Source: Blastopirellula retiformator (GTDB taxonomy: Bacteria > Planctomycetota > Planctomycetia > Pirellulales > Pirellulaceae). From it: DNA of 64,000 nucleotides. The notes beneath the pieces were generated by a model, which had not been told where the DNA came from, did no database searches, and worked only from the letters and a program-made list of their open reading frames with translations. The position numbers were made by a program, and so were the translations under genes. Positions 1 to 64,000 of this stretch are shown piece after piece (position 1 is the stretch's first letter; each line of letters opens with the position of its first letter). The stretch lies in the NCBI RefSeq assembly GCF_007859755.1, contig NZ_SJPF01000001.1, positions 918,082 to 982,081 on the forward strand, written 5' to 3'.

Positions 1-2
1 AC

Positions 3-320
3 ATGCCGTTCGCTCCGGCCGAAATTATTTCGATCTTGTACTCGTACCGCTGGACGGTCGAAATCTTCTTCCGCTTCTACAAGCAACTGATGGGGGGCGC
101 GCACCTGATCAGTCACAGCAAAAATGGCATCGAGATTCAGGTTTACTGCGCGATGATCGCCTGCCTGTTGATCCACCTGTGGATCGGCGGCAAGCCGAGC
201 AAACGGACCTTCGAGATGATCGGCTACTACTTCACCGGCCTGGCCAACGAAGCGGAGATGCTGGCTCACATCGCCAAGATTCGAAAGCAAGCCGCCACGA
301 CAGCGAAGAAAAAATCGTAG
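3..320 (+). CDS. IS4-family transposase, C-terminal part (5' truncated by window edge)
   Basis: The visible 105 residues contain an exact IS4-family signature Y-x2-R-x3-E-x6-K (YSYRWTVE, then FYK), which carries the catalytic glutamate of the DDE triad. After it come the helical tail with a CLLIHLWIG segment and a lysine-rich C-terminus. The first ATG at base 3 is probably internal, because the usual proteins are about 350-450 residues and the reading frame is open to the window edge. It catalyses cut-and-paste transposition of its element. The tail shows no damage, but the upstream part cannot be seen. Confidence 0.8.
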   Translation: MPFAPAEIISILYSYRWTVEIFFRFYKQLMGGAHLISHSKNGIEIQVYCAMIACLLIHLWIGGKPSKRTFEMIGYYFTGLANEAEMLAHIAKIRKQAATTAKKKS

Positions 321-481
321 CAGGCAGTAAGGAGTCCGCCGTCGAAGCGGTCTCTCGGTTGATGCTGCGCAGGTGGAAAATGGAACGGCAGCTTGCACGG
401 TCCAGCAGCGGGGCGAAAATGCGTGAAGAGTTCGCGGCGGGATCAAATCTGTTTATGCCGACTGGGCGTGCCGAACAGTAT

Positions 482-512
482 TGCCACGAGGGCATTTTTC
501 AACAGGCAGTTA
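482..512 (+). repeat. Repeat family A, right-end fragment (copy A4)
   Basis: These 31 nt are identical to the last 31 nt of the full-length repeat at 46527-46682. They include the hairpin TGCC-ACGA-GGGCA and the terminal CAACAGGCAGTTA. The segment is the probable right end of the IS4-family element and links that transposase to the short repeats elsewhere in the window. Confidence 0.7.
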
Positions 513-536
513 ACATTGCTAGCATCACGATTCGTG

Positions 537-569
537 GCCGTAACAGCTCCCTGTTGCGGCTTTTTTTTT
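537..569 (+). terminator. Rho-independent terminator
   Basis: A 10-bp stem GCCGTAACAG / CTGTTGCGGC (one G-U pair) with a CTCC loop is followed directly by nine T residues. It lies just past the IS right end, on the plus strand. It may insulate the LysR gene from transcription out of the insertion sequence. Confidence 0.8.
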
Positions 570-891
570 GCATTTATCAGTCATCTTTTGCATAACGGTG
601 TCTGTCTGCTTTCCCTTGACCCCCTCCAGGAAAGGGGCCTCTTGTATCTTTTCCGCGTAGCTGAGGCCTAAATTGGGCATTTTTTAACACGGTCTAACCT
701 GTTTTCTAGTAACAGGTTATGGGGCAGTAATGCGCAATATGAGCATCCAGTTGCCGAAAATGTCAATCAGCATCCTTGACGGTCGGTGGGGGGACGAATA
801 GGTTCGTATGTCTGTTTTTAATTCTGCATCCGTCACAGTATTCATTTTAAAAATACTGGTTGCTGCCCCTGTCCCGAACGAACATCTGTCC
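570..891 (+). promoter_or_regulatory. Upstream region of the LysR gene with a candidate operator
   Basis: This non-coding stretch holds a 9-bp inverted repeat at 695-719: TAACCTGTT, a 7-nt spacer, AACAGGTTA. Its size and its T-N11-A core fit LysR-type operators, so autoregulation by the adjacent regulator is a reasonable guess. I see no convincing -35/-10 pair. An ATG at 808 opens the same frame as the LysR gene, but the segment 808-891 does not look like LysR protein. Confidence 0.4.
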
Positions 892-1908
892 ATGCACGTC
901 AAATCGCTCAAAGTGTTTTGCGACGTCGTCGGGCAGCGTAGTTTTTCACGGGCGGCGGATGAAAACGGCATTTCTCAGTCGGGCGCAAGCCAGGTGGTTC
1001 ATCAATTAGAAGAACGCCTGGGCGTGAAGCTCATCGACCGGTCGAAGCGTCCTTTGGTGCCGACTCCGGAAGGCGAACTCTACTACCACGGCTGTCGCCA
1101 GATTGTCCGGCGGTATTACGCGCTCGAAGAAGACATTCGCACGTTTCATGCGGAAGTCGGGGGACGCGTCGCGGTGGCTTCGATCTATTCGGTCGGGCTG
1201 AGCCACATGAACGACTGCATGCAGGAGTTTCTCTCGAAGCACCCCAAAGCGAACTTACGGCTGCAATATCAGCATCCGCAAACGGTCGTGCGGATGGTCG
1301 CCGCCGATCAGGTCGACTTTGGCCTGGTCAGCTATCCCCGAAATACGAAAACGATCAAAGCGGTCGCCTGGCGAGAAGAGCCGATGGCGCTGGTTTGCTC
1401 TCCCCAGCACGAACTCGCCTCTCGGGCGTCGGTTTGGCTGGACGAGTTGGACGGACGAGACTTCGTCGGTTTCGACACGGAGCTGCAAATTCGCCGCGAG
1501 ATCGATCGCGTCTTATCGGCTCACGGCGCCGAAGCGCATGTTGTGATGGAGTTCGACAACATCGAAACCATCAAACGCGCTATAGAGATCAATGCCGGCA
1601 TCAGCTTGTTGCCGACATCCACGGTCGTCCGCGAAGTTCAGTCAGGCACGCTTGTCTGCGTCGAACTGGAGGGCCGCCCGCTCGTTCGTCCTCTGGGCAT
1701 TATCACGCGACAGGGTAAAGAGTTGGGCAAAACGGCTCGGCGCTTTATCCAACTGTTGCATGACAAGGCCGAGGCCAGCGAAACGGCCAAAGATCAAGTC
1801 GCTTCCGATTCGGCTCCCCTCTTCGCCGAATCGGAACAGTTTTCCGCCGCGGAGGACACTCCCGCTGCGGAAAGCGACGTCGAACACGGAGTTTCGAGTC
1901 GCGCGTAG
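892..1908 (+). CDS. LysR-family transcriptional regulator
   Basis: This 338-residue protein has an N-terminal winged helix-turn-helix (residues about 1-60; the SFSRAADENGISQSGASQ segment is the classic LysR recognition helix region). A periplasmic-binding-protein-like effector domain follows (about 90-300), then a charged tail of about 35 residues that is unlikely to be ordered. I chose the ATG at 892 because homology begins there (MHVKSLKVFCDVV); the longer frame from 808 adds 28 hydrophobic residues atypical of the family. It lies 106 bp upstream of gltB on the same strand. By analogy with GltC of Bacillus it could control glutamate synthase, but its ligand is unknown. Confidence 0.85.
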   Translation: MHVKSLKVFCDVVGQRSFSRAADENGISQSGASQVVHQLEERLGVKLIDRSKRPLVPTPEGELYYHGCRQIVRRYYALEEDIRTFHAEVGGRVAVASIYSVGLSHMNDCMQEFLSKHPKANLRLQYQHPQTVVRMVAADQVDFGLVSYPRNTKTIKAVAWREEPMALVCSPQHELASRASVWLDELDGRDFVGFDTELQIRREIDRVLSAHGAEAHVVMEFDNIETIKRAIEINAGISLLPTSTVVREVQSGTLVCVELEGRPLVRPLGIITRQGKELGKTARRFIQLLHDKAEASETAKDQVASDSAPLFAESEQFSAAEDTPAAESDVEHGVSSRA

Positions 1909-2014
1909 GCTGCCGAGCGGGATGGTCTCGGCCTGCGAATCTTTCGCGGTCGGGGTCTCTACCGACACGGCGCCACTGGCCACGGTTGGCGTTCCCACGA
2001 ACACACGAAGTTGA

Positions 2015-5000
2015 ATGAGTTTCCAAACGAAGGTTGTAGGCATGGCTTCTGCGAGTGATTCGCCGCGTCCGCTGGGTCGCACTGAACGACCCAGCAAACA
2101 AGGCTTGTATGACCCCGCTTTCGAGCACGAAAACTGCGGTGTGGGCTTCGTCGCCCACGTCAAAGGCGAACGCTCGCATCAAATGGTTCTCGACGCCGAG
2201 ACGATCCTGATCAACATGGATCACCGCGGCGCTTGCGGGTGCGAACCGAACACCGGCGACGGCGCCGGTATGATGACGGCTTTGCCGCACGACTTTATCG
2301 CCAAAGTCGCCAAACGCGATCTGGACGCTGACCTGCCCCCGGCCGGACAATACGCCGCCGGCGTTGTGTTCTTGCCGCAGGACGAAGCGTCGCGGGCTCA
2401 CTGCAAATCGACCGTCGAAAAGTACATCGAGGAAGGTGGGCAAAAGCTGGTCGGCTGGCGTCCCGTTCCGACCGACTCGAAGAAGGCCGACATCGGCCCG
2501 ACCGCGCTGGCGTGCGAACCGGTCATGGAGATGCTGATCATCGCCTCGGGCGACGAGAAGCTGGATCAAGAGCTGTTCGAGCGTCGCGTTTACACCATTC
2601 GTAAGCGGGCCAGCCAACTGCGGGCCAACGACAATCTGCCGCAAGCCAAGATGTTCTACGTCTGCAGCTTGTCGACCAAAGTGATCATCTACAAAGGGAT
2701 GCTCACCCCGGCTCAGTTGGTACCTTATTATCCCGACCTGTCGGACGAAGATTTCACCACGCACCTGGCGATGGTCCACTCGCGGTTCAGCACCAACACG
2801 TTCCCCTCGTGGGACCGCGCCCAGCCGTGCCGCTTCATGTCGCACAACGGCGAAATCAACACGCTTCGCGGCAACAAAAACTGGATGGCGGCTCGCCAGG
2901 GCGTCGCCGATAGCGACGTTTACGGCGGCGACGTCAGCAAGCTGTTCCCGATCGTCGAGCCTGACTGCTCCGACTCGGGGTCGTTTGACAACGTGCTCGA
3001 GTTCCTGCTGATGTCGGGACGCTCGCTGCAGGAATCGGTCATGATGATGGTGCCCGAAGCCTGGCAGAAGCACGAGACGATGTCGGAAGAGAAGCGGGCC
3101 TTCTACGAATACCACAGCTGCTTGATGGAGCCGTGGGACGGACCGGCGTCGATCGTCTTTACCGATGGTCAATACATCGGCGCCGTGCTTGACCGTAACG
3201 GTCTGCGTCCGAGCCGCTATTACCTGACCCACGACGACCGCGTCATCATGGGTAGCGAAGTGGGCGTGCTGCCGGTCGATCCGGCGATCGTCAAAGAAAA
3301 GGGACGCCTGCAACCGGGGCGTATGTTCCTGATCAACTTCGAAGAAGGTCGCCTGATTCCGGATGAAGAGCTGAAAAGCTCGTTCGCCAAGCAGCGTCCG
3401 TACGCCCAGTGGCTTCGCGAACAGCGGATCGAACTGGCCGAATTGAGCCCCAACGACGAACCGCACGGTTTTGATCCCGACACGCTGCTGCAGCGGATGC
3501 AGGCCTTCGGTTACACGACCGAAACGCTGCAGTTCATGCTGCTGCCGATGATCCATCAAAAGCGTGACCCGGTCGGCTCGATGGGCAACGACTCGGCGCT
3601 CGCCTGTTTGAGCGACAAGCCGCGGATGCTGTACGACTACTTCAAGCAGCTGTTCGCCCAGGTCACCAACCCGGCGGTCGATGCGATTCGCGAAGAAGTC
3701 GTGATGTCGCTGGAGTGCTACATCGGTCCGGAAGCGAACCTGCTGGAAACGACGCCGGAACACGCGCATCGTTTGCTGGCGCCGCATCCGATTTTGACTA
3801 ACGAAGAGCTGGCCGCGCTGCAGCATATCGACAAGCGTGGGTGGAAGTCGAAGACGATCGACATCACCTTCCCGCTGGCCGAAGGCAAAGCTGGTTTGAC
3901 CGCCGCGCTCGATCGCATTTGTGCCGAGGCGGAAGGGGCGATTGACGACGGCTTCTCGCTGATCGTGCTCTCGGACCGCGGCATCTCGGCCGATCGCGTC
4001 CCGGTGAGCACGCTGTTGGCTTGCGGATCGGTTCACCATCACCTGGTCAACACCGCCAAGCGGACCCGAATCGGCATTGTGCTGGAAACCGGCGAAGCCC
4101 GCGAAGTGCATCACTTCTGCTTGCTGGTCGGTTACGGCGCCGATGCGATTAACCCGTACCTCGGCTTCGAGACGCTGTGGCAAGCCCGCGAAGACGGCTT
4201 GTGCGACGCCGAGTTCGAGACCGACGATCAGATCGTCTCGGCCTATCGCAAAGCGGTCGCCAAGGGGATGCTGAAGGTCATGGGCAAGATGGGCATCTCG
4301 ACCCTGCAGTCCTACAAGGGCGCCCAGATCTTTGAAGCGCTCGGTCTGCAGACCGAAGTGATCGACCGCTGCTTCGCCGGCACCGCCAGCCGCGTGCAAG
4401 GGGTCGACTTCGCCGTCTTGGCCGAAGAGCACATCCGCCGCCATCGTTTGGGCTTCCCCGAACGGGACGACGTCAAACTGCCGATCTTGCCGAACCAGGG
4501 CGAATTCCATTGGCGAGCCGAAGGGGAACGACACGCGTGGAGCCCCCAGGCGATCGCCAGCATTCAAGTCGCCGCTCGCACCAACAGCCGCGACGCCTAC
4601 AAAGAGTTCGCTCGCACGGTTAACGAAGACGCCCGCAATCGGTGCGCCTTCCGCGGGCTGCTGAAGTTCAAAGACGATCCGACGCCGATTCCGGTCGAAG
4701 AAGTCGAATCGGCGGCCGATATCGTCAAGCGGTTCTGCACCGGCGCGATGAGCTTCGGCTCGATCTCGGCCGAGTCGCACGAGTCGCTGGCGATCGCGAT
4801 GAACCGCTTGGGCGGCAAGAGCAACACCGGCGAAGGGGGCGAAGACGTCGCTCGCTTTACGCCGATGCCCAACGGCGACTCGAAGCGTTCGGCGATCAAG
4901 CAGATCGCGTCGGGCCGGTTCGGCGTGACGATCAATTACCTGACCAACGCCGACGAACTGCAGATCAAGATCTCGCAAGGCGCCAAGCCGGGCGAAGGTG

Positions 5001-6649
5001 GCGAACTGCCGGGTAAGAAGGTGGACGAAAACATCGCCCGCATTCGGCACTCGACTCCGGGCGTCGGTTTGATCAGCCCGCCGCCGCACCACGACATTTA
5101 TTCGATCGAAGACTTGTCGCAGCTGATTCACGACCTGAAGAACGCCAATCCTTCGGCTCGCATCAGCGTCAAGCTGGTCTCCGAGGTCGGCGTCGGTACG
5201 GTCGCCGCCGGCGTGTCGAAGGCGAAGGCCGATCACATCCTGATCTCGGGCGATACCGGCGGAACCGGCGCCTCGCCGCTGACCAGCATCAAGCATGCCG
5301 GTTTGCCATGGGAACTGGGGATCGCCGAAGCGCACCAGACGCTGGTGATGAACGACCTGCGTAGCCGCGTCATCCTGCAGACCGACGGTGGTCTGAAGAC
5401 CGGCCGCGACGTGGTGATCGCCGCGATCCTGGGCGCCGAGGAATTCGGTTTCGCCACCGCGCCGCTGATCACGCTCGGCTGCATCATGATGCGGAAGTGC
5501 CACTTGAACACCTGCCCGGTCGGAATTGCGACGCAAGATCCTGAGCTGCGGAAGAAGTTCAACGGCAAGCCGGAACACGTGGTTAACTACCTGTTCATGG
5601 TGGCCGAAGACGCCCGTCAGTTGATGGCGAGCCTGGGCGTGAAGACGCTGAACGAATTGATCGGTCGCGTCGATCTGCTCGAAACCGACGCCGCGATCCA
5701 GCATTGGAAGAGCGACGGCATCGACCTGACGCCGCTGCTGACGCCGCCCAAGAAGGCGCATGACAAGGTCGGCGTCTTCAACACGATGAAGCAGGATCAC
5801 GGACTGCAATTCGCGCTCGATAACGAATTGATCAAGAAGGCGAAGCCTTCGATCGAGTCGCGTGAGCCGATCCGTTTCGATTCTAAGATCATCAACATCA
5901 ACCGTGCGGTCGGCGCCACGCTGAGCCACGAAATCGCCAAGCGTTACGGCGAGACCGGCTTGCCTGACAATTCGATCCATATCGACTTCACCGGTTCGGC
6001 CGGGCAAAGCTTCGGGGCGTTTTTGTCCCGCGGCGTGACGCTCGAGCTGGAAGGGGACGCCAACGACTACGTCGGCAAGGGACTCTCGGGCGGTCGCATC
6101 ATTATCTATCCGCCGAAGGTCAGCTCCTTCAAGGCGGAAGATAACATGATCGTCGGCAACGTCTGCTTGTATGGCGCCACCTCGGGTCAGGCCTTCTTCC
6201 GCGGACGTGGAGCCGAACGGTTCTGCGTGCGTAACAGCGGCGCCCAAGCCGTGGTGGAAGGGGTCGGCGATCATGGTTGCGAATACATGACCGGCGGCCG
6301 GATGATCTGCCTGGGCAGCACCGGACGCAACTTTGCGGCTGGTATGTCAGGCGGCATCGCCTACATCTGGGATATCGAAGAGAAGTTGCTGAAGAACTGC
6401 AACCTTGGCATGGTTGAGCTAGAACGTCTCGATAACGTCAATGACATTACCGAGGTCCGCACGCTCATCCAACTTCACCAGAAATACACCGGCTCGCTGA
6501 TCGCCGAGCAAATCCTTGGCGACTGGGACAACCAGATCGATCGCTTCGTGAAAGTGATGCCGATTGACTACAAACGGGTGCTCATGGAACGCATGCAGCA
6601 TGAGGAAGAAGAAGACGTACAACTGAGCGGAGCGGAAAGCCATGGGTAA
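2015..6649 (+). CDS. gltB: Glutamate synthase, large (alpha) subunit
   Basis: It transfers the amide of glutamine to 2-oxoglutarate, giving two glutamates, together with GltD. The 1544 residues show the family order. First is a glutamine amidotransferase type 2 domain whose nucleophile should be Cys41 in HENCGVGF, exposed after propeptide cleavage. A central domain follows, then the FMN-binding synthase barrel (about 870-1240). The 3Fe-4S ligands are Cys1156, Cys1162 and Cys1167 ([12 protein letters not shown]), and the GXGXG beta-helix is at the C-terminus. Length is normal. An ATG at 2042 has a better ribosome binding site (GAAGG, 8 nt away) and would shorten the propeptide to 31 residues. 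It overlaps gltD by 8 bp, implying translational coupling. Confidence 0.97.
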
Positions 6650-8105
6650 GCCCACCGGATTTATGGAATTCAAGCGTGAAACGATCCCCTATCGGGATCC
6701 GCTTCTACGCATCCACGATTACGACGAGTTTCAAGTCAATGTTGACGAGCAGTTCCTGAAGACGCAGGGCGCTCGTTGCATGGACTGCGGCGTGCCGTTC
6801 TGCCAAAGTGCGACTGGCTGCCCTGTCGACAACCTGATTCCGGAATGGAACGACCTGGTCTACAAGGGACGTTGGCGCGAAGCGCTCGACCGTCTGCACA
6901 AGACCAACAACTTCCCGGAATTCACCGGTCGCGTTTGCCCGGCGCCGTGCGAAAACGCCTGCGTGCTTGGCATTCACGAACCGCCGGTGACGATCAAAAA
7001 TATCGAAGTCTCGATCATCGATCGCGGCTGGGAAGAAGGCTGGATCTCGCCGAAGCCGCCGACCAAGCGAACCGGTAAAAAGGTCGCTGTCGTTGGTTCG
7101 GGCCCGGCCGGTTTGGCCGCCGCCGATCAGTTGAACAAGGCGGGCCATCAGGTCACCGTTTACGAACGGGACGATCGCATCGGCGGTTTGCTGATGTACG
7201 GCATCCCCAACATGAAGCTGGAAAAGGAACGGGTCGTCGAACGACGCGTCGACCTGATGAAGGCCGAGGGGATCGAGTTCGTCACGGGCGCCCACATCGG
7301 CGTCAACGTCCAGATGGAAGATCTCCGCAAAGACAACGATGCGGTGGTCTTGGCGGTCGGGGCCACCAAGCCGCGCGACTTGCCGATTCCGGGACGTGAT
7401 CTCGATGGCGTCTACTTCGCCATGCAGTTTTTGAAGGCGAATACCAAAAGCCTGCTCGACTCGGAACTGAAAGACGGCAACTACATTTCGGCCGAAGGGA
7501 AAGACGTCATCGTCATCGGCGGCGGCGATACTGGAACCGACTGCTTGGGAACCTCGATCCGTCATGGCGCCAAGAGCGTCGTCAACTTCGAGCTGTTGCC
7601 GCAACCGCCGAAACAGCGGGCTTCCGACAATCCCTGGCCGCAATGGGCGCGGATCTTCCGCGTCGACTACGGTCACCAGGAAGCGGAAGCGAAGTTCGGC
7701 CACGATCCTCGCACCTACTGCGTGCTTAGCAAAGAATTCATCGGCGACGACAAAGGAAACCTGACCGGTATCCGCACCGTCAACGTCGAGTGGAAGAATG
7801 ACGATGGCCGTTGGAACATGCAGGAAGTTCCCGGCAGCGACAAGGTTTGGAAGGCCGATTTGATTTTGTTGGCGATGGGCTTCCTTGGTCCGGAAGAAAC
7901 CTTGGTGGAAAAACTGGGGATGGAAACCGACCAACGGTCGAACTTCAAGGCCGAGTATGGCCGCTTCGCCACCAACGTCGATGGGGTCTTCGCCGCCGGC
8001 GACTGCCGCCGCGGTCAAAGCCTGATCGTCTGGGCGATCAACGAAGGACGCGGCGCCGCCCGCGAGTGTGATCGCTTCCTAATGGGAAAGACGGAACTTC
8101 CGTAA
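6642..8105 (+). CDS. gltD: Glutamate synthase, small (beta) subunit
   Basis: This 487-residue FAD/NAD(P)H-dependent subunit feeds electrons to GltB. The N-terminal quarter carries the two cysteine clusters expected for 4Fe-4S centres (CMDCGVPFC with a later C, and CPAPCENAC). A dinucleotide-binding [13 protein letters not shown] for FAD is near residue 152, and a second Rossmann motif [11 protein letters not shown] near 285 is for NAD(P)H. The closing [14 protein letters not shown] is typical of the family's FAD-contact segment. The start overlaps the gltB stop (ATGGGTAA), so the pair is co-translated. A strong terminator follows about 90 bp downstream. Confidence 0.97.
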
Positions 8106-8196
8106 CAAAGCATGGCGACTGGCTCGCGCACGGGCCAGAAGCCGGCATTTGCCAAACGGCTACGGTGCGCTACGATCGCCGGTAACCTGGCGATAT

Positions 8197-8229
8197 GAAA
8201 GGGAAGCTCTGAAAAGAGCTTCCCTTTTT
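8197..8229 (+). terminator. Rho-independent terminator after gltD
   Basis: The stem GAAAGGGAAGCTC / GAGCTTCCCTTTTT has a 6-nt loop and ends in five T residues on the plus strand. It closes the LysR-gltBD segment. A flanking A-run on the other side could also help stop minus-strand transcription. Confidence 0.9.
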
Positions 8230-8368
8230 GCTGCGCGGTTGCGGCGTCGCCACTGCATCCACACGTTGTGCGACGCATGCGGGATTGCGCTCGCCACCCA
8301 AACCAGTCGCTGCACCAGGCCAAGACCGCCGATCCAGAAGCAACAATTGAATCGCGTTGTCGCGTTTG

Positions 8369-10558
8369 TCATTCGTCCATTTCGTCCAGGCTCGGTTCTA
8401 AGTCCGACATCGACTCGTCGCCGATTGACTGCGGCGTCTCTTGGATCATTAACGACAGACGATCGCGGATGATTTTTTCCGCGAGTGGCGTCTCGGCGGC
8501 GGTGATCGCCGCAATCTCCGCAGGCAGCTGGGCGACTAGTGGGTCGCCAGCGGCAATCAAGCTGCGCTGCCGCTTATAAGCTTGGTCCGACGTTTGAATC
8601 GCAATTGGCGCCATTAGCAGGTATGCGATTCCCAGAGCCAGCGCCAGTCCGGCGGTGCTGTGGGCAAGCGTGCGCAGCGTGGCGCCAGCGCGTTCGGCCG
8701 GTGTAGCTGGCGTCGTTTCATTCGCTGGAACACGTTTACTTGCCAGAAACGCGAGAATGCCGATCAAAAGCAACCAGATTCCGAGCGTCAGATAAGGCCC
8801 ACGATAAAAGCTCCACTCGATCAAAACGATTTGCCAATAGCGATCGTCGGCTTCCAGTTCCTGATAAACCGAGCGGTTCAGGTCGCTAAATACGGCGGAT
8901 GGAATCCAAAGTCGCGGCGGCCAAACGCGGAGCGAATCGGGCGAATAAGCGGCCAGACCGCGCACCGCGACCAGCGCCAAGATCATCGCGGCGATCATCG
9001 TTAGTCCGCGTCGACTCAACAACGAGTCTCGCCCAAACGCAAACCCCCAAACGCCCGGCGCCGTAAACGCCAGGACTAGCAAGACGAACGCCGTCAGCAG
9101 CACCCAGGTCTGCACCGTCTCGGAGATCAATTGCGCGGGCGCGATCCCAAAGACGATGATTGTTAGACACGTCAGAAATAGAAGCGGCAGAAAACGGACA
9201 GGCGGACCGATGGATGCTAGTTCTCGTCGCGGAAACCGCCTGGCCCCCATATAGCTGACCAGCGCGCACAGCAGCAGGGGCACAATCGCCAACGCCAGCC
9301 AACCGCTCAGAATCGCCGCTCCGCTGTTCAGTTCTTCCGAAAACGATTTCCAACTGCCACGTGGCGCCGTGGCCGGCGTCAGGTTGCTGATCGCTCGATC
9401 AAGGAGTAGTTCATCGATGTAGGCGTCGATCGTCGCCTGCTTGATTTCTTCTAGCTGCATTTTGGCGAGCGGGTCAGACGTACTGGCCGCGATCACCAAC
9501 AGTCGCAGCGCGTTGTCATACTTGGCGTCCGACAGGCTGTGCATGTGGGTGGGGGCATCGACGGATCGCCACTGGTCGACAATTCGGTCGCACTTGTGCA
9601 TTTCGGCGGCCGCCGTGGCGAAGTCGCCCGCTTGGGCGATCTGCTCGGCGCGGGCCTGTTGAATCGAGATCAGTTTCCAAAGCAGGCGAATCTCGCGATC
9701 ACGGTTGTCGCGACTCGACAAGATCGCCATTTGGTCAGCTCGGGAGAGGGACGTTTGATCGAGGAACGCTTCGACTGCCGCGAAGTCGACTTCATCGACG
9801 GCGCAAAACGGCTTCTGCTGCGCTCGCTCGAAATAGGCGATTCCTTCCGCGAATAACTCCTCGTTATGGATCGAAAGGTCCAGCGTATTGGTCGGCGCGT
9901 TCAAGCTGCTCTTGTGCAGAAAACTGCTGGCCCGCCAATAGAAATGGGCCGCCACGTAGTCGTACAACGCATTGTCGGGATCGCCGTCCGCGCATTCTTC
10001 GAGAACCTGCTTCCAATTCTCTTCGCGCCGATCGTCCCAGGAGAACACAACGTCAGAATAGAGTAGCAGCATCGCCCGATTGCGCCGCCAAGCGACGTTC
10101 TCCGGCGCCAGGCGAATCGCGGCGTCGGCCAACCGGCCGCGTGGTCTAGCGCATTGCTGCTCGAAGCTGATCCGCGAATCGAGCCAGTTGGTATCTTCCG
10201 GATCGCGGGCGACTTGTAGCCCTGGCAGATCAAGCAGCCAAAGCCTGTCCGAATCGAGGCTTTCGGCCGGTGGATTGTCGAGCGTCAGCGCGGCGCCCAT
10301 CGCCAGTTGGGCGTCTTGCGGCGAGTCGCCCAAAACTCGCTCCACTTCCGCCGTCCAAAATTGCCCCAGATTATGTGGACGCTGTATGCTCAGTGGCGCA
10401 GGGGTTGGCGAAAACCAGCCAAGCGTCGCATGCCGCCACTGCCGGGAAAGAAGTTCGCCGCTGGTGTTTGAATGAGCGGCGATCCAAACCAGACGCACCA
10501 ACAGAATCGCCGTCAAGCAAAGTCCGCCAATCGCCACATATCGGTAGAACCGCGACAT
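8369..10558 (-). CDS. Large membrane protein of unknown function
   Basis: I do not recognise this 729-residue protein. One membrane segment sits at residues about 7-28. A long soluble, largely helical region follows (about 30-405), with alanine-rich helices reminiscent of TPR-like repeats but no clear consensus. At least six hydrophobic segments fill the C-terminal half (starting near residues 413, 448, 480, 515, 585 and 635). A charged, acidic tail (DLEPSLDEMDE) ends it. The topology suggests a large extracytoplasmic N-terminal domain anchored by a membrane bundle. It stands alone on the minus strand, convergent with gltD, with no strong ribosome binding site before its ATG. Confidence 0.7.
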   Translation of the reverse strand: MSRFYRYVAIGGLCLTAILLVRLVWIAAHSNTSGELLSRQWRHATLGWFSPTPAPLSIQRPHNLGQFWTAEVERVLGDSPQDAQLAMGAALTLDNPPAESLDSDRLWLLDLPGLQVARDPEDTNWLDSRISFEQQCARPRGRLADAAIRLAPENVAWRRNRAMLLLYSDVVFSWDDRREENWKQVLEECADGDPDNALYDYVAAHFYWRASSFLHKSSLNAPTNTLDLSIHNEELFAEGIAYFERAQQKPFCAVDEVDFAAVEAFLDQTSLSRADQMAILSSRDNRDREIRLLWKLISIQQARAEQIAQAGDFATAAAEMHKCDRIVDQWRSVDAPTHMHSLSDAKYDNALRLLVIAASTSDPLAKMQLEEIKQATIDAYIDELLLDRAISNLTPATAPRGSWKSFSEELNSGAAILSGWLALAIVPLLLCALVSYMGARRFPRRELASIGPPVRFLPLLFLTCLTIIVFGIAPAQLISETVQTWVLLTAFVLLVLAFTAPGVWGFAFGRDSLLSRRGLTMIAAMILALVAVRGLAAYSPDSLRVWPPRLWIPSAVFSDLNRSVYQELEADDRYWQIVLIEWSFYRGPYLTLGIWLLLIGILAFLASKRVPANETTPATPAERAGATLRTLAHSTAGLALALGIAYLLMAPIAIQTSDQAYKRQRSLIAAGDPLVAQLPAEIAAITAAETPLAEKIIRDRLSLMIQETPQSIGDESMSDLEPSLDEMDE

Positions 10559-10652
10559 CGTCAGGTTACTTCGACTAGAGGAGGAAGAACTGGTCGCATT
10601 CTACAATCTAGCGAAAGAAGCCTCCAGCATTTTGCGACGATCGGCAGCGCAT

Positions 10653-10685
10653 GAAAAAGGACGCCTGGAGGGAAGCAGGCGTCCT
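10653..10685 (-). terminator. Rho-independent terminator after the SDR gene
   Basis: The perfect 10-bp stem AGGACGCCTG / CAGGCGTCCT has an 8-nt loop and is followed on the minus strand by a run of T residues. It lies 33 bp beyond the stop of the minus-strand oxidoreductase. Confidence 0.85.
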
Positions 10686-10718
10686 AACGTGGAGGATAGC
10701 TTGGGAACGGCGAAATGC

Positions 10719-11462
10719 TTACGCTTCAGCCATGTCAGCTTCGATGAAGTTTTTCGCGTAACTTTCGTAGCCGGAGTGAAACTGCTTGGCCATCGCGTCG
10801 GGAAAGACGTGAAACTCGCCGCTGGCAAGCGCCGCGACGATCGCTTCGGCGACGACCGACGGTGGTTCCGCGATGTCGGTGAAGCCGGCGTGATCGGCCA
10901 TTTCGGTGGCGATGGGGCCGGGGTGGACGCTCATGACGGCCGTTCCTTGCCCTGCCAATTCTTCTCTCAGCGCCTGGGTGATCGAGTAGGCAGCGGCCTT
11001 CGACGCCGAGTAGGTGGCGGCGCTTAAGAACGTTTTGATCGACACGACCGAGTTAAGCTGGACGAAGACGCCGCCTCCGTTGTTCTTTAGTACGGGGGCG
11101 AACGCCTGGGCGACGCGTATGAGGCCGTAGACGTTGACGTCCATTTCAAATTGCAGGGCGTCAAATGCAGCGGAGGAGAGGGGAGACTCGGACTTGTAGA
11201 CGCCGGCGTTGTTGATGACCAGTTCGACGTCGCTCGCCGCACTGGCCGCCGCCTGGATGGTCTCTTGTGTTTGCAAGTCGACTTCGACCGGAACGACTCG
11301 ATCACCGTACTTTTCGACCAGCGGCTGAGCCGACTGAGGATTGCGAACGGCGGCGTAAACCTTTTTTGCGCCATGGGCCAGCAGCGTTTCGACGATCGAC
11401 TTTCCAATGCCCCGGTTGGCGCCGGTTACCAAAGCGACTTTGCCATTGATTTCAAAACTCAT
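10719..11462 (-). CDS. Short-chain dehydrogenase/reductase (SDR)
   Basis: This 247-residue cytoplasmic NAD(P)-dependent oxidoreductase shows the classical SDR marks. The cofactor motif TGANRGIG is at residues 14-21. NNAG follows strand 4, and the catalytic Ser and YSASK (Tyr/Lys) come near 140-155. Substrate is not predictable from the sequence. A GAGGA ribosome binding site stands about 7 nt before the ATG. It is downstream of pcm on the same strand with a 161-bp gap, so co-transcription is possible but not evident. Confidence 0.9.
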   Translation of the reverse strand: MSFEINGKVALVTGANRGIGKSIVETLLAHGAKKVYAAVRNPQSAQPLVEKYGDRVVPVEVDLQTQETIQAAASAASDVELVINNAGVYKSESPLSSAAFDALQFEMDVNVYGLIRVAQAFAPVLKNNGGGVFVQLNSVVSIKTFLSAATYSASKAAAYSITQALREELAGQGTAVMSVHPGPIATEMADHAGFTDIAEPPSVVAEAIVAALASGEFHVFPDAMAKQFHSGYESYAKNFIEADMAEA

Positions 11463-11623
11463 GGATGGTTCCTCGGTTACAGGTGGAAGCGGTCGTCGTC
11501 CGCGGCCGGAGGCGGAGCGTTACTTCTCACTACGATGCTCTAACCGAACGTTGGTTTCGCCGAGGGCAAGAAATTATGCTGACGCTCCTCGTCGTCAGGG
11601 GATCGCCAGCACGAACAGCGTTG

Positions 11624-12289
11624 CTATTGGCGGACCTGGCCGACCATCGGGACGAATTGCACGGCCGAAACGTTGCGGCACTCGAATTTGTCTTCGGCCA
11701 GCTTGTGCACGCATTGCAAGACTTGCGCGCCTTCACCGACCGGCAAGATCAAGCGACCTCCGGTAGCCAACTGTGCAGGCAGTAGTGGCGGGATTTTGGG
11801 AGCGGCGGCGGCGATCAAGATGGCGTCAAACGGAGCGGCGGTTGGCCAGCCGGCATAGCCATCTCCTTGCCTCAAGTGAACGTCGCCATCGCCGAGCCTG
11901 CAAAGCCGCTCCTTGGCCGCCGCAGCTAATTCCGGCAAGATTTCGATCGCGTAGACTTCGGCGCCCATTTCGGCCAGCACCGCCGATTGGTAGCCCGATC
12001 CGGCGCCGATGTCCAAGACGCGCGCACCGGGCTGGATCTCGGCCAATTGCGACATGAGCGCAACGATGTAGGGCTGCGAAATCGTTTGTCCCGAACTCAA
12101 CGCAACGGCGCAGTCGTCGTAAGCGAGACGCCGCTGGCGGGGTGGGAGGAACTCGTGCCTTGGGACGTCCCCCATTGCGGACAGGACTGCGGTATCCCGA
12201 ATATCACGACCACGAAGTTGCCGCATAACCACTTCCTTTCGCAACGCAGCGTATTTCGCCATTTCGTCGGAGGAGCACGCAGAGTACAT
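11624..12289 (-). CDS. pcm: Protein-L-isoaspartate O-methyltransferase
   Basis: This 221-residue SAM-dependent enzyme methylates isoaspartyl residues in aged proteins so they can revert to aspartate. Visible marks are the N-terminal helical part (MRQLRGRDIRD), the signature SSGQTISQPYIVALM, the SAM motif I VLDIGAGSGYQSAVLAEMG, and the closing GGRLILPVGE. Start: ATG at 12289 with AAAGGAG eight nt upstream. Length is normal for the family. It is divergent from the first purine nucleoside phosphorylase. Confidence 0.92.
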   Translation of the reverse strand: MYSACSSDEMAKYAALRKEVVMRQLRGRDIRDTAVLSAMGDVPRHEFLPPRQRRLAYDDCAVALSSGQTISQPYIVALMSQLAEIQPGARVLDIGAGSGYQSAVLAEMGAEVYAIEILPELAAAAKERLCRLGDGDVHLRQGDGYAGWPTAAPFDAILIAAAAPKIPPLLPAQLATGGRLILPVGEGAQVLQCVHKLAEDKFECRNVSAVQFVPMVGQVRQ

Positions 12290-12657
12290 TTGCAGTTCTC
12301 CTTTCGTAATCCAGTTTACAATTGGGTGCGGAAGAAGGAAAATTGAGAGAGTTGCCCAGCTGAATCAATACAAAAGATTATGATTTGTTGAGAACTAACG
12401 CAGAACGTTTTGAACTGTTGTTGCGTCTCAACCCTCGTTCCCACAAGGAGCGATTCGTTTGCCTGCTGCTGAGGGGGGGGAATTCAGGTCGGCGTTGCTG
12501 CCCCTATGCCGACTTGACCGCCCCCCTCAGATTTTCATCAGACTTCATTTCGCTCTCTTGGCCCACGCTGGGCCGCTACTTGTGGCGCGGTCCTCAATCC
12601 GCATAATCGGTGTTTGTCTATCGCACCACATCTCGCACGACTTCTGAGGAACCGTCC
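12290..12657 (+). promoter_or_regulatory. Divergent intergenic region with a long G-rich hairpin
   Basis: This is non-coding sequence between pcm and the first punA gene. It contains an extended inverted repeat at 12469-12530: CTGAGGGGGGGG ... CAGGTCGGC, a loop of about 14 nt, GCCGACTTG ... CCCCCCTCAG. The G8 run is at 12473-12480. The hairpin lies about 130 nt upstream of the phosphorylase start and is followed by only a short T stretch, so attenuator, terminator or mobile relic are all possible. No clear promoter boxes are visible. Confidence 0.5.
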
Positions 12658-13488
12658 ATGCTCGACCTGTTCGACAAAATCGAAGAAGCGGTCGCCGCCA
12701 TTCGCAAAAAGTGGGACAAAGTTCCAGCGGCCGGCATTATTTTGGGCACTGGTTTGGGCGGCCTGGTCGAAGAGATCGAGATTGAAGCGTCGCTGGAATA
12801 CGAGGAAATTCCGAATTTCCCGACGTCGACGGCGATTAGCCATCGCGGCCGACTCGTCTACGGGATGCTGAATGGCCTGCCGGTTGTGGCGATGGAAGGC
12901 CGCTTCCATATGTACGAGGGCTATTCGCTGAAGCAAATCACCCTGCCGGTCCGCGTGATGAAGGCGCTGGGCGCCGAGCTGCTGGTCTGCTCCAACGCCT
13001 CTGGCGGGATGAACCCGTACTTCAATTGCGGCGACATCATGGTGATCGAAGATCAGATCAACCTGCTGGGGGACAACCCGCTGATCGGGATCAATGACGA
13101 TCGCTTGGGCCCGCGGTTCCCCGACATGTGCGAACCGTACGACCTGAAGCTGGTCGACATGGCGCTCGAAATCGCCCGCGCTGAAAACATCGTCGCCCAC
13201 AAGGGCGTTTTCGTCGCGGTCGCCGGGCCGAACCTGGAAACCCGCGCCGAGTATCGTTTCCTGCGTCAGATCGGCGCCGATGCGGTCGGCATGTCGACCG
13301 TGCCGGAAGTGATCGTCGCGGTCCACTGCGGCATGAAGGTGGTGGCGCTGTCGATCATTACCGACATGTGCCTGCCCGACGCGCTGAAGCCGGCCAACGT
13401 CGAAGAGATCATCGCCACCGCCAACGAGGCGCAGCCGCGGCTTTGCACGCTGGTCAAGGGAGTTTTGGCGCGCGTCCAAGCGGGCTAG
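12658..13488 (+). CDS. punA: Purine nucleoside phosphorylase, first paralogue (Asp at the base-specificity position)
   Basis: This 276-residue trimeric-type (family II) PNP splits purine nucleosides with phosphate. Conserved parts are the phosphate loop GTGLGGL (30-36), EGRFHMYEGYS with His84, SNASGGMNP (112-120), Glu194 in GPNLETRAEY and GMSTVPEVIVA. Where the human-type enzyme has Asn243 (ITN), this protein has Asp236 (IITD). In family studies Asp at this site favours 6-amino purines such as adenosine, so specificity may be altered (inference). The start at 12658 follows GAGGA by 7 nt; a GTG at 12610 opens the frame earlier but lacks homology. A second paralogue follows about 50 bp downstream. 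Confidence 0.93.
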   Translation: MLDLFDKIEEAVAAIRKKWDKVPAAGIILGTGLGGLVEEIEIEASLEYEEIPNFPTSTAISHRGRLVYGMLNGLPVVAMEGRFHMYEGYSLKQITLPVRVMKALGAELLVCSNASGGMNPYFNCGDIMVIEDQINLLGDNPLIGINDDRLGPRFPDMCEPYDLKLVDMALEIARAENIVAHKGVFVAVAGPNLETRAEYRFLRQIGADAVGMSTVPEVIVAVHCGMKVVALSIITDMCLPDALKPANVEEIIATANEAQPRLCTLVKGVLARVQAG

Positions 13489-13536
13489 TAACGTCACGTC
13501 GACGCTGTGATCGGTAGGCTGAGGGAGAGGCCAAGC

Positions 13537-14361
13537 TTGTTTCGACTGTCTGTGGAAGTGGAAGAAACCGCCGCCGCGGTTCGTCGCCGTTGGAACCGGC
13601 GTCCCAAGGCGGGCATCATCCTGGGGACCGGGCTCGGCAGTCTGACCGATGGCATCGACGTCGAGGCCTCGATCGCCTATGACGATCTACCATACTTCCC
13701 GCAAGCGACCGCGCTCAGCCATGCCGGTCGCTTGATTTGCGGCAAGCTGGGAGGCGTCGACGTCTTGGTGATGGAAGGCCGCTTCCATCTCTACGAAGGG
13801 TATTCGCTCGACCAGATCACGCTGCCGGTCCGCGTGATGCAAGAGTTGGGCGCTCAGCTGCTGGTCGTCAGCAACGCCTCCGGCGGGATGAACCCGTACT
13901 ATCACTCGGGCGACATCATGCTGATGGAAGACCATATCAACATGATGTGGCGCAGTCCGCTGGTGGGTCACACCGACGAAGGGAAACTGGCCGAGCGGTT
14001 CCCCGACATGTCGTCTCCCTACGATCGTCGGCTGCTGAAGCTGGCGGCCAAAGTCGCCCGGCGAGAGTCAATCCGCTTCCACCAAGGGGTGTACGTGGCG
14101 ATGAGCGGCCCGAACTACGAAACCCGAGCCGAGTACCGATTCTTACGGCAGATCGGCGGCGACGTCGTCGGCATGTCGACCGTGCCGGAGGTAATCGTCG
14201 CGCGGCAATGCGGACTGCAGGTATTAGCCTTGTCGACGGTCACCAACATCTGCCTGCCCGACGACCTGGGCCGGGTCGGCAAGTACGACGTGATCAATGC
14301 GGCGAAGGCGGCCGAGCCAAAACTGCGTCGCATTGTGCGAGAAGTGATCCGCGAAGCTTAA
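13537..14361 (+). CDS. punA: Purine nucleoside phosphorylase, second paralogue (Asn at the base-specificity position)
   Basis: This 274-residue paralogue is collinear with the preceding gene and shares GTGLGSL, EGRFHLYEGYS, SNASGGMNP, GPNYETRAEY and GMSTVPEVIVA. It keeps the canonical Asn237 (TVTN), expected to bind 6-oxo purines (inosine, guanosine). I place the start at TTG 13537. GGGAGAGG lies about 6 nt upstream, and the protein then aligns residue for residue with its neighbour from the first codon. A GTG at 13507 would add 10 residues with no counterpart. The pair probably arose by tandem duplication and is co-transcribed. Confidence 0.92.
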   Translation: MFRLSVEVEETAAAVRRRWNRRPKAGIILGTGLGSLTDGIDVEASIAYDDLPYFPQATALSHAGRLICGKLGGVDVLVMEGRFHLYEGYSLDQITLPVRVMQELGAQLLVVSNASGGMNPYYHSGDIMLMEDHINMMWRSPLVGHTDEGKLAERFPDMSSPYDRRLLKLAAKVARRESIRFHQGVYVAMSGPNYETRAEYRFLRQIGGDVVGMSTVPEVIVARQCGLQVLALSTVTNICLPDDLGRVGKYDVINAAKAAEPKLRRIVREVIREA

Positions 14362-14377
14362 AGCGTCGCCAACGCGA

Positions 14378-15970
14378 CTACTTCTTCGCCTCTTCGTGAT
14401 ATTCCTGCTCGGTGTTGACGTCCCAGATGTTGTTCTTTTCGGTCGAACCGGCGCAGATGTTGTCGACCGCCGTCATCGCGGCCAGCATCGAGTGATCCTG
14501 GTTGTTGTAGCGATGCATGCCGTTGCGGCCGATCAGGAACAAATTGTCGAAGCTGTCGACATACTCACGAATTTCGCTGAACCGATCGTATGTGCCGAAG
14601 TAGGCCGGATAGGTCTTGGGAACGCGAATCACGGTGGAGTCGAGCACGTCGTCGGCGTCGATGATGTCGATCTTGGCCAGTTCCTGGCGGCCCAGTTCGG
14701 CCATGTCTTCATCCGACTTCTTCCACAACTCGTCGTTCTCGTAGCAGAAGTACTCCAGGCCGAGCCAAACCGTGTTTTGATCGGCGACCAGGTACTTGCT
14801 CCAGTTGTTGAAGATCTGCAGGCGGCCGATTAACACGTCGCGCTCTTGGATGTAGATCCAGTTGTCGCGGACCAGTTGTTCTCCTTCAGGCGTCGACTCT
14901 TTGATCTTCAGCTTGTTGACCAGCATGCCGACGGTAATAAAGTCGCGGAACTGCAGCCCCGCGGCGACTTCTTTGACGTTCTCCGGAACGTCCGCGTCGA
15001 TCGAGCGAATCAGTTCATTAACTGGCATTGTCGAGAAGACGTAGTCGCCGTCGATACGACGTTTTTCGCCTTGTTCGTTGACGACGGTGACGCCAACCAG
15101 TTTGTCTCCCTCGATGTGGAGCTGGTCGACTTTCGTCTTGTAGTGAAGTTCGCCGCCAAGCTCTTCAATCTTCTTGGCGCACGTTTCCCACATCTGGCCG
15201 GGGCCATGTTTGGGATAGAGGAACTGCTCGATCAGCGAGGTCTCGACTCCCTTCTGGCTGACGTCGGACGATTTTTTCTGGAACGGCTTCTTCACGGCGT
15301 GCATGATCGCCTTGGTGATCGACAGGCCTTTGATCCGCTGAGCGCCCCAAGCGGCGCTGATTTCGTCGCACGGCACGCCCCAGACCTTCTCGGTGTACGA
15401 CTTGAAGAAGGTGAGGTATAGCTCGCGGCCGAAGCGGTTGATGAAGAACTGTTCCAGGTTTTGTTCGTCTTTGATCGGGAAGGCCCGGGCCTGCATGTAG
15501 CTGGCGCCGATCTTCGCCATTCGCATCGGTCCCAGGTTGGTGACTGTCTGCGTGCTGAGCGAAATCGGATAGTCAAAGAAACGGCGGAGGAAATAGATGC
15601 GGCTCTTGCGGGGGCGGACCAACATCACGTCGTCGGTCTTTTCGGGATCCAGGCACCGGGCTTCGCCGCCAGCGTTGTTGTTCACCTCGCGGGTTTGATT
15701 CTGATACTTGATCGTGAAACTCGCCTTGGCGCCTTCCTCGATCGGCAGCATGTTCACCCACCAGTCCATCACGCGGTCCGACTTCGAGAAGAAGCGGTGC
15801 CCGCCGATGTCGATGCGGTTCCCCTTGTAGTTGATGGTTCGCGAGATGCCGCCGACCATGTCCGACATCTCCAGCACGATCGGCTTGATGTTGCTCCGGG
15901 TCAGCAGTTCGTAAGCGGCGGTCAGGCCGGCAGGTCCGGCGCCAATGATGACGGCTTGTTGGCGATCCAT
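14378..15970 (-). CDS. FAD-dependent oxidoreductase (amine-oxidase/UDP-galactopyranose-mutase-like)
   Basis: This 530-residue flavoprotein has an N-terminal FAD motif [17 protein letters not shown] and the following [10 protein letters not shown] segment seen in NAD(P)-binding Rossmann proteins near UDP-galactopyranose mutase and protoporphyrinogen oxidase. A C-terminal FAD closure is at [17 protein letters not shown]. Some homologues lie in polysaccharide clusters, but the neighbours here give no such hint. The ATG at 15970 begins right at the Rossmann fold; a longer frame to 16033 adds 21 unlikely residues. It converges with the second PNP with only 16 bp between stops. Substrate is not identified. 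Confidence 0.85.
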
Positions 15971-16106
15971 GGGGTTGCCTGGTAAACGTGGGGAGTAGGG
16001 GCTTTTTACACACTCAAGTGTTCGCCGCAACAAAGCCGATCAGGCAAACTGTTGCGCAAAAACTTGGTGAAGGTCCCTTACTTCTTCGTTACAACCCCGA
16101 GAAACG

Positions 16107-16490
16107 TTACTCTCGAACAAAATGATCGTGGTCAATCACTTCCCACATGTAGCCGGTCGGATCGCGGAAAAAGAATCGCTCGAACGGCGTTGGCCGAATC
16201 GGCGGGATGACTTCGACGCCGGCGTCCGCCAATCGCGCGCGGATTTGGGGCAGTTCGGCCGCCGGAAAGAAGAAGGCGAAGTGCCGCCCGTATTCTTCTT
16301 CAAACGGCGAGACTTCAAACCCTTCGATCTGCAGCACGTGCATCTGCTGCCCGTCGCCAATGTCGAGCCAGATCGCCAAGACGCCGGTGTTGCGCGGTAC
16401 GCCGATGCGCTGCCAGCCAAAGATCTGGGTGAAGAACTCGGCGGTCGTTTCGGCGTCTTGGGTGGCGACGGTAAAGTGGGCCAGACTCAT
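16107..16490 (-). CDS. VOC-family (glyoxalase/dioxygenase-fold) protein
   Basis: This small protein of about 127 residues has the paired beta-alpha-beta-beta-beta modules of the vicinal oxygen chelate fold. AHFTVATQDAETTAEFF opens module one, and a later RPTPFERFFFRDPTGYMWEVI closes module two with the metal-ligand-type Glu. It could be a glyoxalase-like or resistance-type enzyme; substrate unknown. Its ATG shares an A with the upstream stop (TGATG), so it is translationally coupled to the PfpI/DJ-1 gene, which suggests a shared role in aldehyde or glycation defence (inference). Confidence 0.85.
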   Translation of the reverse strand: MSLAHFTVATQDAETTAEFFTQIFGWQRIGVPRNTGVLAIWLDIGDGQQMHVLQIEGFEVSPFEEEYGRHFAFFFPAAELPQIRARLADAGVEVIPPIRPTPFERFFFRDPTGYMWEVIDHDHFVRE

Positions 16491-17029
16491 CACGATTGGC
16501 TCGCCAAAACCTGCAGGATGCCGCCGCAAAAGTCCGGCAGGTCGTCCGGCTTGCGGCTGCTGACGTGATGCCGGTCGACCACCACCGAGGCGTCTTCCCA
16601 GATCGCGCCGGCGTTGATCAGGTCATCTTTGATCCCCGGCGAACCGGTCGTGCGGACTCCTTTGTAGACGCCGGCCGAAATCGGCATCCAGCCGCCATGG
16701 CAAACCGCGGCGATCAGCTGTTGTTTCTGATCGAAGTGGCGAATGATCTCTTTTACCTTGTCGTCGCGGCGCAGTTTGTCTGGCATGAAGCCGCCGGGGC
16801 AGATCACCCCGTCGAAGTCATTCGGGTCGACGTCGGCGATCGCGACGTCGCTTTTCGCCGGATAGCCATTCTTGCCGGCGTACGTGGCGCCAGCGTCGGG
16901 ACCGGCCAGCACCGACTGGGCGCCCGCCTCGATGAGCCGCAGGTGGGGATACCACAGTTCCAGGTCTTCGTAGATGTCGCCGACGAAAATGACGATTCGT
17001 TTGCCGCTGAGGGGCTTGCTTTCGTTCAT
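16490..17029 (-). CDS. DJ-1/PfpI-family protein
   Basis: This 179-residue protein has the class I amidotransferase-like fold. The acid residue of the active site sits in YEDLELWYP near the N-terminus. The nucleophile elbow is AAVCHGGWM, with Cys followed by His. VVVDRHHVSSRKPDDLPDF is the typical closing segment. Relatives act as intracellular proteases, glyoxalases III or deglycases; sequence alone does not separate these. The start at 17029 is preceded by CGAGG; the longer frame from 17095 is less likely. It overlaps the VOC gene at TGATG. Confidence 0.88.
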   Translation of the reverse strand: MNESKPLSGKRIVIFVGDIYEDLELWYPHLRLIEAGAQSVLAGPDAGATYAGKNGYPAKSDVAIADVDPNDFDGVICPGGFMPDKLRRDDKVKEIIRHFDQKQQLIAAVCHGGWMPISAGVYKGVRTTGSPGIKDDLINAGAIWEDASVVVDRHHVSSRKPDDLPDFCGGILQVLASQS

Positions 17030-17180
17030 CGCATCCTCGGAGATTTTTTGCAGGGTAAAAGGTCCTTTGTACCGCGCGGCCGGGCTTGTGGCCATGCGTC
17101 GACTTGCACTAACGCGTAAGGCGCTTTATTCTGCGGCGTGACGAGAAAATGCATCTCGATTGGAAGGAGCTAAGGCGGAA

Positions 17181-17954
17181 ATGGACCAAGAAAACTCAGG
17201 CGGCGAAAAACAATGGCGCCCCGTCAACAAAGTACAGCGGCGGATCCTAGGCGTATTGATCGAAAAGGCGAAGACGACGCCCGACGCTTATCCGATGACC
17301 CTGAACGGGCTGACGACCGGTTGCAATCAAAAGAGCAACCGCGATCCGCAGATGAGCCTGGACGCCGACGACGTGGAAGAGGCGCTCGACCAACTGCGTG
17401 AGATCGGCGCGGTGGCCGAAGTGCATGGCGATGGCCGCGTCGTCAAGTTTCGTCACTACATGAAGGACTGGCTCGCCTGTGAAGGAAACGAACTGGCGGT
17501 CATGGCCGAGTTGCTCCTCCGCGGTTCGCAGACCGTCGGCGAACTGCGCGGTCGCGCCGCCCGGATGGGCAAGATTCCGGACATGGCGTCGCTGACGCCG
17601 ATCTTGCGGGGCCTGCAAGAGAAAGGCCTGGTCGTGCCGCTCACCCCGGAAGGACGCGGCCAGATCGTCACGCACGGGCTCTACTGCGAAAAAGAACTGG
17701 AAGAGCAGCGCCGCACACTTGGCGGCGGAGTGACCGTCACCACCCTAGCCGCCGAGCGCCCGGTCGTCCAAGCGCACCCAGTCGGCCAAACGGGCGCCAC
17801 CGCCGTCGCCACGGCCAAACCGCCGGTTGAAGCGACCGACGCGCCCCATGAAAGCCCGTTGGTCCGCGAACTGCGCAAGGAGATCGAGGATCTGAAGGGA
17901 GAGATGGGGCGGATGAAGAAGGATATTGAGGATTTGTGGTCGAACCTGGGGTAG
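17181..17954 (+). CDS. YceH/DUF480 family protein
   Basis: This protein of about 257 residues matches the DUF480 (YceH) family along residues 10-180. Marks are RRILGVLIEKAKTTPDAYPM, LNGLTTGCNQKSNRDP, a paired winged-helix arrangement and ELLLRGSQTVGELRGRA. The tail is alanine/valine-rich, then forms a coiled coil (about 225-257, ELRKEIEDLKGEMGRMKKD). Function is poorly known; the two winged helices hint at DNA or partner binding. ATG 17181 follows AAGGCGG closely; TTG at 17160 is the alternative. It stands alone, divergent from the PfpI gene. Confidence 0.88.
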   Translation: MDQENSGGEKQWRPVNKVQRRILGVLIEKAKTTPDAYPMTLNGLTTGCNQKSNRDPQMSLDADDVEEALDQLREIGAVAEVHGDGRVVKFRHYMKDWLACEGNELAVMAELLLRGSQTVGELRGRAARMGKIPDMASLTPILRGLQEKGLVVPLTPEGRGQIVTHGLYCEKELEEQRRTLGGGVTVTTLAAERPVVQAHPVGQTGATAVATAKPPVEATDAPHESPLVRELRKEIEDLKGEMGRMKKDIEDLWSNLG

Positions 17955-18061
17955 GGAGGGAAAGGATTAGTTGAATTGTTTTGTCAGCTAATAGCAGTCA
18001 TTCATGTGATGTCGTATAAGCGTGTTCAATCCCTTTTACACCCTTGTCGACGAGACTCAAT

Positions 18062-18274
18062 ATGGCCAAGCACGAAGTTGATTTTACGATTCCTAAACGA
18101 TCTCTCGGTCGAGCTGATGTAGAATTTGCTGTTAAGCGAGACGTAAAGCCATTTGGTCGCTTGAAGGTCTCAAATGGATCAATAGTTTGGGTTCAGGGGG
18201 CAGCGACATATGGATTCAAAATGTGTTGGCCAGATTTCGCCGAGCTAATGCAATCCAAAGGAAAGCACGAGTAA
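18062..18274 (+). CDS. Small conserved hypothetical protein (70 residues)
   Basis: A 70-residue protein begins MAKHEVDFTIPKRSLGRAD and carries a KPFGRLKVSNGSIVWVQG strand pattern and an aromatic C-terminal half (YGFKMCWPDF). I recall very similar small proteins annotated as hypothetical in many genomes, so it is likely a real gene. No domain, signal peptide or membrane segment is visible; it looks like a compact beta-rich cytoplasmic protein. ATG 18062 starts at the conserved motif. A terminator follows 37 bp after its stop. Confidence 0.75.
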   Translation: MAKHEVDFTIPKRSLGRADVEFAVKRDVKPFGRLKVSNGSIVWVQGAATYGFKMCWPDFAELMQSKGKHE

Positions 18275-18310
18275 AAATGATTCGTCATTTCTTCTCGTCG
18301 ATAGATAGAA

Positions 18311-18342
18311 AAAGCCCTATGCCAACCTTGGCATAGGGCTTT
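18311..18342. terminator. Bidirectional rho-independent terminator
   Basis: The perfect stem AAAGCCCTATGCCAA / TTGGCATAGGGCTTT has a 2-nt central gap. A runs and T runs stand on the two sides, so it can serve both the plus-strand small gene and the minus-strand metF gene that converge here. Confidence 0.9.
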
Positions 18343-18387
18343 CTGTTTTAGTCGTCGTCGCCGAACAAGTATTTTACAAAGGACGCC

Positions 18388-19269
18388 TTAGCTGCGGCTC
18401 TTGGCGTAGCGGACGTTGGCCAAAATGGCGGCGGTCGCTTCCGAGCGATTCAGCACATAGAAGTGTAGGCCCGGGATGCCGGCTTCGGTCAGCTCTTGGA
18501 TCTGACGGGTTGCATATTCGACGCCGACTTGCATGTGGTATTCGGTGTCGTCCGGCTTCTTCTGCAGCGCTTCGACCAGCACCCGCGGGATCTTGGCGCC
18601 GCACATCGAGCCAATCCGTTGGATCTGCGCGCCGTTGACGATCGGGAAGATGCCGGGGACGATCGGTACGTTGATGCCGTTGGCGACGCACTTCTCGCGG
18701 AACTCGTAGAAGTCTTGGTTGCGATAGAAGAGCTGCGTGATGATGATGTCGGCGCCCGAATCGACCTTGTGCTTCAAACGGTCGATATCGATTTCGAGCG
18801 ATTCCGCTTCCAGGTGCTTTTCGGGATAGCCGGCGACGGCGACGCCAAACTCCTGGAACTCATCTTTGATCAGCTCGACCAGTTCCGAGGCGTAGCTCAG
18901 CCCCTTAGCGGCCGGCGTGAATTTCTTCTGACCTTGCGGCGGGTCTCCGCGCAGGGCGACGATGTAGTCGACGCCGCGACGTTCCGCTTCGGCCAGGTAG
19001 AGCCGCAGATCGGCGACGGTCGATTCGACCAGCGTCAGGTGAGACGCCACCGGTACGCCGAAGACCTGTTTTACCTTTTCGACGATGTCGAGCGTCTTGC
19101 CGCGCGTCGAACCGCCGGCGCCGTAGGTGCACGTGATGTAGTCTGGTTTGAACTTGACCAGCTTCTCGACGTGCAGCATCAGCGACGCGTCCCCCTTGTC
19201 GGTCTTGGGGGGGAAGAGTTCGAACGACAGCCCGAGTCGACCGGGCGAGTAATAGTCTGCGAGATTCAT
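18388..19269 (-). CDS. metF: Methylenetetrahydrofolate reductase (NAD(P)H)
   Basis: This 293-residue TIM-barrel flavoprotein reduces 5,10-methylene-H4folate to 5-methyl-H4folate for methionine synthesis. Typical elements are SFELFPPKTDKGD (catalytic Glu), CTYGAGGSTRGKTL, ALRGDPP, and the FAD-binding SGADIIITQLFYRN followed by VPGIFPI. Length matches the bacterial enzyme. It is the second gene after the GlmU-like nucleotidyltransferase, 16 bp apart, and probably co-transcribed. It is one of several C1-carrier genes in the window (folD, fhcA, fhcC). Confidence 0.95.
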   Translation of the reverse strand: MNLADYYSPGRLGLSFELFPPKTDKGDASLMLHVEKLVKFKPDYITCTYGAGGSTRGKTLDIVEKVKQVFGVPVASHLTLVESTVADLRLYLAEAERRGVDYIVALRGDPPQGQKKFTPAAKGLSYASELVELIKDEFQEFGVAVAGYPEKHLEAESLEIDIDRLKHKVDSGADIIITQLFYRNQDFYEFREKCVANGINVPIVPGIFPIVNGAQIQRIGSMCGAKIPRVLVEALQKKPDDTEYHMQVGVEYATRQIQELTEAGIPGLHFYVLNRSEATAAILANVRYAKSRS

Positions 19270-19285
19270 AGTGTGGGAGCTTCGC

Positions 19286-20548
19286 TTAAAGAGCCAGCGG
19301 TTCGCCGGCTAGTTGCCTCTCGTCTTGCGTCAGTAAATACATGTCGTGGATCAGCTGGATGTCGCAGGGCCGCTGTTCCACCTTCCGCCGCAGGAACATC
19401 CGCTCTTGCGTGGCGATCATCACGTCGGCCGGCAACTCGGTCACCTGGCCAAACAGCCGGGCGTAGTTGACGAAGCTGGCGACGTTGGTGGTGACGAAGC
19501 CATACAGCATACTGCAGACTCCGACGGTCTTGCCGGTGAAGATGCCGGTGTTGATCGCCGTCTTGGCGTAATCGCCGACGATCGCCCCCAGGAACTGCAT
19601 CCCGGTCGCGACCTTCTCTCCACGGTACTCCATCTTAACCGTACCGTACGTGTTCTTCAGGTCGCTGTTGGAGGTTCCGGCACCCAGGTTTACCCAGCTT
19701 CCCAGGTAGCTATGTCCCAGAAAGCCATGATGCTGTTTGTTGGAATAAGGTTCGATCACGGTCCCTTCGACCTCGCCCCCGATCTTGGTCGTGTGCGAGA
19801 GAGAGACCGAATCTTTGATCGCCGCATGTTCCAGGATGCGGGCGCCACGTCCAATATAGACCGGCCCCCGTACGTAGCAGTAGGGGCCAATCGTGGCGCC
19901 CGGCTCGACGATGATCGGTCCCGAGGAGGAATCCCAGACGACATGGTCGCCGATATTGGCCTCGCCGGCCAGAAAGACGCCATCTTGCCGCTGCTGGTAG
20001 TCGCCTTCCTGGAGCCGCAACTCGAGATTGTCGGCGAACGTATCGAGATTCGCCTGGACGACGTCGTGCGGGTAATTGAACCAGGTCAGCTGATGCGCAG
20101 CCGCCGGCAGCTTGGCGATTGCCGGACCGGCCAGATAGTCGCGCAGCTCATAGGCGTTGGCCTCACGAGCCGGCAACGGCGTCTTGGCAGGCAGCAAAGC
20201 GGCCAGCAGACGCTCTCCGGCGTAGATGGCGCCTGACTTGCCGCTGGTGGCCCACTCGACCAGCGTGCGGCGATTGGCGGCGGTCGGCGCTACGACGGCG
20301 CTGACCAATAGCGTCGGCTGCGCGTCGTCCAACTGGGTTTGGTGTAGGGGAGGGCGATCAAACCTCTGCGGTTCGATTAGATGGGGCCGTACTACCCCCC
20401 GGATCGCTGTGCAGCAGGGGGTCAGCAGATCGACCAGCGTGTAACTGGCGCAACTGACGGCGTACGCCGGTCGACCGACGGTGATCGGATAGAGTTTGGC
20501 GACGTCGGCGTCTTCAAACAGAACGATATTCATATGCAAGGGATTCAT
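19286..20548 (-). CDS. GlmU-like sugar nucleotidyltransferase
   Basis: This 420-residue protein has an atypical nucleotidyltransferase-like N-terminal part (MNIVLFEDADVAKLYPIT, then RPAYAVSCASYTL). A left-handed beta-helix acyltransferase-type domain follows (about 190-370), visible as hexapeptide repeats such as GDHVVWDSSSGPIIVEPGA and IGPYCYVRG. Such proteins are usually annotated as UDP-GlcNAc pyrophosphorylase/glucosamine-1-phosphate acetyltransferase related; acceptor and nucleotide are unknown. ATG at 20533 is an alternative start five codons in. It is upstream of metF by 16 bp. Confidence 0.82.
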   Translation of the reverse strand: MNPLHMNIVLFEDADVAKLYPITVGRPAYAVSCASYTLVDLLTPCCTAIRGVVRPHLIEPQRFDRPPLHQTQLDDAQPTLLVSAVVAPTAANRRTLVEWATSGKSGAIYAGERLLAALLPAKTPLPAREANAYELRDYLAGPAIAKLPAAAHQLTWFNYPHDVVQANLDTFADNLELRLQEGDYQQRQDGVFLAGEANIGDHVVWDSSSGPIIVEPGATIGPYCYVRGPVYIGRGARILEHAAIKDSVSLSHTTKIGGEVEGTVIEPYSNKQHHGFLGHSYLGSWVNLGAGTSNSDLKNTYGTVKMEYRGEKVATGMQFLGAIVGDYAKTAINTGIFTGKTVGVCSMLYGFVTTNVASFVNYARLFGQVTELPADVMIATQERMFLRRKVEQRPCDIQLIHDMYLLTQDERQLAGEPLAL

Positions 20549-20875
20549 TCCCCATTCTAAGCCGCGATTCAGGTGCGGGACGGCGGCTACCTTACCGGCA
20601 AGATGCGGCTCAGCACGATACGATAGGCGCCCTGTCGGGGAGGGTCAACGGCGGCGCCCCCCATTCCTGGCCGCAAGTCGAGCGAATTCAACGAAAATTA
20701 GCGTAGTCGGCGTGATCGATCTGGCCCTCCTGACCGGAATATCCAGAGCCCAAGCTTTGCGTTCTACCGAAGGATCGCCAGAAAACAAAGCCAACTTGCT
20801 CCGTTTTTTTCCGCAATGTTCTAGTTTTGGATTGATCACCCAACTTTGATTCTGTTAACCACGCGGCAAGCCACC
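20549..20875. other. Intergenic region, divergent promoters expected
   Basis: These 327 bp between the minus-strand nucleotidyltransferase and the plus-strand GGDEF gene must hold both promoters. I find no clear coding frame, no strong hairpin and no recognisable operator. Confidence 0.5.
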
Positions 20876-21883
20876 ATGGAATCGGTCACCACGATTCAGT
20901 TCTCGACTTTCTTGATCGGCGTCACTTGTGGCGTCTTTCCCCTGTTGGCGGGTTTGTGGATCGGCATCAAGTTGATGCGCGATCACAATCCGCCCACCGA
21001 TACCAGCGGCGAGGTTGAAAAAGCGGCCCTGATCATGCAGCGGATGTCGCAGTACATGCGCGGCTTGGCTGGCGACGTGCACGAACAACGGGACGTGATG
21101 GCGACGATCGAAGAGCGAATCGGCGAAGCCCGCCGCACCGCATCGGGATCGAAGTCGCTAGAGCACGCCATCGATCTGCTGAAAGTGATGAACGACGCGA
21201 ACGACGGTTTGCAAGAACGGCTAAAGCGAGCCGAAACGCTGATTAACGAACAGACCGAGCAACTGGCCGCGACGCTGTCGGAAGCCCGGACCGATGCATT
21301 GACCAAGCTGTTCAATCGCCGCGCGTTTGACGAAGAGTTGCAAAAGCGTTGGGCGCTGTGGAGCCGTAAACGCCGACCCTTCTGCGTGATGCTGGCCGAC
21401 ATCGACTTCTTCAAGAAAATCAATGACAAGCATGGGCATCAGATCGGCGACCTGGTCTTACAAGCCGTCGCCAAAAACTTGGTGCAAACGACCCGCGACG
21501 CCGACTATGTGACGCGCTACGGGGGCGAGGAATTCGCCATTTTGCTGCCGGAGACCGATCTCGACAAAGCGAACGAAGCGGCCCAGCGGATCGTCGCGGC
21601 GATTCAAGCCGAGACGTTTCGTGAAGGGGCGATTGAGATTCCGCTGACGCTTAGCGTCGGCGTCGCCCAGGTCGGCGACGCGGCGGATGCAGAAACGTTG
21701 GTCGCCAAGGCGGATGAAGCTCTCTACGCCGCCAAGACCGGGGGCCGCAATCGGGGCTACTTCTACGATGGCAATCGCGTCGTGCCCATCATCAAGGAAG
21801 AGGATGTCATGGTTGAGCCGGCTCGCGACTTCCGCGAAGTCTGTGCCGATCTACGCTCGCGCCTGTTGGAAGCGACGCACTAA
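20876..21883 (+). CDS. GGDEF-domain diguanylate cyclase, membrane-anchored
   Basis: This 335-residue protein should make cyclic di-GMP from two GTP. One N-terminal membrane helix (residues about 10-33) leads into a coiled coil (about 55-145), then a GGDEF domain. That domain carries DALTKLFNRRAFDEEL, the metal site DIDFFKKIND and the signature RYGGEEFAILLPET (GGEEF, active form). VGVAQ and ADEALYAAKTGGRNR close the domain. An RxxD-type inhibitory site is not obvious upstream. ATG 20876 opens just before the membrane helix; an earlier frame start at 20846 is less likely. Confidence 0.93.
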   Translation: MESVTTIQFSTFLIGVTCGVFPLLAGLWIGIKLMRDHNPPTDTSGEVEKAALIMQRMSQYMRGLAGDVHEQRDVMATIEERIGEARRTASGSKSLEHAIDLLKVMNDANDGLQERLKRAETLINEQTEQLAATLSEARTDALTKLFNRRAFDEELQKRWALWSRKRRPFCVMLADIDFFKKINDKHGHQIGDLVLQAVAKNLVQTTRDADYVTRYGGEEFAILLPETDLDKANEAAQRIVAAIQAETFREGAIEIPLTLSVGVAQVGDAADAETLVAKADEALYAAKTGGRNRGYFYDGNRVVPIIKEEDVMVEPARDFREVCADLRSRLLEATH

Positions 21884-22030
21884 CGCCGATAGCGTCGTCA
21901 CGCCTCGCTATCGGCTCTGTGCAGGCTGGGGTGAGATCCGGCGATCGAAACGTCACCGCCCTGCTGCTGGGTTTTATTCCAGCCTACGACGCGACAGATC
22001 TAGCCGCTGTCAGCCGCAAGCAACGCTCGT

Positions 22031-22267
22031 CTAGCTGGCGAGCGAGATGTCGGCGACGCCCCAGTGACGGCAAACGCGGAAGATCTCGGCCACATGATCA
22101 AAGCGGCATTCTTCGCCGGCGACGATGCGCACGCTGCGTGCACACCTTTCTTGCGAGCAGAGGCGGCGCAAATGAGCGTCCAGCAGCGCTTCGACGCCGT
22201 TAATGAAAGTCTTGCCGGTGACCGACAGGACGACTTCGAGAGGTTGGTTTTCAGTTTCCAGATTCAT
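22031..22267 (-). CDS. Short ExbD/TolR-like protein without membrane anchor
   Basis: This 78-residue open frame resembles the C-terminal periplasmic domain of ExbD/TolR. A strand pattern EVVLSVTGKTFINGVEALL leads to a conserved-looking VRIVAGEECRFDHVAEIFRVC and a final WGVADISLAS. The N-terminal membrane helix of ExbD is missing, and the upstream 200 bp do not encode one in any frame. It may be a remnant or an independent small protein. No exbB partner is nearby. The ATG at 22267 has a poor ribosome binding site. Confidence 0.45.
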   Translation of the reverse strand: MNLETENQPLEVVLSVTGKTFINGVEALLDAHLRRLCSQERCARSVRIVAGEECRFDHVAEIFRVCRHWGVADISLAS

Positions 22268-22488
22268 GGCAAGGTTCAGCGTTGGAAGACGTTCGCCCAA
22301 TCGAAAAGACCCGAGCGGATCGGGGTGGGTTCACGTCTCGTGAGCAGGGAATCCCGCGACTCGTCCCCGAAAAGGCCGGCCATTCTCGCTGCCGGCGGGA
22401 TCGGTCGTGGTCCGAAAGGAAGGGTCTGCGACCAAGAATGCATTCTCTTCCCTTCAGGCAGTATTATAGGTGCAGTATCGTCCTTTGT

Positions 22489-23442
22489 TTAGGCGAAAGC
22501 ACTGCGAAGTAGAGATAAACTTTGGGGAATTCCCGCAAGCGGATCTTCGCGCCCTTCAAACTCCAGGGCCACATATCCGCGGTAACCCTTTTCGTGCAAA
22601 AGCTTTGCGATTCGTGGGTAGTCCAGATCCAGGGTGTACCAAAGTCCACCACCGAAGTAGGTCTTGGCCTGCACGTAGATCGCTTTCGACGCCATCATCG
22701 CCAGGCGGTCGTACGGATCCTCAAGGAAGTTGCCGGTATCGAGCGTCACCTGCAGCCAAGGATTGTCGATGGCGTCGACGATCCGCAACACGCCTTCCGG
22801 CGTGCGGCCGAGGCCCCAATGGTTCTCCAGGCCAAGCAGCACGCCGCACTTTTCCGCCTCCGGCAGGCACTTCTCCAGGCTGTCGATCACCCACTTGTAG
22901 CCATCCTCGTCGGTGTAGCCTTCGATCGGCTTCTCGATACCGCGATTCGCCATCAGGTCGTCGAAGTCTTTGCTCGTTCCCCAGGTGCCGGTGTTGACCC
23001 GCATCGTAGGGATGCCCATCTCGTACGCCAGGCGAATGTAGCGAATCGTTTCGTCGATGTTCCGCTGACGCTTCTCTTTGTCAGGCGAAAGAAAACCTTG
23101 GTGCGTCGAGAAGCCGCAGAGATCGACGCCGTTGACCAGCGCCGTCCGCTTTAGCTTTTGCAGGTAGGCGGGCGACTCGTCGGTCATCTGGCGATGAAGA
23201 ATCTCGACGGCGTCAAATCCCATCTCGGCCGAAAGCTGAATGCACTTTTCGATGTCGCGGAGATGCTTGTGCCGAAATTGCCAAAACGAATAGGTCGAGA
23301 TTGCGATCCGGTTCGAGATCTTCTTAGCGGCGGGCGCTGCCGGTTGCGTCGCTTCCGGTTCAGCGGCGGCGACATGGCCCAAAGGCGAAAGAGCGGCGGC
23401 GGCAGTCGCGGCGGTCAAGAACTCACGTCGTGATCGTTTCAT
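22489..23442 (-). CDS. Tat-exported sugar phosphate isomerase/epimerase (xylose-isomerase-like TIM barrel)
   Basis: This 317-residue protein starts with a twin-arginine signal (KRSRREFLTAATAAAALSP, cleavage probably after HVAAA). The rest is an AP-endonuclease-2/xylose-isomerase-like TIM barrel with metal-site patterns AVEILH, LLGLENHWGLG, VTLDTGNF and VALEFEGREDP. Planctomycetes hold many such exported sugar-processing proteins; the substrate is not predictable. It stands alone on the minus strand, and its last bases are near the ExbD-like frame. Confidence 0.9.
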   Translation of the reverse strand: MKRSRREFLTAATAAAALSPLGHVAAAEPEATQPAAPAAKKISNRIAISTYSFWQFRHKHLRDIEKCIQLSAEMGFDAVEILHRQMTDESPAYLQKLKRTALVNGVDLCGFSTHQGFLSPDKEKRQRNIDETIRYIRLAYEMGIPTMRVNTGTWGTSKDFDDLMANRGIEKPIEGYTDEDGYKWVIDSLEKCLPEAEKCGVLLGLENHWGLGRTPEGVLRIVDAIDNPWLQVTLDTGNFLEDPYDRLAMMASKAIYVQAKTYFGGGLWYTLDLDYPRIAKLLHEKGYRGYVALEFEGREDPLAGIPQSLSLLRSAFA

Positions 23443-23612
23443 ACGGCGTCTCTCTAGAGAAGGTGAGGAGCAAGCCTCTATCGTAGTGGACCAGGGCCGC
23501 GCGGACTACGCGTTGCGATCGCTCGAGAGACGGTTTTCGCCGGTCGACTTCGACGATTCTGCGGGTTCGAAGGAGGCGACCCGCTGCTCGGCAGGGGGAG
23601 CAAAATCGCTCG

Positions 23613-23654
23613 AAAAAAAGAAAAAAGGAGGGGCGATGCGTGATCGTCCCCTCC
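23613..23654 (-). terminator. Rho-independent terminator
   Basis: On the minus strand the stem GGAGGGG(a)CGAT / ATCGCCCCTCC is followed by TTTTTTC and more T residues. It closes the 23670-24200 gene 16 bp after its stop. Confidence 0.85.
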
Positions 23655-23669
23655 AGGTCTCCTGCCGGA

Positions 23670-24200
23670 TCAGACGAGTTCGCCTGGCTTGAAGGGCAAC
23701 GAGACGGGACGGAACGTGGTGAAGCCAAGTTGATGTTCGATGTTTTCCCACGGCGACAGCTCGCGTCGCCAGACGGCGACCACGCTGCGCAGTTTGTCGA
23801 TCATCGGATAGTTCTTGTTCCGGATCTCTTCCAGGACCTGCTCGCCGTGAGGAACGTTCCCTTTCAGCATCAGGGCGGTCGCCAGGTTGGTTTTGTAGGC
23901 GTCATGCAGGCTATTGCGAACGGCCAGGAACGAGCCGACCGGTTCCAAGACGAGCGTGCGATAGGTGGCGACCGCCGCGTCGATCAGGCCTAGCCGCATT
24001 TGGCAAACGCCGCGAGCGTTGGTCAGACGGGGATCGGAAGCATGCTCGGTTGAACGAAGCAAATTCAACGCTTCGTCGGCGCAATCCATCTTCAACAGAT
24101 CGTCGACTGCCGAAATCAGGTCGTCGATCGGGTCGGTCGGTTGGCCGTACGAGTAGGTGAAGTGGCGATTAACAAGGACGTTGAGGTTGCGATGATTCAT
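23670..24200 (-). CDS. Hypothetical protein with TPR-like helical repeats
   Basis: I do not recognise a family for this 176-residue protein. The middle (about 25-110) is helical with TPR-like spacing (DCADEALNLLRSTEHASDPRLTNARGVCQMRLGLIDAAVATYRTLV). An ENIEHQLGF / PFKPGEL tail follows. There is no signal peptide or membrane helix. A strong terminator directly downstream and a normal ATG support a real gene. It is probably a cytoplasmic scaffold-type protein, but that is inference. Confidence 0.65.
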   Translation of the reverse strand: MNHRNLNVLVNRHFTYSYGQPTDPIDDLISAVDDLLKMDCADEALNLLRSTEHASDPRLTNARGVCQMRLGLIDAAVATYRTLVLEPVGSFLAVRNSLHDAYKTNLATALMLKGNVPHGEQVLEEIRNKNYPMIDKLRSVVAVWRRELSPWENIEHQLGFTTFRPVSLPFKPGELV

Positions 24201-24421
24201 ATTAGGATTCTCTCTCTCTGGGAATTTCCGTGCAGGCTAAACGGACCAGCCGACGTCGACGTAGCAGCGGCGAACGATCGTCTGGACGAACGAGAAAATT
24301 GCCTTTCGCATTCACGCCAGGGCATGCGCTATTCGCAGCAATTCGGATCGCGCGGCGTAGGTAGGACTACGCTTAGGCGACAGGTGCAGCGAGTACGAAA
24401 GGAAGCGACGGCAGAAGGGAA

Positions 24422-24802
24422 TTACAACCGAAGATGGCGCGGCGGTACCGGCACGCTACGATCATCTCGGCATACCAAATCGAGAAGTCGTCGCGCCGCG
24501 CTGGCATGTACGCTTGGCGACGTGGCGACGTAGGGAGCGAGAGCTGTCGATTGCTCGATCGAGTCGACCGCCTCTTCGGCGATCGTGCGTTCGTAATAGA
24601 AGTAGGCTAGGTTCGCTTGGCCAGCGATGGTGCGATTCTGGTTCTGCTTCTCAGCCGCCGCAGCGGAAGCGCCAGCCAAGTCGCCGGTAGCGGCGATGTT
24701 GGACGAGCCGGAGAAGTTCAGCCCAGAAACGAAGGCTGGAGGCGTCGCGAAGAGGCTGACGACCACCAACCAAACCAGGGTTTGCGTGACCAAGCGTCGC
24801 AT
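24422..24802 (-). CDS. Small exported hypothetical protein
   Basis: This 126-residue frame has a clear Sec signal peptide (MRRLVTQTLVWLVVVSLFA, cleavage near AFVSG). An alanine-rich mature part follows, containing NQNRTIAGQANLAYFYYERT, with no cysteine pairs to suggest a fold. The C-terminal 30 residues are arginine- and proline-rich and look less protein-like, so the end may be frame-shifted. No family is recognised. ATG at 24814 would add four residues. Confidence 0.45.
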   Translation of the reverse strand: MRRLVTQTLVWLVVVSLFATPPAFVSGLNFSGSSNIAATGDLAGASAAAAEKQNQNRTIAGQANLAYFYYERTIAEEAVDSIEQSTALAPYVATSPSVHASAARRLLDLVCRDDRSVPVPPRHLRL

Positions 24803-24973
24803 AGGCGAAAACAAACCGTAAGTGCCCCAAAGAGTCGTCGACGTTCGACAACTCAGTCAAGAGCTAACTATAGGGTTCGTATTCAGAAAAGGAAAATCGA
24901 AATTCCAAGAATTCGTATGCCAAACCACATGAAACCTTCTTTAGGTTTCGTAACTGCATATGTGGCAACGGCG

Positions 24974-26167
24974 CTACGACTTCGTCCAGGCCTCGAGCAT
25001 GTCGAATTGCTTGGCAAAATCATTTTCACCGGTACCATGCGGCGATTTGAAAAAGCAAGCTAGCGAGGTAACAAGACCGGTATCGCCGCGGCGATGCGCA
25101 AGCTCGGCGAAGCGGGCCAGGTCGATCACCAGCGGCGCCGCCAACAGCGAGTCGGCGCCTTGCCAGATGAACTGCATTACCATCGGCGTGCCGAGGAAGC
25201 CTTTGAAGTGGATATGGTCCCACGCCGTCTTCCAGTCCCCCATGCTGTCGATCCGTTCGATCGTCACCAGGGTTTGCGGATGGTAGCCGAAGATCTCGCC
25301 CAACAGGCGATCTTTGCTGGTCGCTTTGGTCTTCTTGTTTTCCGGATCGTCCAGCACGATGGCGTCCATGTTGCCAAAGATGTTATGGCCGACCCAGCTC
25401 ATCACCTGCAGATTGCGATGGGCGAACATTGGCGCCAGCGTGCTCTTGAGCAACGTTTCGCCGGTCTTGCCGTCGTGACCCATGTGGCAGGTTTTCTTCT
25501 GCTCGGCCAGGTCGCACAGCGCTGGCAGCGACGCGCCCACTGACGGCGTGAAGTTGACGTAGGGATAGCCAAGTTCTAGCGACGCGGCGCCATACAAGCT
25601 GCTGGCGGGCAAGTGGCACTCGCTTGACTCGAGCAGCGGCGCCAGTTCTTTCCAACTGCTGGGCAGTTGGCTTTCGTCGAACGGCGGTTCGGTTGACGAG
25701 ACGTTGATCACGACAACGTCCGACAATTCGTGCTGTTTGGCGAAGGCCGAGATATCGGCCTGGATGCGGTCGATCGCCTGGCGGGGCGTTTCGGTCTTTG
25801 CACGCAGTTCGTCTTTGGCTAAACCGGCGATTTTGGCGCCGACGTTCAGCAGGGTGCCGTCCTTGATGTTGGCGTCGATCGTATCGAGGTCCTCTTTGAC
25901 CGCCGCGACCAGGCGCGGGTCGAGGGCGCGACTGACGTCGACCAGTTGCTGGGCGGCTTCGTAGAGGGTGACGTTGCGGATCTCGTGACCGCCGACGACG
26001 ATGTTCTCCCAAGTCGCCAGTCCAAGCTCGGCGAACTGCGGCAACTCGCTGACCAAGCCGACCGTGTCGACCAATCCGCGACGCAACGCGGCCAAACCAA
26101 CAATCGTCGTCGCAGCAACGCCGCCGCGAGCCCCAATTAGCCAAATACCGACTCGAGAAGCAGCCAT
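24974..26167 (-). CDS. Inositol-3-phosphate (myo-inositol-1-phosphate) synthase
   Basis: This 397-residue NAD-dependent enzyme converts glucose 6-phosphate to inositol phosphate. An N-terminal Rossmann motif GIWLIGARGGVAATTIVGL is followed by the family pattern (VVVINVSSTEP, NFTPSVGASLPAL, GHDGKTGETLLKS, GHNIFGNMDAIVLDDP). Inositol in bacteria goes to phospholipids or compatible solutes; no neighbouring gene shows which. The start at 26167 is an ATG at the Rossmann fold. It is divergent from the aminotransferase. Confidence 0.9.
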   Translation of the reverse strand: MAASRVGIWLIGARGGVAATTIVGLAALRRGLVDTVGLVSELPQFAELGLATWENIVVGGHEIRNVTLYEAAQQLVDVSRALDPRLVAAVKEDLDTIDANIKDGTLLNVGAKIAGLAKDELRAKTETPRQAIDRIQADISAFAKQHELSDVVVINVSSTEPPFDESQLPSSWKELAPLLESSECHLPASSLYGAASLELGYPYVNFTPSVGASLPALCDLAEQKKTCHMGHDGKTGETLLKSTLAPMFAHRNLQVMSWVGHNIFGNMDAIVLDDPENKKTKATSKDRLLGEIFGYHPQTLVTIERIDSMGDWKTAWDHIHFKGFLGTPMVMQFIWQGADSLLAAPLVIDLARFAELAHRRGDTGLVTSLACFFKSPHGTGENDFAKQFDMLEAWTKS

Positions 26168-26490
26168 CTCGTCAATCGTCTTTCAAGGAGGTAGGAAGGA
26201 AGGTTTGCCGAGCGGCCCGTCGATCGGAAACGAGCGGGCAAAGTTCCGCAGGCCGCCCAATGTAAAAGAGGACAGCGGCCGATCCGGTGGGGTCTGTCTG
26301 GAAGAGACGCCCGCAAGTACCATTTAATTGTTGGCACGACTAATTCGGTTCGTCAAGGACGCGCAAGCGGGTGGCTCGACAGAAGTCGGCAATCCTGTTG
26401 AATTTGCGTCGCCAAGCGAACCATGCGGGCGCAATCGCGTCCAACGTTGCCGACCACTCCGTTACATCCCCCAAACCGCGAATCATAGGT
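26168..26490. other. Intergenic region between divergent genes
   Basis: These 323 bp carry the promoters for the inositol-phosphate synthase (minus) and the aminotransferase (plus). The frame of the aminotransferase is open back to 26371, but this part is unlike the enzyme. I see no strong structure or operator. Confidence 0.5.
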
Positions 26491-27681
26491 ATGTTTCAGA
26501 ACGTTCAAACTGCGCCGCCCGACTCGATTCTTGGCCTGAATGAGGCTTTCCGTAACGATCCGAACTCCGAAAAGATCAATCTGAGCGTCGGGGTGTTTAA
26601 GGACGCCAACGGAGTGACGCCGGTTCTGGATTGCGTGAAAGAGGCGGAAGCCCGCCTTGTTAAGGACGAAAAGACGAAGTCGTACCTGCCGATCGACGGC
26701 CGGCCCAAATATTGCCGTCTGGTTCGAGAACTGATGCTGGGCGCCGATCACGAGATCATCGCCGCATCGCGGGGCGTGACGGTCCAAACCCCCGGTGGTA
26801 CGGGTGCGCTACGCGTTTCGGCCGACTTTTTGGCGAAAAATTTGCCGGGTCGCCGCATCTGGCTCAGCCAGCCGACCTGGCCGAACCACCCGAACATCTT
26901 CGCCGCCGCCGGCATCGAAACGGTCGGATATCCCTACTTCGACAAGGCGACCAACGGTCTGGCGTTTGATCAGATGCTGGAAACGCTTGAAAAGGCTCCG
27001 GCCGGCGACGTGGTGCTGCTGCATGGCTGCTGCCACAACCCCAGCGGCATCGATCCGACGCTGGAGCAGTGGAAAGCGATCGCCGAATTGGTCCAGCGGC
27101 GTCAGTTGCTGCCGCTGGTCGACTTCGCCTACCAAGGCTTTGGCGACGGGCTCTGCGAAGACGGCGCCGGTCTGGCCGCGTTGGCTCAGCCGGGACAAGA
27201 GCTGCTCGTTTGCAGTTCGTTCAGCAAGAACTTTGGTCTGTACAACGAGCGCGTTGGAGCTTTGACCGCAGTCGGCGCCGACGCGACGGCCGCCACGGCG
27301 GTGTTGAGCCAGCTGAAGAACGTGATTCGCTCGAACTACTCCAACCCGCCGACTCATGGCGGCGCCGTGGTCGAAACGATCTTGTCGGACGCCGCTCTCC
27401 GATCGCAGTGGGAAGCCGAACTGACCGCGATGCGCGACCGCATTAACGGCGTGCGCACGCTGCTGGTCGAAACGATGAAGAAGGTCGGCGTTGATCGCGA
27501 CTTCTCGTTCATCGCCGATCAGAAGGGGATGTTCTCGTTCTCCGGTCTGAACCCGGTGCAGGTCGACCAGCTGCGCAGCGAGTTCGCCATTTACATTGTC
27601 GGCTCGGGCCGCATCAACGTGGCGGGGATCTCAGAGTCGAACGTCGAGAAACTCTGTAGCGCGATCAAAGCGGTGTTGTAA
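26491..27681 (+). CDS. Class I aminotransferase (aspartate/aromatic type)
   Basis: This 396-residue PLP enzyme has the aspartate/aromatic aminotransferase layout. The N-terminal arm is PPDSILGLNEAFRNDPNSEK, with INLSVGVFKD typical of the AspC/TyrB group. The cofactor pocket is TPGGTGALR and HGCCHNPSGID, with YQGF and the Schiff-base lysine in CSSFSKNFGLYNERVG. The C-terminal substrate Arg is in YIVGSGRINVAG. ATG 26491 opens at the N-terminal arm. A strong terminator follows. Amino acid specificity is undecided. Confidence 0.92.
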   Translation: MFQNVQTAPPDSILGLNEAFRNDPNSEKINLSVGVFKDANGVTPVLDCVKEAEARLVKDEKTKSYLPIDGRPKYCRLVRELMLGADHEIIAASRGVTVQTPGGTGALRVSADFLAKNLPGRRIWLSQPTWPNHPNIFAAAGIETVGYPYFDKATNGLAFDQMLETLEKAPAGDVVLLHGCCHNPSGIDPTLEQWKAIAELVQRRQLLPLVDFAYQGFGDGLCEDGAGLAALAQPGQELLVCSSFSKNFGLYNERVGALTAVGADATAATAVLSQLKNVIRSNYSNPPTHGGAVVETILSDAALRSQWEAELTAMRDRINGVRTLLVETMKKVGVDRDFSFIADQKGMFSFSGLNPVQVDQLRSEFAIYIVGSGRINVAGISESNVEKLCSAIKAVL

Positions 27682-27695
27682 AGAAAGAGGGAGGA

Positions 27696-27731
27696 CGCCA
27701 CGGCTCTCAGAGCCGTGGCGACCAATTCTTT
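27696..27731 (+). terminator. Terminator after the aminotransferase
   Basis: The perfect 12-bp stem CGCCACGGCTCT / AGAGCCGTGGCG has a one-base centre, then ACCAATTC and TTTTT. It lies between the convergent aminotransferase and DinB genes. Confidence 0.75.
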
Positions 27732-27733
27732 TT

Positions 27734-28243
27734 CTATCGCGTCGGCGGATTGCCGAGCAGGCGACGAAGCAGCGAAACTTGGCCGTAGTGCATGAAGTTA
27801 TGCGACGGCAGGAAGTTCATCGCCTCGAATCGCGTCTTGAACAGCGGATGCGGCGGATCCAACGCGTTGTCGAGATCTTTCAAGTCGTACTCAGCCATTT
27901 CTTTTTCGACTTGAGCAAAGACTTTCTTCAGCGTCGCGTGCAGTTCGTCGGGCGAAGGGTAGTTGCTGGCGTCAGGCGTCGGCGTCGATCCTTGGCCAAA
28001 CAATTCTTTGTACTTCGCGAGATCATAGAGTTCGGCGTCGGCGGGGCGCTCACCTCGTTGCAGGCGAATGCCGATGCCATACGAAGCGATGACGATGTGT
28101 CCGGCTTGCCACGCAACATGCGTGACGTCGCCCGGCATACGAAACCAATCGGCTTTGTCGACTTCGTCCAAGTGGTTATCGAACAAGCGAAAGCTCATCG
28201 ATACGTTCTTTTTGACAGCTTCCCAAGCGGCGGCTTCCGGCAT
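27734..28243 (-). CDS. DinB-family metal-binding four-helix protein
   Basis: This 169-residue protein has the DinB/YfiT-like four-helix layout with histidines at the expected places: VAWQAGHIVIAS (first His) and SHNFMHYGQVSLLRRLLG (His-x3-His, last helix). In this superfamily such histidines bind a divalent metal; members include thiol-dependent transferases. Substrate unknown. It follows mobA by 19 bp on the same strand, so the two are probably co-transcribed. Confidence 0.82.
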   Translation of the reverse strand: MPEAAAWEAVKKNVSMSFRLFDNHLDEVDKADWFRMPGDVTHVAWQAGHIVIASYGIGIRLQRGERPADAELYDLAKYKELFGQGSTPTPDASNYPSPDELHATLKKVFAQVEKEMAEYDLKDLDNALDPPHPLFKTRFEAMNFLPSHNFMHYGQVSLLRRLLGNPPTR

Positions 28244-28262
28244 AAGCGGGTCCTTACTCGAA

Positions 28263-28901
28263 TTAGGGTGCAGAGGGTGGTGGAATCTCTGCGGCCGGCA
28301 AGCCAGCGGCCGCCAGCGCAGAGGCGTACTCTTCCGGCGTATTGACGTTGTGCAACAAATGATCGCCGCCGAGCTCGCGCGTCGAGACCGCCGTGATAGA
28401 GAGATGTTTCACAAAACCATGCAGAGAACGCTCACCAACCAGCAACTGTCTGGCGGCGACGCCTGCGGCATGAACCCGATAAACGCCGAAGGTCGGGTGC
28501 ATTCTTTCGATGTCGGCCGCAATCGCCGCGTCACAATCGTCACTCAACTTTTCGAATAAAATTCGGACCGCCTTTTCCGTCACCAGCGGAGTATCGCAGC
28601 CGCAAATCAGCGCGCTATCGATCTGCGGGCCGAGCGAGTCGAGACCCACTCGGATCGCTTCCAAGGGACCAAGGCGTGGCGTCGCGTCGCGCACGACGCT
28701 CACCTTGATTGGCAATTTGGGAAGCTCTTGATCGGGCGCAGCGACGGCCACCAGCTTGGTTACCGCCGGAGCGATCTGGAGCAACGTGTGCATGATCAGA
28801 GACGTATCGCCAAAGGGCAACGAAGCTTTGTCGGCGCCCATCCGGCGACTTTGTCCGCCGCACAACACGATGGCGGCCGAGCGAGAAACTGGGGCTTGCA
28901 T
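28263..28901 (-). CDS. mobA: Molybdenum cofactor guanylyltransferase
   Basis: This 212-residue protein links GMP to molybdopterin to give the MGD cofactor. The N-terminal nucleotide motif LCGGQSRRMGADKASLPFG is the MobA signature. RDATPRLGPLEAI and the metal site CGCDTPLV follow, with a final LHNVNTPEEY typical of MobA. Length is normal. It is divergent from fhcC with an 80-bp gap and heads a small operon with the DinB gene. Whether it serves the Fhc complex is doubtful, because the bacterial complex is not thought to use molybdopterin. Confidence 0.9.
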   Translation of the reverse strand: MQAPVSRSAAIVLCGGQSRRMGADKASLPFGDTSLIMHTLLQIAPAVTKLVAVAAPDQELPKLPIKVSVVRDATPRLGPLEAIRVGLDSLGPQIDSALICGCDTPLVTEKAVRILFEKLSDDCDAAIAADIERMHPTFGVYRVHAAGVAARQLLVGERSLHGFVKHLSITAVSTRELGGDHLLHNVNTPEEYASALAAAGLPAAEIPPPSAP

Positions 28902-28980
28902 CCTGGTTCACCCGCGACAGATTCGCGGCTATCTTAAATGAACGAACAAATTCTGCGGTCAACAAGAAAAGCGATCGACA

Positions 28981-29742
28981 ATGCCGCTGACCCTGACGCT
29001 TGTCCAGGATATCTACCCAAGTAACCAATTGCGAGGCGTTACGCCAAATCGGCTCGCCACTGTTTCTGCGCAAGAGATCGCCAAGCTTGAGCTCTCCTGC
29101 GGCGCCGATCGGCTCGAATTGGGGGAGCTGTTTGAGGTAGCGGGGGATGCCGCCGATCAACAGCTGCGATTGGTCGGCGATTTCTCCCATTGCGATTTTG
29201 TCGGCGCCGAAATGACAAGCGGCCAAATGACGGTGGAGGGGAGTGTCGGCAATCATGCCGGCGCTGCCATGCAGGGGGGCGAATTGACGATTCTCGGCGA
29301 TGCCGCCGATTTTGTCGGCGGCCCTAACCCTGGCGAGACGCGGGGGCTGCAAGGAGGCTCGATCTCGATCCATGGCAATGCAGGCCGGGAACTGGGCGTC
29401 CGGATGCGACGTGGCATGATCGCCGTCGCGGGCTCGGTGGGGGAGTTGTGTGGGTATCGGATGTTGGCCGGCAACATCATCGTAGGCGGCAAGCTGAGTC
29501 GTCGCGCCGGGATGCGGATGAAGCGGGGAACGATCATCGCCCTCGGAGAAATTGACTCGCTGCCGGAGTACTTTGCGTACGACTGTCAGTTTCGTCCGCC
29601 CATGATGCCGCTGCTGAAGCGAGAGCTGGCGCTGCGGAAACTGCCGCTGCCGGCAGAGCGATTCGAAGGTGAGTTCCGGCTCTATTCGGGTAGTGCGGTC
29701 GAGATGGCGCGCGGCGAGATTTTGCTGCCGGCGACCCTCTAG
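28981..29742 (+). CDS. fhcC: Formylmethanofuran dehydrogenase subunit C homologue (formyltransferase/hydrolase complex)
   Basis: This 253-residue protein is built on the GXGXG beta-helix also found at the C-terminus of glutamate synthase. Successive turns are GSVGNHAGAAMQGGELTI, GDAADFVGG, GNAGRELGVRMRRG and GKLSRRAGMRMKRGTII. In bacteria with H4MPT-linked C1 metabolism it is the C subunit of the Fhc complex, which handles the formyl group. The A subunit gene lies 24 kb away in this window; B and D were not seen. A perfect palindrome follows the stop. Confidence 0.9.
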   Translation: MPLTLTLVQDIYPSNQLRGVTPNRLATVSAQEIAKLELSCGADRLELGELFEVAGDAADQQLRLVGDFSHCDFVGAEMTSGQMTVEGSVGNHAGAAMQGGELTILGDAADFVGGPNPGETRGLQGGSISIHGNAGRELGVRMRRGMIAVAGSVGELCGYRMLAGNIIVGGKLSRRAGMRMKRGTIIALGEIDSLPEYFAYDCQFRPPMMPLLKRELALRKLPLPAERFEGEFRLYSGSAVEMARGEILLPATL

Positions 29743-29746
29743 AAAT

Positions 29747-29782
29747 AAAGCTGGCGGCCGGTCGCGACCGGCCGCCAGCTTT
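29747..29782. repeat. Perfect 36-nt palindrome after fhcC
   Basis: AAAGCTGGCGGCCGGTCG is followed directly by its exact reverse complement, with no spacer. Placed 4 nt after the fhcC stop, it may act as a terminator on either strand, although only short T runs flank it. Confidence 0.75.
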
Positions 29783-29805
29783 CGCAGCTCGTCGACCGTT
29801 CGATC

Positions 29806-29887
29806 TTCCAGCCGACTGTGCGGCCAAGCCGGCACGGCGCCGACCAATAGTAAGATCAACACAATGAGCAGGATTGGTTCCAAGCAT
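29806..29887 (-). pseudogene. DUF3309-like small membrane protein, frameshifted and truncated
   Basis: AGGA, about 9 nt ahead, precedes an ATG whose first codons read MLGT, the usual start of DUF3309 proteins. One extra base (the A after ACC) then throws the frame. In the +1 frame the sequence continues ILLIVLILLLVGAVPAWPHSR, which is the family's first half. The second hydrophobic half is missing. It looks like a decayed gene. Confidence 0.6.
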
Positions 29888-29989
29888 GACAGTGGTTCCT
29901 GAGTGAGAGAACGAGGCGCTTCGTTAGCGCCGACTACGCGGCGTCCTCGAATTTGGACGAGGACGCCGGCGAAACCGGGGGGGTGAAAG

Positions 29990-30167
29990 TTGCGACTTGG
30001 CCTTGAAGGCGTCACGCATGTCGCGGATGCGATCGTGACCCTGTTTGACCTGGGCGTATTGCTTCTGCAGCACGTCGTTCATGGCGCTGCCGGCCGTTTC
30101 CTTCAGGGCGTCTTCGTAGGCGTGCTTGATATGGTCTTCGCCCGCTTCAGCCTCGGCCAAGATCGCA
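29990..30167 (-). pseudogene. DUF2383/PA2169-like protein, C-terminal remnant
   Basis: On the minus strand the reading GEDHIKHAYEDALKE, then VLQKQYAQVKQGHDRIRDMR, matches the C-terminal ferritin-like helices of DUF2383 (PA2169) proteins. The N-terminal half is gone. The remnant joins the repeat copy A3 and, beyond it, an MgtC remnant in one continuous but chimeric frame of 173 residues (29924-30445). Confidence 0.65.
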
Positions 30168-30224
30168 TAACAGTCCGTTGATTTTCTCGACGGACTACGT
30201 GATCGCACGGTTGCGAGCCGCGAA
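30168..30224 (+). repeat. Repeat family A, internally deleted copy (A3)
   Basis: It matches the start of the 156-bp repeat: CAGTCCGTTGATTTTCTCG, then ACGGACT and GATCGCACGG. It then jumps to GCGAGCCGCGAA, lacking the third hairpin. It sits between the DUF2383 and MgtC remnants and may mark the deletion that joined them. Confidence 0.75.
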
Positions 30225-30227
30225 TGT

Positions 30228-30487
30228 CGATCCAGGTGCGGTGCACCATCGCCGCCCACCATCGCCGACAACACGCGGGTAATGTCGAGCCCAACCGACG
30301 GCAGTTCGGTGTCGCCGTAGTCTTCCTGCAATTGCATGCCGACGATCATCAGCACCGCCGAGCCTAGCGAGACTAACATATAGGTACGCAGGCCCACCGA
30401 CTTCTGACGCTTTACGCGTTCCCAGCCCAAGACCCCGCCCACCAAGAGGGCAGCTACAAGTTTTAGAAGGATTTCTGACGCGTCGAT
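30228..30487 (-). pseudogene. MgtC/SapB-family N-terminal remnant without a start codon
   Basis: The frame reads SEILLKLVAALLVGGVLGWE, then VKRQKSVGLRTYMLVSLGSAVLMIVG, a typical MgtC N-terminus with its membrane helices and the GLRT motif. Where the initiating Met would be expected there is ATC, and a TAG lies two codons upstream. The protein stops resembling MgtC after VLSAMVGG. The remnant begins 33 bp after the sulfite reductase stop. Confidence 0.65.
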
Positions 30488-30520
30488 AGTCTATCGTCGC
30501 GCGACAGCGCTGGCCAGCGA

Positions 30521-32221
30521 TTAATCGCCGACCGCCGCTTCAATCGCTTCTTTCCCTTGGCGATGGCAGAAGTCGCCAAACGATTCGCCTTCTTCGCGGG
30601 CCGTCTTGTAAAACCCAAAAACCTTGGTCAGCTCCGGCACAACCTGATCGGCCGGCACCATGTCTTTGTAGATGAAGTTCAAGCGGTTGCCGAGCAAGCG
30701 GCCCCCCAAAAACATCGTGTACTTTTCCTTCGCCCGGCCGACCAGCCCGACGTCGCTGTTGTACGGCCGCGCACATCCATTGGGGCAGCCGGTCATGCGA
30801 ACGGTGAACTTCTCCGAGTCGAGACCCAGCTTGGCCAGTTCCCCTTCCAGTCCGTCGATGACGCCCGGCAGCGCGCGTTCGCTTTCGGTGATCGACAAAC
30901 CGCACGTCGGCCAGGCGACGCAGGCAATCGACCAGCGGCGGACCGTCGAGATCTCTTCGGTCAGCGGCACCTTGTGCTCTTTCAGGATGTCGATGACCAC
31001 TTGTTTGTTCTCTGCGGCGATGTCGCAGAACATGATGTCCTGGTGACTGGTCAGGCGGATGCCCGGGCTAAACTGGTTGCAGATTTTGCGAATCGCGGTC
31101 TTCAGCTCGATCGTCTCGTCATCTTTGATGCGGCCGTTCTCGACGTTCAGCCCGTAGAACCACTTGCCGTCACCTTGCTCGTGCCAACCTTTGTGGTCGT
31201 CAAAGCCATGGACGTCGGCCGGGTGCGGCTCGGGCAATGCGCTGCCGTAGTACTCTTCGACCTTGGCCTTGAACTTCTCCAGGCCCCAGTTGTGGATCAG
31301 GTACTTCATGCGGGCCACTTTGCGATCCTGGCGATTGCCGAAGTCGCGCTGCACCTTGATGACCGCTTCAATCACCGGGATCAACTGATCCGGCGTGACG
31401 AAGGTCATCCGCTGGCCCAACGCCGGGAAGGTCTTGTCGGCGCTCGGCGTGCGTCCCATGCCGCCGCCGACCAGGATGTTGTAGCCCAGGATCTTGCCAT
31501 CTTCGTGGACGCAGATCATGCCCAGGTCTTGCGTGTAGACGTCAATGCAGTTGTCTTCCGGCAGGGCCATGCCCATTTTGAATTTGCGCGGCAGGTACTG
31601 CTGGCCGTAGAGCGGTTCGATCACTTCGCCGCTGGCGATCTTTTCTTTTTCGCCTGTCTCCGGATCTTGCAAAAAGATCTCGCGATAGGCGGCCGTCTTC
31701 GGCTCCAGGTGATCGGCTAATTTCGAGGCCGTTTCCTGCATCTCGCGACGGACGCTGTCGCCATACAGCGGGGCCGGGCAGCACATCACGTTACGGTTGA
31801 CGTCGCCGCACGCGCCCAGCGTCGACAGGCCAACCTGACGCAGCTGTTTGGCCAGCGTCGGCAGATCGTCTTTCATCACGCCGTGATGCTGCAACGCCTG
31901 GCGGCTGGTGATCCGCAGCGTTTCGTTCCCCACGCTGTCGCACAGGTCTAGCTCGACCAGCATTTGCTCGGCCGTCAGCACGCCGCCCGGGATGCGGGTC
32001 CGGATCATGAACATGTACGACTTGCCGCCGCCGGCGGCGCGGTTCTTCGCCCGGGCGTCGCGATCGTCCTGCTGATAGATGCCGAAATGCTTCATCAGCT
32101 GGATGCTCGATTTGCCGAAGTGGTCGGTACCGTCGACAAACTCCTGGGCGATTTCGCCACGCAGGTAGTTGCTGTCCCGTTTGAATTCGTCCACCGGGCT
32201 GAGGGCTTGATCCGTCGACAT
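30521..32221 (-). CDS. Sulfite/nitrite reductase, siroheme 4Fe-4S hemoprotein (probably assimilatory sulfite reductase)
   Basis: This 566-residue enzyme carries the six-electron reduction of sulfite to sulfide (or nitrite to ammonia). The siroheme-coupled cluster ligands are CVAWPTC (C-x5-C) near residue 434 and TGCPNGC (C-x3-C) near 476. The following ARPYNSDVGLVGRA and FLGGRLLGNRL agree best with sulfite reductase hemoprotein (CysI/Sir). Earlier repeats (MIRTRIPGGVLTAEQ, RITSRQALQHHGV) fit as well. No flavoprotein partner (cysJ) is next to it, so the donor may be ferredoxin (inference). Confidence 0.9.
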   Translation of the reverse strand: MSTDQALSPVDEFKRDSNYLRGEIAQEFVDGTDHFGKSSIQLMKHFGIYQQDDRDARAKNRAAGGGKSYMFMIRTRIPGGVLTAEQMLVELDLCDSVGNETLRITSRQALQHHGVMKDDLPTLAKQLRQVGLSTLGACGDVNRNVMCCPAPLYGDSVRREMQETASKLADHLEPKTAAYREIFLQDPETGEKEKIASGEVIEPLYGQQYLPRKFKMGMALPEDNCIDVYTQDLGMICVHEDGKILGYNILVGGGMGRTPSADKTFPALGQRMTFVTPDQLIPVIEAVIKVQRDFGNRQDRKVARMKYLIHNWGLEKFKAKVEEYYGSALPEPHPADVHGFDDHKGWHEQGDGKWFYGLNVENGRIKDDETIELKTAIRKICNQFSPGIRLTSHQDIMFCDIAAENKQVVIDILKEHKVPLTEEISTVRRWSIACVAWPTCGLSITESERALPGVIDGLEGELAKLGLDSEKFTVRMTGCPNGCARPYNSDVGLVGRAKEKYTMFLGGRLLGNRLNFIYKDMVPADQVVPELTKVFGFYKTAREEGESFGDFCHRQGKEAIEAAVGD

Positions 32222-32502
32222 CGTGATCCGTTGCAGTAGGGGTGAAAGATAGTGTGTGGAGCTAGGCAGATTACGGCGATCCGGCCAGTAATGGGGTAGT
32301 ATATCGGTTATCCGAGCTAAACGTAACGTCGATCAGGCCTCTGGAAACGGGGCGCTTGGAAATTGATTTATCTTTTTTTCAATTTCGGCTCGAAAGCCGG
32401 GGGATACCCCCAATGCGAGGCGCGGATACAATGGCGACCTCTCTCTGATAGCCGTTTTTACGGTAGTTCTGCGATCCTAGGCGAAGTAGTAAGGAGCTCG
32501 AC
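32222..32502. promoter_or_regulatory. Divergent promoter region of sulfite reductase and folD
   Basis: This non-coding 281 bp lies between start codons pointing outwards. A TACAAT (32427-32432) could be a -10 box for folD, but no matching -35 is evident. A GTAAGGAG ribosome binding site lies about 7 nt before the folD ATG. Confidence 0.4.
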
Positions 32503-33387
32503 ATGGCGGCCACAATCTTGGACGGAAAGGCGATCGCCAAGCAGATCGAACTCGAAATCACCGAGCGGGTCGCCGCTTTCACGGCCAAATCGGGAAGTCA
32601 GCCCGGTTTGGCGGCCGTTTTGGTGGGCGAAGACCCAGCCAGCCAGGTCTATGTCCGCAACAAGCAGCGAGCCTGCGAGCGAGTCGGAATCGCCAGTTTC
32701 ATGCACCGCCTACCGGCCAATACGACCGCCGAAGGGCTGTTGAAGCTGGTCGCCCAACTCAACGCCGATGCCCAGGTGAGCGGCATCTTGGTTCAATTGC
32801 CGTTGCCTGGTGGCATCGATCAAACGCTGATTTTGGACGCGATTGACCCGTCCAAAGACGTCGATTGTTTCCATCCGCATAATGTGGGTCTCGTCTCGCA
32901 GGGGCGTCCCCGATTTTTGCCTTGCACCCCGCACGGCGTGATGCAGATCTTGCACCGCAGCGGCATTGCGGCCGCCGGCAAACATGCGGTCGTCATCGGT
33001 CGCAGCGAAATCGTCGGCAAGCCGATGGCGATGATGCTGATGCAAAAGGACTCGACCTGCGGATCGTCGGCCGCCAACGCCACCGTCACCGTCTGCCATA
33101 GCCGCACCCCCAACATGCCCGAGATCTGCCGGACCGCCGACATCGTGATCGCCGCGATCGGCAAACCAAGGTTCGTCACCGCCGACATGGTCAAACCAGG
33201 CGCCGCGGTCATCGACGTCGGCATCAACCGCACCGAAGACGGCCTCTGCGGCGACGTCGATTTCGACAGCGTCAAGCAGGTCGCCTCCGCGATCACCCCC
33301 GTCCCCGGCGGCGTCGGCCCGCTGACGATTGTGATGCTGATGGAAAACACCCTCCGTGCTGCCGAGTGGCAGGCGGGAAATGACTAA
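32503..33387 (+). CDS. folD: Methylenetetrahydrofolate dehydrogenase/methenyl-H4folate cyclohydrolase
   Basis: This 294-residue bifunctional enzyme interconverts 5,10-methylene- and 10-formyl-H4folate. Family marks are LAAVLVGEDPASQVYVRNK (with the Tyr and Lys of the cyclohydrolase site), GILVQLPLPGGID, KDVDCFHP, the cofactor motif VVIGRSEIVGKPMAMML and VTPVPGGVGPLTI. Start: ATG after a good AAGGAG. A small insert (STCGSSAANATVTV) follows the Rossmann motif. It supplies the folate arm of C1 metabolism. Confidence 0.96.
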   Translation: MAATILDGKAIAKQIELEITERVAAFTAKSGSQPGLAAVLVGEDPASQVYVRNKQRACERVGIASFMHRLPANTTAEGLLKLVAQLNADAQVSGILVQLPLPGGIDQTLILDAIDPSKDVDCFHPHNVGLVSQGRPRFLPCTPHGVMQILHRSGIAAAGKHAVVIGRSEIVGKPMAMMLMQKDSTCGSSAANATVTVCHSRTPNMPEICRTADIVIAAIGKPRFVTADMVKPGAAVIDVGINRTEDGLCGDVDFDSVKQVASAITPVPGGVGPLTIVMLMENTLRAAEWQAGND

Positions 33388-33474
33388 TGTCTAATGACGA
33401 ATGTCGAATCAAGTCCGAATGACTGGACCACCCGCGCACGTTTTTTCTTCAATTTGGCACCATGCTCTTGCGGC

Positions 33475-33527
33475 GTCTTCGCCGGCTTGAAGCAAGTCTT
33501 CGCCGGCTTGAAGCAAGTCTTCGCCCC
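33475..33527 (+). repeat. 21-bp tandem repeat
   Basis: The unit GTCTTCGCCGGCTTGAAGCA(A) occurs twice back to back (33475-33495, 33496-33516) and again for about 11 bases. It lies inside the repeat island. No spacer is present, so it is not a CRISPR. Confidence 0.85.
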
Positions 33528-33532
33528 TTCGC

Positions 33533-33632
33533 TGGTGCCATGTTCTTATCGCGTCGCACGCGAGAAGAGCATGTCTTGGTCCGGCCGAATCGCCCACGAT
33601 TCCAAAACTGGACCGCTCGCGCGAGTTTTTTT
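33533..33632 (+). repeat. Repeat family C, 100-bp unit, copy 1
   Basis: It starts TGGTGCCATGTTCTTATCGC and ends in a run of seven T. The first half forms a hairpin, CATGTTCTTATCGCG / CGCGAGAAGAGCATG (one mismatch, one G-U), with a TCGCA loop. It is about 90% identical to 33911-34010. A shorter relative starts near 33455 (GGCACCATGCTCTT). Confidence 0.85.
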
Positions 33633-33910
33633 CTCAGCCCCACCGGATCGATCTGACGCGAACCGCCCGCCGGTTCGATAGACCGGACCGACTGGACCGG
33701 ACTGTTTCGTTTTTTTAAACGTCTGGTCGTCCGTTAAGCCCGTCCCTACAGGGCTCCCCGCTCTTAATCGTGTCGTGACAAAGGGTTACGTCGCCGGGGG
33801 CGACTCCACCCCGGGCTACTTTAGTTCGCCCCTTCCGGGCTGAGGACCGGACTGGACCGCTCGCGCGCATTTTCTTGCGGGGACGGACTGGACCGCCGTC
33901 GACCATTTTT

Positions 33911-34010
33911 TGGTGCCATGTTCTTATCGCGTCGCACGCGAGAAGAGCATGTCTTGGTCCTGCCGAATCGCCCACGACCCAAAAACTGGACCACCGGCGC
34001 ACGTTTTTTT
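33911..34010 (+). repeat. Repeat family C, 100-bp unit, copy 2
   Basis: It has the same length, hairpin and T7 end as the copy at 33533-33632. The hairpin half is unchanged; differences cluster in the part before the T run. Both copies carry the ACTGGACC box near the end. Confidence 0.85.
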
Positions 34011-34356
34011 GATCCTCCTCCCGGCAAGCCCAACGCATCCACCACGCTTTATTGGTGGACTGGACCGCAACGTTTTTTTCGCGTTCGCTTCGCATCCAAA
34101 TCTTCAAAAAGCAAACGACGCTCCCCCCAACCGCAGACGCCTGCGATGAAGGTCATTCGCACCCCGCAATCGACCAAAATTCCGTGTGCTTTGTCAAGCA
34201 AGTTTGTTGGCCAGCAGTTGCACGCGAATTTGGTCAAAACGATGGCACGCCAACAGGCCACCCATTAGAATCTCGGCCAATGCCAATCGGCGACTTTCTG
34301 GCGGATGTCATCTCGCCATGGCGTGAAGTTGCAAATTTGATTGTGAAAGGGACGGT

Positions 34357-35025
34357 ATGGGACTAGCGCTCGAAGTTGGCATTCTGGCCGATCTAAAAAC
34401 AGCCGACGAGGAAGGTTTCGCCCACTTCAAGGTGCAATTCGATCTGCTCAACCAACTGTTGGCTCAGAATCAATTGCCCCCGCATGTTGAACCGGAAGAG
34501 ATGCCGGTTTTCAGTGGCGCCATGTTCGGCTACTCAGGACTGCACTATCTCCGCCGGGTCGCCGCCCACCTCATCGTCAATGGCGCTGTTCCTGAGCCAT
34601 GCGTCGATCGGCGACCGACAGACGATCCCGTGATGATGGCTTGCTATGACGAAATCGCCACCATGCAGGATGCCCGCTCGCCGGAGTGGAAACGATTCGA
34701 TCATCTCCTCTGCCACAGCGACGCGGAAGGGTATTACGTTCCGCTAGAGTTTGACGAGGTCCTGTTCGACTTTGAGGATCTCGGCCTCTATGGCGTCCAG
34801 GCCGGCTCGTCGGTCAAGCTGCTCCAGGAGTGCCTGACGCTGGCCAAGGCGCTCGAAATGCCGACCGATCTCGATGGCGAGGACGAAGTCTTTTTCGACG
34901 CGGCCGAAAGCCAAGGCGAAGGAGAAGGGTGGCGGAGGTACGGGATGGAGTGCTATTCCTGCATCCACCTGATTCAGGCGGCCCGGCATTCGATCGAGCA
35001 TGGGGCGGCGATTGTGTTTACGTGA
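34357..35025 (+). CDS. Hypothetical protein, 222 residues
   Basis: I do not recognise this acidic cytoplasmic protein. Visible features are a helical N-terminus (TADEEGFAHFKVQFDLLNQLL), a glycine-rich FSGAMFGYSGLHYLRRVAAHL segment, a YYVPLEFDEVLFD stretch and a C-terminal CYSCIHLIQAARHSIEHGAAIVF. The layout (small acidic protein, SUKH/immunity-like size) is compatible with an immunity-type protein, but I see no motif that proves it. AAGGGA stands about 6 nt before the ATG. It follows the repeat island directly. Confidence 0.7.
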   Translation: MGLALEVGILADLKTADEEGFAHFKVQFDLLNQLLAQNQLPPHVEPEEMPVFSGAMFGYSGLHYLRRVAAHLIVNGAVPEPCVDRRPTDDPVMMACYDEIATMQDARSPEWKRFDHLLCHSDAEGYYVPLEFDEVLFDFEDLGLYGVQAGSSVKLLQECLTLAKALEMPTDLDGEDEVFFDAAESQGEGEGWRRYGMECYSCIHLIQAARHSIEHGAAIVFT

Positions 35026-35196
35026 GTGGTGTAGGGCTCCGAATTTATGGACTAATCTTCCGATGGATCGGAGTACTTGTGTCCTTTAATGGGCTTACTT
35101 GTAGACGATGTTTGGAGAAATTACGAACCAATTGTGACACGATCATGTCATAATCTAAGGCCGATTCGCTCTCACAAAAACACTCCGGAGTTCGAT

Positions 35197-35733
35197 ATGA
35201 TCTGGGAATCTCGTTATTGGAAGGACGATCTTCTCAGGAAGGCTGAAGACCTTCGCAAACGACGCTCACAGCGACGATGGCCTGAATCGAGTCTCGCGAG
35301 ACTCGAACAGAGCCTGATGTTGGGTTTCTACGGCGTTCGTAAGCTTCACGAAGCCGCGAAACTCTCCACCAATACAATGAGTCGTTCAGTAGCGCTCGTT
35401 GTTTATCCGTGGCTCGGCAGGAACGTAACTAAACTGAATTGGCATAACCTCGAACGGCTCTATGATTTCGAATCCGGAAACGTTGAGGATCACGATCTTC
35501 TTTTCTTGTGTCATCAGTTTGTTCATAGTTTCGTGTTCATGGCGGCATTCGACGAAAACCATCGCCTAGATGGCATTCTACTTGCCTCGGATCGTCAGCG
35601 TCACAAAGCGTTGCTTCAAGTCCCGATCGAACTGATTGCCAATTTGTTTCAAATGGTTGGCGAGGATCATACGGTCGAAAGCAACTGGTGTTTGAACTCC
35701 AAGGGAAATGACTTCGATATTGTCTCCGTGTAG
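35197..35733 (+). CDS. Hypothetical protein, 178 residues
   Basis: No family is recognised. The N-terminus is a very charged helix (KDDLLRKAEDLRKRRSQRRW). A helical core SLMLGFYGVRKLHEAAKLS follows, then HDLLFLCHQFVHSFVFMAAF and a final DDFDIVSV-like acidic end. Base composition is visibly lower in GC than in the neighbours, which may indicate acquisition. ATG 35197 follows GGAG by 6 nt; an earlier frame start at 35077 lacks support. It may be a partner of the preceding unknown protein. Confidence 0.6.
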   Translation: MIWESRYWKDDLLRKAEDLRKRRSQRRWPESSLARLEQSLMLGFYGVRKLHEAAKLSTNTMSRSVALVVYPWLGRNVTKLNWHNLERLYDFESGNVEDHDLLFLCHQFVHSFVFMAAFDENHRLDGILLASDRQRHKALLQVPIELIANLFQMVGEDHTVESNWCLNSKGNDFDIVSV

Positions 35734-35879
35734 CATTGGGTTGGGGAAAACGCTACTGAGCGATAGCAGGACAGGAGTGTTTTTCGCCCCGTCCATATTG
35801 GCCTCGCAGACCTCTCATTTTGTTTTGCGGTATTTCGGCGAATTCGATGACATTTCCTAAGACGAACGGTGTTTAGTTC

Positions 35880-36353
35880 TTGATCATAAAGCTACTCGTC
35901 TATCGATACCAACAATGCGGCAGCTGCGGGCGTTGGCTTGAAGGCCACGACCTGGCGCCGCATGTCTACGGCGAATTTCTCTTACGCAACGCAGCCCAAG
36001 CGGAAACGTAGTATTTAAAAAGACTTGCCGATCCTGTCTACAAAGAGGTCGGTCAGATTCTCCGCCAAATGCCTGGGGTGCCGCGCAGTGACCTGGAACG
36101 TTCCGACCTGCTTCAGTTGGTCTTTGGCGTCGCCTGTGATCCCGCTGCGGACGGCACTCGCTTGCAGATTGGTCGCATGCCGCGTTGCCCCTGGTGCGAC
36201 GCCGCCAAGATCGAGAATTGGGAAGCGACCGAACCGCCACGCATGGTGGAGGTTGATATTCGCCATGTCACGCATGTGGCTTGGCGGCGGTTGACCGATC
36301 TTGAGAAGGTAAAGGTAGTCGCTGACGCAGTTGAAGAAATACGAAGGAGCTGA
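35880..36353 (+). pseudogene. Zinc-ribbon-like protein interrupted by an in-frame TAG
   Basis: From TTG 35880 the frame reads through CGSCGRWLEGHDLAPHVYGE to a TAG at 36009-36011. It continues in the same frame for 113 codons (YLKRLADPVYKEVGQILRQ ... MPRCPWCDAAKIENWE ... VEEIRRS) to a proper stop. Two CxxC pairs (CGSC and CPWC) on either side of the TAG could form one zinc ribbon, so the stop splits a single protein. The downstream part alone can start at ATG 36069. No family is recognised. Confidence 0.6.
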
Positions 36354-36433
36354 ACGCTAGAGCAAAGCTTCCATCCGCTTTCAGCTCTCCGCTTTTCTTC
36401 CGACCGCTTTTCCCTCGGTTGCGCTGCGGGCTA

Positions 36434-37843
36434 CTATTTTGTTTGCTGCTTGAGTTGCTGGCGCAACTTGACCAGGTCGTCTTGCGACGCCAGGTCTTGG
36501 GCCAGGTTGGTGTATTGGTGCGGGTCGGTTTGCATGTCGTACAGCTCTTCGCTGCCGTCCTTGTATTGGATGTAGGCGTAGCGGTCGGTTCGTAGCAGTT
36601 TGCCTTTGTTCATTTCGCACATGATTTCCTCCCGGGCGGTTGCGCCGGGCGTGTTGATCGCGGCGGTTTGGCTGACGCCTTGCAGGTAGTCGGGGACTTC
36701 CAGGCCGCACAGGTCGGCCAGGGTGGGGTAGATGTCGATCTGGCCGGCCAAGGCGTCGACCACTTTCGGCTGTTGGCCTGGGATGGCGATGATCAGCGGG
36801 ATGTGGGTCGACTCTTCGTGCAGGCTCATCTTTTGCCAGAAGTCATGTTCTCCCAGGTGATAGCCATGATCGGCGGTGAAGACGACGATCGTGTTCTTGT
36901 CGAGGCCGAGCCGCTTTAGTTCGTCTAGGATGCGGCCGACCTGGTGATCCATGTAAGCGACCGACGCAAAGTAGGCGGTCAGCGTCTGCTGCTGATCGTC
37001 GCGCGTCATGCCGGTCGCTTTGCTGTTGCGCGAGATGCCCGCCTTGGGGATGTCGCTCCAGTCGCCATCGATCTTCGCCGGCAGCTTCATCTTTTCGGCC
37101 GGGTAAGGAGCAAAGAACTTGGCCGGCGCGACCAGCGGCACATGGGGGCGAACCATCCCGACCGCCAGGAAGAAACGTTCGTCTTGGTGATCGCGGAGCA
37201 GTTCGATCGCCTTGTCGGCCGCCTGATGATCGGCTTGTTCGCTGCCGTCGGTCGACGTTTTGACGGCATAGAAGGCGGTGCCGAAGCCGAGCCCGTAATG
37301 TTTGCTGGGATCTTTTTTCAATTTTTCGTTGCTGTAAACGGCCGCTTCCCCTGCGCTGTGCCACTCAGGCGCCTGGCAGTTGAACCGTTCGTCCCACGAA
37401 GCGGCGTGGTCGTCGCCATCGACGCCAGCGGTGATGTCGCCGGGGATTCGCATGTGATAGATCTTGCTGACCCGGGCAGCGTAGTAGCCGTGATTGCGGA
37501 AGTGCTGGGACATGCTGGCCCGGTCGCCGAGGTTCTTGGTGAAGTTGTGCGACTGTCTGTTGTTCATCACGCCAATGGTCGACGTGTGCAGACCTGACAT
37601 CAGAGCTGCTCGCGAAGGCCCGCAGACCGGGTATTGGCAGTAGGTCCGGGTGAACTTGACGCCGCGTTTGGCGAGGGCGTCAATGTTCGGCGACTGGCAC
37701 TCGCGATGCCCGTAGCACGAGAGGGACTGTGCCGAAAGATCGTCGGAGATGATGAACAGCACGTTGTATTTGCCGTCGGCGGCCGACAGGGAAGAAGCGG
37801 CGAGCGCGACAAGGATTCCGGCGAGCCAAGGACGAAAAGGCAT
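36434..37843 (-). CDS. Exported sulfatase (iduronate-2-sulfatase/choline-sulfatase type)
   Basis: This 469-residue formylglycine-dependent sulfatase has a Sec signal (MPFRPWLAGILVALAASSL, cut near SAADG). The metal site is NVLFIISDD near the start. The maturation motif CGPSRAALMSG carries the Cys that becomes formylglycine, and HGYHLGEHDFWQKMSLHEES gives later metal and substrate residues. Substrates are sulfated polysaccharides or small sulfate esters; planctomycetes carry many copies. ATG 37843 begins the signal peptide; the frame extends to 38032 without sense. No sulfatase-maturase is nearby. Confidence 0.93.
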   Translation of the reverse strand: MPFRPWLAGILVALAASSLSAADGKYNVLFIISDDLSAQSLSCYGHRECQSPNIDALAKRGVKFTRTYCQYPVCGPSRAALMSGLHTSTIGVMNNRQSHNFTKNLGDRASMSQHFRNHGYYAARVSKIYHMRIPGDITAGVDGDDHAASWDERFNCQAPEWHSAGEAAVYSNEKLKKDPSKHYGLGFGTAFYAVKTSTDGSEQADHQAADKAIELLRDHQDERFFLAVGMVRPHVPLVAPAKFFAPYPAEKMKLPAKIDGDWSDIPKAGISRNSKATGMTRDDQQQTLTAYFASVAYMDHQVGRILDELKRLGLDKNTIVVFTADHGYHLGEHDFWQKMSLHEESTHIPLIIAIPGQQPKVVDALAGQIDIYPTLADLCGLEVPDYLQGVSQTAAINTPGATAREEIMCEMNKGKLLRTDRYAYIQYKDGSEELYDMQTDPHQYTNLAQDLASQDDLVKLRQQLKQQTK

Positions 37844-37936
37844 GGGGTGGTTCCTGGCGGATGGTGGGAGGGGAGCGAAGTAGTTTGGTTTGATTGTAGT
37901 TGATGGAGGAGGGGGATTCACGCAGTCTTGAATCCA

Positions 37937-38123
37937 ATGGTTAGCCGCGAAAGCTCTGCTTTCGGGGCCGACAGCGTCGGCAAGAGGCATCAATCCGGGG
38001 AATCGGAGAATGCGGCGGTGTTCTTGCCGCAAATGTAGGCAACGCGTCGATTCGCTACGAACAGCGAACGGATGCCTCCTGCGGCTGCGCCGCCCCGAAA
38101 GCGGAGCTTTCGCGGCTAACCAT
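37937..38123. repeat. Inverted-repeat element (31-bp arms)
   Basis: ATGGTTAGCCGCGAAAGCTC at 37937-37967 is mirrored at 38093-38123, with 30 of 31 positions matching. The 125-bp interior also shows weaker mirrored GC-rich parts. The right arm reaches the stop codon of the RNA methyltransferase gene. It resembles a small non-autonomous transposon or a long terminator-like structure between convergent-side gene ends. Confidence 0.7.
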
Positions 38124-38926
38124 CAGGTTTGTCGCTGACGATCGGCTTCGTACAGGAGGACCGCGGCGGTGGTGGACACGTTTAGGCTGTCGGCGATGCC
38201 GCGCATGGGGAGGCGGATGTTGGTCACATCGTCGGCGAGCCAGCGATCGGAGAGTCCTTCCGCTTCGCTGCCGAGGATCAGCGCGGTCGGGCCGTCGAAA
38301 CGGACTTGCTCGTACGAGACGGCGCCTTCGACCCGGGCGGCGAACATCTGCACGCCATGCTTTCGCAAGAAGGCCATCGTCTCGGCGGTGGTCGCTTCAA
38401 ACGTGGGGACGGCGAAGATGGTGCCGAGACTAGCGCGGATGGCGTTGGGGTTAAACAGGTCGGTCCGGGCATCGGCCGCAATCAAGCAGTCGGCGCCGAC
38501 CGCATCGGCGGTGCGAAGGATCGCGCCGAGGTTGCCCGGCTTCTCGACATCTTCCAAAACGACGATCAGCGGCGTGCTAGACAACTGACAGGCGTCAAGC
38601 GAGGTGACCGGATAGTTGGCGACGGAGACGGCGCCTTCCGAACGTTCGCCAAACGACAGCTTCTCGCAGACGTCGCGGGGAATGTCGTAGACCTGCAAGT
38701 TGGGCTGACTGGCGACGCGCTGGCGCAGGGCGTCCGCTTCGGCGCCGACCAGCAGTTCGTCGCAGAGGAAGAGTTCGAGCAGCGGGAACTCTTTCGCCAG
38801 GGCGCGTTCGATTTCGCGGACGCCATCGATGATCGTGCGCCCCTGTTGCTCGCGAGCGCGGCGCTGGCGCAACTTGGCGGCCGCTTTGATTCGCGGGTTT
38901 TGAACGCTGGTGATCCGCTCGGGCAT
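38123..38926 (-). CDS. TrmH/SpoU-family RNA 2'-O-methyltransferase
   Basis: This 267-residue knotted methyltransferase probably modifies rRNA or tRNA ribose. The N-terminal substrate-binding part (SVQNPRIKAAAKLRQRRARE) is followed by the SPOUT domain, with motif 1 NLGAILRTADAVGAD, motif 2 LILGSEAEGLSDRWL and motif 3 LPMRGIADSLNVSTTAAVLLYE. Target base is not predictable. It overlaps the right arm of an inverted repeat at its stop codon and follows a second RNA methyltransferase by 14 bp on the same strand. Confidence 0.92.
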   Translation of the reverse strand: MPERITSVQNPRIKAAAKLRQRRAREQQGRTIIDGVREIERALAKEFPLLELFLCDELLVGAEADALRQRVASQPNLQVYDIPRDVCEKLSFGERSEGAVSVANYPVTSLDACQLSSTPLIVVLEDVEKPGNLGAILRTADAVGADCLIAADARTDLFNPNAIRASLGTIFAVPTFEATTAETMAFLRKHGVQMFAARVEGAVSYEQVRFDGPTALILGSEAEGLSDRWLADDVTNIRLPMRGIADSLNVSTTAAVLLYEADRQRQT

Positions 38927-38940
38927 CGAAAAGTTCCAGG

Positions 38941-39786
38941 TTAGGGGGACCAGCGGGCCAAGATGCCGCTGGGAAGGCGCCGGTCGTCGGCCGCGAGAAT
39001 AGACAAAGGACGCGCTTCGATCTGCGGCATCCGCCGCCCGAAGTAATGACGCTCGAGCATCTGTCGCAACTCGACCGGACCAAGCCCCGGCGAATGGCAG
39101 GTCAGCAAGATCGCCGCGTCGTCGGTCGAGAGGGTGCGAAGGTCGCTGAGCAGATCCGGCAGGTGCTGATCGACGCGCCAGACCTGGCCTTTGACGCCAT
39201 GTCCATAGCTGGGGGGGTCGAGCACGATGAGGTCGTACTGCGAGCCCCGTTTCACTTCGCGGCGAACAAACTTGCGGGCATCTTCGGCGAGCCAGCGGAC
39301 CGGGGCTTCGCTTAGACCGGAAAGCTCAGCGTTGCGGCGGGCCCACTGCACCACATTCTTGGCGGCGTCGACATGCGCGACCTCGGCGCCAGCCGCGGCA
39401 GAGGCGAGCGTGCTGCCGCCGGTATAGGCGAACAGATTGAGAACCTTTGCTGCCGGCCGGGCGGCGATCTGCGTGGCCAACCAGTCCCAGTTCTCGGCTT
39501 GTTCCGGAAAAATGCCCAAGTGTCCGAAATCGGTCGGTTTCAGCTCAAAGGTGCAGGCCCCGTGCGAGATCGTCCAGGTCGCCGGCAATACATTGGCCGG
39601 ATGCCAGACGCCGCGGTCGCCGTCGGTCCGCTGATAGCGACAGGCGGCCTCCCGCCACTGGGGTCGATGGCTGCAGCGGGCGGTCTCGGCGGCGGGGGAG
39701 AGGCGATCAAGCAGAAATTGCCCGAAACGCTCTAATTTGCGTCCCTCGCCGAAGTCGAGAAGTTGATATTGGTCGGGCGTAAACAA
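38941..39786 (-). CDS. Class I SAM-dependent methyltransferase (RlmI/RlmK-like)
   Basis: This protein of about 281 residues has a C-terminal Rossmann methyltransferase domain. Motif I is VLNLFAYTGGSTLASAAAG, and AHVDAAKNVVQWARRNAELSG follows. The catalytic-type LIVLDPPSYGHG resembles the RlmI/RlmK rRNA methyltransferases. The first 90 residues (GRKLERFGQFLLDRL, WTISHGACTFELKPTDFGHLGIF) match their linker. The start is TTG 39786 without a good ribosome binding site, so the true N-terminus is uncertain. It forms a likely pair with the TrmH gene. Confidence 0.82.
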   Translation of the reverse strand: MFTPDQYQLLDFGEGRKLERFGQFLLDRLSPAAETARCSHRPQWREAACRYQRTDGDRGVWHPANVLPATWTISHGACTFELKPTDFGHLGIFPEQAENWDWLATQIAARPAAKVLNLFAYTGGSTLASAAAGAEVAHVDAAKNVVQWARRNAELSGLSEAPVRWLAEDARKFVRREVKRGSQYDLIVLDPPSYGHGVKGQVWRVDQHLPDLLSDLRTLSTDDAAILLTCHSPGLGPVELRQMLERHYFGRRMPQIEARPLSILAADDRRLPSGILARWSP

Positions 39787-39875
39787 AACGGCGGCGGCAG
39801 ATTCGGGGTGGTTGATTGAATTCCTCTGGCATTATTGTGAAGATCGGGGGAGAATACGAAAGACCGCCTACCAAA

Positions 39876-41099
39876 ATGCCGCTAATCAAGGAACGGCCGT
39901 TGAGACCGTCTCTCCTCTATATCTCGTTTGTGTTGCTGCTGTTTGTCGCCTGCGATATTTTCGCGCAAGACCCGGCCGAATCGACGCCAGCCGCCCAGCC
40001 AACGCCCCAGCAGCCCGAAATGTCGGCCGCCGAGGTGCGCCGTTTGATCGCGAAGCTCGATTCCGAGCGGTTTTTGATTCGCGAAGATGCGACCGAAAAA
40101 TTGTCGCACGCCGGGCCAGAAGCGATCGACGAGCTGACCGCGGCGGTCGCCAGCGGCAGTCTCGAAAAGTCGATCCGCTGCATCCACATATTGAAACGCT
40201 TTACGCTGGGAGACGACATCAACGCCGAGATCGCCGCGACCGAGCGGCTGGAGTTGATCGCGGCGTCGGGCAATGACGGCGTATCGCAATACGCCCAGGA
40301 TACGCTCAACCGGGTGGCGACGCTGCAAGAAGAACGCTCGCGGCGGGTGCTGCGGAGTCTGGGGATGAAGTTCAGCGAGTACATGCCGGCGCCGGGCTTT
40401 GTCGATCCGTCGCGGGGGCCGAGCGTCACGATTGACGAAACCTACAAGGGCGGCCCCAAAGAGCTTTACTATCTGCGGCAGCTGCGGTTTATCGAAGATG
40501 TGCAGATGTCGGGCGAGAAGATCACCGCCGAGTACCTGAAGCAGGTCGCTTTGATGGAAAACGTGCGGCTGCTGACGCTGAAAGAAACGCCCAACGTCGA
40601 TGGCGACGCGCTCGCCGCGCTCGGCCCATTGTTGCACCAACTCGAAAACATCCGGCTCTACTATCTGCCGGTTGGCGATCAGGTGATCCCGATGTTTGGC
40701 AAGATGGGACGGCTGATCAAAGCCGAACTGTATGGGACCGAGCTTTCGGACAAAGGCAAGGCTGAGTTGTTCGCCCAGTTTGGGAATGATCCGCGGCGGA
40801 TGGATATCCGCAACGGCGCCTTCTTGGGAGTGCAGGGGCAAACGATCGCCGAATCGCCTTGCACGGTGCAAGACGTACCGCGCGAAGGAAGCGCCTTCGC
40901 GGCCGGCGTCAAGCGAGGCGATGTGATCCAGCAGGTCGACGGCCAAGACGTTCCGCACTTCACGGCGCTGACCGAGGTCCTGCGGGACAAGGACGTCGGG
41001 GACAAGATCAAAATGAAGATCCTCCGCGACAACCAGCCGATCGAATTGACGGTGACGTTGGGCAAATGGCCGATGCGTCCCGAGTACGTGAACCGCTAG
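39876..41099 (+). CDS. Exported PDZ-domain protein
   Basis: This 407-residue protein begins with a signal peptide (RPSLLYISFVLLLFVACDI, possible cleavage at FAQD). A proline-rich linker follows. Next come a HEAT-like helical region (about 50-140), then leucine-rich strands comparing VRLLTLKETPNVDG and IRLYYLPVG. A C-terminal PDZ domain (about 320-400) has FLGVQG as carboxylate loop and GVKRGDVIQQVDGQDV. It probably binds protein tails in the periplasm; partner unknown. The start could also be ATG 39816. It converges with the antiporter gene. Confidence 0.8.
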   Translation: MPLIKERPLRPSLLYISFVLLLFVACDIFAQDPAESTPAAQPTPQQPEMSAAEVRRLIAKLDSERFLIREDATEKLSHAGPEAIDELTAAVASGSLEKSIRCIHILKRFTLGDDINAEIAATERLELIAASGNDGVSQYAQDTLNRVATLQEERSRRVLRSLGMKFSEYMPAPGFVDPSRGPSVTIDETYKGGPKELYYLRQLRFIEDVQMSGEKITAEYLKQVALMENVRLLTLKETPNVDGDALAALGPLLHQLENIRLYYLPVGDQVIPMFGKMGRLIKAELYGTELSDKGKAELFAQFGNDPRRMDIRNGAFLGVQGQTIAESPCTVQDVPREGSAFAAGVKRGDVIQQVDGQDVPHFTALTEVLRDKDVGDKIKMKILRDNQPIELTVTLGKWPMRPEYVNR

Positions 41100-41110
41100 A
41101 CGGTCTCTTT

Positions 41111-41144
41111 TAGCAGTCCGTTGAGAAAATCAACCGACAGTTAA
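41111..41144 (+). repeat. Repeat family A, minimal copy (A5)
   Basis: TAGCAGTCCGTTGA, five bases, then TCAACCGACAGTTA: only the two ends of the family A element, forming a GTTGA/TCAAC hairpin. It overlaps the last codons and the stop of the antiporter gene (minus strand). Confidence 0.7.
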
Positions 41145-42248
41145 GCGTGGGCCCCAGCGGAGCGAGGTTTCTTCGATCGCGGCGGGCGCTCTTGGCTCGG
41201 CCGCTTCAACTTCGCCATTGGTCAGCCGATAGATCAAGTAGAGCGAAGCGAGTACCAGCAGCACGACCAGCAGCGCGTCAGGTTCGACCAGCATGTAACG
41301 CCGGTCCGCGCGATAGAGAATGCCCATCGTTGCGACGCAGGTGACGAAGATCACCGCGCCGGCCGTCACCGCATGCACGCCGCTGGCGTCGGCCAAGATC
41401 GCGCCGCGGGTATAGAACGCATCGACCGGCAACACAATGGCGATGTTAAAGGCGTTGCTGCCGAGGATATTGCCGATCGCCATATCGGAAGCGCCCATCC
41501 GCACGGCGACCACCGTCGTGACCATCTCGGGCAGGCTGGTCGTCAAAGCGAGGAACGTGCTGCCGACGAAACTGCCCCCCAGGCCGGTAACCGTCGCCAC
41601 GCGATCGGCGACGATCGATAGATAGCGAGCGGCGACAAAGATCACGATGGTCGCAATCAGGTAGGTCGCGATCGCGCGAGTGAGCGACATCTTGTTTTCC
41701 TGCGCCTCTGCCACGAGCGGCGCTTCCAACTTGGCGGCGACCTGCTGATCCAAATAAATCAGCCGTAGCGAGAACAGGTAAAACAGCCCGACGCCCAGCG
41801 ATCCGGCGCCAATCCAACCGACCGACAGCGGAACGCCGATTTGTTGCTGATGGTGCAGCATAAAGAAGAGGAGCAAGATCGCCGTCAGCGCGATGCTGGC
41901 CAGCGCAGAGAGGGCGTGAGCCGCCGAGACCGAGGTGAACATCGGCTGCTTAGCGCGAAACGCCAGGTCGATGATGCCGAGGATCAGCAGGTTGAAGAGC
42001 GAACTGCCGAGGATGTTGCCCATCGCCAGATCGACGCCGGTGGCGTAGTCGGGCAGTTGCACTGCGTTGATGTTGATGGCGAACTCGGGCAGGCTGGTCG
42101 CCGCCGCCAACAGCACGAGCCCGGCCAGCGAGCTGCCGAGTCCCGACTTCTCGCCGATGACGTCGGCCGCTTTGGTCATGAAGCTGCCGGCGAAAACGAT
42201 CACGATCGCCAAACCCAGAAACTGGGCCATGAGAATAGGCAATTCCAA
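41130..42248 (-). CDS. Calcium/sodium antiporter (CaCA superfamily)
   Basis: This 372-residue inner-membrane transporter exchanges Ca2+ for Na+ or H+. About ten or eleven membrane helices carry the two inverted alpha repeats. The first is LAAATSLPEFAININAVQ followed by GNILGSSLFNL; the second is LTTSLPEMVTTVVAVRM followed by IGNILGSNAFNI, with both acidic ion-binding residues in place. The last residues (LTVG) and the stop are encoded by repeat A5. Length is normal for YrbG-type proteins. Confidence 0.92.
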   Translation of the reverse strand: MELPILMAQFLGLAIVIVFAGSFMTKAADVIGEKSGLGSSLAGLVLLAAATSLPEFAININAVQLPDYATGVDLAMGNILGSSLFNLLILGIIDLAFRAKQPMFTSVSAAHALSALASIALTAILLLFFMLHHQQQIGVPLSVGWIGAGSLGVGLFYLFSLRLIYLDQQVAAKLEAPLVAEAQENKMSLTRAIATYLIATIVIFVAARYLSIVADRVATVTGLGGSFVGSTFLALTTSLPEMVTTVVAVRMGASDMAIGNILGSNAFNIAIVLPVDAFYTRGAILADASGVHAVTAGAVIFVTCVATMGILYRADRRYMLVEPDALLVVLLVLASLYLIYRLTNGEVEAAEPRAPAAIEETSLRWGPRLTVG

Positions 42249-42627
42249 AGCGAACGGCTCCCTGGTTCGAGCGGGGAAGGGATAAATACGCCGCTACTGT
42301 ACAGAATCGAAGCGTCGCTGGCCATGAATCGCGAAGGCAAGAGCGGAGACTCCGCCCCTGCGGATGCGAGCGATCGCAGAAAAAAACGCCGAGATTTTGG
42401 GGATCTTAACCAAAACCTGCGGCAAACTAAACGGAATATGTCGTTTCGCCCCTTATTCTGAGAATCTTTCTAACAGTCGCGAATCGATCGGCGAGAAACA
42501 AATCGACGACTTGTCGTAATTGGCTGGAAAGTAAGTGGTTTATTCCGCGAGAACTGTTTAATAATTACGAATCGCCTGTTTCGATCGAAGGCCAAGCGTC
42601 TGGAAACGGGGGAGGAGAACGAAAGCC
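42249..42627. other. Intergenic region, nothing recognised
   Basis: These 379 bp lie between divergent genes (antiporter minus, small protein plus). A GGGGGAGGAGA ribosome binding site stands at the right end. The rest shows short AT-rich patches but no clear promoter, structure or coding frame. Confidence 0.5.
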
Positions 42628-42915
42628 ATGGCGAAAAAGAACGGCAAGCCAAAGACGACGCGGATGGACGAAGGAGCGGATCGCGTCCGGCGGAAGGAGC
42701 CTTACTCCAGCGAACGGATTACGCGAGTGGTCGATCGGCTGCGCGAACAAGCGGCTCGGCTTTCAAGCCTGGTCCGCTCGATGGAAGAGTCGGAGCTGGA
42801 GGACGTGGTCGTCGATGGGCACGCTATGTTGCTGCGAGGGTTGAATCAGATCGACAATTTCGCCGACAATACAGCCAGAGCGGTTCGCGAGGCGCGGACC
42901 GCCAAGTTCGAGTAA
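42628..42915 (+). CDS. Small helical hypothetical protein
   Basis: This 95-residue, very charged protein has a lysine-rich start (KKNGKPKTTRMDEGADRVRR) and a helical core (ITRVVDRLREQAARLSSLVRS). The end (QIDNFADNTARAVREARTAK) suggests a coiled coil. No family or membrane segment is recognised. A GGGGGAGGAGA ribosome binding site 11 nt ahead of the ATG supports real translation. Confidence 0.6.
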   Translation: MAKKNGKPKTTRMDEGADRVRRKEPYSSERITRVVDRLREQAARLSSLVRSMEESELEDVVVDGHAMLLRGLNQIDNFADNTARAVREARTAKFE

Positions 42916-42981
42916 CCTCGGCTCTTCTTCGCAGCCCCCCAGCGAAGCGAGCCGTCAGCTACGGCTCAGTCGCTGCTGCGT

Positions 42982-43389
42982 ATGACGAACATCGCACCGC
43001 CGGATCGCACAAGCGGTTCCCGATTTCAGAAATGGCTGGCATGGCTGCTGTTGCTGCTGCTGGGGCTGTTGATTCTTGTGCCGCTGGCAATGTTGGCGAT
43101 CGCTCGGGCCAGCGAAGCGGCTCAACCGGCGTTCGGCTTCCTCGTCGGGGGGGGGGTCAGTTTTTTGGTTTGTTATGCAATCTGGTCGTGGGGATTCGAT
43201 TCCTCGATGCAGGTGCTGTCTCTGGTCTTCGGCGTCGTCGCCGCGGCGTTGTGGTTTTCGGACGCCTTCTTTATCTATGTCCTGGGTTTGATTTTCGGGT
43301 TCGTCGCCTACTACCGCAGCGATTGGTTTTGGGGAAGCGCCAACGCGGTCGCCAGATTCGTCGCGGACCGCATTTTCCGGCGTCCGTAG
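42982..43389 (+). CDS. Small four-helix membrane protein with a G10 tract
   Basis: This 135-residue protein has four hydrophobic segments (about 16-38, 48-68, 74-90 and 92-112) with short loops. I recognise no family. A run of ten G residues (43147-43156) encodes the VGGGVS turn between the first two helices. Slippage there would alter the frame, so expression could be phase variable. It follows the small charged protein by 66 bp and may be co-transcribed. Confidence 0.65.
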   Translation: MTNIAPPDRTSGSRFQKWLAWLLLLLLGLLILVPLAMLAIARASEAAQPAFGFLVGGGVSFLVCYAIWSWGFDSSMQVLSLVFGVVAAALWFSDAFFIYVLGLIFGFVAYYRSDWFWGSANAVARFVADRIFRRP

Positions 43390-43497
43390 ACGCTAATTGA
43401 GGATTTGTGGGAAAAATCTCTAGAACAGTAGCATCCCGGACGATCAAAAAGAATACGCTTCACTTTGGCGCCTTGATCTCGCTTAACGTTCAACGAG

Positions 43498-44502
43498 ATG
43501 CATCTCGTGGATTCCGATACAACCACCCGTGATCGCCTGCGCGAGGGGCTCTGCTTGCCGATCGCGCCTATCGCCGCTACCGATGGTCAATTTGATCCGC
43601 ACCGGCAGCGTACGCTGTGGCGCTATTACGCGACCGCCGGGACTGGGGGCGCCGTCGTTGATCTTACGAGTGGTTCCGCCGAACTGCGACGCGAACTGCT
43701 AGCGTCGCTGGTCGCTATGCCCGAAAAGCATGACTACCACCCGTGGCTGCGAATTCCGCTAGTCGCTGAAGCGGAGGCGCTGGCCACCGCCGTCGAATTG
43801 AAGGAGAGCGGCGTTCAGGCGATCGCCGTCGCCCTGGATGACGCTAACGCCGGTTCCTGCGATGATCTGGTCGGACTCTTGCAGGCAGTCGGGCGATCGG
43901 CGCCGCTGATCGTCTATCCGGCCGCCTACGCTTCGCCCCGCTTTTCGACCATCGAAGCCTGGCGACGGGTGCTTGAGATTCCGCAACTGTGCGCCATCTG
44001 CTTGCCGGCGCAGCGGCCGATCGCCGTGATGATCATGCGGGCGCTAATGGAGACGCGGCGCAAAGACATCGGCGTCTATACCGCCAACGAGATCAATCCG
44101 GTGATCGATCTGGTGACGCCGTTTCGCTATGCCAACGACAACAAGACGATCGAACGACGCGTCGTCGGCGGAATGTTGCGGTTGTGGGGCGCGTTTACCG
44201 CTCGCGCCGTGGAACTATTGGAACGTTGCCACATCGTCGGCGAACGAGGCGCCATTCCGGACGAACTGCTGCAGGTCTCGGTCGAAGTGACCGAAATGGC
44301 GCTGGCGCTCAGCGCCGAAAGCGGCGGCGGTCTCCGCGTAGTTCTGTGCCGCAACAAGATCCTCGCCGACAATCGCGGACTCGAAGGGAAGCGATTGAGT
44401 GATGAGACGCTGGACCGCGTCGCCAAGACGCTCAAGGATCACCCGCATCTGACCGACTTCGCCTACGTCGCCGCCCGGCTTGAGACGTGGAACGGCGAGT
44501 AG
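43498..44502 (+). CDS. DapA-like aldolase-family protein lacking the Schiff-base lysine
   Basis: This 334-residue TIM-barrel protein has the outline of the dihydrodipicolinate synthase/N-acetylneuraminate lyase family. The start is GLCLPIAPIAATDGQFDP with RYYATAGTGGAVV. The strand carrying the active Tyr is PLIVYPAAY. Where active members have the lysine (IKDSS), this protein reads CAICLPAQR. The carboxylate-loop GTTGE reads TSGSAE. It may bind a small molecule without aldol chemistry, or use another mechanism. The ATG at 43498 is preceded by no strong ribosome binding site. Confidence 0.75.
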   Translation: MHLVDSDTTTRDRLREGLCLPIAPIAATDGQFDPHRQRTLWRYYATAGTGGAVVDLTSGSAELRRELLASLVAMPEKHDYHPWLRIPLVAEAEALATAVELKESGVQAIAVALDDANAGSCDDLVGLLQAVGRSAPLIVYPAAYASPRFSTIEAWRRVLEIPQLCAICLPAQRPIAVMIMRALMETRRKDIGVYTANEINPVIDLVTPFRYANDNKTIERRVVGGMLRLWGAFTARAVELLERCHIVGERGAIPDELLQVSVEVTEMALALSAESGGGLRVVLCRNKILADNRGLEGKRLSDETLDRVAKTLKDHPHLTDFAYVAARLETWNGE

Positions 44503-44536
44503 CGTTCGCTCTTTGCGGACGAACGCCTGATCTTTC

Positions 44537-44660
44537 GTAGGTTGGGTGCAGCGGAACGCTGGCCCAACAATGCGTTTGCAAGCAACAGGTGGGTTACGTA
44601 AGCGAACGACGTCTGGCGATCGAATCAGAATCGATCGCGCTTACTGCACCCACCCTGCAA
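44537..44660 (+). repeat. Repeat family B, copy 1
   Basis: The element has imperfect terminal inverted repeats, GTAGGTTGGGTGCAG ... CTGCACCCACCCTGC, and an inner hairpin GCGATCGA / TCGATCGC. It is highly similar to 48585-48702. It is directly followed by repeat A1. The ends resemble the widely dispersed GTAGGGTGGG-type palindromic repeats of bacteria. Confidence 0.8.
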
Positions 44661-44671
44661 GGAGCTACATT

Positions 44672-44827
44672 TAGCAGTCCGTTGATTTTCTCGACGGACT
44701 GCGTGATCGCACGGATGCGATCCCAAAATAACGACGTAAGTCGTTATTTTGGGAGCCGCGAAGAGCTATGCTCTGAGCCTGGCGAGGTTGAAAAATGCCA
44801 CGATGGCATTTTTCAACCGGCAGTTAG
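44672..44827 (+). repeat. Repeat family A, full-length copy (A1), five hairpins
   Basis: The 156-bp element folds into five consecutive hairpins. H1 is GCAGTCCGT/ACGGACTGC. H2 is GATCGCA/TGCGATC. H3 is a perfect 14-bp stem CCCAAAATAACGAC with GTAA loop. H4 is AGAGC/GCTCT. H5 is a perfect 15-bp stem GGTTGAAAAATGCCA with CGA loop. Imperfect inverted ends are TAGCAGTCCGTTGA and TCAACCGGCAGTTA. It is about 93% identical to A2 and ends 12 bp from the stop of the next gene. Confidence 0.9.
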
Positions 44828-44839
44828 CGCCTTCGCCGC

Positions 44840-45538
44840 TTACTCATCGCGCCAGATTTCGCCCAGCAGTTTGTGCAACTGCGGATCGTGTCGCTTCAGC
44901 TCGGCGTTGACGAACGGGTAGTAATCGTTGGTACCGAAGTACGCTTCGGTTCCTTCGGCGAAGTACTCCATCGGGTTCTGCAGCGCGTAGTGCCGTTCTT
45001 CTTTGCCGTTGTAGCGGAGGACCTTCTCGTACTGGCCGCTTTGTTTGGCGCGGTCATAGGCCGCTTTGATGGCGGCGTCGTCGTAGCCAAAGACGCGGTC
45101 GTGATAGCTATGGGCCAGTTCGTGCAGCAGCATGAAGGGCTGTTCTTTGGACCAGTCGATAAATTTCTGGGCGCTGGAGATCTCGACCGACTTCGCCTTC
45201 TTGTCGAGAAAGCCGTTCTTGCGGAGCCAGTCGGCCGATGGGTGGTAGCAGGCGCAAGGATCAAACTTGTCGTCGTCGACCTCCAGCCAGATTGGCGCTT
45301 TCTGGAGTTCGGTCAGCGGACGCCGCGGGACCAGGCGACAGATTTCGCGCAGCTTGTCCTGCAACAGGCGAGTCGCCTGGTCGCCCAACTCTTTCTCTTC
45401 GCGGAGCAGGCGTTTGTTGACGTAGACGTCCCACCCCTCGTAGTTCGTCAGGTGGTAGGCGGTGATCGGCTCCGGCGCGGCAGGTTTCTCCTCCGTTTCG
45501 GCGGCCAACAGGGCGCAAACGACAAGCGATACGATCAT
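44840..45538 (-). CDS. Exported HExxH zinc-metallopeptidase-like protein
   Basis: This 232-residue protein has a short signal-like start (MIVSLVVCALLAAETEE). The zinc-binding motif is HELAH at 139-143, followed 50 residues later by PMEYFAEGTEAYFG, whose glutamate (191 or 195) can be the third ligand. This gluzincin layout recalls anthrax-lethal-factor-type and related peptidases. The N-terminal part holds CACYHP, a possible metal or disulfide site. Target unknown; it probably acts in the periplasm. It is the only gene between repeat A1 and pyrE. Confidence 0.75.
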   Translation of the reverse strand: MIVSLVVCALLAAETEEKPAAPEPITAYHLTNYEGWDVYVNKRLLREEKELGDQATRLLQDKLREICRLVPRRPLTELQKAPIWLEVDDDKFDPCACYHPSADWLRKNGFLDKKAKSVEISSAQKFIDWSKEQPFMLLHELAHSYHDRVFGYDDAAIKAAYDRAKQSGQYEKVLRYNGKEERHYALQNPMEYFAEGTEAYFGTNDYYPFVNAELKRHDPQLHKLLGEIWRDE

Positions 45539-45673
45539 GGGACGACGCGATCTCTTTTTGAGGGGAAGCGAACGGCGGCGAAAAAATAAGCGTCGCGCGG
45601 CGTACTACGGCAAGCAGGCGTCGCTTGCTACCATAAAGGGCTGATCCACTTAGCGGCGACGGAATCCAAAACT

Positions 45674-46231
45674 ATGAAATACGACAAAGCGAAACTCATC
45701 GAGATTGTACGTCAAAAGGGGCTTCAGTTCGGCGATTTTACGCTGGCCTCTGGCAAAAAAGCTTCCTACTACATGGATTGCCGCAAGGTGACCCTCGATA
45801 GCGAGGGGGCGCTGCAAGTGGCGCTGGGAATCCTGGAGATGATGGAAGGCGATCTGCCGGACGCCGTCGGCGGCATGGCGATCGGCGCCGATCCGATCAC
45901 CGCGGCGGTCATCACGATGGCGGCGGTTGAGCAAAAAACGTTGGCCGGATTCATCGTCCGTAAGGAAGCGAAAGCGCACGGCACCGGACGCGACGTCGAA
46001 GGACCGGTCTCGCCGGGACAAACCTGCGTGATCGTCGAAGACGTCGTTACGACCGGCGGCAGCTCGCTGCAGGCGATCGAAAAGGTCAAAACGGCCGGGC
46101 TGGAAGTTCGCGAAGTGATCGCGATCGTCGATCGGTTGGAAGGGGGCGCCGAGGCGTTCGCCGCCGCCGGTTACAAGCTGCGGACGCTACTGACGGTCAA
46201 GGACTTTGGAATCGAACCGCCGCAGAAATAA
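45674..46231 (+). CDS. pyrE: Orotate phosphoribosyltransferase
   Basis: This 185-residue enzyme makes OMP from orotate and PRPP in pyrimidine synthesis. Marks are FTLASGKKASYYMDCRKV, the flexible loop VRKEAKAHGTGRDVEG and the PRPP motif CVIVEDVVTTGGSSLQAI. Length is slightly below E. coli PyrE and normal for the shorter type. The BFD-type gene follows 13 bp downstream and is likely co-transcribed. Confidence 0.95.
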   Translation: MKYDKAKLIEIVRQKGLQFGDFTLASGKKASYYMDCRKVTLDSEGALQVALGILEMMEGDLPDAVGGMAIGADPITAAVITMAAVEQKTLAGFIVRKEAKAHGTGRDVEGPVSPGQTCVIVEDVVTTGGSSLQAIEKVKTAGLEVREVIAIVDRLEGGAEAFAAAGYKLRTLLTVKDFGIEPPQK

Positions 46232-46244
46232 GCGGAGATGAGCG

Positions 46245-46529
46245 ATGCAGCCTGATGACGAACTTTGCCTTTGCTTTCATGTGACGAAACGCAAAGTGGT
46301 CAACTTCCTGCGGATTGAAAAACCGCGACGCGTCGGGCAGTTAAGCGAGTGTTTTGGCGCAGGGACTGGCTGCGGTTGGTGCCGTCCCTTCTTGCAGCGG
46401 CTTTTTGATCAAGCGGTCGCTGCGGGAGAAACCAGCGACGAACTGCCGACGCCTGAGGAATACGCCGCCATGCGCGCCAGCTATATCAGCGAGGGCAAAG
46501 GAAAGCCGCCTGGCGGCTCACCAGCTTAG
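46245..46529 (+). CDS. BFD-like [2Fe-2S]-binding protein
   Basis: This 94-residue protein has the BFD domain cysteines: CLCFHVTKR (C-x-C) near residue 8 and GAGTGCGWC (C-x2-C) near 43, with the helical segment between them. Such domains occur as bacterioferritin-associated ferredoxins and in nitrite reductase. A role in iron release or electron transfer next to pyrE is speculative. GGAG sits 7 nt before the ATG. Its stop codon TAG is the first three bases of repeat A2. Confidence 0.85.
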   Translation: MQPDDELCLCFHVTKRKVVNFLRIEKPRRVGQLSECFGAGTGCGWCRPFLQRLFDQAVAAGETSDELPTPEEYAAMRASYISEGKGKPPGGSPA

Positions 46530-46682
46530 CAGTCCGTTGATTTTCTCGACGGACTGCATGATCGCAGGGGTGCGATCCCAAAATAGCGACGTAAGTCGTT
46601 ATTTTGCGAGCCGCGAAGAGCGATGCTCTGAGCCTGGCGAGATTGGAAAATGCCACGAGGGCATTTTTCAACAGGCAGTTAG
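46527..46682 (+). repeat. Repeat family A, full-length copy (A2)
   Basis: It has exactly the same length as A1 (156 bp), with about ten substitutions. H1, H2 and H4 keep their stems, with the H2 and H4 loops changed. H3 has an A-to-G change that still pairs (G-U). H5 is weaker (TGCC/GGCA). Its last 31 nt equal the fragment at 482-512. It lies between the BFD gene and the STAS gene. Confidence 0.9.
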
Positions 46683-46697
46683 GCCGACAGGGAAGAT

Positions 46698-47054
46698 CTA
46701 CGAAGCTTCCCCGAGGAGATTGGCGACCGCTTCGTCGGTGGTCGCAAATCGCTCCCAAAGCGAATCGATCTTCGAGCGACGTAGCACGCTCAAGCAAGGA
46801 TCGTCCAGGCCGACCAATACTAAACGGCCGTTCCTCTTCTTCACCAGCTTCCAGGTTCGAATTAAGAACTGGATGAAATACGAGCCGAAGTAGCGGGTCG
46901 ACGTGAGGTCAAAGATGACCAACGGCGGGTCCGCATGTTTTGCAACTTCGATTAGCTGCTGTGAGGTCTTGCCAAGATTGGTTTCGTCGAGACTGTCGTA
47001 CTCATTGCCGAACTCAATGACGGTGACTTCACGTTTCCTTAGGATGTTAACCAT
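46698..47054 (-). CDS. STAS-domain protein (anti-sigma factor antagonist type)
   Basis: This 118-residue single-domain STAS protein resembles SpoIIAA/RsbV. The strand-helix pattern VIEFGNEYDSLDETN, LVIFDLTSTRYFGSYFIQFL and GRLVLVGLDDPCLSVLRRSKI is typical. The phosphorylatable serine of the family corresponds to the Ser in YFGSYF. It may regulate an anti-sigma factor/kinase in stress response; no partner is adjacent. It ends 15 bp after repeat A2. Confidence 0.85.
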   Translation of the reverse strand: MVNILRKREVTVIEFGNEYDSLDETNLGKTSQQLIEVAKHADPPLVIFDLTSTRYFGSYFIQFLIRTWKLVKKRNGRLVLVGLDDPCLSVLRRSKIDSLWERFATTDEAVANLLGEAS

Positions 47055-47440
47055 GTTGAATTTGATGCACTGCTCTCGCGCGATTAGACGATGTTGATAA
47101 CTAAATAAGAGGGGCGAACAGGCAGGGCATTTTAGGTGTCCAGATGTTTTCCGTAAGAATTCAAAAAACGATCTTGATTTCAGTCTACATTCGCCTGTCT
47201 CATTTTACAACCCATTAAACGGAAAGCAGTTACGCCTACGGCTAATGCCAAATAGGTTGCGGATGTTCCGCAAGCCGAGGTGGGATCTGTAGCGGTGTAT
47301 GCATCTCCTGCCGGATGGAGTAGCTCCTGTGTGGGTTGCGGCGCCTGCCAAAGTGCTAGGTTTTCTGGCTGCGGAAATTCGTGGGCAATTCAACAGGGGA
47401 AGCTTGCCCTCTCAGCTATGATTGTGTGGGAGATTATCAC
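47055..47440. other. Intergenic region with one hairpin
   Basis: These 386 bp separate the STAS gene (minus) and the LOG gene (plus). A stable stem GGTTGCGGA / TCCGCAAGCC (47255-47276, one bulge) is the only clear structure. No RNA family is recognised. The LOG frame is open back to 47381 without homology. Confidence 0.45.
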
Positions 47441-48505
47441 ATGACCAATACTGATGACGAAGCTGCTAATTCGGCGAAGCAAGCGGAGGGGGACGCGGTC
47501 GCCCGCCGTGCCGTGATCACCGCCGATGCGCTAATCCAGCAAATACGGGATACCGCGGATAAATTAGCGGCCGACGAATCTTCACGGGGCGACCTAAAAA
47601 TTCTGAGTCGTTCGCTCCGAGAGCTGCGTTACGCCTTCAAAGTTTTCGCGCCGTATCGTCATCGCCGTAAGGTGACCGTCTTCGGATCGGCCCGCACGCC
47701 GGAAGACGCTCCAAGTTTTCAAGCCGCGCTCGAATTTGGCAAGAAGATCGCCGAGAAAAATTGGCTGGTCATCACCGGTGCGGCCAGCGGGATTATGGAA
47801 GCGGGACATCTGGGCGCCGGCCGTGAGAACTCGATGGGGCTGAATATCATGCTTCCCTTCGAGCAGGACGCCAACGAGGTGATCCTGGGGGACGAGAAGC
47901 TCGTCCACATGAAGTACTTCTTCACCCGTAAGTTGATGTTCGTCAAAGAGTGCGACGCGGTCGTCTGTTTCGCCGGCGGTTTTGGTACGCTGGACGAAGC
48001 GTTTGAAGTGCTGACGCTGTTGCAAACCGGCAAGCGCGAAATGTGCCCGGTTGTGCTGGTCGACGAGCCGGGCGGCTACTACTGGAAACGGTTCCACGAG
48101 TTCATGCTCGATCCGCTGCTGAAGCAGCGTTTGATTTCGCCCGAAGACCTGGCGATCTACAAGGTGACCGACAATTGCGACGAGGCGATCGAGGAGACGC
48201 TCGGTTTTTATCGCAACTACCACAGCATGCGGTTCGTGCGCGACAAGCTGGTGCTGCGAATTCAGGAAGCTCCGTCGCCTGAATTATTTGAACAGATTCA
48301 GACCGAGTTCCAGGACATTCTGGTGCGTGGCCAGTTCAAATTGAGCGATCCGCTGCCGCACGAAAGCGACCAGCCCGACCTGGCGCCGCTGCCGCGACTG
48401 GTATTCGAGTTCAACCGCCGCAGCCTAGGGCGGTTCCGGATGTTGATCGATTGTTTGAATCAGCAGTCGATCGAGCCGGCGCTGCGCGAGTTCCCCGAAC
48501 CGTAA
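47441..48505 (+). CDS. LOG-family protein (nucleotide phosphoribohydrolase type)
   Basis: This 354-residue protein has a lysine-decarboxylase-like Rossmann core (about 80-260). KVTVFGSARTPEDAP is the nucleotide-side motif and ITGAASGIMEAGHLGAG the second glycine motif. FTRKLMFVKECDAVVCFAGGFGTLDEAFE contains the catalytic Arg and the PGGxGTxxE-like signature, here AGGFGTLDE. Members release the base from nucleoside 5'-monophosphates. The extra N-terminal helices and about 100 C-terminal residues mark the long bacterial form. ATG 47441 follows GGGAG. Confidence 0.88.
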   Translation: MTNTDDEAANSAKQAEGDAVARRAVITADALIQQIRDTADKLAADESSRGDLKILSRSLRELRYAFKVFAPYRHRRKVTVFGSARTPEDAPSFQAALEFGKKIAEKNWLVITGAASGIMEAGHLGAGRENSMGLNIMLPFEQDANEVILGDEKLVHMKYFFTRKLMFVKECDAVVCFAGGFGTLDEAFEVLTLLQTGKREMCPVVLVDEPGGYYWKRFHEFMLDPLLKQRLISPEDLAIYKVTDNCDEAIEETLGFYRNYHSMRFVRDKLVLRIQEAPSPELFEQIQTEFQDILVRGQFKLSDPLPHESDQPDLAPLPRLVFEFNRRSLGRFRMLIDCLNQQSIEPALREFPEP

Positions 48506-48530
48506 TTGCGGTCAGGGGCGAAGCCAGGTG

Positions 48531-48562
48531 TGCCACTGCTGGCTTGTCCAGCAGGGTGGAAG
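48531..48562 (+). repeat. Hairpin repeat after the LOG gene
   Basis: CCACTGCTGG, a short loop CTTGT, and CCAGCAGGGTGG form a stable stem about 26 nt after the stop. From memory such CCACTGCTGG hairpins recur in planctomycete intergenic DNA. It may also help end transcription, though no T run follows. Confidence 0.6.
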
Positions 48563-48584
48563 TAGCGAGCGGTAGCTATCCGGC

Positions 48585-48702
48585 GTAGTTTGGGCGCAGC
48601 GCTGGCCCAACAATGTGCTTGCAAGCTCAAAGGTGGGTTACGTAGGCGAACGACATCTGGCGATCGAATCAGAATCGATCGCGCTTACTACATCCACCCT
48701 AC
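48585..48702 (+). repeat. Repeat family B, copy 2
   Basis: It is similar to 44537-44660 along its length, with a shared core TTACGTARGCGAACGAC and inner hairpin GCGATCGA / TCGATCGC. Ends are GTAGTTTGGGCGCAG and CATCCACCCTAC. It fills most of the space between the LOG gene and the convergent DUF2617 gene. Confidence 0.8.
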
Positions 48703-48730
48703 AAATGAGATGGGATCCAGCTAGACCGGC

Positions 48731-49267
48731 TTACGGCAGTTGGAAGTACGATTCCGTTTTGACGATGGCGTTGTCGTCGGGGAATGTGTGGAAGGCCTGG
48801 ATGAAGACGCTGCGGCTGCGGGTCTCGGCGTTGATGTAGCTGAGGGCGCCGAAGTTCATGCGGCCGCTGGAGTCGAACTGGTGGACGAGTCCTTGTTTGG
48901 GATCGTACGACAGTTCGCGTTGGCACATGCGAAAGAGTTTCGGCGTGACCGGTTCGAGCTCGAACTCCGCCTTGTAGCCGACGCCGCCATGGCAATCGAG
49001 CTTGTCAACGCGGCGGCCTTTCAGCTGATAAGCGATCACGCGGCGACGTTGCGGCAGCGGCTGATGGGCGCTGGCGCAGACTTCAGTCAGCGTCATCCCT
49101 TCGTACCGCCAGGTGATGATGTGACCGACGCTGGTGATATCGAGCTTCAAAGTGTAGCCGCCGCGCTGAATCGTGCGAGACTTGTAGATCTCGAACAACT
49201 CGGGGTGGAGCGAACGACTGTAGAGTTGGAAAACCAGCTCTGCGACTTTGGGACGAATCGATAGCAC
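48731..49267 (-). CDS. DUF2617 family protein
   Basis: This 178-residue protein matches my memory of DUF2617: VAELVFQLYSRSLHPELFEI near the start, GYTLKLDITSVGHIITWRY, QLKGRRVDKLDC and a long strand-rich C-terminal half. Function unknown; relatives occur mainly in actinobacteria and planctomycetes. No signal peptide or membrane segment. It is single-gene, convergent with the LOG gene across repeat B2. Confidence 0.75.
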   Translation of the reverse strand: MLSIRPKVAELVFQLYSRSLHPELFEIYKSRTIQRGGYTLKLDITSVGHIITWRYEGMTLTEVCASAHQPLPQRRRVIAYQLKGRRVDKLDCHGGVGYKAEFELEPVTPKLFRMCQRELSYDPKQGLVHQFDSSGRMNFGALSYINAETRSRSVFIQAFHTFPDDNAIVKTESYFQLP

Positions 49268-49471
49268 GCGGGAGGCTTCCTTGTGGTGAAAGTGCCGGCT
49301 GTCGAACCAGGGGACGGATCGGCTCGACGCTCCAATTATACGTTGCGTATCGACCGGTCACAAAGAGAGCTTTTCGCGTCTCTGTAGGTTACGATTATGT
49401 TCCGCAACTCTTTGTTCACAAGGACTTGACATTCGCCTTTCGTGTGCGCTGGATCTCGCTAGCAGCGGCGG

Positions 49472-50209
49472 CTAGGCGAGCGCCACGAAAACGTCGTAAA
49501 GCGCGTGCGTGCCGGCGGCAATCCCAAAACCGCGAAAGCTGAACAGAACGCCAAAGATAAGTCCCGCCGAACAGCGAAACAGGAAACTATACCACTGAAA
49601 CGCTTCGCCAGCGGACGTAAAAAAGTCGTAGTGGGCGGCCGAAAAAATCAGGCTCGAGCCAACAATCGCAATCGCGGTCGCCGCCATCTTGGGTGCGCCA
49701 AACCAAGTGGCGGCTTGCCACAATACCGGAATCAGCATCAAGCGGAACAACAGTTCTTCATAGATTCCTGCGCCAAAATACGCAATCATTTGGCGGACAG
49801 TTTCGCTGGGCAAAATCGAGCCGCTCTCCGCGGCGATCTCCGCCTTCAGCATCGCCGCTTGCCAATGGGCCAGGCCGAGCAAGATCAAACCGAGCGCCGC
49901 CGATTCGAGCAACATCAGCGGCAGCACGCCCGGCGAGATTTTCCAGGGCTGCTCTTTCAGGTGATGCCAGGCCAGCAGACAGCCGCACGTCAGCAGCGGC
50001 AGCAGGAAATATTGGCCGAAGCCGAGCACGATCAGCAGTTCGCGCAGCCAGACGTCGACGCCGTTGCGGATCGCCTGCGGGCCCAGGGCGAAGACCCCCA
50101 CCTCGTAGATCACCAGCATCGGCACGACGAAGGCCAGGCTCATCAGCGGCCTGGCCGATTCGGCGAAGTAGCCGGGCGAGGGTGGTGCGGTTTCGGCGTC
50201 GGACATCAA
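49472..50209 (-). CDS. CPBP-family intramembrane metalloprotease
   Basis: This 245-residue membrane protein has about seven hydrophobic segments and the CPBP (CAAX-prenyl protease 2-like) motifs: GIYEELLFR (EExxxR, residues about 150-160), FSAAHYDFF (second His motif) and a final GTHALYDVFVAL. Such proteins cleave or process membrane peptides; its target is not visible. It is divergent from the glycosylase gene, whose start lies about 100 bp away. Confidence 0.88.
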   Translation of the reverse strand: MMSDAETAPPSPGYFAESARPLMSLAFVVPMLVIYEVGVFALGPQAIRNGVDVWLRELLIVLGFGQYFLLPLLTCGCLLAWHHLKEQPWKISPGVLPLMLLESAALGLILLGLAHWQAAMLKAEIAAESGSILPSETVRQMIAYFGAGIYEELLFRLMLIPVLWQAATWFGAPKMAATAIAIVGSSLIFSAAHYDFFTSAGEAFQWYSFLFRCSAGLIFGVLFSFRGFGIAAGTHALYDVFVALA

Positions 50210-50310
50210 GACGTGGTGGGTCGGGTTGTCAGGGGAACGGGGAATATCGATATTGTCGGAGGAAATGGAGGTCGTCTCCAGCCCACCTTTCTGTGCCCGT
50301 ATATCCGCTC

Positions 50311-50976
50311 ATGTCGATAACTTTGTTGGACGTCTACGACCGGCTGCTCGCCCACTATGGCCCTCAAGCGTGGTGGCCGGGGGATTCTCGGCTGGAAATC
50401 ATGGTCGGCGCCATTTTGACGCAAAACACGTCGTGGAGAAACGTCGAGAAGGCGATTTTGAATTTGAAAGAGGAGGGGCTGTTTGACCCCTTCAAGCTGC
50501 AAGAGACGCCCCAAGAGGGGCTGGCCGAGATCATTCGCCCGGCCGGCTATTATCGCCTGAAGGCGAAGCGGCTGCAGAACCTGATGCGGTATGTCGTAGA
50601 GACGCATCACGGCGATCTCGACGCGATGTTTGCGTGCAGTCTCTCTGCGCTACGAGAAGACCTGCTGGCGCTCAACGGCATCGGTCCCGAGACGGCTGAC
50701 GCAATTCTGCTGTACGCCGGAGAGCTGCCGACCTTCGTAGTTGATACCTACACCGCGCGCGTGCTAAAGCGACATGGCTGGATCGAACAAGAGGCGGACT
50801 ATCACCAGATCCAGGACTTGCTGGTCAGCGAGTTGCCGCAAGAGGTACCGCTTTACAACGAATATCACGCGCTTCTCGTCCGCGTCGGCAACGCCCATTG
50901 CCGGAAGACGCCCAAGTGCGACACTTGCCCGCTGTGCGAGCTATTGCCGCCGGGCGGGATTGAAGAAGGGTTTTGA
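50311..50976 (+). CDS. HhH-GPD DNA glycosylase with 4Fe-4S cluster, MpgII-like
   Basis: This 221-residue protein belongs to the endonuclease III superfamily. The helix-hairpin-helix reads LNGIGPETADAILLYA and the catalytic Asp lies in FVVDTYTARV. The lyase lysine of endonuclease III (GxGxKTA) is Glu here, as in the monofunctional 3-methyladenine glycosylases of the MpgII/MagIII type. The C-terminal cysteines are spaced C-x5-C-x2-C-x2-C, unlike C-x6-C-x2-C-x5-C of Nth. ATG 50311 starts the fold; the longer upstream frame is antisense to the CPBP gene. Confidence 0.85.
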   Translation: MSITLLDVYDRLLAHYGPQAWWPGDSRLEIMVGAILTQNTSWRNVEKAILNLKEEGLFDPFKLQETPQEGLAEIIRPAGYYRLKAKRLQNLMRYVVETHHGDLDAMFACSLSALREDLLALNGIGPETADAILLYAGELPTFVVDTYTARVLKRHGWIEQEADYHQIQDLLVSELPQEVPLYNEYHALLVRVGNAHCRKTPKCDTCPLCELLPPGGIEEGF

Positions 50977-51021
50977 GCGAAATAATCTACGCGTTTGCTC
51001 CGCACAGCGGACGCTACCAAG

Positions 51022-52239
51022 CTACGCCGCACGTTTGGTTTCCGCGGCGTTCTCGCCGGCAAGCTTATTCAGGATGTAGTCCGCTCCGCGGACGGATGCT
51101 CCGCCGCCGGCGACTTTCTCGCGTAGCTGGTGCAATTGGCGGATTCGGGTGGCGTGCGCGTCATCATCTTGCAGCCAGTTGACGATGCGCGTCGCCATAT
51201 CGCCGGTGCGATCTTCGCAGGTCAGGTACTCGGGAAAGAGAACCTGCTCGGCGCCAAGGGCGTCGGGATCGTAGGTGTAATACTCGTCGTCGTAAAACGG
51301 CTTGTCGGTCGACAAGATGTTGACCAGCGTGATGTACCGCACCTTGCGGAAGAAGCTTTGCACCCACAGGGCGAACGGGCTGATCTTGTAGTGAATGACG
51401 GTCGGCTTTTCGTGGTACAGAAGTTCCAGCGAAACGCTGCCGCTGCAAGCCAGGCAACAGTGGGCCGATTGGATCAGCTCTGGCGTGCGATCGACCTGGA
51501 CTTCGATATCGAGTCCCGAGGCGATGATCTGCTCGAACGCGAAGGCGGCCTGGTTTTCGTTGTAGGCGGCGACGGCGAAGCGGACGTCGGGAACTTGCTC
51601 GGCGATCTTTTTGGCGGTTTCCAAAAAGGGTGGCAGGTTGGCGGCGACTTCCTGCGAGCGTGAGCCGGGCAAGATCGCGACCAGCTTCCCTTTCTTTTCT
51701 CGTTGATCGGCCAGAAAGCCGTCATGCATGCGGTGCTGACGCAGTTGGTCGAAGTAGGGATGTCCGACGAAGGTGGCGTTGCAATCGCGCTCGCGGTACC
51801 ACGCTTCTTCAAACGGCAGCTTGCACAGCACATGGTCGACGAAGCGGCGCATCTTCTTCACCCGCCATCCGCCCCAGGCCCACAGCTGCGGCGTGCCATA
51901 GTAGAAGACCGGAATGCCATGCGCTTTGGCCCGGGCGGCGATCCACCAATTGAAGCCGGGATAGTCGATCAACACGACGGCGTCAGGACGCGATTCGCGG
52001 AAATAGCGATTCGCTTGCAGCATCAAGCCGATGAAGCGATGCAGGTTCAAAAAGACCCGCAGGAACCACATGATCGCCAGTTTGGTCAGATCGGCGTGCA
52101 ATTGGCAGCCTGCGTCGGCCATCTTGGGGCCGCCGTATCCGACAAACTCCAAGTCGCCGCGCCGCGCTTGCATGGCGCGAATCAGGTTCGCTCCATGTAA
52201 GTCGCCGCTTGGCTCGCCGACGCTGAAAAAGATCTTCAT
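51022..52239 (-). CDS. lpxB: Lipid-A-disaccharide synthase
   Basis: This 405-residue GT-B glycosyltransferase (family 19) joins UDP-2,3-diacyl-glucosamine and lipid X. It starts with FFSVGEPSGDLHGANLIRAM. FVGYGGPKMADAGC, VVLIDYPGFNWWIA and the long YYGTPQLWAWGGWRVKKMRR follow, then AILPGSRSQEV and an acceptor/donor site SGSVSLELLYHEKP. It shows that the cell makes lipid A and has an LPS-type outer membrane. AAGGAAG precedes the ATG by 5 nt. It follows a GT2 gene by 21 bp. Confidence 0.94.
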   Translation of the reverse strand: MKIFFSVGEPSGDLHGANLIRAMQARRGDLEFVGYGGPKMADAGCQLHADLTKLAIMWFLRVFLNLHRFIGLMLQANRYFRESRPDAVVLIDYPGFNWWIAARAKAHGIPVFYYGTPQLWAWGGWRVKKMRRFVDHVLCKLPFEEAWYRERDCNATFVGHPYFDQLRQHRMHDGFLADQREKKGKLVAILPGSRSQEVAANLPPFLETAKKIAEQVPDVRFAVAAYNENQAAFAFEQIIASGLDIEVQVDRTPELIQSAHCCLACSGSVSLELLYHEKPTVIHYKISPFALWVQSFFRKVRYITLVNILSTDKPFYDDEYYTYDPDALGAEQVLFPEYLTCEDRTGDMATRIVNWLQDDDAHATRIRQLHQLREKVAGGGASVRGADYILNKLAGENAAETKRAA

Positions 52240-52260
52240 TGTACTTCCTTCTGATCCGCT

Positions 52261-53025
52261 TCAGCCTGCGCGTTTCGGTTCGCGCATGTCGTCAAAAAAA
52301 GCGACCCGTAATTCTGGTAAAAGGTTCTCGGTCCGCTGCAGTTCCGCATAGCTCGGCTCTTGCCAACGCCGGCACAACCACCAGGCGCAAGCCAGGTTCA
52401 GCGGAGAGGGCCAGCCGTCATGTAGCGGCTCGTCGGGCGCCGCCAGGGCATCGTACTCGATCGGCGCCTCGACGACGCGGTAACCGCGCATGGCGACGAA
52501 GGCGGCCAAATAGTAGTACGACCCGCGCGGCAAAGGCGTATGAATCAACGCCTCGCGGCGAGCCGCCCAAAACTGCGATCCGGGATCGCGGACGTCCATG
52601 CCCAACAGCATCCGCCGCGGCGTTCGCGCGATGCGATTTAGCCAGCGAGCCGAATTGTTGGAAGGACGCCGTCCAATCACCAGGTCTCCCCGCGACTGGG
52701 CTTCCAGCAGTGTTTTGATTTGGTGGGGAGGATACTCCAGGCCGGCCGTCGTAAAGACCAGCTTTTCTCCTTCCGACACGCGAATGCCGGCCACGATAGC
52801 GCCGGAGAGCCCAACTCGGCGTTCCAGCCGAATTGCTCGCAGCGGCGGCAGTTGGCGGCATAGGTTTTCGATCGTTTCGACCGTCGAAGGGCGCGAAGCG
52901 TCGTCCACCACGATGATCTCGAACGTTTTGTCGAGCGCATCGAGCTGGTCGAGCAAAGCCGGCATCTGTTCGACCAACGCACCGCCGGAGTTGCGTTGGG
53001 AGATGATGACCGAAATTTCGGGCAT
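52261..53025 (-). CDS. Family 2 glycosyltransferase
   Basis: This 254-residue GT-A enzyme has ISVIISQRNSGGALVEQ at the start, the nucleotide motif FEIIVVDDASRPSTVE, and GLSGAIVAGIRVSEGE. In place of the usual DxD is FTTAGLEYPPHQI. A C-terminal stretch resembles polyprenol-phosphate sugar transferases but lacks membrane helices. Placed 21 bp upstream of lpxB, it may act in lipopolysaccharide or cell-surface sugar assembly (inference). Confidence 0.85.
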   Translation of the reverse strand: MPEISVIISQRNSGGALVEQMPALLDQLDALDKTFEIIVVDDASRPSTVETIENLCRQLPPLRAIRLERRVGLSGAIVAGIRVSEGEKLVFTTAGLEYPPHQIKTLLEAQSRGDLVIGRRPSNNSARWLNRIARTPRRMLLGMDVRDPGSQFWAARREALIHTPLPRGSYYYLAAFVAMRGYRVVEAPIEYDALAAPDEPLHDGWPSPLNLACAWWLCRRWQEPSYAELQRTENLLPELRVAFFDDMREPKRAG

Positions 53026-53178
53026 GCGCAGCGATATCCCTTCCTGGCTAACCGAGGACCGGCGCGGAGTATGTCAGAAATGCCTCGGAAGGTGTAGAGC
53101 AATTTTGAGCGCACCGAGGGCGCATTGTCGCTCTAGTGCTGGCGCCGATGATCAGCGCGCGCTGATGCCTGGCGGCCG

Positions 53179-54834
53179 TTAGCCGCAAGCGATGGCCGAG
53201 CCGGAGGCAAGCGACTCGGCGGCGATGGCGTAATTACGGAACCGGATCGTGTAATGTTCGTTGAACCAGCTCTCAATATGGGGGAGAAATTCGGCGTCGA
53301 AGTCGGGCTCGGCGTAAACGGTCCGCCCAGTGACGTCGGCCATGATTTGCCCTTCTTTGCAGATTACCCGTCCTGCCTGAAGGACGTACCGTGGTCGCTC
53401 GAACATCGTGCGGATGTCGTCTTGCGGCGAGTAGATGGTGATGTCGGCATCGGCGCCAACGCCCAGATGTCCTTTGTGGGCCAAGCCAAGCGTGCGAGCT
53501 GGCGCTGCCCGGGTGATGATGGCGATCTCTTGCAGCGTGTACTGGCGATCGAGATCGGCCACCGTGGTGCGGCCGCCGACCTGATCATGCATCTGGCCAA
53601 TCGCCTCGCGGCGGAAATCGGCGTCCATCAGCAGGTGGATGATCTCCGGGTAACGATAGATCGCGCCGCCATTGGGGTGGTCGCTGCTCATGCAGACTCG
53701 CCACGGATCTTCGATTCGCAGATACCACTCTAGCCCGATCGCCCACTGCACCGCATGGACCATCGCCTTCTGCGGTTGGAACTCCATCGGAATCACGCCG
53801 CAGCTGCTCTCTTGCTCGCAGTCAGCCGCAAACCAGCGGTTGCCGGTCATTTCGGCCAGGTGCTGGGCGAAGGGAGCGTCGCCGGTCATGCCGAGCGTTC
53901 GTCCTGGGTTCACATGACCGACGTCGACCGTGATGTTCTCATGAGCGTTGACGTAGTCGATCAGCGCCGCGGCATTGCTGGCGAAGCTGGTTGGATCGTT
54001 TTCGTCGCCGCCGTAGCTGTGAAACTGCACATGGGCGAAATGTCCCCGGTGACCTTCCAGCGACTCCATCGTATGCAGCGCCGTGCGATAGTTGCCGGGC
54101 ATCCCCAGGTTGTTGCAGTGAATGTGCAAAGCATGAGGCAACTTCAGGCGGTCGGCCGCCGCCGCCAGTTCGCGAACCACTTGCCGTGGCGTAACGCCAA
54201 AGTGCGGGACCGGCTCGTCCAGTTGCTGCAGCGACTTGCGGCTGATTTGCTTCCAGTTTTCGACGCCGCCCGGATTGACGATTTTCATGCCGTACGCCTT
54301 GGCGGCGTGCAGCGACCAGCCGAGATACGCGTCCAGTTCGGCTCGGCGACCTTCGCGAACATGATCGAGCACGAAGTGATTGTTGCCGAACAGCAGGTAA
54401 AAGCCTTTATCGATCAGCGGCGTGTCGGCCAACTCTTCGTGGGCGTGCCGGGCATGCAGACCTGGGATCGCCGCGTCCATCGCGGTGGTGTAGCCGAGCC
54501 CGGCGAACATGTAGCCGGCGCCGAAGGTGCTGGGAACCAAGCCGCCGGTCGCGGAACGGGTATGTTCGGTTCGCGGGATACGATGATCGCGGCGATACTC
54601 GGGCGTCATCTTCCGCCCGGCGTTGACTTTGGGGCCAGCGATGTGACAGTGCAGATCGACCCCACCCGGCATCACGACATAGCCGCGAGCGTCAATGCGG
54701 CGGCTGATCTCGGGGTTCGGCTCGGTTGGCGGCGCGACCACTTTGCCGTCACGCAACCAAAGGGTCGTCACTTCGCCGTCGATGTCGTTGGCCGGGTCGT
54801 GCAGAGTTCCGTTTTCGATGGCTACGTACGACAC
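53179..54834 (-). CDS. fhcA: Formylmethanofuran dehydrogenase subunit A homologue (Fhc complex)
   Basis: This 551-residue amidohydrolase-fold protein starts with a composite domain containing RIDARGYVVMPGGVDLHCHIAG (HxH zinc ligands). ALHIHCNNLGMPGNYRTAL, FHSYGGDE and SSDHPNGGAIYRYPEI follow, the fingerprint of FmdA/FwdA. In bacteria FhcA hydrolyses or transfers the formyl group in H4MPT-linked C1 metabolism. It starts with GTG and follows trpA by 29 bp on the same strand, so it appears to be expressed with tryptophan synthase. The C subunit gene is at 28981-29742. Confidence 0.92.
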   Translation of the reverse strand: MSYVAIENGTLHDPANDIDGEVTTLWLRDGKVVAPPTEPNPEISRRIDARGYVVMPGGVDLHCHIAGPKVNAGRKMTPEYRRDHRIPRTEHTRSATGGLVPSTFGAGYMFAGLGYTTAMDAAIPGLHARHAHEELADTPLIDKGFYLLFGNNHFVLDHVREGRRAELDAYLGWSLHAAKAYGMKIVNPGGVENWKQISRKSLQQLDEPVPHFGVTPRQVVRELAAAADRLKLPHALHIHCNNLGMPGNYRTALHTMESLEGHRGHFAHVQFHSYGGDENDPTSFASNAAALIDYVNAHENITVDVGHVNPGRTLGMTGDAPFAQHLAEMTGNRWFAADCEQESSCGVIPMEFQPQKAMVHAVQWAIGLEWYLRIEDPWRVCMSSDHPNGGAIYRYPEIIHLLMDADFRREAIGQMHDQVGGRTTVADLDRQYTLQEIAIITRAAPARTLGLAHKGHLGVGADADITIYSPQDDIRTMFERPRYVLQAGRVICKEGQIMADVTGRTVYAEPDFDAEFLPHIESWFNEHYTIRFRNYAIAAESLASGSAIACG

Positions 54835-54863
54835 GGCGGTGGCGACCTGCGGTTAGAGACAGA

Positions 54864-55667
54864 TTACTCGTTGAGGGCTTCGATCAGCGTTTCGGCATAG
54901 TCGCCGATTTCGTCGATCACTTGCTCTTCGCTCTTTTCGCCGATTTCGCCCATGCGGCGGACGATCGCCGAACCGACGATCACGCCGTCGGCGACTTTCT
55001 TCAGCGTGCGGACATGCTCGGGCTGGCTAATGCCAAAGCCGATGCAGATCGGCACCTTGGTTTGGCTCCGCAGCCACGAGACGTTGTCGAGCAAGTCGGG
55101 GGGCAACTGCGTCCGTTCGCCGGTGATGCCTGCGACCGAGACGTAATAGATAAAGCCGGTTGAAGTCTCCGCGATCCGCATCGCCCGTTCGCGCGACGTG
55201 GTCGGCGTGACCAGCTGGATCAGGCTGAAGTCGTTCGCCTGGCAGATCTTGGCGAAGTCGCCTGACTCTTCGACCAGCAGGTCCGGCACGATCGCCCCGG
55301 CGATGCCGGCCGCTTTGGCGTCTTGGATGTACTGCTCGGTTCCGTGACGGTGGATGATCGCGTAGCTGACCATGGTGACCAGCGGCGCCGACATTTCCGG
55401 CGTCGTCTTGCCGGCCATCTCCAGGATTTGGCTCAGCTTGATTTTGCGCTGCAGGGCTCGCGTGTAAGAGGCCTGAATCACCGGACCGTCGGCGATCGGA
55501 TCGCTGTACGGAATACCGAGTTCGCAGACGCTGCCGCCGCGCTTGGAAAGTTCCTTCAGCGCAGCGGAAGTGACGTCAAGCGACGGATCGCCGGCGGTGA
55601 CGAAGGGGATGAACGCCTTGCGGTTTTGGGCGCGAAGGTCGGCGAATACCTGGTCGATCGAAGACAT
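54864..55667 (-). CDS. trpA: Tryptophan synthase alpha subunit
   Basis: This 267-residue TIM barrel releases indole from indole-3-glycerol phosphate. It shows FIPFVTAGDPSLDVTS, the catalytic Glu in VCELGIPYSDPIADGPVIQ and Asp in IVPDLLVEES. YYVSVAGITGER and GFGISQPEHV (phosphate site) follow. The gene lies 48 bp after trpB and 29 bp before fhcA. Length is normal. Confidence 0.96.
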   Translation of the reverse strand: MSSIDQVFADLRAQNRKAFIPFVTAGDPSLDVTSAALKELSKRGGSVCELGIPYSDPIADGPVIQASYTRALQRKIKLSQILEMAGKTTPEMSAPLVTMVSYAIIHRHGTEQYIQDAKAAGIAGAIVPDLLVEESGDFAKICQANDFSLIQLVTPTTSRERAMRIAETSTGFIYYVSVAGITGERTQLPPDLLDNVSWLRSQTKVPICIGFGISQPEHVRTLKKVADGVIVGSAIVRRMGEIGEKSEEQVIDEIGDYAETLIEALNE

Positions 55668-55715
55668 GCGTAGGGGTAACTTTCCGTACCAGCGGACAAA
55701 GGGTTGAGGCGTTGC

Positions 55716-56942
55716 TTATTTCCGCTCTTCTTTCAGCCGAGCGATTTCGGCGGCGTCCTTATCGCCACGTCCCGAAAGGCAAATCACGACGATCTGGTCC
55801 GACGATTTCTCGGCCGCGACTTTCATGCCGGCCGCGATGGCGTGCGACGACTCCAGCGCCGGCAAGATTCCTTCGCAACTGGCCAACGCGTCAAACGCGT
55901 CGAGGGCGGCGTTGTCTTTGCAGTCGGTGTAGCGAACGCGACCGGTATCTTTCCAGTAGCTGTGCTCCGGACCGACGCCGGGATAGTCGAGACCCGCCGA
56001 GATCGAATGGACGTCGCAGGTCTGACCATCGTCGTCTTGCATGACGTAGCTGTAACTGCCGTGCAACACGCCAGGGCTGCCGAAGGTGAGCGGCGAAGCG
56101 TGATCGCCGGCGCCGTCGCTGCGGCCGCCTGCCTCGACGCCGACCAGTTCGACTTCTTTATCTTCGATGAACGGATAGAACATCCCGGCCGCATTGCTGC
56201 CGCCGCCAACGCAAGCGACGACCGAATCGGGCAATCGGCCGAAGCGGGCCAACGACTGGACGCGGGCTTCGCTGCCGATCACCGATTGGAAGTCGCGAAC
56301 GATCTGCGGGAACGGATGCGGGCCGACGACGCTGCCGAGAATGTAGTGGGTCGTATCGACCGACGACATCCAGTCGCGCATCGCTTCGTTGATCGCGTCG
56401 CGCAAGGTTCGAGAGCCGGTCGTGACCGGGCGAACTTCGGCGCCCAGCAGTTTCATGCTGAAGACGTTGGGCGCTTGGCGACGGATGTCTTCTTCCCCCA
56501 TGTAGACGACGCAGGGAATGCCAAAGTGGGCGCACGCGGTGGCGGTCGCTACGCCATGTTGGCCGGCGCCGGTTTCGGCGATCACCCGCTGTTTGCCCAT
56601 CCGCAAGGTGAGCAGCGCCTGGCCGAGCGTGTTGTTGATCTTGTGGGCGCCGGTGTGATTCACATCTTCCCGCTTCAGCCAGATCTGGGCGCCGCCACAT
56701 TTTTCGCTAAGGCGCTTGGCGTGATAGAAGGGGGAAGGGCGGCCGACGAAGTCTTGCAGCAACTGGTCAAGTTCGGCCTGAAACGCTGGGTCGGCTTTCG
56801 CTTTGGCGTACTCGACCGCCAGCTGGTCGAGGGCTCGCGTCAACGTCTCCGGCACATAACGTCCGCCGAAGGCGCCATATCGACCGGTGGCGTCCGGAAC
56901 ATTCGCCGAGGCGGTGCCGACAGATTCGCTAGCAGGATTCAT
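55716..56942 (-). CDS. trpB: Tryptophan synthase beta subunit
   Basis: This 408-residue PLP enzyme joins indole and serine. The start region carries [10 protein letters not shown]. The cofactor lysine is in [34 protein letters not shown] follows, and the phosphate loop is [17 protein letters not shown] 56942 is chosen; a TTG at 56991-56993 would add 17 residues. It is the first gene of the trpB-trpA-fhcA series, with about 320 bp upstream to mutM. Confidence 0.96.
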
Positions 56943-57261
56943 TCGCACTTTGCGGGGAAAGGGGTTAAGCGGGGCGTTTACAGAGGTGGACAAAGTCGCC
57001 CGTCCAAGGTTCGAGTATCAATGGAAGCTTTTGGGGGGTCAAGTAGAGGGGAGTAAGTGTCCGGGTGGCATTGGCGCCTAGCGGCTCACACTAACCCGAG
57101 GCGCGAGCCGAGGGAATGCGGCCCAAACTAAGATCCAACGTGTCAAATTCGAGCTGGCGTCACTCGAATAGCGGCCGCATTCATTGTCACGAAGACGTGG
57201 CGCCGGCGCCCGCATAGAATAGGAATACCTGTACTGTATTTCTCCCCACCCCCACCACGCC
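56943..57261. promoter_or_regulatory. Divergent promoter region of trpB and mutM, with a dispersed-repeat remnant
   Basis: The stretch 57080-57117 (CACTAACCCGAGGCGCGAGC) resembles the CTAGCCCGAAGCGCAAGCGAGGG repeats that I recall from planctomycetes. A 10-bp perfect inverted repeat GAATGCGGCC (57114-57123) / GGCCGCATTC (57173-57182) spans the middle. No trp attenuator with tandem Trp codons is visible. Confidence 0.5.
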
Positions 57262-58113
57262 ATGCCGGAACTGCCAGAAGTCGAAACGATGCGCCGCGGG
57301 ATTCTCTCGATCGTCGGCGGCAAAGTGGCCGATGTCGCCAAACCCCCCTGTGCTCGCCGTCCGATCTTGCTCTCACCGGGGATCGCCGCATTCCGTCGCC
57401 GCACGGCCGGGCGGACGATCACCGCGATCGACCGGGTCGGCAAACGGGTGGTGATCGTTCTGGAGGGGGGAGATCGCATCGTGCTCGAACCGCGGATGAC
57501 CGGGCTGGTGCTATTGGCCGACCCCCCAACCCGCGACCATCTGCGGTGGGTGATGACGCTGGAAGATTGTGCGGTCGAAAAAGTGTGGTTCTGGGACCGT
57601 CGCGGGCTCGGATCAGTCCGGCTGTTCACTGAACGGGAATTCATCGCCGAGTTCACCGAAAGCGGCAAGATCGGCCCTGACGCGTTGGCCATCAGCTGGC
57701 AAGAGCTACGCAGCCGCCTCGAGAAAAGCCGCCGGGCGGTCAAAGTGGCGCTGCTCGATCAGAAAGCGGTCTGCGGCGTCGGCAACCTGTACGCGGCTGA
57801 ATTGTTGCATGTCGCGGGCGTTCATCCCGAAACGCCATGCGATGCGATCTCAACTGCTGCCTGGAAGAAGATCCACACCGCGATGATCGACGTGCTGCAA
57901 GAGGCGATTCGCTACGAAGGCTCAACCCTTGGCGATGGAACCTACCGCAACGCGCTGAATAAGGATGGGGGTTACCAAAACTGTCATCGCGTGTATGGCC
58001 GCGAAGGGGAGCTATGTCGGACATGCGGGAAAAAAGAAGTGATCCGCATTGTGCAAGCGCAGCGGGCGACGTTCTATTGCGAGCGGTGTCAGAATAGGAA
58101 TCGGTCGCACTGA
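57262..58113 (+). CDS. mutM: Formamidopyrimidine-DNA glycosylase
   Basis: This 283-residue repair enzyme removes 8-oxoguanine. The catalytic Pro2-Glu3 are in MPELPEVETMRRG. The beta-sandwich follows, then DQKAVCGVGNLYAAELL (H2TH). The C-terminal zinc finger has cysteines CRTCGKKEVIRI ... YCERCQ (C-x2-C-x16-C-x2-C). Length is normal. The last 370 bp are also open on the opposite strand, belonging to a decayed gene. Confidence 0.95.
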   Translation: MPELPEVETMRRGILSIVGGKVADVAKPPCARRPILLSPGIAAFRRRTAGRTITAIDRVGKRVVIVLEGGDRIVLEPRMTGLVLLADPPTRDHLRWVMTLEDCAVEKVWFWDRRGLGSVRLFTEREFIAEFTESGKIGPDALAISWQELRSRLEKSRRAVKVALLDQKAVCGVGNLYAAELLHVAGVHPETPCDAISTAAWKKIHTAMIDVLQEAIRYEGSTLGDGTYRNALNKDGGYQNCHRVYGREGELCRTCGKKEVIRIVQAQRATFYCERCQNRNRSH

Positions 58114-58470
58114 ACGCGGTTTTCGATTCAGGCGTTTCCAGGAGTCTTTCGGGAATCTGGGAGCAAAAAGTATCGGCGCCGGGCAAACCGGTTTCGTAAC
58201 GGAGTAGGGGGAAGATCTCCAGCAGTTGCTCTCGGCTTTCGATCTTCGTCATCACCGAGACGTTCACCCAATGCGGCGAATGTTGCACGATCCAAGTGCT
58301 GGGCGTCTTGGGTGGCGCTGGGGCGAAGACTTCGATGCGTTGCACTTCGTCCAGTGTGCCATGTCGTACGGTCGTTGAGACGCGAACCGAAAGGTAGCCA
58401 ATCACGACGAAGATGATCAGTGCTAAGCTGCCGACGAAGTAGTTGCGAGGGAATATGCAATTCTCCTGCG
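58113..58470 (-). pseudogene. Membrane-anchored hypothetical protein, start codon mutated
   Basis: The minus frame encodes a membrane segment (YFVGSLALIIFVVIGYLSV) and a soluble part (STWIVQHSPHWVNVSVMTKI ... LRYETGLPGADTF). An AGGAG box (about 58465) stands six bases before ATA, where ATG would be expected; no ATG, GTG or TTG is in frame nearby. The frame then runs on antisense into mutM instead of ending, while a neighbouring frame stops at 58128. This suggests mutations at both ends. Confidence 0.5.
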
Positions 58471-58563
58471 CTCGGGTAGAACTGCCGACTACCAATCTCC
58501 AGGAACTGCCCACGTCTTGTTGCGTGCAAACGACGCGAGCTGTCCCTGGGACGTACGCGTTGC

Positions 58564-58920
58564 TTACTTGCGCAGCTCGACGACCTCTCCGCCGGCATGG
58601 GTCAGCAGGCCCTTCAGGATCTGGTCGGTTAGCTGCTCGCGGACCATGTATTGAACGCTGCCGTCGTACTGGGCGACGTTGATTCCGTCTCCAGGGCCGG
58701 GCAAGAGGGACTGCATCGGAAAGGTGAGGTCGACCTCAAAGTCATCGGGGCGAGTCCAGATCACCGCGTCGGCCTCGGGCGTTTCGATAACCGCCAGCGT
58801 ATTGGAGGCGCCGTCGGTCATATCGGCGAAATTCAGGTCGCCTGGCTTACTGGCAGGCAGACTTTCGCCCAACGGACGTTGGTAGCGAGTCCGGCCTTCT
58901 TTGGCTAACGCCGCGGCTTT
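58564..58920 (-). pseudogene. DUF1559-type protein, C-terminal remnant
   Basis: The frame carries NFADMTDGASNTLAVIE, AVIWTRPDDFEVD, GINVAQYDGSVQYM and LLTHAGGEVVELRK, the C-terminal third of the planctomycete DUF1559 (pseudopilin-like) proteins. The N-terminal methylation site and main body are missing. It abuts the ECF sigma factor remnant, as if a deletion had joined the two genes. Confidence 0.65.
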
Positions 58921-59149
58921 GCGTCAAGGCTTCGTTGCGTACGACCCGGTACAGCCAGGCTGCGCAATTGGTCGGCGGCGAGCTTTGGCGGGTCAGTTTG
59001 ACGAAGGCGCACTGGACGGCGTCTTCGGGATCGGGGCAGAGCTGCCGGGCGTACAGGGTCAATGCTTCGGTATACCGATCGAGCAACTGGCCGATCTCGC
59101 GGGAAATCCCCGGGCGAGACTTGGGTTGCTGATTGGGCGTTTCCGACAA
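58847..59149 (-). pseudogene. ECF sigma factor, N-terminal remnant
   Basis: This 100-residue frame has ECF region 2 (ALTLYARQLCPDPEDAVQCA, FVKLTR, NCAAWLYRVVRNEALT). Region 4, which binds the -35 element, is missing. After NEALTQS the sequence turns into junk in this frame, while the DUF1559 remnant is read in another. It is probably an inactive sigma gene whose target may have been the adjacent locus. Confidence 0.65.
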
Positions 59150-59274
59150 GGCGTTGCTCCCGCGTGGTTTATAGATAGGACGCCGCCAAGCCTGTCAATT
59201 TCCCAGAAATTGCGGAAATGTCGAAAACGGAAGAGAAAAATCCAGAAACCGCGGTCGAAGAAGTCATCGCGCAC

Positions 59275-59308
59275 GAAAAAAGCCCGCGAGATTATCACGC
59301 GGGCTTTT
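59275..59308. terminator. Bidirectional rho-independent terminator after the tail-specific protease
   Basis: The stem AGCCCGCG / CGCGGGCT has a 9-nt loop, with a run of six A on the left and TTTT on the right. It closes the minus-strand protease gene 24 bp after its stop. Confidence 0.85.
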
Positions 59309-59331
59309 GGTATATCAGTCGATGTCGCTCA

Positions 59332-61413
59332 CTACTTGTTGGCGGCGACGCGACCTTGTTCCAGCAGTTTGACGTAGTCCGAGGTGACGTCGATCACTTC
59401 GTCGAAGTAGAAGTCTTTCTTGACCACTTCTTCGGGGTTGTCGTTGTCTTCCTCAAACTGTTCCTGCTCGGTCTTTTCCTTGTCGAGCTCTTTTCGCTCG
59501 GCCAGGTATTCCTGTTCGTTCAGGTTGACCGCTTTACGATTCTTTTGCTCGACGTAGCGGACGATGTTCTTCTCGACTTTCTGGAAGTCGGTCGAATCCT
59601 TGACCCGAGCGTCGGCGTCGGCCTGCAACTGCGTCAGCAAGTCGCTGCTGACCATGTTGTAGATCGTGTACTGAGCTTGCGGAATCTTGTCCCAGGCGAT
59701 CGCATAGTCGAGGTCGCCTTCGCCGATGTCCATGTGGGTAGTGATCCACGGCAGGACGACGTCGGCTTCAACGCCGCGACGCTGCGTGCTTTCGCCGTTG
59801 GGGCGATAGAACTGCTGCATCGTGATCTTCAGGGCGCCATAGTTCGGCGGGTTCGGAACTGGGAAGAGCTGGCTGCCCAGGTCGAGCAAGCTTTGCACGG
59901 TCCCTTTGCCGTGGGTCGCTTCGTCGCCGACGATGATGCCGCGCTTGTAGTCTTGGATGGCGCCAGCCAGAATCTCGCTGGCCGAGGCGCTCAGCTTGCT
60001 GGTCAGCACGACCAACGGGCCTTTCCAGACCATGCCGCGATCGGTGTCGTCGTAGGCTTGGATGTTGCCGTTGGAGTCTTTGACCTGCACGACCGGGCCT
60101 TGATCGATGAACAACCCGGTCAGGTTGATCGCTTCGGTCAGGCTACCGCCGCCATTGCGACGCAGGTCGAGGATGACCGCTTGAACGTCTTTGTCGTTGA
60201 AGTCGTCCAGCAGTTTGCGAACGTCGCGGGTGGTGCTCTTGAAGTCGCCCAATCCGCGGCGAGCGGCGTCCATGTCCATATAGAAGCTGGGCAGGTCGAT
60301 CCAGCCGACACGCAGCGTGCGGCCATCTTCGGTCTGGTGATCGATGATCTCGCCGCGGGCTTCGCTATCCTTCAGCGCGATCTTAGCGCGGGTCACGTTG
60401 TGGATGACCGTGTCGCCGGTTCCCTTGGCTTTGACGCCCAGGCGAACGACCGTGCCAGCCTTGCCGCGGATCATGTCGACCACGTCATTCAGCTTCATGT
60501 CGACGACATCCATCATTTCGCCATCGGCGCCTTGGCCGACGCTGACGATGGTGTCTTCCGGATGGATCTTGCCGTACTTGTCGGCGGCGCCGCCGGGGAT
60601 GACCTTGGTCACCTTCACGATGCCGTCTTCCGACAACAGAGCGGCGCCAATGCCGTCCAGCTGAAGACGCATGCTGATGTTGAAGTTCTCCAGCGTCGAC
60701 GGCGACATGTAGGTGGTGTGCGGGTCGAACGACGAAGTCATCGACGTCAGGAACATCTCGAGCAGCTCGTCCGAGCTGGTCTGCGACATGCGACGCGCGA
60801 AGCTTTTGTAGCGGCGATGGATCTTCTCTCGCGATTCTTCCAGAGTCTTGCCGTCCGCCTTTTCCGACAGAATGTCGAATTTAACGCGTTGGCGCCAACG
60901 GTCGTACGCTTCCTGTTCGTTCTTGGGATAGGCGATCTTGTCGGCGTCGGTGATGAACATCTCCTTCTTCTCGAAGTCGAGGTCCGATTCCAACACTTGA
61001 TCGACCATCGCGACTCGCTCGTTGACGCGCTTCAGGAAGCGGTCAAACACGGTCCGCGAGAAGCTGACGTCGCCAGCGTTGATCATGTCGTCCAGTTTGT
61101 CCCGATTGGCGGCGAACTCGTCGACGTCGCTCTGATAGAAGTAGAGCTTCAGCGGGTCCAGGGTCTTCAGGAATTGGTCGAAGGCCCGCTGCGACATTTC
61201 GTCGTCGATCGGGTGATTCGACAGGTGATCCTTTTTCATCAGCTGCGTCACGGCGAAGGCGACGCGGCGCTCGCTTACTTTCGGAGCGATTTGGGCCGAC
61301 GATTGACTCGGCAGAAATACGAAAATCGAGGAGAGAAGAAACGACGCGAACGTCAAGACGCGAAATGCGCCAGGGCGACGCCAACTTTTCCCAATAACGG
61401 TCGTTGGGTGCAT
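59332..61413 (-). CDS. Carboxy-terminal processing (tail-specific) protease, S41A family
   Basis: This 693-residue periplasmic protease resembles Prc. The signal peptide is at residues about 17-40 (FRVLTFASFLLSSIFVFL, then SAQI). A helical N-terminal domain follows (about 45-240). Next are a PDZ domain (about 240-330, IGAALLSEDGIVKVTKVIPG) and the protease core with the Ser in KLSASASEILAGA (about 483) and the Lys in THGKGTVQ (about 503). A C-terminal DUF3340-like helical part is rich in Lys/Glu. It degrades or trims proteins marked by nonpolar C-termini. The long opposite-strand frame here is only codon bias. Confidence 0.94.
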   Translation of the reverse strand: MHPTTVIGKSWRRPGAFRVLTFASFLLSSIFVFLPSQSSAQIAPKVSERRVAFAVTQLMKKDHLSNHPIDDEMSQRAFDQFLKTLDPLKLYFYQSDVDEFAANRDKLDDMINAGDVSFSRTVFDRFLKRVNERVAMVDQVLESDLDFEKKEMFITDADKIAYPKNEQEAYDRWRQRVKFDILSEKADGKTLEESREKIHRRYKSFARRMSQTSSDELLEMFLTSMTSSFDPHTTYMSPSTLENFNISMRLQLDGIGAALLSEDGIVKVTKVIPGGAADKYGKIHPEDTIVSVGQGADGEMMDVVDMKLNDVVDMIRGKAGTVVRLGVKAKGTGDTVIHNVTRAKIALKDSEARGEIIDHQTEDGRTLRVGWIDLPSFYMDMDAARRGLGDFKSTTRDVRKLLDDFNDKDVQAVILDLRRNGGGSLTEAINLTGLFIDQGPVVQVKDSNGNIQAYDDTDRGMVWKGPLVVLTSKLSASASEILAGAIQDYKRGIIVGDEATHGKGTVQSLLDLGSQLFPVPNPPNYGALKITMQQFYRPNGESTQRRGVEADVVLPWITTHMDIGEGDLDYAIAWDKIPQAQYTIYNMVSSDLLTQLQADADARVKDSTDFQKVEKNIVRYVEQKNRKAVNLNEQEYLAERKELDKEKTEQEQFEEDNDNPEEVVKKDFYFDEVIDVTSDYVKLLEQGRVAANK

Positions 61414-61763
61414 GCCAATCCCTTACGTTGAAACTGTATGTGTGTGGTTGGAGTGGCGAAGAGGGCCAAATGTGGGGCTGGGACGGGGTTATAACCGATC
61501 CTATCCACAGGGTCTACGTCACTCAAGCTGACGCGGTTTGCCTGATTTAACCCCGTACTGGTGAGATGTTTTCAATTTTTACGTGTGATAGTTGCGATCG
61601 GCAAGTTTTTCTTGCGGTTCATTTTTCAGAACCAAAGAAAACCGGCCGCCGCTCCCCCTATTGCGGCTGGCTTCTTTGGGTAGGTTTGACGTAAGATAAG
61701 GAAAGCTATCGATTTAAACGCGAAAGATCACGCCCGGCGCCAAGCGCCTCCGAGCGGAACAAT
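61414..61763. promoter_or_regulatory. Divergent promoter region with a long hairpin
   Basis: These 350 bp precede the tail-specific protease (minus) and the sigma54 activator (plus). A hairpin at 61631-61680, CCAAAGAA / TTCTTTGG with inner GCCGC / GCGGC, stands about 85 bp before the activator start. It could be a regulatory or terminator structure. No -24/-12 (GG/GC) promoter is obvious. Confidence 0.45.
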
Positions 61764-63602
61764 ATGGCGAATTACAGTTATCTTAAGTTACTTTCGGGCA
61801 CCGGTCCCGGCACCAATTTCGCCCTCGACGCCGAAGTCGAGAACCTGATCGGCCGCGGTCTGGAATGTCATATCACCCTGACCGACCCCCTCTGTTCGCG
61901 GGTTCACGCGGCGATTTTTCAAAAAGATGGCGCCTGGTGGGTCAAAGATTGCGAAAGCCGGAACGGCTGTTATCTGGACGACCAGCGGATTTCCGAGGGG
62001 AAGCTGTTTGACGGTGGACGCTTACGCGTAGGGGCGACCGAGTTCAATTTCAACAGCAGCAGCCAACCCCCCACTTCGCATGATCCCGACTCGACCAACA
62101 TGACCCAGACGGTCGTCCGGGACCTGCCGGTCGATCCCCAAGACACCAATCTGATCGCCCTGCGCGAGCTGAAGGACTACAAGCAGGCGCAGCGGCTGAT
62201 TTTGCTGTACCAGTTTGCCATCAAGTTGCTGGGGTGCGACGACCCGGACGTGATCGTGCGAATTGCGCTCGACCTGCTGAAAGATCACTCGAAGGCGGCG
62301 GTCGTTGGTTTTCACTGGCTGACAGAAGATGGCAAGCTGCGGCTGAAACGGCAACTGCCAGAGGATACCGAGGACGCGTTCAAGCTGAGCGAATCGCTGA
62401 CGGCGATGGTCTGCCAGCAGGGGCATGCGGTTTGGATTGCCAACGAGACCAACCAGGACGAGTCGAAAAAGCTGAAGCATTTTGCCGACGCGATCTGCGT
62501 ACCGCTGATCGACAAAAAGAAGACGCTGGGGACGCTGCATCTGTATCGTGAGCAAGAGCGGTTTCTGCAGAACGACCTCGACTTTACGATTTCACTCGCC
62601 AACATCCTGGTGATCGCGTTGTCGCGAGCCTGGGAGCTGAACAAGCTGCAGGCCGGCTACGATCGTCTGGTGCAACAATCGGCCGCGTTCGACGAACTGA
62701 TCGGCGATAGCCGCCCGATGGAAGAACTAAAGCAGCGAATTACCCGCATCGCCAAAGCAGGCGGGGCCGTCTTGGTCCGCGGCGAAAGCGGGGTCGGCAA
62801 AGAGCTGGTCGCCCGGGCGCTGCACAAGGCGTCGAGTCGCAGCGATCGTCCGATGCTAAGCGTCAACTGCGCCGCGTTGCCAGAGTCGCTGATGGAAAGC
62901 CAGCTGTTCGGCCATAAGAAAGGTGCCTTTACCGGGGCCGACGCCGATCATGTCGGCTTCTTTCAGCAGGCCGACGGTGGGACGCTCTTTTTGGACGAAG
63001 TGGGGGAACTGACGCTCGACGGCCAAGCGAAGTTGCTGCGGATTTTGGAAGGGCATCCTTTTTTGCCGCTGGGCGCCACCAAAGAAGTGAGCGTCGACGT
63101 GAGACTGATCGCGGCGACCAACCGCGACTTGGCCGAGTTCGTGCGGGAGAAGCGATTCCGCGAAGACTTGTACTACCGGCTCTGCGTCTTCGAGCTTTAC
63201 ATTCCGCCGCTGCGCGAACGGGGCGACGATATCGAAACGCTCGCCAACCACTTCCTCAACCACTTCAAACGTCAACATGGGCGTCCCGAACTGGTTTTGT
63301 CTGACGCGGCCAAGAAAAAATTGTCGAGCTACCAGTGGCCTGGTAATGTTCGACAATTGCGCAATGTGATGGACAGTGCGGTTGTCTTGGCCGACGCTGC
63401 GATGATTGAGCCGCGTGATCTGGGACTGCGCGACGCCGGACTAGGCGAGCCGGAGTCCTTGCGTTTTGACTTCTGGGAAAAGAAACTAATCGAAGAGGCG
63501 ATGGAACGCACCGGGGGCAACGTTTCGGAAACGATCAAGTTGCTGGGCGTCAGTCGCGCGACCCTGTACCGAAAACTGGATGAGTACGGCCTAAAACGAT
63601 GA
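61764..63602 (+). CDS. Sigma54-dependent regulator with FHA and GAF domains
   Basis: This 612-residue regulator has an FHA domain first (about 1-95: LIGRGLECHITLTDPLCSRVHA binds phosphothreonine). A GAF sensor follows (about 150-290), then the AAA+ sigma54-activation domain: Walker A GESGVGKELVARALH near 339, KKGAFTGADADH near 388, GTLFLDEVGEL and the second region of homology. A Fis-type helix-turn-helix (NVSETIKLLGVSRATLYRKL) ends it. There is no receiver domain, so FHA probably senses a Ser/Thr kinase signal. Its stop overlaps the start of the hydrolase gene (ATGA). Confidence 0.93.
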   Translation: MANYSYLKLLSGTGPGTNFALDAEVENLIGRGLECHITLTDPLCSRVHAAIFQKDGAWWVKDCESRNGCYLDDQRISEGKLFDGGRLRVGATEFNFNSSSQPPTSHDPDSTNMTQTVVRDLPVDPQDTNLIALRELKDYKQAQRLILLYQFAIKLLGCDDPDVIVRIALDLLKDHSKAAVVGFHWLTEDGKLRLKRQLPEDTEDAFKLSESLTAMVCQQGHAVWIANETNQDESKKLKHFADAICVPLIDKKKTLGTLHLYREQERFLQNDLDFTISLANILVIALSRAWELNKLQAGYDRLVQQSAAFDELIGDSRPMEELKQRITRIAKAGGAVLVRGESGVGKELVARALHKASSRSDRPMLSVNCAALPESLMESQLFGHKKGAFTGADADHVGFFQQADGGTLFLDEVGELTLDGQAKLLRILEGHPFLPLGATKEVSVDVRLIAATNRDLAEFVREKRFREDLYYRLCVFELYIPPLRERGDDIETLANHFLNHFKRQHGRPELVLSDAAKKKLSSYQWPGNVRQLRNVMDSAVVLADAAMIEPRDLGLRDAGLGEPESLRFDFWEKKLIEEAMERTGGNVSETIKLLGVSRATLYRKLDEYGLKR

Positions 63603-64000
63603 GTCGTGGGATCGACGATCGGGACCTATCTACCAGCGGATACCGCCCGCATCCTATTTTGCGCGGACCGCATCTACAAACCATTGTCGGCGCCTATTGG
63701 AAAGGGCATTCGTTTCCCTACGCCGCCGAACAGCATCAGGTTGAACTTGCCGACGGCGACAAGATCGTTTTGCATGACGACGCTCCGGAAGGTTGGCGGG
63801 ACGGAGATCGGACAGCGCTCTTGATCCACGGACTGGGCGGTTGCCATACCAGTCCTTACCTGGTGCGGATCGCGGCCCGGCTCAATGATCTGGGCGTGCG
63901 CACCTTTCGGATGGATTTGCGCGGTTGCGGCGCTGGAATGAAGCTGGCCAAGAAGCCGTTTCATGCGGGCTGCAGTGACGACGCCGCCGCGGCGGTTCAG
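63599..64000 (+). CDS. YheT-type alpha/beta hydrolase (3' truncated by window edge)
   Basis: The frame begins at ATG 63599, overlapping the regulator stop as ATGA, and is open to the window end (134 codons). HPILRGPHLQTIVGAYW is the N-terminal mark of the YheT/ABHD1 group, and ALLIHGLGGCHTSPYLVRIA is the oxyanion/HG motif of the alpha/beta fold. FRMDLRGCGAG follows. The nucleophile elbow lies beyond the window. The substrate is likely an ester; translational coupling to a sigma54 activator is notable. Confidence 0.85.
   Translation, partial: MSRGIDDRDLSTSGYRPHPILRGPHLQTIVGAYWKGHSFPYAAEQHQVELADGDKIVLHDDAPEGWRDGDRTALLIHGLGGCHTSPYLVRIAARLNDLGVRTFRMDLRGCGAGMKLAKKPFHAGCSDDAAAAVQ

Follow-up and report, generated by a model that had tools for sequence, protein, structure and literature searches.

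Within the window, i.e., the whole stretch of 64,000 nucleotides of Blastopirellula retiformator DNA that we analyzed, two genes for trimeric-type purine nucleoside phosphorylases (PNPs) lie in tandem on the plus strand. The genes, the codons of interest and a signal between the two reading frames are found at the following positions.

12658..13488, plus strand: gene 1, Asp-type phosphorylase; ATG start, 276 amino acids; one of 153 planctomycete Asp-type rows in our alignment; proposed 5'-methylthioadenosine (MTA)/adenosine phosphorylase
13234..13239, plus strand: codons Leu193-Glu194 of gene 1, columns of human PNP Phe200-Glu201
13363..13365, plus strand: codon Asp236 of gene 1, column of human PNP Asn243
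13399..13401, plus strand: codon Val248 of gene 1, column of human PNP His257 (the 5'-hydroxyl contact in human PNP)
13521..13530, plus strand: probable ribosome-binding element of gene 2, GAGGGAGAGG, kept in four genus members
13537..14361, plus strand: gene 2, Asn-type phosphorylase; 274 amino acids from TTG, 284 if started at GTG 13507; proposed 6-oxopurine nucleoside phosphorylase
14245..14247, plus strand: codon Asn237 of gene 2 (TTG numbering), column of human PNP Asn243

The two proteins share 57% identity across 273 aligned residues, and both exceed the cut-offs of the trimeric-type PNP models NF006054 (gene 1, 366.7 bits; gene 2, 347.9 bits; cut-off 218) and TIGR01697 (300.3 bits for each; cut-off 197.1). 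Both also score above the cut-off of TIGR01700, the model for PNP I, inosine and guanosine-specific (316.8 and 305.6 bits; cut-off 293.35), and fall below that of TIGR01694, the model for MTA phosphorylase (MTAP; 72.6 and 90.2 bits; cut-off 274.85). The NCBI models class gene 1 as an inosine/guanosine PNP, not as an MTAP. The predicted structure of its product (pLDDT 92.0) finds its best structural match in PDB entry 4M1E (Z 43.0, rmsd 1.4, 273 aligned residues); this model confirms the fold only, which is that of a trimeric PNP.

Gene 2 most likely starts at TTG 13537 and not at GTG 13507, since the GAGGGAGAGG element is found before the TTG codon in all four genus members compared (the window, L034, L035 and L107) and the GTG codon is absent from L034; the numbering of Asn237 in the earlier note on this DNA fits this start. 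On each side of the pair, the nearest long reading frame in a mechanical ORF list lies on the minus strand. The suggestion that the two genes reside within one operon thus holds as far as a two-gene, same-strand unit between minus-strand reading frames. In two genus members, an inverted repeat is located between the two PNP genes (L035:1987-2082 and L107 from 2341); it resembles a small repeat or mobile element, and its arm has no match in the window when up to three mismatches are allowed.

We located residues 193-250 of human PNP in PDB chains and aligned them with both genes. In this alignment, the counterpart of human Asn243 is Asp236 in gene 1, which therefore lacks the Asn, and Asn237 (Asn247 if GTG 13507 is the start) in gene 2, which possesses it; the Glu201 column holds Glu in both genes (Glu194 in gene 1). 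Together with the model scores, the alignment bears out what had been read from the letters alone, namely tandem PNP paralogues that differ by Asp236 and Asn237 at the position of human Asn243, with the Asp at the base-binding position. Among 287 planctomycete rows, the Asn243 column contains Asp in 153 and Asn in 128 (gap, 2; ambiguous, 1; other residues, 3), and these counts show that the split is not a matter of chance. The human Phe200 column is Leu in each of the 153 Asp rows, all of which carry Leu-Glu at columns 200-201; its occupants in the 128 Asn rows are Tyr (112), Phe (12), Leu (3) and Met (1).

The Asn243Asp substitution in human PNP is reported to open the enzyme to adenosine, with gains of about 5,000-fold in kcat and about 4,000-fold in efficiency (PMC6128611), as the earlier note had stated. 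Its statement that MTAP employs Asp at this site agrees with all 12 MTAPs that we read; these enzymes carry Ser at the Glu201 column (12/12). MTAP resembles gene 1 in the Asp at the Asn243 column and in the Val, Leu or Ile at the His257 column, and differs from it by Ser in place of Glu194 and by the score of gene 1 under the TIGR01694 cut-off. Human PNP, in turn, shares with gene 1 the fold and Glu201 and differs from it at Asn243 and His257, where gene 1 has Asp and Val.

Thermus thermophilus HB27 is reported to possess a PNP I that acts on 6-oxopurine nucleosides only and a PNP II that acts on adenosine only (PMC11430614). PNP II is described as the product of gene TT_RS00985 and as a 179 kDa hexamer (PMC8073115), and two PNPs have been listed for T. 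thermophilus, one of them the COG0005 member TTC0194 (PMC1274311). From gene numbering, mass and family, we infer that TT_RS00985, TTC0194 and PDB entry 6TK9 are one and the same, so that one Asp-bearing member of the family, T. thermophilus PNP II, appears to be adenosine-specific. The 6TK9 protein belongs to the same family as gene 1, is 50% identical to it and likewise has Asp at the Asn243 column; unlike gene 1, it carries Ala at the Glu201 column and Glu at the 257 column. A review of methionine salvage, which does not mention planctomycetes in its main text, also names T. thermophilus as a case in which guanine phosphorylase and adenosine phosphorylase are differentiated (PMC6302742). 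The PNP of Bacteroides fragilis (8SWT), on the other hand, combines Asp with Glu201 as gene 1 does, yet was crystallized with Immucillin H, an inosine-type inhibitor; Asp alone therefore does not set specificity, and 6-oxo activity of gene 1 is possible. A further relative is PNP I of Planctomyces limnophilus (4M1E), which is 55% identical to gene 1 and shares its Leu-Glu-Asp residues, with Leu in the 257 column. No activity report for this enzyme was found in the literature that we searched, nor did that literature hold anything bearing on this question for planctomycete PNPs or MTA phosphorylases.

A second change in the pocket concerns the column of human His257, a residue that, in human PNP, binds the group standing for the 5'-hydroxyl in an inhibitor (PMC3214022); the 5' site of MTAP is described as hydrophobic and without hydrogen-bond partners (PMC5147791). 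In the 153 planctomycete Asp types, this column is occupied by Val (91), Ile (40), Leu (18) or other residues (4), i.e., by Val, Ile or Leu in 149 of them, and the 12 MTAPs have Val (8), Leu (3) or Ile (1). Of the PunA-like Asn types, 51 of 60 have His; in planctomycete Asn types that resemble gene 2 (78 rows), the column holds His or Gly (24 each), Ala (19), Lys (8) or Pro (3). Single rows may be misplaced in all these counts, as the loop preceding the column varies in length. Asp types read from other phyla retain His in 14/14 Bacillota and 8/9 Bacteroidota, and those of the Thermaceae have Glu. Val248 of gene 1 is accordingly a hydrophobic residue at the 5' site, matching the feature described for MTAP, and the counts at both columns mean that the gene 1 group joins an MTAP-like base residue with an MTAP-like 5' residue. 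The earlier note missed this second change, as well as the mutual exclusion with MTAP described below.

The split between Asp and Asn types is old and conserved. We assigned the genomes compared to the Planctomycetota, and the family of the window to the Pirellulaceae, from named relatives (L232, L245 and L258) that have these sequences and the tandem pair in common with them. In the family to which the window belongs, 94 of the 100 genomes sampled gave a PNP-family match, and 63 of the 71 genomes read, including that of the window, contain a single Asp copy and a single Asn copy; the other eight comprise Asp only (4), Asp together with a row truncated ahead of the column (2), an ambiguous base plus Asn (1), and Asn only (1). 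The Asp gene comes first in 56/56 same-strand two-gene loci in which both residues could be read, among them three from named planctomycete records; three further planctomycete two-gene loci could not be classed and are left out of this count. In genomes outside this family, the Asp type more often occurs by itself or has a PunA-like Asn type as its partner at another site. A tree with MTAP and PNP, as the earlier note had proposed, was built from 163 rows after exclusion of human columns 200, 201, 242 and 243, and it placed the Asp rows between two groups of Asn rows. For the AU test, we removed five MTAP and 13 long rows and drew 81 of the remaining 145 (39 Asn, 42 Asp); a tree holding all Asn rows together, i.e., a single Asp/Asn change, was rejected (p 0.00086). 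The Asn of gene 2 and that of the PunA-type enzymes are therefore not one unbroken state. Rooting on MTAP proved unusable and was dropped, and we make no claim about the ancestral residue, because the outgroup sits on a very long branch that joins the tree at long Asn-type rows.

The genome of the window possesses mtnA, the gene for the salvage step that follows MTA phosphorolysis (454.7 bits; cut-off 279), and has no MTAP over the cut-off, no DeoD match and no adenosine deaminase match. Three genes in it match PF01048 at E <= 0.001. The third of these (L003:1315-2160) is closest to HpnG, a hopanoid-associated phosphorylase (104.7 bits, under the cut-off of 187.1), and reaches 41.6 bits with the MTA/SAH nucleosidase model, under the cut-off of 73.8. 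The routes from MTA given in the salvage review are MtnP, or MtnN plus MtnK (PMC6302742). We rejected the nucleosidase route: mtnK, which provides the other path to methylthioribose-1-phosphate, has no match in the genome of the window and exceeds its cut-off in none of 78 genomes of the phylum (weaker matches in 7). mtnA is over its cut-off in 73 of these 78 genomes. Among 65 genomes of the class, the corresponding numbers are 62 for mtnA, 11 for adenosine deaminase and 0 for DeoD (16 weaker matches). In genus g76, nine genomes have an adenosine deaminase (G135, G151, G217, G236, G241, G268, G296, G331 and G335); each has a single PNP-family match, which is an Asp type in all eight sequences read (G335 is unread).

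Counting MTAP as matches over the cut-off and Asp types as read from sequence, we found MTAP only in 21 of the 78 genomes, the Asp type only in 46, both in 0 and neither in 11 (Fisher, 2.4e-11); PNP matches are unread in G109, G111, G121 and G144, and only that of G121 could break the exclusion. Counted by family, MTAP occurs in 14, the Asp type in 26, both in 0 and neither in 4 (2.7e-8). Both p-values overstate the number of independent events, because the genomes are related. As a control, Asn types do not avoid MTAP: they are present in 12/21 MTAP genomes versus 27/57 others (p 0.61), or 24/57 without G108, G122 and G166, each of which has an MTAP-like protein as its sole Asn row (p 0.31). 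Within the family of the window, MTAP exceeds the cut-off in 1 of 100 genomes, and that genome has 9% contamination. The Asp-type genomes G108, G122 and G172 also encode an MTAP-like protein that stays under the cut-off and carries Asn. Of the 11 genomes with neither enzyme, 4 lack mtnA and 7 possess it (G119, G138, G153, G123, G168, G160 and G166).

On these grounds, we regard it as probable that the locus is a conserved two-gene unit with divided substrates, in which gene 1 would encode an MTA/adenosine phosphorylase that replaces MTAP and gene 2 an inosine/guanosine phosphorylase. The change at the His257 column and the exclusion of MTAP make MTA the likely physiological substrate of gene 1. 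With Leu193, Glu194, Asp236 and Val248 in its pocket, the enzyme would phosphorolyze 6-aminopurine nucleosides, physiologically mainly MTA and perhaps also adenosine and 5'-deoxyadenosine; it would release adenine and pass methylthioribose-1-phosphate on to MtnA, thereby standing in for the absent MTAP. Asp236 is predicted to pair with N7 and the 6-amino group. Val248 would offer no partner to a 5'-hydroxyl and may thereby leave room for the methylthio group. Gene 2, with Asn237, would carry out the usual phosphorolysis of inosine and guanosine. We infer these substrates and hydrogen-bond roles from the observed sequences, alignment, conservation, gene order, MTAP exclusion and presence of mtnA.

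The earlier note had suggested that the pair may cover 6-amino and 6-oxo nucleosides, an idea that is probably right in outline, given the conserved split and the adenosine-only PNP II of T. thermophilus, but that misses the likely main substrate; nor is the Asp decisive by itself, as the B. fragilis enzyme shows. In the strict version of this idea, gene 1 would act as an adenosine phosphorylase and gene 2 would serve inosine and guanosine, with no role for MTA. We consider this unlikely: the effect of Asn243Asp in human PNP, the example of T. thermophilus, the lack of an adenosine deaminase or DeoD match in the genome of the window, and the retention of the Asp type in four genomes without mtnA (G128, G343, G351 and G359) all agree with it, yet it leaves both the hydrophobic residue at the His257 column and the exclusion of MTAP unexplained, and in the one genus where nine genomes have an adenosine deaminase, the Asp type is kept in 8/8 read.

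The change at the His257 column and the MTAP exclusion would be equally unaccounted for if gene 1 broadly accepted both 6-oxo and 6-amino nucleosides, with gene 2 as a specialized or redundant copy. The presence of Glu201 in both genes and the crystallization of the B. fragilis Asp enzyme with Immucillin H fit such a role, and no Asn type was read in 25 of the 46 Asp-type genomes (G109, G111 and G144, with unread matches, are among the 25), so that the Asp type may do everything there; retention of the Asp/Asn pair in 63 of the 71 family genomes argues in the opposite direction, and we judge this explanation distinctly unlikely. That the residue difference is mere drift between two inosine/guanosine phosphorylases of the ordinary kind, as the name of the NCBI model implies and as the scores of both genes above the TIGR01700 cut-off would allow, is highly improbable, since planctomycete rows with Asp have Leu at column 200 in 153/153 cases and Val, Ile or Leu at column 257 in 149/153, and since the Asp/Asn pairing is conserved.

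Several points count against the assignment of gene 1 as an MTA/adenosine phosphorylase. Its predicted pocket keeps Glu201, versus Ser in MTAP and Ala in Thermus; there are, moreover, Asp types without mtnA, mtnA genomes with neither enzyme, MTAP-like proteins under the cut-off, and the flanks of the genes. Nine Asp-type loci, six from outside the Planctomycetota and three planctomycete, were inspected for their neighbors: among 20 chosen flanking ORFs within about 2 kb, there was no methionine-salvage gene, and DivIVA was found at five loci and a class I tRNA synthetase at three. This neighborhood neither helps nor hurts the MTA reading.

The Leu-Glu-Asp-Val/Ile pocket also occurs in Eisenbacteria, Zixibacteria, Longimicrobiales and Ignavibacteria, with one or two sequences read from each. 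We see an even chance that methionine salvage in many Planctomycetota, and perhaps in these four groups, has as its MTA phosphorylase an enzyme annotated as an inosine/guanosine PNP; MTAP would then be replaced by a non-orthologous enzyme from within the PNP family, marked by two pocket residues. If so, a gap in methionine and polyamine salvage would be filled across much of a large phylum, the curated model name of TIGR01700 (inosine and guanosine-specific) would cover enzymes of another specificity, and the pairs would offer natural material for residue-by-residue tests of base and 5' specificity.

Tandem pairs of Asn and Asp types are also present in Bacillota, in the opposite order: in 12/12 two-gene loci (L209-L214, L216, L217, L222, L246, L272 and L274; 14 Bacillota Asp types were read), a PunA-like Asn type comes first and the Asp type second. 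The division of labor may therefore have arisen more than once. At the Glu201 column, these 12 Bacillota Asp types carry Met or Leu, with a single Glu among them, and they keep His at column 257.
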